A stretch of 64,000 bases of DNA from Amyelois transitella (Eukaryota; Arthropoda; Insecta; Lepidoptera; Pyralidae), in NCBI RefSeq assembly GCF_032362555.1, contig NC_083516.1, forward strand, positions 4,427,001-4,491,000. The letters are read 5' to 3'. The notes beneath the pieces are model-generated. The model saw only the letters and a program-made list of their open reading frames with translations, was not told the origin of the DNA and searched no databases. Position numbers and translations under genes: made by a program. Shown piece by piece: positions 1-64,000 of the stretch. Positions within the stretch are counted from its first letter, which is position 1; every line of letters begins with the position of its first letter.

Positions 1-120
1 ACCAAATCCAATAAGGAAACTACCAATAACAATGGCAGAAATAGTCTCCATAAAACATTGTGATATGCCATGATCAACCCACACTTCCCAAAGAGTAACA
101 TTAGGTGGACAATACTCCAT
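1..120 (-). CDS. N-terminal exon of a membrane protein, possibly ABCC10/MRP7-like (partial)
   Basis: Read on the minus strand, a splice acceptor (TTTTCAG, cut at 126/125) is followed after five bases by an ATG at 120-118. The frame then stays open for 40 codons to the window edge. The peptide starts MEYCPPNVTLWEVW and goes on into a hydrophobic stretch (residues 25-40), so it looks like an extracellular N-terminus entering a first membrane helix. The pattern LWE..VDHGISQCF resembles the N-terminus of ABCC10 (MRP7) transporters, which have LWE followed by GHCF before the first helix. That family call is from memory of the family and rests on about 20 residues. The existence of a coding exon is more secure than its name. 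The gene is divergent from the kinase gene on the plus strand. Confidence 0.4.
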   Translation of the reverse strand, partial: MEYCPPNVTLWEVWVDHGISQCFMETISAIVIGSFLIGFG

Positions 121-125
121 TGTCA

Positions 126-2204
126 CTGAAAACATCAAAATAAGGTGAATTTTATTTAAACACTATTTTCTTAAAAAGAAAACAAACACATTTCCTGTAT
201 ACTGAATTATTAAGAATACGTGTTTTAACATGAAAAAGAAATATAGGTACCTATTGCAGGTATACTATTTTTCTATTATACGTGTTCTCTTGCATTTTGC
301 GTTCGTAGGAAATAAACAATTATTTTTTCACAAAGAGGTAAAGTTCAACTAAAGTGTAAATTTTACTAAATAATACAAAAGACATAAAAAATTATTAACT
401 TAAAACTTTTGTTTTTAAAATGCAATAGATACCTATATGTAAATTTTTACAATTTTGATTATACAAGCACAAATCATATTTCTTACCATGGGTTGCGTTG
501 AGTAATTATAATAAGTCAGGATTTACCAAAGTTTATGTAAGAAAACCTCTAATATTCAATGACAATAGGCGGCTACCTCTATCAAATTTCCTTAATCATT
601 ATTTTACGTTATGAAGCAAATTAAAAATTACAAACCCGCAATTGCAATCACCTATCACTATCATACATATCACTCACTGACATTTTCTTTTTATTCCTTC
701 GTTTTATAATATGGCAAAGGATACTAGCCCACGCAGCAATCACTCACTGTCAGCGTAACGTGACGTTGTTGACAATTGACAAACAAGCCATAAACAAGAT
801 TAAACTTTTAATTTTCCAATATCAAAGTCCCAAACGTTTCGAATATAAGTAATTATATCGATGCGTACCATAATAAAGTAATTGTTTTTCTCAACATATT
901 GGTTATTAGTATATCAACAAAATATGTAAAACTACAATAAATAAAGTTCCATAATTGTTCAAAGTATTTCAAGCATCTACTACTGTAGCCGTTAACAATA
1001 TCAAGCAAAAAAATTAATATTTATTTTATCTCATATACCTCGTCAAATATTTATCTAATCCTTATTAAATATTTATTTTGAGCTAAAATAGAAATACCTA
1101 CATATTTAGTATTCTGTGATTATTTCCACCGGCAACAGGCATACTGTGCCATACTTCAAATTCTAGACAGGACTTTTGTTTATAACAAAACAAACACAGT
1201 ATTAGTTGATGTAGTTAATCCCAAATAATTTATGAAAACGAAAGTAAGTTTTATTGTTTGTTGATTTTAAGGCATTAACTAATAAACCAATCTTTGTAAA
1301 TTTTACAAAGCGTTTGAAGTTAAATGTCTGTAGAAGGACATAATTAAAACTTTTCACCCGAGTTAGTTTCCGTCGGATTTGCGAAAAACTTGTACTCTTT
1401 TGTGGCTCTAAATTTGCGTATATAGGTGGCGCTTAATTCGCGCGTATTGGTTATAAGCTTATTTTATGTTACGTGCATATCTCAGGTCTTTATTCTTTAC
1501 TTCGTAGGGACTCTTCCTAGTAAATACGATCTAATTAATAAATAACTTATTATTGCAATAAAAAATTGTACACGATTAATGCATTTTGTTAATCATAGTA
1601 ACTAGGTACTTTACCTAGCTTTATAGTACCTAGATAGGTACTTTGGTTGGTACCAAGGTAGGTACGTAAAATTATTAATTGAATGAAGTTTGAAGAATGA
1701 ATATAATTACTACCACAGACACAATACAACAATACAACTTCCATTCAGTAGATTATCGTTCTCTGATTGGCAGGTTGAACGTCATGTGTTTGAATGTAAA
1801 GTGTCTTCAATGTAGGGGTGTGCTATTTTTTAGTAGTGTGCGTAGCACTGGAGTGACGTGACGGGCGGGTGTAAAACGTTTTCACATTCATTTGCATTTT
1901 TTGTAAATATAAACTAGTAATATCAGTAACAGTAGTCGTAAATAATTGACACATTTTATTATTTATTTATCTAAACGTACACTATGTGATAAGGTGTTTT
2001 TCAATTGTGTAAAATACTCTTGGAATTTAAATGATCAGCATGTGTCACCAGTCATCAACAAATTTATAGTGAAACAGTGGCGAGTCGTCATGTGAGGGAA
2101 GATATGCCTATTAGTTAAATTTTGACTAGAATCAATTTGTATTTGTGTTGTGTACAAGTGATATTTATTATTTGCCTATTGGAAGTGATAAATTCAGTCG
2201 CAAA
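126..2204. other. Intergenic region between two divergent genes; 5' UTRs and promoters not resolved
   Basis: This AT-rich stretch has no credible coding region. It must hold the upstream non-coding exon of the minus-strand gene and the promoter and leader of the kinase gene, but I cannot place a TATA box or start site with confidence. Bases 1325-1445 are a degenerate copy of an interspersed repeat seen again near 13350, 14600 and 60080 (core: gtgg-atttgcgaaaaac-ctgta-tcttttgt-ggtggcgc). Bases 1605-1672 are rich in the GGTACCTA-type motif common in lepidopteran non-coding DNA. Confidence 0.5.
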
Positions 2205-34489
<32,285 letters not shown>

Positions 34490-34492
<3 letters not shown>

Positions 34493-34567
34493 CACGAGCT
34501 TCCCGCGCCCAACAAGGGCGCGAAGATGTTCCGCCGCTCCAAGAGCGCCGCGCAGCTCATCAAGTGA
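34490..34567 (+). other. In-frame extension after the kinase stop codon (TAG, 24 codons, TGA)
   Basis: Directly after the TAG at 34490-34492, in the same frame, 24 sense codons run to a TGA at 34565-34567. The peptide ends FRRSKSAAQLIK and includes PAPNKGAKM. All but one of the 24 codons end in G or C, as do most codons of the exon before the stop, while the genome around is AT-rich. The first base after TAG is C, a context favoured in known insect readthrough. Either the stop is read through, or it is a recent nonsense allele or base error and the true protein ends here at 726 residues. An Arg/Lys/Ser-rich tail would be a plausible phosphorylation or membrane-contact site, but that is inference. 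Confidence 0.55.
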
Positions 34568-37500
34568 ACGCGCAAGTGAACGTCGACATGCAGTGGCCGA
34601 AAGGCGCCAATCACTTTAGCCGACACGCACACGGATAATTTAAAGTGTTTTAAGTGCTTCAAAAATAAAGTACTCGAGTGATAATTGAATTCGCTTTGAG
34701 GGGCTAAAGGGCGCGAATCACCTTTCGTAATACGCAAACAGATAATAAGAAGAAAAAGTGTAAGTACTTGAGTGAAAATTAAATCGCGCCGGATCGGTTA
34801 AATGACAGTGGTTATGAAGCGCTTCAAAGTATGTTTACCAAGTGTAGACGCAACTGATTTTGAACATGAGTTTGTAAATTGCGGTTTAAATTCGATAAGC
34901 GAACAATTTATGACCGCCAGATATATATTAAGTAATGAAGTGCGCGCCTATTTTTGCTCATGGTACAACAAAACCAGGTATCCTATTTTGTTGATGTTTC
35001 AAATCTATAAAAAGTAGTATCCAATTTAGAACATGACTAACTAATTAAATCAATTTCTTAGCTTAACAAATCTCGTTGATTCAAATAAGATTTTAATTGA
35101 TTAAAATCTTAACAAAAATACCTGGTAAGTAATGTCATGTTGCACCATGACGTAGCCAAAGTTTCCTAGGACCGGTCGCGTTTTGTTGCGCAATTAAAGC
35201 GATAGGATCGATCTTACGTATTCTAGTGATTTTCGATTGTGGACATGGTTTTGTAATTGTTTGCACCGATAGAATTTTGTAATTATTATTGTAATCTGGA
35301 TGTTGTATTTAACTCCGTAGAAGGTATTGTAAATTTAATGACTCAATTGAGTAGATAAGCATAGCAACTACCTATATATGTGTTTGTGCGATAGATCAAA
35401 TCAAAATATAAAATAAAATACAAAAATTGTAACTGACGTCGAAATTGGTAAAAATAATATTAGACAATTTTGACAAAAATTGAATTGTTTGTTGTGCGTA
35501 TTATAATAGAAGCTTCGACTTAATCGATTTATATTGTAATTAGAATTCTAGCACCTTGGTGACACAGCCGATTATTGCACACAGATTATATTTACATTAG
35601 TTTTGTTTTATGTTGTATCTGGTGGCTCTCTTGTGCAATCGCGTATGTTAAAAATAAAATAGTTCCTTTTTATAAAGTAATGGAACAAATTATAACATTA
35701 TTTATTATTAAATGGTACTTAATTATAAGTTTCACTTTTTATGTTCCGAACCAATTATGCGCAATAACCTTTATCGTTATACATATATATAATATAAGAA
35801 AAAAAAATAGAGACCGATATGAGTAGATCTAATGAAATCTCTTTTCATATTATATTTAGAGGCAATACTTTTCTAACAACATTTAGGTGTGGTGAATTAA
35901 TATAACAATAGATGTAAAGGCAATATTTAGAGAAATTTTAAAGCATGTTTAATGTCAGATGAATTTATGTCGGAATTTTTAATTTGGATATTTATTCCTA
36001 AACAGTTTATTGTGGCCTGGCCCAAATGACATTTTTGTATGTTGTGTATGTTTTATATGTAAAGCAATGCAACTTTATTTGAACGTAATCATTGTTTTGT
36101 CTGATGCAGATTTAGTTTTTCTTCTTTATGAAATGTTCCATTTGTTGCCATATTATAATAATAACAGTTTTATATTATATCATCAATTAACTATTTGTAT
36201 TTTATTCAAGTGAGCGTGAGCGTTGCAAGTCGAGATAGTAAATAACTAAGCAATAATAAAACTCATGAATGCGATGATGTAACAGCTAATGCTGTTGAGA
36301 TGGGAATATTTCTGTAATATACTTTAATATTTAGATATCTTGAGACCTTTGACGTAGTATAGTGCAACGCAGTAGCTCTTAGATAATGTATATAATATGG
36401 AAATCGGGTGATCACCGTAAGTATGTGTAATAAAGCCTAGATTAGTGATGTAAAGGCGTAGCTTCTATGATCGAAGTGAGGTATGAATTTAAGTTATATG
36501 AGTTATGTTTTATTATGATAAATATTTATTTACAGATGCCTAGGAGTTATGATTGAATTTAAATATCACTTTATTATATGCCTGGATTTATTGGTATACT
36601 ATCACGTTTCTATACCAAGTGTCAAGATACTTGTCAATAGAGTTTATTGACCTTTATTTATATTTATAGCTAAACTTCTTAGTACTTCCGTTTCAGTTGA
36701 ACTAAGTTTAGTGCAGTGTAATGAATAAATTTAAAGGTCTTTGTGCGTTTTTGACATGCTACTTACTCTTGGTATACTATTAGATGCTAGTCAATTGAAT
36801 TTTACTGCAATGGAGTCATTGTTATAATGGAATAAATTAAAAAAATAATGTAATAGTTTGAGCAGTATTATAGGTTAGTTATTTGTTTCTTGATAAAATC
36901 ATTCTGTCTAATGTGATATATCTTGTAAAGATTTCTTAGACGCGTCCGAAGCGTTAGTGCGTTTCTCTATTCAAGGGAACAAAATTTTGCTTGTGTACTT
37001 AGTATTCTTTTGCCTACTGATATTCCAAGTTTTTCTACTTATGTTTATCGTAGTTGCTGTAGACAATGAACGTATATTGATTCATTATTAACAGTTATAA
37101 ATTTTCTATAAAGCCTATATAAAAATCACTTTGTCGCCGATTAACTGGATAAGCATTTGAAAATGTTTTTGTACGCGAAAACGGCCAAAGTAGCGATGTT
37201 CAACATTCCGGTAAGTATGCCAAATTAGCTTACTATAGAAAATAATCGTAATGCATTTAAGAAGATTTTATTTATTTACTTAATATCCGTTCACATAATA
37301 TAATAAGCACAGTACTGTATTCAGGGTTCTTTTTTTATTTTATTTAAGATTGCTTAATAGGCTAAATTATAGGAGTTTCGCACACCAGGCTAGATCTGCA
37401 TCAGACAATGTTACGTACCTCTGTTAGTGAATATTTTTATTGTGAACCTACATTATATGTGTAGTAAATTGTTTATTTAATCATTCAATTGTTTTAATTT

Positions 37501-37824
37501 CAAATCATAAAACTGTTGATGTTTTATGCCTTCGACTTGGATGAAATTACATCAATAAACAAGGCTAACGAAAGTCACTGACCGGCATGCTTTTGGCCTT
37601 CACTATGCTCTCGTGGAGATATTATCAGAAAGATTTTCCCAACCCTCTTACCTCCCTATCTTTGTGCTAAATTTCTTCAAAATTGATTACGTACAAACCT
37701 TTTTGATGCTTCCTCTCACAATGACAATCAATGGCACGATGTCATCAATATATAGTTGTAAGTAATATCACCAATAACAAATGCATTATTTTTACTCCAT
37801 TATCAAAATTAGGAAATTTAAAAG
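34568..37824 (+). other. Kinase 3' UTR and intergenic region
   Basis: Polyadenylation-type AATAAA hexamers lie at 34664-34669 and 36429-36434, with further ones near 36722 and 36829. A short or a roughly 2-2.3 kb 3' UTR are therefore both possible. Open frames such as 35575-35826 are AT-rich, with no family features. From about 36850 to 37824 lies the upstream region of the next gene, whose 5' non-coding exon I cannot place. Confidence 0.5.
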
Positions 37825-40800
37825 ATGATTAACGATATAATTTTCGTATTATCAATATTCACATGCATTTCTCTGGGAAGTTATTACAGAAAAATCGAGG
37901 ACTTGGAGACGAAACGAAACTATGGGGCGGGACTTGGAATTCTCACGGCTTGTCTGATTTGCGGGTACCAAATTTACCATTCAGTGTTAATTGTCTGGGG
38001 AAACGTTATTATTATTAAATGCGGTGATAAACGGTAAGCTACTCTTTGTTTTAAGACAAGGTTTAAGGCTTTTGAGTAATTTCTTCTTTGTGGTTGATTG
38101 AAACCTTGCTACTGCTTTCTTGATGATGAGGAAACAGCACATTAAAGAAACTAAAAGTGACCTGCATAATCTAAGCTCCTCTAAAGATTGCAAAGGTAAA
38201 CCGGCGTCGCTAGGTGTAAAACCGTGATCCGATTCGACGAATCTGTCTCTTCTCCAGGGAGGATGACTTTATAATGGCCGTAATGCAAAATTTACTGCCG
38301 CTGGCGGCAAGCTATTCCTATTTAAAATTAAAAATGTTTTTCTTATTCTAGTTATGTACATCAACTGAGCTTGGCTTACACATGGACATATCTCTTCTAC
38401 TTGTACTACAATGTTGTGACAACGCAATACGTGCTATGGCTAAACCAGGCTATGGCTCTTAAGCTGGTCGGTTTAGCTTTCGAAGTCAACCACCATGATA
38501 AAGCGACCAATCCTAACCGGCAAACTTTATCAAGCGCTAAGTTATCCGTGGGGGATAATGAAGTGATTACATCGGAGCCAACTGCTATTGATATTATAAC
38601 GTATACTTTCTTTTTCATCGGAATTCATAAAGGTAAGGAATAGGAAAGTCAAGTCGACTTAGCCCAGCGAATTATTTCCCCGACGACTTTGCATTGCGAC
38701 GGCTAGCACCGGTAATCGGACTTAAGTCCTTTAAGGTTCTCCTTTAAGATAAAGTCCTGCCTTAAATTATAATACATACATATGGTCACATCTATATCCC
38801 TTGCGGGGTAGACAGAGCCAACGAGTCTTGAAAACACTGAAAGGCCACGTTCAGCTATTTTTCTAAATGATAGAATTGAGATTCAAATAGTGACAGGTTG
38901 CTAATCCATTGCCTAAAAAAGAATCCCAAATTTGTATCCCTTAGTCGCCTTTTACGACATCCATGGGAAAGAGACGATGGAGTGATCCTATTCTTTTTTG
39001 TATTGGTGCCAGGAACCACACGGCACAAACATTAAAATGATTAAAATATACGTAATAACGAGTATCACAACTAAGCTAAACACAAAGTCATGAAACAGGC
39101 CTTAATGATAGATAGAAATTCGACAAAGTCCTCTGTTTCTGAAGATAAGTGGAAGTATTTACCTATCCAATAACAGAAGAACAGTGATGTTTTGTGTTCA
39201 ATAATATCTAATGGTACAGGCTTAGGATCATATTTTACCCTCGGTACAGGCTACCGAATGACAAAGACAAAAACTACCGACTAACTTGGCCTACCAGAAC
39301 CTCTATTACCCCTCAACATAGGTACCAAAATACAAATAGATACAGCTGCTATGACAATTTTTTAAATAGGTATATCTTTTTTTAACCAAGGTCCGTACTA
39401 CAGATGGAAAACATTCGAAGCTCATTTCAATCAACCTTTTGCTACATTGGGCGATTGCAGGGTTATAACTTTACAGAAACTGAAGAAGGCAGGCTTGTGT
39501 GCTTTGGGATACATATTATTAAGTTTGAGATATTCTCCCCAAGTAAGTGCTTAAACAAATAATCTAGCCTAGGTATATAAAATAATTGAATTGGTATTAT
39601 TTAGTGCTGAAATCGCCCCTAGCGTGTTTTTTGTTTAAATTGATAATCATCATATCCATAAACTGTAGGTACTACCTACATTTACGACGACATGGGCCTA
39701 CTTTAGTGCCAAAACTTATTGATTTTCAAACATTTTCAGATTTACGACGACAGCAGTTTTTATAGAAATCACAACACGGACTATCGCTTCGTATACAACA
39801 TTCCGCTCCTAGCGATGTTCTTCTTCTATAGTCAGATGCTCATGGCTCTTTGTACGGCAGTGTGCACGGAGGCCGGCTTTGGGATTTATCCGGCCAGGTG
39901 TACGCCTCTACCCGGACATGGTCCTTCGGAGCATCCGAGTTTTCTCAAGTTAGATTCCTTTTATATATAATTACTAGCAATCCGCCCCGGCTTCGCACGG
40001 GTGCAAAATTATAAATGTTATTATAAAAACCTTCCTCTTGAATCACTCTACCTGTTACAAAAAACCGCATCAAAATCCGTTGCGTAATTTTAAAGATTTA
40101 AGCATACAGACAAACAGACTAAACTAGCGACTTTGTTTTATACTATGTAGTGATAAGGCATACACCTGAAAGTGGCCTTCGAGTCATTGGATAAGGTTGG
40201 CTTAGTATACCCCGTGGAGAATAAATATTCTATACTATAACATATGTAAGTAGATAAATTAAGCGGACCCCATGCTCCGACACAGAGCGGGCAATTGCAA
40301 ACACGCTAACATTACAGAAAGAGAGGGATATTAGATTCCTTTGAACTCTTTTCCAGTTGTAGAGATTAGGTAAAATAATAAATCAAAACATGGAGATATT
40401 AGTCACTATCACATATTATTTTAATTTTAGCATCGCAACCCCGGAAATGGCATTGGCTGAAGAATATAATTTTGGAATGCTCAAATGTTTTGAGAACAAC
40501 AAATTACTGTTGGGTCCTAGGATGAAAGATACTTTGCGAAGTTGGGAAATGCCTACAATTTATTGGTTCTGGTTTTATGTGTACAAAAACATAACGAAAA
40601 CCAATAAGGAAATAAGGTAAGTATAATCAATTGGTTGTTTTCTCTGATCCTTTAAAAACATAAAAAGAATAATAAAGCAAAAATAGATAAGCAATTATTT
40701 TTGGAATTCCTACGGAGCAAGCCATGAAAAAGAGCTTAATTGAAAAGTAAATGAGACATGATCATTTTTTATGCTTTTTCATACAATATTGTATTGTGCA

Positions 40801-41327
40801 GTAAGTAACTCTATTCACTAAAATTTAAGGATGTCTTGATAGATATATTGTTTCTACCATTATTTTTAGGAGCGCTTGTTCATACCTTCTGTGGACGTTG
40901 TGGTGCGGGCCTGACCTACAGCATTTCATCTTGTCAGCCACGCTTTGGGTCTATGTTAATTTGGAGCAAGAATACAATGGTCTTTTCAATACTGGAGGGC
41001 AGGTAATAAAACATGCATACATTTACCAGGTAGGTACCCTTTATAGGGTAAACAGAGCCAACATCATTAAAGACATGGTGTGGTGTTGTTGTGGTTGTTG
41101 ACTTCGAAAATATTAATTCAGCTTATCTCTTCAAGATGAAACGCCTGCCCTGGGAGGTGGGATTCTCGATCATGCGCCTGCTGTGCATCATCTACCTATT
41201 TCCTTGCCTCGTAATCACGGACACGACTGTCTTCCTCAAATATTACAACTCTATATACTGGATATACCACTGGTTCCTGCTTGGTTCCATTGTATTCGCT
41301 ATTATTTTGCATAAAATGATCCGTTGA
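37825..41327 (+). CDS. MBOAT7-like membrane-bound O-acyltransferase homologue lacking both catalytic residues
   Basis: Exons: 37825-38033, 38352-38632, 39391-39542, 39740-39948, 40431-40616, 40870-41002, 41136-41327. The phase holds, giving 453 residues (human MBOAT7 472). The start MINDIIFVLSIF matches the family N-terminus in place; an acceptor at 37812 precedes it. Many hydrophobic segments indicate a multi-pass ER protein. Family marks are KLVGLAFEV, IGIHKGPYYRWKTF and YNFGMLKCFEN. MBOAT7 enzymes (fly farjavit) put arachidonoyl chains on lysophosphatidylinositol using an Asn and a His. Here the Asn position in R-Y-W-N-M-T reads RSWEMPT (Glu), and the His position in Y-W-H-G reads LWCGPD (Cys). 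Both exons are well formed and the frame is intact, so this looks like a maintained pseudoenzyme, not a decayed gene. The donor of exon 4 of the set (39949, GTTAGA) is weak. Introns carry a SINE and a Helitron-like piece. Confidence 0.85.
38772..39026 (-). repeat. SINE-like repeat family A, near full length
   Basis: It runs from the catacatatgg tail through ccttgcggggtagacagagc to aggaaccacacggcac, inside an intron of the MBOAT7-like gene. Confidence 0.88.
39974..40153 (-). mobile_element. Non-autonomous Helitron-like element
   Basis: On the minus strand it starts TCACTACATAGTATAAAAC and ends GGGGCGGATTGCTAG followed by T. Internal landmarks are ttacgcaacggattttgatg and gattcaagaggaagg. The TC start and CTAG|T end fit a Helitron. 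It sits in an intron of the MBOAT7-like gene, close to the weak donor at 39949. Confidence 0.5.
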
Positions 41328-42524
41328 TTTTTATATATTTTTAACTTTTGGAACTATAAACTTTTTTTTCTATAATATTGCTCGTTTTTATTTTAACTTC
41401 ATTGTGCTTGTGCTTTTGTACGTACAAGTACCCGAACCGGATGTAGCGAAGTAAGCAACTTTTACACTGTTGCTTTTAAAGGTGTGCATAAAACTTAGCG
41501 GAGTAAAAGTGCAAAAGCTTAACATCAAAATATTTATTTTCCTTAACTTAAAAAGATAGTAAAATAAAAAAAATCAACAAAGTGTAAAATTTAAATCATT
41601 AACATTCAATATTGAACAATTCAATGCATATAGCTTATTTCTAATGATTATGTTACCTCGCTATAGATTTTAATTTTATCACAGATAAAATTAAATGGAA
41701 GTTAATGTTTATTGGTCAAATAAAATATCATACCTATAATAATCTTTGTATAACAGCTATATTTTTATAATGCGCACTGGCTGACAAAATCTATAAATGG
41801 AATAGATAGCCAAGTTATTACCCTAATATAAATATACATCTTCACTTTGACTATTTTTTAATGCATTCACGTTTAATAAACATTATTAGCTTAAAATTTT
41901 TCTTACAATGTTTGAAATGAGGATTTTTAGAACGGTCGACCGAACTAATGTGTTATAACTATAACAAATCATCGACGATCGAAGACGACGATGTGCATTG
42001 TATTTGTATAATTAACTACCTAAACCTATTTTTTATGTCAAATATACTGTCAATAAACCTTTATGGAAATCTAATTAAACAATAAGTTTGAATTGATATT
42101 GGATGGCACATATATTTACCAACATTATTTAACTTCATACGATTAATACATGATTATACATTACAGTTTTATTAGTACTTATTGTCTTTTGATTATTGTC
42201 TGGTCAGAACATTTAACATATTTTAACTTATGTCTAAATTGCCCATTTATTTGTCACATTTTTATATACTAAGCATACAAAAAGTTATGTACGCAAACAT
42301 TTTCAAATTTATATTGCACATGACATAAAAAAAGCAGTTTGCGCTTGCGCATTAAGTATGTGTGTGTAACACAGGACACAAGTATATGTGTTCAGATAAA
42401 AATATCTAATGGTACTTGTATAATTATTTTAAGCAAATCATCTTACCAGTCAGAGTAACGGAGATAGCACTAGTAACATTTTCTTGTAATGCATTCGAAT
42501 TTAGGCGTTAATAACACTACTATA
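41328..42524. other. Convergent intergenic region (3' ends of MBOAT7-like gene and pyridoxal kinase)
   Basis: This AT-rich stretch must hold both 3' UTRs. Minus-strand polyadenylation signals are possible near 42246 and 41706 (TTTATT on plus). No gene is seen. Confidence 0.5.
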
Positions 42525-45500
42525 CTAAGAGGTAATTTCTACAGCATTGATTTTCACAATAGGATTTACAATGACATTCTTGTTCTGTATCAATCTGAGT
42601 TCCCTAAGAGCTGGGGGAAGGGTTCCTGTGGGCTGAATTTGCCTGGCTGTATTAAACGTGTCTGTGACAATACTTTGCATGGTCGCAATCGTCTTTTCTA
42701 AGGTTGATTTGACGTCGTTGTTAGTTTTGTGCCACCAAGCCAGGAATAATGCAGCAAAAAGGTCACCTGTGCCAGTAAATGTGGACTCCACTTTTGGTAT
42801 TTCAATTTTGTAGCAGGATTCTGGAATATAACAATAACTAGCAGTTGATTTTTATGTTTGGGGACAGCGTGATAGTGATACTTTGCTTTGATTGGCTACT
42901 TGCCTGTACATTATTTTTGTAACTTTTTGTAAATTCTGTACTTTTTTGAACATATAGTCACGTCTTTATCCCTTGCGAGGAAGACAAAGCCAACAGTCTT
43001 GAAAAGATTGAAATGCCACGTTCAGCTTTATGGCTTAAGATGGAATTGAACAGAACCTATTTCCAATACAGAATTATTAAATCAAGCCAAATCTTACCAG
43101 GCGTGCTTGCCAGTCCAATCATCGTACTGCCATTTCCCAACTCGGTACTAGACAAAACGACAGTCTTCACTCCCTTCTCATGGAACGCCTTGGTGACCTT
43201 CAGTGCGTCCTCCACACTTTTCATCTTGAGACCTGTCAGCAGTTCTGCCTCAAACTGGTTAGGAGTGATTATGTCTGCCAGGGGAACTATTATATCTCTG
43301 TACACTGGTAATATGTCCTCTGGCACGTACATTCTGCCGTCATCTCCCATCACTGGGTCACACACTGTAAATTAAAAAGATAAAAAATATATAGGGAATG
43401 ACGTCAATACCAGAAATTCGGTCACAAGTGGACCCATCGTTTCTTGGTCATATACTGGCATGTTATACCACGGGTTTTTATCAAGAGGAGTGGTGAGGTA
43501 GAAAACGGGACTAACGGTAGGAGGATGATGAACTGCAAAAGATTTGATGCCAACCTTAAACAATACAGTATGAAAATAATAATGTGAGCCTTATTATCAC
43601 AATAATATACTTTAATTTTAAGCCTAGTCTCCTTTATCATTGCTTCATAAAATCAAGTTTTGTCGAAGCGAGCACATTGTGCAAGAATGTCACAAATATC
43701 AAATGTTTAATAATATTTGTTCAGCTTTATCAAATAATTACAGTTTATCACTCAAGGAAATTGTCAGAGATCTTTAGCGAAACAATCACATGTTTATCTA
43801 AATAGATAGACATACAAGAACTTATCAATGTTTCTGATTTCATGCTAATAATACTTGCGCTATTTATCATAAGTAAGTTTAAATTGAAATAGATATGTTT
43901 GCTGTAACCAATTTTCTTACTTTCGGTACTGTACTTCTTCAGTACTTTTAGACTATAAACTATTATGTCTGATTATTCCCAATACTTCCCTTTAGCACTA
44001 TCCCCAAAGTGACAACTGGGACTACCTGGGGCTGCCAGAGGTGAGACAATATAATTAGGACCAATATCAGGAGGAAGGAGAGTAAGAGTCATAGGAACGA
44101 GACATATTAGTTTCTAAGTGTTGCACATTATGGTAAGAAATTCAATGGGCAAAAAATTTAAACTTTTTATCTTGACTAGACTGAATGGCCATGTTCAGCT
44201 GTATGGCTGTGATTATGATATTGAAATTCAAATAGTGACAGGTTGTTAGCCCATTACTTAAATTTAACACACTTACCATAAACAAGATTGGGATTTTTCA
44301 ACCTCAATTTTTTTATTATTTCAGCAACTTGTTTCATAGAGTCTGCTGATCTTGAGTAGCCAGTTAGGAAGTGTGTGTAGAAGTGGACATCATTGGCAAT
44401 CAGACCTTCCACTATCTCCTCCATTTCTTCATTTTTGAGAACAGTACCCTTAATGGTTTTGTAGCCAGTGTGTGTTGAGAATTGTACAGTATTTATAGAG
44501 TCTACTTCAAAACCTAAAACCTGAAATTAAGAATTAATATAAAATACAATTTTCAATTAACCATGACTACACCAATATGTTAGGTACATTATTTATTAAC
44601 ATTGTGTTGTAGGCTGCACAAATTTCATATTCATGCTACCTATATTAGAAGAGATAGACCTATATTAATTATATATACATTTTAAAATATTTTTTATATT
44701 GATGCAAAATGATAACTTGTATTATTATGTGCATAGCAACTATTTATTGGAGTCTTGCTTGAGGCTTGATAACAAAAGATTGACTTATCAAGTTGTTTTT
44801 GATAAAATAGTAGGTACCTACATTGATTAGTTTTATTTAAAATAAGGAAGAGTCTGTCATCAATGTTTATATGAATTACCAGGGAGCTAGCATAGCATGC
44901 AATAAACTATCTCTGTTTCGCTTCTTATTAGATAATAACGCGCGTGCTATACTAGCTCCACAGAAGAATAAAATAGTAAAAAAAACAATTATGATTTTTC
45001 AGTAAAAAGAAAATAATCTATACTTAATAGGTAAAAATACACATAGTAATATTGTGCTGTGGGTTTGCTAATGCAAACACAAATATAGTTTAAACATCAA
45101 AAAGACATATGGGCTATAATTACATTTGAGTGAAGCAGTTGATGGAAGCTACTATTACATAGTTCTAATAAAAAAATGAAGACTTTTGGCCTTGGTTTAT
45201 AAATTAAAATAAACAAGTTGTTTGGCTCCAATGATTACAGCAATGGCCATGACACAATCTTGTGATGAAAAATAATTCACAAAACTGCAGAAGTTATTAA
45301 ATAAAAACATAATATTTATGTTATTGTTTATGTGTACATTAATTTTGTAAGTAGGAATGAGATACTAAAAAGTCACATAATTAAATTTAATTCTTCTTTA
45401 TTAATTTAAATTTAATTCTACTAAATACTATTAATATTGTAAAATTATGACTAGGTAGGTATCTACTTATCATAATTCAATTTAAAAACAATCTTTTAAT

Positions 45501-46678
45501 TATACAAAAATAAAACTACGTAGATAAATGACAAAGTCTGATTGTTTGTCTATCCAGGTAAAACTCTTGAAACGGGCCACCGCCGGAGAGGGGTGGTGAG
45601 GGGGGAGGGGGTAACACCTCCCCTCCCGTGACCCCCCCTTGCCGGAAGCCTATAGTTTTTTTTTTACGAATTTTTAAAGTTTTCATATAAAAAGTGTGCT
45701 AAAGGTCATTAACCGCCAGATGGGCAAGGGGGGGAAAAGTAAGAAGGGATGAAAGGGGTGAAGGTGAGTTAAACCTAACCTAACCTATACGTACTTACTA
45801 TTATTCTTTTTTACTCAGTTTGAACGCTCTGCTCGCTTCGCTCGCTCCGCTTTGGTGGTTTACACCAACTTAACCTAAACTAACCAAACCGAGTTTGATT
45901 TGTCACCAATTTGTTTCTTTTCATTGCGGCCCCCCTGCACCCCCTGCTGTCCGTTTACCGACAGCTACTTTCGAAGTCAGTAAATAAGATGACAGTAGCA
46001 CATAAGCAAAACGGCAGATTGCGTTCTGTTCATAGTTAGTGTCTTTTTTGTTTTTACTTTTAAGCAAAGTTTTTGACTATATTTTTAGTGCTAAAATATA
46101 TTAATTAATGTATTGTACATGTTTAATGGACAAACTAATTATTTAATACTAAATTAACACAGTTTACAATGACAAACCGAAAATATTGGGTTGTTTAGTG
46201 CAATTTTTAAGATTTTCAAAAATTCATATAAAAAAAGGGGGGGCTTCCGGCAAAAAAAAATACTTGGGGGGGGGGGGGGTCATACAAACCCTCCCCCACC
46301 CTCCCCACCCCCTCCTCAACCTCTCTGGCGGTGGCCCGTTTTAAGAGTTAAGCCTCTATCCATCAACTACTGAAAAGAAACTAAAATATGTTGACATAAA
46401 ATTTTCATGTATGAACTTATTAATAATGAGAAAGATGATATGGGGCGTCACAAATGCTGGTTATTGTTATAAAAATAATATTTGAAGACATTAATTTTAT
46501 GTCTCTATAACTGTAAAAAAGAAGTGTTATCATGTTCATTATGTATGAATTCCTGATCCTGATTTTAAAAAGATACCTTAGTTCATACCTGAAGAGGAAA
46601 TACTGCACTTTTGTTGCCTACATAGCCATGTACTACATGACTTTGAATTGAAAGAACTCTAGGACTTGGTTGACTCAT
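42525..46678 (-). CDS. Pdxk: Pyridoxal kinase, 4 coding exons
   Basis: Minus-strand exons in coding order: 46678-46589, 44520-44277, 43364-43098, 42820-42525. All joins are GT-AG in phase, giving 298 residues (human PDXK 312). The enzyme phosphorylates pyridoxal, pyridoxine and pyridoxamine with ATP in the cytosol, to supply pyridoxal phosphate. The N-terminus [14 protein letters not shown] is the substrate-binding start of the family. [17 protein letters not shown] and [13 protein letters not shown] are PDXK motifs. The anion hole and base are in [10 protein letters not shown], with catalytic Asp near residue 220. Intron 1 (2.07 kb) contains a 798-bp inverted-repeat transposon, and introns 2 and 3 contain SINE fragments. 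The DIRS element begins about 770 bp upstream of the start codon. No defect is visible in the coding frame. Confidence 0.96.
42953..43050 (-). repeat. SINE-like repeat family A, fragment
   Basis: It holds the tail-proximal third of the family (catatagtcacgtctttatcc, ccttgcgagg, cagtcttgaaaagattg, gccacgttcagc) within the last intron of pyridoxal kinase. Confidence 0.75.
44170..44262 (-). repeat. SINE-like repeat family A, fragment
   Basis: It reads cttgactagactgaatggcc, atgttcagctgtatggct, gtgacaggttgttagccca. Central part of the family only. Confidence 0.7.
45557..46354. mobile_element. Non-autonomous DNA transposon with long G-rich terminal inverted repeats, 8-bp target duplication
   Basis: The ends read GGTAAAACTCTTGAAACGGG on the left and, reverse-complemented, GGCTTAACTCTTAAAACGGG on the right, both followed by CCACCGCC. 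Imperfect inverted repeats extend about 140-150 bp and share a G-rich block, TTGCCGGAAGCC, a T tract and CATATAAAAA. Direct copies of TCTATCCA flank it (45549-45556 and 46355-46362). There is no coding capacity; the middle has a GCTCGCTTCGCTCGCTCCGC stretch near 45832. An 8-bp duplication fits hAT, P or Merlin groups; the GG ends favour Merlin-like but I am not sure. It lies in intron 1 of pyridoxal kinase. Confidence 0.85.
46266..46279 (+). repeat. G14 homopolymer in the right arm of the inverted-repeat element
   Basis: Fourteen consecutive G bases follow TACTT. The left arm has several shorter G runs in the matching block. The tract could form a G-quadruplex and is a likely place for assembly length errors. 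Confidence 0.9.
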
Positions 46679-47450
46679 TTTCCTTTAAATTTGTACAGTA
46701 AGCTGCGTAAACCTGTAAAAACTTCAAATTCTAATTTCTGAACAAGAGAGGTAAAATAGTAGTAATAAGATGTGATGATAATACAAATTACTGGTAAGTA
46801 AATCTTAATTTAAAATACCTTTATGTGCGAAGTTAAATATATATAATTGCCAAGTCGGTGAGCTGTTATTTTCAAAGCTAAGGCGAACGAAAACTAAATG
46901 AATTCGATATATTTAATCAGCCTTGCTATGTATGGCCTTGAGAAGATGGCATGGCTAGGTAATGGATCTTCGTTATCATTTTGACAGTGACATGACTCAA
47001 GAAAAATGTAAAATGCCTAAGAACTTTGTCGTTCGAAATCAATATCTAGTCCAATTTGTTGCATTACAGAATTCAATAAGTTTAGGCAACGGTTATATAA
47101 ATAATGTTTATATAACCACAGACATGTAAATAAAGAGGTGTACAATAAGTGAAAGTTTCTCGAAATCGGGAGAGATAAATAATCTTATGTTATAAAAAGG
47201 AATAAACTTAAACAATTAACCATATCGATTTTGAACGAATACATAATGTTTGTGATCTAAGGTCATGATGATCTAAGTTTGTTATGAAGTAATTTAAAGG
47301 TAGGTAGTAGAAACACCGTAATTAAAATTAGTTTGTAGTACTTCTTATTTTGCGTTCAATAAGACGCTGTGTCACCGTGTTAATAAGTTTTTTTTTTAAA
47401 CATGATACTTGACGCGTCAATACAATGCAGTTTTGGATACCTACGATAAT
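46679..47450. other. Upstream region of pyridoxal kinase
   Basis: It must hold the kinase leader and promoter (minus strand). I see no clear core promoter motif. The DIRS-type element starts at 47451. Confidence 0.5.
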
Positions 47451-47503
47451 AGACCCGTTTTTCCCCCAAAGGGTAAAAAACGGATATTTAGGTTTCAGCC
47501 GAA

Positions 47504-47648
47504 GCTTGAACCACCGTTGAGATAACGCCTTCTCAATTCGTGTCAATCTACCCTCTTTTCGCTGCGTTTTTCTCCTTCCATCGCAGTTTTGTTTCGTGTT
47601 GTCTCTTTCTAACATTTACAGGGCAGCGCTCGGCTGGGTGTTCGTCAG
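47504..47648 (-). repeat. DIRS terminal inverted repeat, 3' side of the element
   Basis: This 145-bp stretch from gcttgaaccaccgttgag to ggtgttcgtcag is the exact reverse complement of 57137-57281 as read by eye. Outside it, the last 53 bases (47451-47503, starting agacccgtttttccccc) are unique to this end. Confidence 0.93.
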
Positions 47649-47684
47649 TTTGCTAACCTACCTAAAGCCGGCAAGGCCTTAGGT

Positions 47685-47787
47685 GGTGGTTCAAGCTTCG
47701 GCTGAAACCTAAATATCCGTTTTTTACCCTTTGGGGGAAAAACGGGTCTATTTAGGTGTTCGAGCCTTCGCTTGAACCACCGTTGAG
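47685..47787 (-). repeat. DIRS internal complementary region
   Basis: 47685-47749 is the reverse complement of the element's low-coordinate end (47451-47515). 47749-47787 is the reverse complement of its high-coordinate end (57263-57301). In this class the region templates joining of the two ends into a circular DNA intermediate, which the tyrosine recombinase then inserts. Confidence 0.93.
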
Positions 47788-48046
47788 ACGTGTTTACCAT
47801 CTGCCGGCGTTGCCCTAAGCGTACTGTGAGGTAATTAAGATACACTTAAACAAAAATAAAAATAAAAAAGAATGCGTATGTTACCATCTGTCTATATTAT
47901 TCGAACACAAAACAAACTTAAATTTTGATTTGATTATGATCATATAACAATAATTATTATTTTCCCAAAATAAAATAAAATAAAATAAAAATTAACCATA
48001 ATACCGTAATAAGTGATTATTTTGCGACTTCAGTAAATTATTTTAA

Positions 48047-49054
48047 TTATGTTGTTATAGGTGAGAAAGAATCAATTAAAGTATTATTGACCACACGTAA
48101 ACGTCCTGGAATCTCTTTAAAGTAATGATTTAGGAAAGTATTCCTACTTCGCCAATTGCCTCTCTTTAATACTTCTTCGATATTGAATCGGTTACTGGTC
48201 CAAATGTCTGAGGCTACTGCAGCTCGGAAGCTACCTGCAGATGCGTCTATCCTGGCTTCCTTAAATACAGTTCTGATCCATCCTGCTATAATAGAGCGTG
48301 TTGCGCCTTTCACAGTGCCCCGTGTCGTGATGAACAAGTTATAGACATTTCCCGTTCTTCGTCGTGATTGTGACACTTCTATTAGTTTTCTAACCCAAAA
48401 GACCAGGTCCAAGTTTTTATCCTGTCGCGTCGCAGCGCCTAAGCTCTTTATCAACCATCCTGACTGCTGGTAGGTTGTTGAGTCCGTCTTAGATCCAAAG
48501 CTTGGATGGAATAAAATTCCTTCATCAGTATCTTCGAAAGCATCTTCTTTAATACTAAGAAGCGTTAGGTCGTGAACCCTGCGACCTGAGGCCAAAAGCA
48601 AGAGTGTGGAAGTATGTCTAGATACGGAGAAGAGATTATTTTCGTCGAAAGAATAATTTTTTAGGAAGTTCAACAGGTCGTCTATTTTCCACGATAAAGG
48701 TTTCTTTATAGGTGGCCTTTGAGCAAATATTCCTTTCAATGCATGCCTAACGAGCGGATGGGAGCTTAGATTATTAGATTCGTTCGGGTTCGAAAATGTG
48801 ACTATTACCGACTTATGCAAGGCAACCGTTCTGGCAGCTAGCTTCTCTTCTGTAAAAAGATGACACAAATATTTGGCTAGGTGTGGAGGACTTGGATTAT
48901 CTATAGAGATATTTTGCAAAGTTGCCCATTTTCTCCATTTTGACCATGCTGGTCTGTATGTTTTCAGCGTTGAGGGTCTCCATGATTTTTCCAAAACTTG
49001 TACCTCGTTTTCATTCCAATTTTCTAATTGACCGCTCCAGCCTGTATCTTCCAT
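48047..49054 (-). CDS. DIRS tyrosine recombinase
   Basis: The ATG at 49054-49052 (MEDTGWSGQLENW) opens a 335-residue protein ending at 48047. It overlaps the end of the reverse transcriptase frame by 31 bp, as is usual in DIRS elements. The frame is open further upstream to 50212, but that part only shadows the reverse transcriptase gene. The N-terminal SAM-like core-binding part includes WRPSTLKTYRPAWSKW. The catalytic part has the first Arg in LLLASGRRVHDL, the second-box Arg in GSFRAAVASDIW, and a terminal GNWRSRNTFLNHYF with the likely nucleophile Tyr. It would integrate a circular cDNA without making a long target duplication. No defect is seen. Confidence 0.9.
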   Translation of the reverse strand: MEDTGWSGQLENWNENEVQVLEKSWRPSTLKTYRPAWSKWRKWATLQNISIDNPSPPHLAKYLCHLFTEEKLAARTVALHKSVIVTFSNPNESNNLSSHPLVRHALKGIFAQRPPIKKPLSWKIDDLLNFLKNYSFDENNLFSVSRHTSTLLLLASGRRVHDLTLLSIKEDAFEDTDEGILFHPSFGSKTDSTTYQQSGWLIKSLGAATRQDKNLDLVFWVRKLIEVSQSRRRTGNVYNLFITTRGTVKGATRSIIAGWIRTVFKEARIDASAGSFRAAVASDIWTSNRFNIEEVLKRGNWRSRNTFLNHYFKEIPGRLRVVNNTLIDSFSPITT

Positions 49055-50704
49055 ACCACTAAATTTAATTTGTCTACTTCTGGAGGCGGGCGATTGGTTC
49101 GCAGATCGATTAGATTCGATTCCAAATTTTGAATTTTGAGGGGGGGTCTCAGAGCCCGTCTCTTTAGTTCTGGTTCCCAAAAAGCTCTCGGCCATGTTGG
49201 TGTTACCAGCAAGTATTGTCCCCGTGATGACTGTAAGTGGCGTAGAACTTGAGGAATCAACGCTGGTGGAGGGAATATCCAGCCTAACCTGTACTGCCAC
49301 GTCCTGCTGAAAGCGTTCGTAAACTGACTGTTCCCGTCTTTTAAGTCTTCGCTCACATAAGCTGGGACTATAGCGGATTTCTTCGAAGCAAATAGATCTA
49401 TTTCTGGTCGGCCTAGCTCTTGAAAAATTTTGGCCAGCGTTTCTCTTCTGAGGTGCCATTCCGGAAGGGACTTGGCTCTCGAGAGTCCGTCGGCTATTCC
49501 ATTGTAATGCCCGGGAATATACCGTGCTGTTAGGTGACACCGTCGTTTCTGGCAAATTTCCAATATACTCGCTGCTGTTTCTAGTAAGGTCAAAGATTTT
49601 GTGCCTCCTTGCTTCATAACGTAAGCTACGCTGGTGCGATTGTCGGTTTGCACGGTGACTGATTTCCCCTCTAGTTCTAGTTCTATTTGTCTCAAAACTT
49701 CGAGAATAGTCCAAAGTTCTTTCTTGTTGCTGTGCCAGTTTTGTTGACTGAGAGTCCACGTACCGCAGAGACGACGGCCGTTCACTACGGCCCCCCATCC
49801 CGTGTCTGCCGCATCCGTTGTTATGAATATTGACGGCGGAGGATAGTGAATTGGCGAGTGCTGATGTGCGTTTTCTAGCCACCAAGCAAGGTCCAGGAGT
49901 ACTGAGTCCCGCATCGCGAATTTCATGTGCCGCTTTCGATTTGGTAATCTTGACGACTCTCTTTGTAGCATTCTGCAATGTAACCGTCCCAGCGGAACCA
50001 CGAATGAAGCGAAGTTCAGTTTGCCGAGGATCACTTTGGCATCCAGCCAGCTCCAACGTTTTTCCTTGATCAGTTTTGAAAGGCTTAATTTTAATTTTTC
50101 GGTTTTCTCGATTCCTAGCCTTTTCTGGTTTAGCTCTGTGTCCCATGTTATACCTAGATATTCTACTTTCTTTGAGGGTACCGCTGTAGATTTTTGAAAG
50201 TTGATTTGCCAACCGAGATTTCTTAAGAATGTCACTGCAAAGTCCAATTGCTTGGACAGTATTTCCGGGTCCTTGTGAATCAGAAGAAAATCGTCGAGGT
50301 AGACGACGATTATGAGGCCTTTCTGTCTGAGTTCGTGAGCGATCCAGTTTGTAAGTTTTGCGAAAGCCGCCGGTGCACTGGACAGCCCGAATGGGAGGCA
50401 GGTCATTTGATATGTCCTGTCTTCGTATGCTAATGTAAGGAATCGACGATGACTTCTTGCAACTGGTACGTGAAAATATGCCTTTGATATGTCTATCTTC
50501 ATCATATAATCGTCCACATCCAAATGAGTCGGAACATTTTGATGACTTATAAGTCGAAACTTTGGTGCCATCACGTATTGATTCAATTTTTTCAGATTCA
50601 ATATGGGTCTGTTGGTTCCATCTGCCTTTTTCCTGAGGAAAAAGGTGGACAAAAACCCCGTCTCTTGGCTTGTTTCCTCTAAGGCTGATGACGTTAACAT
50701 CTCT
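49024..50704 (-). pseudogene. DIRS reverse transcriptase/RNase H, main (3') part, severed by the LINE
   Basis: The open frame reads MLTSSALEETSQETGFLSTF, then a reverse transcriptase with LRKKADGTNRPILNLKKLN, motif A MKIDISKAYFHVPV, PFGLSSAP and motif C VVYLDDFLLI. RNase H follows (ITTDAADTGWGAV, NNKKEL-like SNKKELWTI, VQTDNRTSVAYV, YIPGHYNGIADGLSR). A C-terminal part typical of DIRS comes next (EIDLFASKKSA, WIFPPPALIPQVL, VTPTWPRAFW). The N-terminal part of the same protein lies at 54875-55129, beyond the LINE. The catalytic residues are all present, so the only evident lesion is the insertion. Confidence 0.9.
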
Positions 50705-50965
50705 CTCTCTGGTAAAACCAGTCCGATATATGTGTCTGAATATATACCTGGGAGTAGGCGTAAATTATTTTTCAAGTGTCGGGAATTCGCAAAAAACTAT
50801 AATTTTAAGTTCTGCTGGTCGGCTAACAACAAAATTTACATTCGGAAGGACGAGCACTCAAAGATTATTAGGGTGGACTCCGAGGCTACTCTCGCTACTA
50901 TTCAGTCTCAATGACTAGCCTGCCTAATCATCAGTATTAGCGACGTCTTATCCTCTTTTACATAT

Positions 50966-51463
50966 ATGTCATATACTTTATTATATTATAGCAGTTGTAT
51001 CGCCTACGTATCAAATAAGTTACTAAGTTTTAATATTATTTTTCTTTACTATTATTTTTTATTTACACTCTTTAACACAAAAAGTATTCTAGCTGTTACT
51101 CATAAGTATGTAATTCCCTTACATACTTTATCGCATCCTCCCGTCTACTTGCAATTGCTGTTTGTGGTAACAAATTTTCATAACAATTTATTTCATACAT
51201 ACGTTAAGTACTTTGTTTCCTGGTTATGGATATCAGATATACTAAACCATAACTCGGGTCAGAAGTATCTTAACCCAATACACTTTAATATGAGCTTGTT
51301 TAATGTTACGTATCTAAAAACCCCGTTGTCGCACGTTTATCTTGTAGGTTCTCAATCTCGCATGCCTGTCGCGTTTACTGCTCGAAATACATCCGACTTC
51401 TTTGGTTCAGAAATTAATAGCTTCTTTTTTGTAAATTATTTATATTTATTATTATATGGTTAG
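50966..51463 (+). other. Hydrophobic open frame upstream of LINE ORF2, stop overlapping the next start
   Basis: The frame encodes 165 residues rich in Tyr, Phe and Leu, with no zinc knuckle, coiled coil or esterase motif. Its TAG (51461-51463) overlaps the ATG of ORF2 (51456) within ATGGTTAG. Such an overlap permits reinitiation in some LINEs, but the AT-rich composition makes a chance frame quite possible. Confidence 0.3.
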
Positions 51464-54395
51464 AAACGATTTTAGTACTATAACGTCTGAACTGGAGGAT
51501 GTTGGCATGTCGCGAGCCTTAATTTGTCAGCCCGACCAATGTGCTACTTTATTACGAAATAATAATAAAACTTTAACGGCATTTCATTTAAATATACGGA
51601 GTATCAACCGCAATTTTGATATGTTTAATGTTCTTTTAGCTGAAATGGAAATCACACCTGAAATCCTTATCTTTACTGAGTGTTGGTTATCGGTAGCACC
51701 ATTTTTACCAAATCTTGTTGGATACAAAACATATCAAACTAAAAATAATGAAAACCAAAATAGCGGGATCGTCATATATATTAAAACACATCTTGAGTGC
51801 AAAGTTTATGAACCGAGCTGCATAAAAGACGCTGGTTGCCTGGTGTGTGAGTTTGATAGGGAGTTTGCTTTAATAGCTATTTACCGCTCACCGTCACATC
51901 TGAATGCTGATATCTTTCTAAACAGCCTCAATGAGTTGCTTCAAACTCTAAAATCTTTTAAGATACTCAGCATGTTAGGAGATACAAATATAGATATAAC
52001 AAAAGATTCCATAGATGACAATAAAGACGACTATTTAGACATTCTTGCATTGCATGGTCTTTTGCCCACACAAACGTTTATCACCCGGGGTAAAAAATGT
52101 TTAGATCACACTATGTTAAGAAGTAAACTCCCATCTTCCACATTAGTGATAGACACCCAAATAACCGATCATTTACCTACAATTTTGTCAACACAGTTGA
52201 ATTATCAACACCAAAGCTCTCAATATGTACGATCAATTGTAAATTATAACGCAATAAATGCTGCAATATCTCAATTAGACTTTACACCTCTATTCTCTAC
52301 ACAAGACGTAAATGTTGCCGTTAGTTACCTCATCTCCACTATCTCTTACATTGTTAAACAAAATACTCATAAAGTTAAAATAACACGTAGTAAGAAACAC
52401 ATTAAGCCATGGGTAACGCCTGGTTTGATCCGATGTATAAGAAACCGTGACAAAATGCACAGTCAACTTAAGCGAGATCCAGAGAACATCATTTTGAAAG
52501 TGACATACGCGAGATACAGAAACTTTATTAACAAGCTCCTTAAAACTACTAAAATTAATTATCACAGAAAGATTTTACAAGATGCGAAAAATAATCCCAA
52601 GAATACATGGACGGCTATTAAAGAAATTTCAAATATTAATAAATCTGAATCCGGTGCACGACGGCTTCTAAAACTGCATTCAGACCCAAGAGTCTCGGTT
52701 AATAATGTAAATAATTTTTTTGTAAACATCGGTAAGGATTTGGCAGACAAAATACTCAGCAGACAGCCACCTAAAACCTCTAAAACCACTCAATATGAGA
52801 GCGACTCAATTTTCCTAACAGACGTCGATGAAGGCGAGATCGAACTTTTATTATTAAGCCTTCGTAGGGACAGTTCTGTTGGCTGGGATGGCATATCTGC
52901 GAGAATTCTGCAAGATTCACGACAAATCTTTATTCCGGTAGTTACACACATCTGCCAACTGGCTTTATCATCAGGAGTATTTCCAGCTGCCTTTAAGAGG
53001 GCAGTAGTTACTCCTGTCTTTAAGTCCGGGGATGAAGATGATGTCTCAAACTATCGACCTATATCTGTACTTTCTACTCTATCCAAAATACTAGAGAAAG
53101 TTCTAAATAAACGACTGGTCAACTACCTGGAATCCAAAAACATCATTGCGCATAACCAGTTTGGTTTTAGACGAGGCCTTAGTACAGAAGACGCTTTGCA
53201 TGGCTTACTGAATAATGTCATAAAATATTTAGATAACCAGCAAAGATGTCTCAGCGTGTTTCTCGATCTCTCGAAAGCATTCGACACCGTTTCCATCCCA
53301 CTTCTCTTAACAAAACTGGAATGCATTGGAATACGTGGCCTCCCTCTCTCCATATTTCGTGATTACCTTCTAAATCGTACACAATGTGTCAAAATAGACG
53401 ATATTGTAAGTGATCAACAGGAACTAGTTTTCGGCGTACCGCAGGGCTCAATTCTCGGTCCCACCCTCTTTTTAGTATATATTAACGACCTTTGTAAACT
53501 AAGCATACCTAATTGTCAAATATACACGTATGCAGATGACACAGCACTTGTTATAAACGGTCGGGATTGGAGTGAAGCCTTTTCAAATGCAGAATTAGCT
53601 CTGTCCACAGTTATGTCTTGGCTTGATTCAAATTTATTAACTCTAAACTTAGCCAAAAGCAACTATATAACCTTTGCTATAAATGCTTCTACCCTACCTT
53701 TAGATAATGAATTCTCACTTAAAGCTCATAAATGCCGAACATTCAATAATAACTCCCTGTGCACATGCACAGTCATATCAAGGACCACAACCGCTAAATA
53801 TCTTGGAATATATGTAGATCAATATCTTAAGTGGGACCAACATATTGCTTTTTTGAAAAACAAAGTAAGGAAACTCATTTATGTTTTCCGAAATTTAAAC
53901 TCTGTTGCCGATTTAAGTACCCTTAAGGTCGTATACTTTGCGCTATGCCAATCCATTCTAACGTACTGTATCGCAGTATGGGGTGGAGCTGTAAAAACAA
54001 CGCTGCTACCGCTTGAGCGAGCGCAAAGAGCGGTCCTTAAGGTTATGATCAAAAAGCCTTTTCGGTTCCCTACTCAACAACTATTTTCAGAGATATCAAT
54101 CATGACAGTCAGGCAACTATTTATCTCCATGTTGCTGCTTCGTAAGCACTCACAGTTGGTGTATGATCCGACACTACATACCCGAAAGCGTAGATGGGAC
54201 CTAGTATGTTCTACACCACCACATAGGACTGTTTTTGCTGCACGGCATTTTGAAGTAATTAGCTGTATTATGTATAATAAGGCCAATAAAATATTAAAAA
54301 TATACCCTTGCACAAAACGTGTTGTCAAATTCAAAATTAAAGAGTGGCTTTTGACATTAAATTACTCTGACACGGAAAATCTATTGCCTAAATAA
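51456..54395 (+). CDS. LINE ORF2: apurinic endonuclease and reverse transcriptase
   Basis: An intact 979-residue frame. The endonuclease domain covers about 35-235 (HLNIRSINRNFD, ILIFTECWLS, IAIYRSPS, LGDTNIDI, CLDHTML with terminal ITDHLP). The reverse transcriptase covers about 480-760 (AVVTPVFKSGDEDDVSNYRP, NQFGFRRGLST, VFLDLSKAFDTV, GVPQGSILGP and the catalytic YADDTALV near residue 690). The C-terminal part ends in a Cys-poor helical tail. Domain order and motifs place it in the CR1/Jockey superfamily. I cannot fix the family. With all catalytic motifs present and no stop, this copy may be competent, or was until recently. Confidence 0.93.
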   Translation: MVRNDFSTITSELEDVGMSRALICQPDQCATLLRNNNKTLTAFHLNIRSINRNFDMFNVLLAEMEITPEILIFTECWLSVAPFLPNLVGYKTYQTKNNENQNSGIVIYIKTHLECKVYEPSCIKDAGCLVCEFDREFALIAIYRSPSHLNADIFLNSLNELLQTLKSFKILSMLGDTNIDITKDSIDDNKDDYLDILALHGLLPTQTFITRGKKCLDHTMLRSKLPSSTLVIDTQITDHLPTILSTQLNYQHQSSQYVRSIVNYNAINAAISQLDFTPLFSTQDVNVAVSYLISTISYIVKQNTHKVKITRSKKHIKPWVTPGLIRCIRNRDKMHSQLKRDPENIILKVTYARYRNFINKLLKTTKINYHRKILQDAKNNPKNTWTAIKEISNINKSESGARRLLKLHSDPRVSVNNVNNFFVNIGKDLADKILSRQPPKTSKTTQYESDSIFLTDVDEGEIELLLLSLRRDSSVGWDGISARILQDSRQIFIPVVTHICQLALSSGVFPAAFKRAVVTPVFKSGDEDDVSNYRPISVLSTLSKILEKVLNKRLVNYLESKNIIAHNQFGFRRGLSTEDALHGLLNNVIKYLDNQQRCLSVFLDLSKAFDTVSIPLLLTKLECIGIRGLPLSIFRDYLLNRTQCVKIDDIVSDQQELVFGVPQGSILGPTLFLVYINDLCKLSIPNCQIYTYADDTALVINGRDWSEAFSNAELALSTVMSWLDSNLLTLNLAKSNYITFAINASTLPLDNEFSLKAHKCRTFNNNSLCTCTVISRTTTAKYLGIYVDQYLKWDQHIAFLKNKVRKLIYVFRNLNSVADLSTLKVVYFALCQSILTYCIAVWGGAVKTTLLPLERAQRAVLKVMIKKPFRFPTQQLFSEISIMTVRQLFISMLLLRKHSQLVYDPTLHTRKRRWDLVCSTPPHRTVFAARHFEVISCIMYNKANKILKIYPCTKRVVKFKIKEWLLTLNYSDTENLLPK

Positions 54396-54842
54396 TATCA
54401 ATTATTAATGAAATTTATTTAATATACTTAGTCCACGTATCTTTTCTTATTAATATATACGATGTTCACATCGTTGTACATAAATTGTTACCACAAGGCG
54501 GTCTAGAGCGTTATTGCAATAGTTTTAAGTTTATCTTGATTTATACATATTAATAAAAATCTATCCTTAGTTAACTATTGTGTAAACTCAAAATAATTCC
54601 CAGAATACAGATTCGTCTAGTTTGGGAATTATTAAATCAGTGTACATTTTACTTCAACTTAAATAAACAAACATCATTACATCCTACCGGATCTTCCGTG
54701 ATGCCTTCTACCAATCAAGATACAGGTTTATTCTTAGTTTGATGGTGGATGGCTGAGCGTTGGACCAGATTAGAAAATGTATTAACACCTTTTATATGAA
54801 CGATGTATGTACATAATATTTGCTGAAATGAGTCAATAAAAC

Positions 54843-54874
<32 letters not shown>

Positions 54875-55129
54875 CTCTTCTATCTCTTTTGTCATTTCCG
54901 AGGACGATTTTGTTTGGAAATTCGAGACGTTTACCTTTGACAAGCGAGTTAGAGGTGGTTTCTTTAGGAATGGGATTTTGTATCCTTTTATTATGTTTAA
55001 AATATTCGGTGGAGCCGAGCTCCAACGGTTTAAAAATTTTTGGAGCCGCCCCGCTTCGAATGTATCATTTTTTATCTCCACTCCCCCTTTTTCTTGAAAA
55101 AATATTTTGCTTTCTTGAAGAGTCTCCAC
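54875..55129 (-). pseudogene. DIRS reverse transcriptase, N-terminal part cut off by the LINE
   Basis: The frame from an ATG at 55129 overlaps the Gag-like frame by 65 bp. It contains the DIRS hallmark AGRLQKFLNRWSSAP, then IIKGYKIPFLKKPP and SSEMTKEIEE. The EIEE end meets the LINE T tract at 54874. The continuation (MLTSSALEE) is found at 50704 downward on the other side of the insertion, so both halves belong to one frame. Confidence 0.85.
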
Positions 55130-56753
55130 CTTTTTCTTTATTTGTCACGTTCCATTTAGCATTATTGTCATTATATTTCTTTTTCTTCCAGCTATTAGAG
55201 TCTATCCAGCCTGTTTTTGAGATGTCTCTTTTTCGAGATCTATCGTGTGTGTTATTAAATCTTTGATCACTATACCCGTATTTCTTTTTCGTGGGAAAGA
55301 ACTTGTGGACACCGCCTTGTTCTTTTACGGCATCTGTTAAGGCCTTATCTGCAAATAGATGCGTGTCCGAAGGGGGTATGTCGTGAAGTATTTGCCTGAG
55401 AACCCTGTTGGTTGGACGATATATTGCTCGTCGATGCTGTATAACCTCAGCACGACGTCCGCAAACATATTGAAGGAGATTGTCGGATACCTTTCGAAAT
55501 TCAGAGTCTGCAGCTAGGAATTCCTTGCCAACTTTATTTCTTTCATGGTTAGGCATTTTGTTTAGCAAGATTTGAAAGTGTTTTCTCTGTAGAAGCAGCC
55601 CATTTGTTATAGCTCCCAATGTCATGTCAGCACTCTCCAGAATTTTCACCGATTTGTATTGAGGTGTTGCTCCTGCAAGTACGTTGTTGGGTTTCAGAGA
55701 AGAAAAGGCTGGGGCAGCTTGAAACATTTTTTGTGTGTCGGCATATCTTATATTTTGCCAGCCTTCTTCCCCAAAACGTTGGCATATAATACCTTGCTTT
55801 AGAAGCTCTGGATTAGCTTTTGCAACTTTTGGTTCTTTTTCTGTGGTAAATGGCGAGAAATCGTAAGAGCGCTCCCTCTTCTTTGAAGGGGGCTCTTGGT
55901 TTGTAAGATCATCTAGCCTACGCTGCGTTTCTGCAATTTGTTGTCGTAGGGTCGACTCCTCAGAAGCTATACTTCTAGAACCAGAATTTGTAGAACAGGA
56001 GGCAATTTCCATATCTTCTACCGATTTTGTGCTATCTGTCATCGACTCAAACGACTCATTCGATATGTTGGTTTGGTTTGTGCTCTCACTGCCTCGAGTG
56101 AGGAGTTTCTTAATATTTTCATTTTGCTCTGAGGAAGCATTCAACAGTTTTCCAAACATTTCCATTTGCTTGTTTAGGACAGAAAGAAGGACGTCGTTAT
56201 TACTGCTAGAATTATCAGAGCGTTTAGAAGGTGAGCATTCCTCGGTAAGTGGGATAGGACTGGGTCTTTTCCGATTAGTAGGCGTATTGAACTCTTGTTG
56301 CGGTGAAACCGACAACCGTAACTGTGAAGATGCTCTGTCTCTATTAACCAGTTTAGGTTTCAGCTCTCGCACGGCGTTCATGAAGCGCTTGTAGTCTGGA
56401 GCGTGAATCTTTTCCATGATGCTGTGGGGAGCATATAATAGTGCTCTGCCTAGTGGCCATTGTAAAAGTTTACTTTTTATCTGTCGGAAGCGTCTTTCAG
56501 ACAATGAATTTGCAGATGGGTCGAAGGCTCTTGCTAAATCCACAATAGGTATAGCAAATCTTATTTTAGCATCTACTTTCTGCGTTATTTCATCTCCAAA
56601 GATATCTTGAAATGAAAGGTTACAGACTGCCCACGTTCGCCATTCAGAGGGAAAATGTTCATCGACGGCCGCGACTAGGGCTCGGTAGGAGTCAGCATCT
56701 TCGTCTTGACAGGGCATAGATGCTAGTTGCCCCATTGGTATGATCTCATCCAT
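55065..56753 (-). CDS. DIRS ORF1, Gag-like protein
   Basis: The ATG at 56753-56751 (MDEIIPMGQLASMP) opens a 562-residue frame. The N-terminal half is a globular region with ERRFRQIKSKLLQWPLGRAL. The middle is Ser/Asn-rich and low-complexity (about 155-290), with a basic SKKRERSYDFSPF motif. It is followed by a conserved-looking FQAAPAFSSLKPNNVLAGA and QILLNKMPNHERNKVGKEF segment. The C-terminus is very Lys/Arg-rich and would bind RNA. I recognise no zinc knuckle. Position before the reverse transcriptase frame is what makes this the structural protein of the element. The frame is complete. Confidence 0.8.
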   Translation of the reverse strand: MDEIIPMGQLASMPCQDEDADSYRALVAAVDEHFPSEWRTWAVCNLSFQDIFGDEITQKVDAKIRFAIPIVDLARAFDPSANSLSERRFRQIKSKLLQWPLGRALLYAPHSIMEKIHAPDYKRFMNAVRELKPKLVNRDRASSQLRLSVSPQQEFNTPTNRKRPSPIPLTEECSPSKRSDNSSSNNDVLLSVLNKQMEMFGKLLNASSEQNENIKKLLTRGSESTNQTNISNESFESMTDSTKSVEDMEIASCSTNSGSRSIASEESTLRQQIAETQRRLDDLTNQEPPSKKRERSYDFSPFTTEKEPKVAKANPELLKQGIICQRFGEEGWQNIRYADTQKMFQAAPAFSSLKPNNVLAGATPQYKSVKILESADMTLGAITNGLLLQRKHFQILLNKMPNHERNKVGKEFLAADSEFRKVSDNLLQYVCGRRAEVIQHRRAIYRPTNRVLRQILHDIPPSDTHLFADKALTDAVKEQGGVHKFFPTKKKYGYSDQRFNNTHDRSRKRDISKTGWIDSNSWKKKKYNDNNAKWNVTNKEKGGDSSRKQNIFSRKRGSGDKK

Positions 56754-56775
56754 GATCTGGAAGTGATGAGAAGTG

Positions 56776-57058
56776 AATTGATCAACAGACGTCGAATCGT
56801 AGGTCGAATAAATTGCTTCAAGTCGAGACAGTTACACCGTGATTCGACACGGCGACTCATTCGACGTCGCGTCGAGTCGTTTATGCGACAGTATGTCGAG
56901 TCAAGTATACGACGCCGTGTCGAGTAGATTAGGGCGACGTGTCGAGAAGCTTATTCTAACGTCGAGTTGATTTGGTATGTAACCAGTAGTAGGAGGCTGG
57001 CTCCTAAGTCGTCGCTGGACCAAAGGGTGCCGAGCGGAAATTAATACTTGACTCGACG
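56776..57058 (-). repeat. Cluster of GTCGA/TCGAC motifs in the DIRS 5' leader
   Basis: Within about 280 bp I count about eleven GTCGA or TCGAC pentamers. Several sit in a longer degenerate unit such as cgtGTCGAGtag, tatGTCGAGtcaa, cgtGTCGAGaag and acGTCGAGttg. They lie between the left ITR and the Gag start. Spacing is irregular, about 10-25 bases. Confidence 0.75.
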
Positions 57059-57136
57059 CAATAATAAGTGAGGTGATTTTACTCACCGCCAGTTCCTCTA
57101 TAGACACAAGTTTACTGCACGAATTCTAAAAGCGTA

Positions 57137-57281
57137 CTGACGAACACCCAGCCGAGCGCTGCCCTGTAAATGTTAGAAAGAGACAACACGAAACAAAACT
57201 GCGATGGAAGGAGAAAAACGCAGCGAAAAGAGGGTAGATTGACACGAATTGAGAAGGCGTTATCTCAACGGTGGTTCAAGC
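57137..57281 (-). repeat. DIRS terminal inverted repeat, 5' side of the element
   Basis: Exact reverse complement of 47504-47648. The outermost 20 bases (57282-57301, ending cacctaaat) are unique to this end and reappear inverted in the internal complementary region. Confidence 0.93.
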
Positions 57282-57301
57282 GAAGGCTCGAACACCTAAA
57301 T

Positions 57302-57631
57302 AATATAAGTCAAATTTCATTTCATGAGTCCTAATTTAGGTTTGTTAAGCGGCGGGTGACAGTTACCCTCGTTTCGTACTTTGAGTATTTTTAAGTTCAC
57401 AGTGTATACGATCATAGCCTAATCTTATTAGGCAAAAATACTTCTTAGCAGCTGTCACTATCATGTTGATGTTGAAGTGACAATTACATCAGCTGGTTTT
57501 GTTTGTTTTTTTATGTTCCCTCGTCTCAATTTCGCTTTGCTGAATCATTTATAAACATTTAAAAAATTTTGGGCGATTTTGCAGTTCTTTCCAGATTCTT
57601 TCCATGCTGATAAACATGTCAATGTTTGAGA
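57302..57631 (+). other. Upstream flank of the P450 gene
   Basis: This is host sequence between the DIRS element and the P450 promoter, with no coding potential. The DIRS end lies about 330 bp upstream of the TATA box, close enough to influence P450 expression. Confidence 0.5.
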
Positions 57632-57665
57632 TATAAATAAAGGGGTTTCCGTTAATTTGTCAGAC
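57632..57665 (+). promoter_or_regulatory. Likely core promoter of the P450 gene (TATA and initiator)
   Basis: TATAAATA at 57632-57639 lies 30 bp before the A of an initiator-like TTGTCAGAC (A at 57662), the spacing expected for an insect TATA promoter. It would give a leader of 66 bases to the first ATG at 57728. Confidence 0.6.
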
Positions 57666-57727
57666 AAAGTTAAGGTCTTCACTAAACATTGTTTGCCTTC
57701 TTGCTTAGAATAACTGAAGCCCTTACT

Positions 57728-60700
57728 ATGGAGTACTTTAGTGGATCCAGAAAAATTCTACGATTCATCATGGAAGATTGGAAATTATTATTGTTTTTAA
57801 CATTTGTATTTGCTGTTTACTTTTACTATACAAGCACTTTCGACTTTTTTGAAAAGAAAGGTGTTAAATACATGAAACCTACAATTTTCGTCGGCAACAT
57901 GGGCAAAAGAATAGCTAGCAAGGTTTCGTTTCACACATTTCAATTGGAAATATATAATTATTTCAAAGGAAACCAATTCGGAGGTAAGATGTAAAACAGT
58001 TCATAAGATAAAATAATTAATTTCACTCATAATGTATCGCCTACCTTTGTGGGAAAGAGGCGTGATACATGATAATGTATGTATGTGTTAATTCATATTA
58101 ATGTGTCACTCATTCCCACTTCCTTAGACACTGCCTTTTTATCTGCTTTTCTGATCTGTACATTATTTACCATACTTTTAACTATCTTTATCCAAAAGTT
58201 AAATTAAGTTCAGCTAAAGCTGCATTAAATATTTAAAAGGTTTTTACTTTTAAATTAACAAAAGCAAAAATCATTTGTCACAGCCTAATCTTTACAAATT
58301 AGTTGTTATCTAAATCTCATATAATATGGTTTGCTGTGTGTGGTGACTGATGCAATGGATAAGTAATATTTCTGAATGAGGAAAATTGAGAGTTTTTGGA
58401 ATGAGCGAAAAAAGGCTGTACTCTTTTATGCTTCAGGGAACAGACTGCTATGATATATAAATAAGAAAATTGATTGTTAGATAACTAATCACATTTTTAT
58501 AGGATTTTTTGAAGGAAGAAGACCAGTTTTATACCTAATGGACCCAGAGCTCATAAAAGCTGTTACCATTAGAGATTTTGATTATTTCACAGACCGAAAT
58601 ACTTTACGCATAAAAGAAGCAAGATACATCAGTCAGTCACTTCTGAATCTTAAGGTATATCTTCCTATTTAAAACCATTTTTAATTTTTTTTTAACAAAA
58701 ACTGCCTGAAAATTTATGTTGAGAAAGGAAAAATTATATTGTATTTATAGAAGGAATAATTAATAGCCCACTGAAATATACAGGTGTTTAAATAATATTA
58801 CTGATTTTAAATGTGGATGTATCTTTACGCACCCTTAGTGTATGATAGGTGTTTAATAAACAAAAAAAAACATATACCGGGCAAATTACACAGATTGAGT
58901 TAGCCTCAAAGTAAGTTCGAGACTTGTGTTACGAGATAATAACTCAACAATACTATATTTTGTAATAAATACTTATATAGATAAACATCCAAGACCCAGG
59001 CCAATCAGAAAAAGTTATTTTCTCATCATGGCTGGGATTTGAACCTGGGACCTCCAGTGCCACAGACAAGCATACTACCGCTGCACCACAGGCCGTAAAT
59101 ATTATAATACCTGCCTGTATTTATTTTTAAATCAAATATTTTATATTTGTATATTGTGTTTTGGTTCAAACTATTTTATATATGATACAATTATTTCATT
59201 AAATATCTTCATAGGGTTCAGAATGGAAAGCTGTCCGCAGCACACTCACCCCAGCATTCAGCTCAGCACGTCTGAAACATATGCTGCCACTTATTGAGCA
59301 TTGTTCTCAGCAGTTAGTTGAATTTTTAAAACAATATGGTAAGTGTTCTTTGTGCACAGGTCTTAGATGTTTTAGAGAATTAGTCTCTGTTGTATTTTAT
59401 TTATAGAACGGATATAGCGGATACATACTCTTGTGAAGTGGTTTAACAAGATTAGGTAATTCTTGTTTGATGGAAAGATCCCATGATTATGGATGGGAAA
59501 AGTTGGATGAAGAACTGACGAGATCTCCATTATGTTTGTAACCTTAAATTATTATTAAGAAATATCTTATGTCATCTTTTCTTTTTTTTTCTTTTTCAGA
59601 TGGAAAAGATGTAGAAATGAAAGATACATTGGGACATTTCACACTGGAGGTCATAGGCGCTTGTGCGTTTGGAATAAAATGCGACGCACTTACTGACGAA
59701 AATGCACATTTTGTGAAGGTTTGTGTAACTTCAATGATTATTCTTGATGACCTCTTATCATATTTTTTTCTCAATTATTTACTTTGAAATCAAAAAAGAA
59801 TATTATGATACTTAAAAAGCAGTATTTTTTTAATAACTTTAATAAGTTTTTCCATCATGATCTGAACAGGGTTCAAACCTAGGACTTATGATTCAGAAGT
59901 TAACACAACCATTGTGCCAAATAGGCCGAAAGAATTGAATAAATATTAAATCCCAACAAATACCATAAATGCGAAAGTAAGTTTATATGATTGTCTGTAG
60001 TCAATTCATGCATTATCTACTGAACCAATTTTTTTTTAAAGTTTGCGTATTTAATACTTAATTTAGTATCTAGAGAAGGACATAAGGTATTTTTCATCCT
60101 GATAATATTGTTCCCGTGAAACATGCGAACAACCTCTATTCTTTTGTAGGTGACGCTAAATTCGCGCGGGGAAGCTGTGGAAAAGAAAGTTTTGAAATAA
60201 AAATAAAAGTAAAGAACAGACAGGAATACAATATTCCACAATTTATTCCTTCAATTCAATTTTTCAGGTTGCTGAGAAATTCAACTATATGTCCAAGACC
60301 AAAAGAATATTTCTTTTAATGGTACTGATGATTATGCCCAAAATGATGCAGTATCTAAACATGTCGTTTCTAAACACAGAGAGCATCGCAGAGCTAATGG
60401 GCATATTGCAGAAAGCAAAAGCTGAAAGAAGAGCAACGGGCATTAAGTAAGACTAGCTTATGCCGGTCGCATGACTTGCGTATATTTAGTAGTGTTTTTT
60501 CGGTACCACCATACATTCTTGGTATTCTAATATGTAGGTATCTTATGTCGACGTCAATTCTTGGTTGAGTGTTGAAAGTGGAAAGTTAAAAAACAAATAT
60601 AAAATATGATGTACTTTTATTTTTGTAATTTTGTTAAGACAAGCAATTTCGCTTAACTCTTAACATTGGTTTAGAGTATACAGTTAACACATTAATTTAT

Positions 60701-62547
60701 TTAATTTTTCATAAGATTTGATTAAGGTACATAAGGTTCATACGAATAAAATATTTGATGCACGCCTTGCTTTAATAGGTATATATAGTATATAATGAGA
60801 GATATAAAAGTTTCTCTTCATTGCAATTATTTGTAATGGGTCATTAAGTTTTAATTTTTTTTTGAGAATATGAATAATGTACTGTGTTTATTTTCAGGAA
60901 AAACGACTTTCTACAACTTCTTATAGATGCCGCTGATACAGAAAATCACCAAGAGACTTCTGATTCGGAAAAATCGAAGGTTAAAGCAAGTAAGTTTGAA
61001 AGCATCTTAAGTTTAACAACGTCTGGTCTATTAAAAAATAAGTAATTAAACTTTTTTCTTACAATAGGAATGTAATTGTTAGTTAACACATAGACTGCCA
61101 TGTCAGTCACCGGTTACTGACAGGTATATAATCTTTGTATTAGCAAATCTACTATGGCAGGCAACGTGTTAAAAAAGCGGGTTTATTGGCATACCTTACA
61201 TTGGCATATATTTCACCTTTACGTTGAAAAAAGTTATAAAATAAGTAAAAAAGCCAAAGGCATAGACACTTATCATCACTAGATGTACTGTACTACATAA
61301 AAAAGTTTAATAATTTGGAAGTATAAAATTAAATCTTTGTATATTTTTCAGCCTTAGATGACGACACTATAGACGCACAGACACTATTGTTCCTCATCGC
61401 GGGGTACGAAACATCAAGTACTCTGTTATCCTTTGCTATACATGCCTTGGCAACCAGACCCGACTTACAGGATAAATTGCGTGCCCACATTGAAGAGTGC
61501 ACTAGTGGGAAAGAAATGAGCTATGAACTCCTGTCTCAACTCTCATATTTGGAGGGATTTTTACTTGGCGAGTACATTTAACTTTGTTCGAAGATTTAAT
61601 GTTTCTTAAAGCAAAAATATTTTTCACACTTTTTTGCATTGCTCCCGAAAATGGCAAGTTTTTTTACAAAGTGGCGTATTAGTGTAGGTAAGTACCTACA
61701 AAATTAATAATAGGTCACCATGTTGAGATACCGATCACATTTTAAAAAGAATATTATTTTTTTAGGAGATGGGACAGCAACCTGCCACTATCTGAATCTC
61801 TATTCCATCCTAATGCTAACAGACCAACATTTAATATTCACAGAGACCCTACGCATGTACCCGCCAGTATCCCGCGTTGATCGCGTCTGTGTGAAGCCCT
61901 ACACTCTACCAGGCACATCGGTGCAAGTCAATGTTGGCGACGCAGTGGCCATCCCCATATACGGCGTCCATATGGATCCAGAGTATTACCCGGAACCGGA
62001 AGAGTTCCGTCCAGAGAGGTTCATAGGAGACGCTAAGAAGGAACGTCCATCCCATCTCTTTTTAGCCTTTGGCGCTGGACCTCGCAATTGTATTGGTAAT
62101 GATTATTGATTTATTTTAAAAATTATCAATTGCATTTCTTTTTATTACTAGCTTGGTAAAGAAGTTGCATTTGATTTGATCCTATCCAACAACTTACCCT
62201 TAATATATAAGCTTACCCTAAATAGGGTTTTAGTTAGCCAAACAACTCTCTCATAGTGGCGTGTTCCCAGTTACACCCTCTACATTAAGCATCAAGGCAT
62301 AGTATGTTTTGGTAATGTATTTTGGAGTGCAATCATAATTTCTTATTAATTTAATGATTAATAGTCAAAAACTACTTTTTCAGGTTTGAGATTCGCAATG
62401 TTTTCCGCAAAACTGGCGATGGTGAAGCTCCTGATGAACTTCAAGTTCTCTGCATGCTCCAAAACTAACAACCCAGTGAAAATTGACAAGAGGGCTTTCT
62501 TGTTGAAAGCAGATGGCGGGTTATGGGTGCGCTTGGATAAAATATAA
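57728..62547 (+). CDS. Cytochrome P450 of clan 3 (CYP6/CYP9-like), 9 exons
   Basis: Exons: 57728-57983, 58503-58654, 59215-59338, 59600-59718, 60268-60446, 60898-60989, 61352-61567, 61844-62095, 62384-62547. From the first ATG (57728) the protein has 517 residues. The in-frame ATG at 57770 (MEDWKLLLFL), which puts the membrane anchor first as usual in the family, gives 503. Motifs: N-terminal anchor, GVKYMKPT, WKAVRSTLTPAFSS (helix C), I-helix AGYETSST, ETLR (ExxR), RPERF, and heme loop FGAGPRNCIG with Cys near residue 462. These are NADPH-dependent monooxygenases on the ER that oxidise xenobiotics or hormones. Intron 7 begins GC (61568), which keeps Glu-Thr-Leu-Arg in frame. All other introns are GT-AG. 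All key residues are present. Subfamily not assigned. Confidence 0.95.
58862..59097 (-). repeat. tRNA-derived SINE (family B) in P450 intron 2
   Basis: Same layout as 22890-23128. On the minus strand the head GGCCTGTGGTGCAGCGGTAG leads to CAGGTTCAAATCCCAGCC, so boxes A and B are still recognisable. The body and tail follow. Confidence 0.82.
59868..60180. repeat. Decayed repeats in P450 intron 4
   Basis: 59868-59930 resembles a SINE family B head on the minus strand (gggttcaaacctaggactta, accattgtgcca, aggccg). 59960-60180 is a copy of the repeat at 13345-13440 (gagaaggacataaggtattt, ttcttttgtaggtgacgcta, aattcgcgcgggg). Confidence 0.55.
61764..61820 (+). repeat. SINE-like repeat family A scrap
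   Basis: The sequence aggagatgggacagcaacct, then gccactatctgaatctctat and tccatcctaatgctaac, matches the middle of family A, just before the acceptor of P450 exon 8. Confidence 0.6.
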
Positions 62548-63431
62548 CTGAATTTATATTTACAATTAAATAGTATTTAATATAGCTTGCCAGTCTACAG
62601 TGATATAAAATTATAGTGCCAGAGTTAAAAGTAATGATAACAGTCTTTGTTTGATATATTTTTTCATAAAGTAATATCATAGGAAATACAAAGTCATAAA
62701 ACAAGTCTGTGATAGCCAGTGCAAATATTGAGTGATAAGGTAACTGTGGTGAGATTTTGTAACCGAAATATACAACTTGTAGTTGCTAGTACAATTAATT
62801 TACATTTAATCAATCAAAACTGAATTTATGAAGGAATCTCTTCTTGAGATCCTGGTTTTTTAGGGATAAAGGTGTTGGCTTTTGATATTGAGATTAAAAG
62901 TATAAAATTGCTTGGTATTGGTTATTATAAGATATAAAAAGACAATAGATTTAAGGTACTTCTATTATATTTTTCTTCCAAGATTATAATATATTTTCCC
63001 AGTATTAGAAATAGTACACCATTTGTTTGCCATTTTTAGTGTCACAATTATTTTAGAATTTAGTATAAAGCTTATATTTATGGAAATTTAATAAATGATT
63101 TTTATATTCCAATTTTGTTTGACAATCCTTTACTCATAAAAAAAACAAAGATCACTATGTATTTGCCTCTACTATAAGACATAAGCCTTAGTGCTGTGGC
63201 AAAATGGGAAAGAAATCATGGTTGCTAAAATATACTACTTCATTTCTTCCCTAGAATGTCGTACGAGACAAGCAGCACTGCTGATTTTTATAGTTGCCAT
63301 GCATTGAACAAGGTCAATGCACGACTAAAACACACAAATATAACGGAATGTCATATAATATATTATGTATTTCTATGAATCTGGAATTATGCCTTTAATT
63401 ATAGTTAAACTTAGAAAAAAAATTCCTAACT
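62548..63431. other. P450 3' UTR and convergent intergenic region
   Basis: No gene is seen. An AATAAA at 63090-63095 is a plausible polyadenylation signal, giving the P450 a 3' UTR of roughly 560 bases. The BLOC1S1 3' UTR (minus strand) lies towards the right end. Confidence 0.55.
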
Positions 63432-63888
63432 CTATGATTGACTATTGCTAGGTTTCTCCTGTGTTGTTTCATAAGCCTTTTCTAAAGTCTCCGTGATAAT
63501 CTTCATGTCATTCTCTATGCTTCTCGCCCAGTTTTCAACATCACCAATTTCCTTGAGGGCACTACTGAAGTTCTCCACAAGAGCAACCCACTGTTGTGTT
63601 TGTTTCGCAAAGTTTATTGCTCCTTGGTGCAATAGTTTAGCTTCAGCATCTAATTTCTTTTGGTTGAGATAAGCTTGGGCCACTCTGCAAAGAAAAAAAG
63701 GACTTGTGTTCCGAATAAAAAAAAAATCTCATAAAAACACATACTATATTTTTTGTATTTAAATCTGAATGTGTTGAATTGTATTTTTGTTAAATAAAGT
63801 TTCAAGTATACAAACCCCACATTGAGATGATCAACAAGGGCCTGTGTCAAATCATTTGCGGCTGCTATACATTCCTTGCGCTTTTGCT
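63432..63888 (-). CDS. Bloc1s1: BLOC-1 subunit 1 (GCN5L1), last two exons (partial)
   Basis: Minus-strand exons in coding order: 63888-63816 and 63684-63432, both GT-AG and in phase. The first begins with the last two bases of a codon, so at least one upstream exon lies beyond the window. Family motifs are [43 protein letters not shown] and [16 protein letters not shown]. The protein is a small helical subunit of the BLOC-1 and BORC complexes, which act in lysosome-related organelle formation and lysosome positioning. Human BLOC1S1 aligns along its whole length, and about the first 25 residues are missing here. The tail (EKPSNSQS) is variable. Confidence 0.95.
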
Positions 63889-64000
63889 CTGTAAAGAAAA
63901 TCGTTCTACATACTGTATTCCCTGTAACTGAGTTTGTTGTGTACAGTGTTGAAAAATAATATATTATAAAAAAACATAAACCTATGTATATTGAAAAAAA

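Follow-up and report, generated by a model that had tools for sequence, protein, structure and literature searches.

Results

The MBOAT7-like locus and its surroundings

The window, i.e. the whole 64,000-nt stretch of DNA that was analysed, holds an MBOAT7-like gene of seven exons on the plus strand (37825-41327), embedded among other genes and retroelements (Table 1). All six introns have GT..AG borders, the phases match across them and the frame contains no internal stop, in agreement with the earlier note, which had described exons, splice sites and frame as intact. A processed pseudogene is ruled out by the six retained introns and the uninterrupted frame.

Table 1 Positions of genes, exons and catalytic codons in the window
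Feature	Positions	Strand	Remarks
Protein kinase + PH domain gene	20739-34619		Pfam, single exons; presumably GRK2-type
MBOAT7-like, exon 1	37825-38033	+	Begins at ATG; aligns to the N-terminal region of human MBOAT7
MBOAT7-like, exon 2	38352-38632	+	H-x-L-x-LA-x-T and LKLV-x-LA-x-EV matches to human MBOAT7
MBOAT7-like, exon 3	39391-39542	+	GP-x-x-R and QPF matches to human MBOAT7
MBOAT7-like, exon 4	39740-39948	+	Downstream donor GTTAGA; other donor GTGTAC after 39897, also in frame
MBOAT7-like, exon 5	40431-40616	+	Carries the former Asn321 position; encodes KDTLRSWEMPTIYWFWFYVYKNI
Codon GAA	40546-40548	+	Glu323 (453-aa model), opposite human Asn321
MBOAT7-like, exon 6	40870-41002	+	Carries the former WHG motif; encodes RSACSYLLWTLWCGPDLQHF
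Codon TGC	40904-40906	+	Cys358 (453-aa model), opposite human His356
MBOAT7-like, exon 7	41136-41327	+	Includes the stop codon; SIY and C-terminal region match human MBOAT7
Phos_pyr_kin/PfkB gene	42525-44526		Pfam, single exons; taken to be pyridoxal kinase
Cytochrome P450 gene	61714-62109		Pfam, single exon
GCN5L1 gene	63432-63728		Pfam, single exon

Two in-phase donors, separated by 51 bases, are available to exon 4 (window 39892-39950), and the gene models that use them encode 453 and 436 amino acids. To judge from the sequence, the exon probably ends at the downstream donor. The longer exon includes an extra loop with a GxGP match to human MBOAT7, and the phmmer score against human MBOAT7 is 109.9 bits for the 453-aa model but 94.8 bits for the 436-aa model; we therefore take the 453-aa form as the main product. 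Use of the upstream donor would result in the loss of a 17-residue loop adjoining the active-site exons. Upstream of exon 1, a short ATG frame (37163-37210; MFLYAKTAKVAMFNIP) ends in a GTAAGT donor and could be an additional 5' exon of the gene. Introns 2 and 6 contain two 79%-alike stretches (38795-38822 and 41035-41062), probably fragments of one dispersed repeat.

The neighbouring genes, which may serve as synteny markers, were identified by a Pfam scan of eight exons, two of which gave no match or were incompletely scanned. A BEL/Pao-type retrotransposon lies near the beginning of the window, with a long open frame (3127-7743) that contains DUF1759, Peptidase_A17 and DUF5641 domains (Pfam). 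It is flanked by two ORFs (2505-2885 and 7853-8266) with mostly the same sequence, which may lie in the long terminal repeats of the element. Reverse transcriptase/RNase H frames, DIRS-like by our own reading, extend over 48047-56831 on the minus strand (the Pfam scan covered 49027-50796), and a LINE-like reverse transcriptase ORF is located between parts of these frames on the plus strand (51435-54395).

The protein is related to MBOAT7

Human MBOAT7 (PDB code: 8erc_A) is the sole PDB match of the 453-aa model in a phmmer search up to E=10, with residues 11-445 of the query aligned to residues 12-444 of the chain at an E value of 1.2e-30 and with 28% identity (117 of 418 aligned positions). 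Such a near full-length match at this E value is not due to chance, and it supports the MBOAT7 relationship that the earlier note had claimed. Used as a query for comparison, human MBOAT7 reaches MBOAT5/LPCAT3 at 6e-12, while the insect protein gives no direct match to MBOAT5 up to E=10. Since the search with human MBOAT7 detects a neighbouring family, the result obtained with the insect protein points to MBOAT7. The hydropathy profiles of the insect and human proteins correlate with r=0.69 over the 418 aligned positions, circular shifts giving at most 0.25. A count of hydrophobic segments at a single threshold (9 versus 7 stretches, in differing places) proved too coarse for topology and was set aside.

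Both catalytic residues and their surroundings are altered

In the phmmer alignment with human MBOAT7 (8erc_A), which is ungapped across both catalytic positions, Asn321 is replaced by Glu and His356 by Cys, exactly as had been claimed. Each of the two replacements lies at least two base changes away from any Asn or His codon. The alteration is wider than the two residues singled out in the earlier note: the WHGLHPGY stretch of the human enzyme reads WCGPDLQH in the insect protein, and Gln325, Tyr341 and Ser352 are replaced by Ile, Lys and Trp, respectively, in addition to the change of Met349 to Tyr. Trp320, Arg318 and Tyr333 are kept.

The structure paper on human MBOAT7 (PMC10267149) proposes that His356 takes the proton from the sn-2 hydroxyl of lyso-PI, that Asn321 keeps both substrates in place and that His356 is polarised by the Ser352 backbone carbonyl; activity is reduced when Gln325, Tyr341 or Ser352 is mutated to alanine and strongly reduced when Trp320 is. 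Two of the six acyl-CoA contacts (Arg318 and Tyr333 out of Arg318, Gln325, Tyr333, Tyr341, Met349 and Ser352) are kept in the insect protein; the active MBOAT5 differs from MBOAT7 at each of the five that could be compared, having Asn at Gln325, Phe at Tyr333, Lys at Tyr341 (as in the insect protein) and Leu at both Met349 and Ser352. As these contacts vary among active enzymes, only the changes of Asn and His are decisive.

Of the acyl-pocket residues within the aligned range, two of seven are conserved (Phe241 and Trp320). None of the five lyso-PI residues (Arg87, Asn102, Phe205, Phe245, Val247) is identical: in the channel, Phe205 is replaced by Tyr, Phe245 by Ser and Val247 by Met, and the stretch from Arg87 to Asn102 is aligned with gaps. 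In the published human model, inositol is bound by Arg87 and Asn102 (PMC10267149), and because these headgroup residues are unmatched, albeit in a gapped stretch, the earlier suggestion that the protein binds lysophosphoinositide is weakened and finds little support. The disease position Glu253 is also lost, being Thr in one alignment and Leu in another. Opposite two prolines of TM6 (197 and 199 by our own reading of the structure paper) the insect protein has Lys and Gly, and the W-P-A-P stretch is not kept.

A gene under selection or a gene in decay

An MBOAT7 copy that has lately fallen out of use in a single lineage, its frame still open by chance, could show the same replacements, and two observations are in line with such recent decay. 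The Pfam MBOAT family (PF03062), which matches human MBOAT7 itself at 2.1e-34, gives no match to either form of the protein (436 or 453 aa) up to E=10. Among the positions identical between MBOAT7 and MBOAT5, the 436-aa model retains 35 of 88, and the catalytic core is kept no better than the remainder (6/16 at human 318-366 versus 29/72 elsewhere); no conserved patch reveals a retained function.

Decay is opposed by the intact state of every splice border and phase, and by the nature of the replacements themselves: neither can be reached by a single base change, and a gene that drifted long enough to acquire both would be expected to show stops and frameshifts as well. We simulated the neutral evolution of the coding sequence at eight distances, with 1,500 runs each. 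At 0.02 substitutions per site the runs had on average 1.25 stops, and a codon had a 0.0012 chance of carrying two or more base differences; at 0.1 substitutions per site these values were 5.65 and 0.024. The approximate joint probability that each catalytic codon has two or more changed bases while the frame stays open, calculated as a product of separate terms and assuming 0.1 indels per substitution, was below 7e-8 at all eight distances. This implies that the catalytic changes probably arose under selection on the frame and that later disuse, if any, was recent. Long neutral decay of the gene is thus unlikely; the simulation argues against long neutral drift only, and a recently disused gene would look identical.

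Codon usage also speaks against decay. The GC3 of the gene is 0.49 (223/453), compared with a GC content of 0.35 in the introns (p 1e-9, in a binomial test that takes the intron GC as known), and lies within the range of neighbouring exons: among ten hand-chosen stretches, the eight from neighbouring exons gave 0.37-0.58, and the other two, which are transposon ORFs, gave 0.31 and 0.33. Among the exons of the gene itself GC3 varies from 0.39 to 0.64. The simulation and the GC3 argument both draw on a single sequence. Taking both sides together, we regard recent decay in a single lineage as unlikely.

Search for further copies and relatives

No second MBOAT copy or alternative exon was found within the window. 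Human MBOAT7 was compared with it by tblastn, which yielded six rows up to E=10. Four lie in frame in the exons of the gene; the remaining two are weak (E 5.5 and 7.4) and their positions are not MBOAT-like. A six-frame motif scan found one WHG (46947-46955) and ten WN[MLIV][TSNQ] in the window, none of them inside 37825-41327. Contig collections of prokaryotes and viruses gave 51 and three pattern matches, respectively, with the insect protein, and the viral one gave two with human MBOAT7, none being confirmed; given the composition of these collections, the absence of relatives there says nothing about insects.

That no other copy was found in the window would also fit a gene that is the sole MBOAT7 orthologue of its lineage, the remodelling of PI by MBOAT7 having been lost or assumed by another acyltransferase. 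The 28% identity to human MBOAT7 is near the value of 32, apparently percent identity, tabulated for Drosophila frj (PMC10672513); identity alone therefore neither marks a special paralogue nor separates an orthologue from a paralogue. The evidence on the other side comes from moths: a Pectinophora 'lysophospholipid acyltransferase 7-like' has its best match in Helicoverpa at 83, again apparently percent identity (PMC6645563), and a Bombyx lysophospholipid acyltransferase 7 gene has been named (PMC9506100). Such genes suggest a well-conserved copy, although they may have altered sites or be the same gene as the one described here. We consider a sole orthologue improbable, slightly more so than decay.

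Two further explanations concern the active site itself. Both replacing residues are potentially catalytic, and Trp320, Arg318 and Tyr333 are kept, so that one may imagine a re-tooled site in which Cys358, close to Glu323, would carry a new chemistry such as thioester transfer or hydrolysis. Against this, neighbouring positions are altered too, S352W and Q325I among them as well as the residues that follow the histidine, and we consider the idea very improbable. In its more specific form, Cys358 and Glu323 would make up a new catalytic pair, and what was once a general-base acyltransferase would have become, in this insect lineage, an acyl carrier, transferase or thioesterase that depends on cysteine; we judge this just as improbable. 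We know of no precedent for a re-tooled active site in the MBOAT family. The restoration of both motifs by alternative exons, for which the two usable donors of exon 4 might speak, or through correction of a reading error is hardly credible, since tblastn gave no further MBOAT-like segment in the window, the motif scan revealed neither WHG nor WN[MLIV][TSNQ] inside 37825-41327 and four separate base changes would be required.

Discussion

The gene probably encodes a membrane pseudoenzyme derived from MBOAT7. The pseudoenzyme interpretation of the earlier note stands as regards the intact gene, the loss of the catalytic residues and the descent from MBOAT7, while its suggestion of lysophosphoinositide binding is weakened. 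The product would be a membrane protein with several transmembrane passes, probably located in the endoplasmic reticulum, whose fold would be inherited from the lysophosphatidylinositol acyltransferase MBOAT7 but whose acyl-transfer chemistry would be lost. With Cys and Glu at the catalytic sites and the residues after the histidine rewritten, the sequence leads us to expect no acyl transfer through the known mechanism. Because the gate residue Trp320 and the CoA contacts Arg318 and Tyr333 are retained, there is room for acyl-CoA or another lipid that might still sit in the tunnel without turnover, and we tentatively suggest a lipid-binding or regulatory pseudoenzyme. That the gene was retained for lysophosphoinositide binding or regulation would be a guess. 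Regulation of an active paralogue, another role named in the earlier note, is likewise conjectural; the structure paper describes MBOAT7 as monomeric (PMC10267149).

Compared with known systems, the protein is closest to MBOAT7/LPIAT1 (farjavit in Drosophila), with which it shares the near full-length match, the hydropathy profile, Trp320, Arg318, Tyr333, the GxGP loop and SIY, and from which it differs in the catalytic Asn and His, the WHGLHPGY stretch, Gln325, Tyr341, Ser352, Glu253 and the W-P-A-P of TM6. MBOAT5/LPCAT3 belongs to the same superfamily and is represented in the insect protein by the common positions counted above. The vertebrate MBOAT relative HHATL/GUP1, of the hedgehog acyltransferase branch, keeps the fold but is not known to have the catalytic histidine. 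The insect protein would resemble it in having an MBOAT fold without that histidine, but belongs to a different branch. MBOAT pseudoenzymes seem to be little described in the literature, in which our search found one paper that mentions MBOAT together with pseudoenzymes. The search found no paper joining HHATL with 'catalytic histidine', and the passages of PMC10213974 consulted make no mention of HHATL, 'pseudoenzyme' or 'inactive'.

In insects, farjavit is male-biased in the antennae of one butterfly (PMC11500719), and a 1985 title cited in PMC6824679 describes arachidonate as deficient in the PI of Drosophila heads. If the gene reflects decay in a single lineage, it would be an ordinary event. 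If, as we favour, it encodes a pseudoenzyme, and an inactive MBOAT7 is conserved in an insect group, it would provide a natural test of non-enzymatic roles for MBOAT tunnels and would bear on the remodelling of PI in insects.
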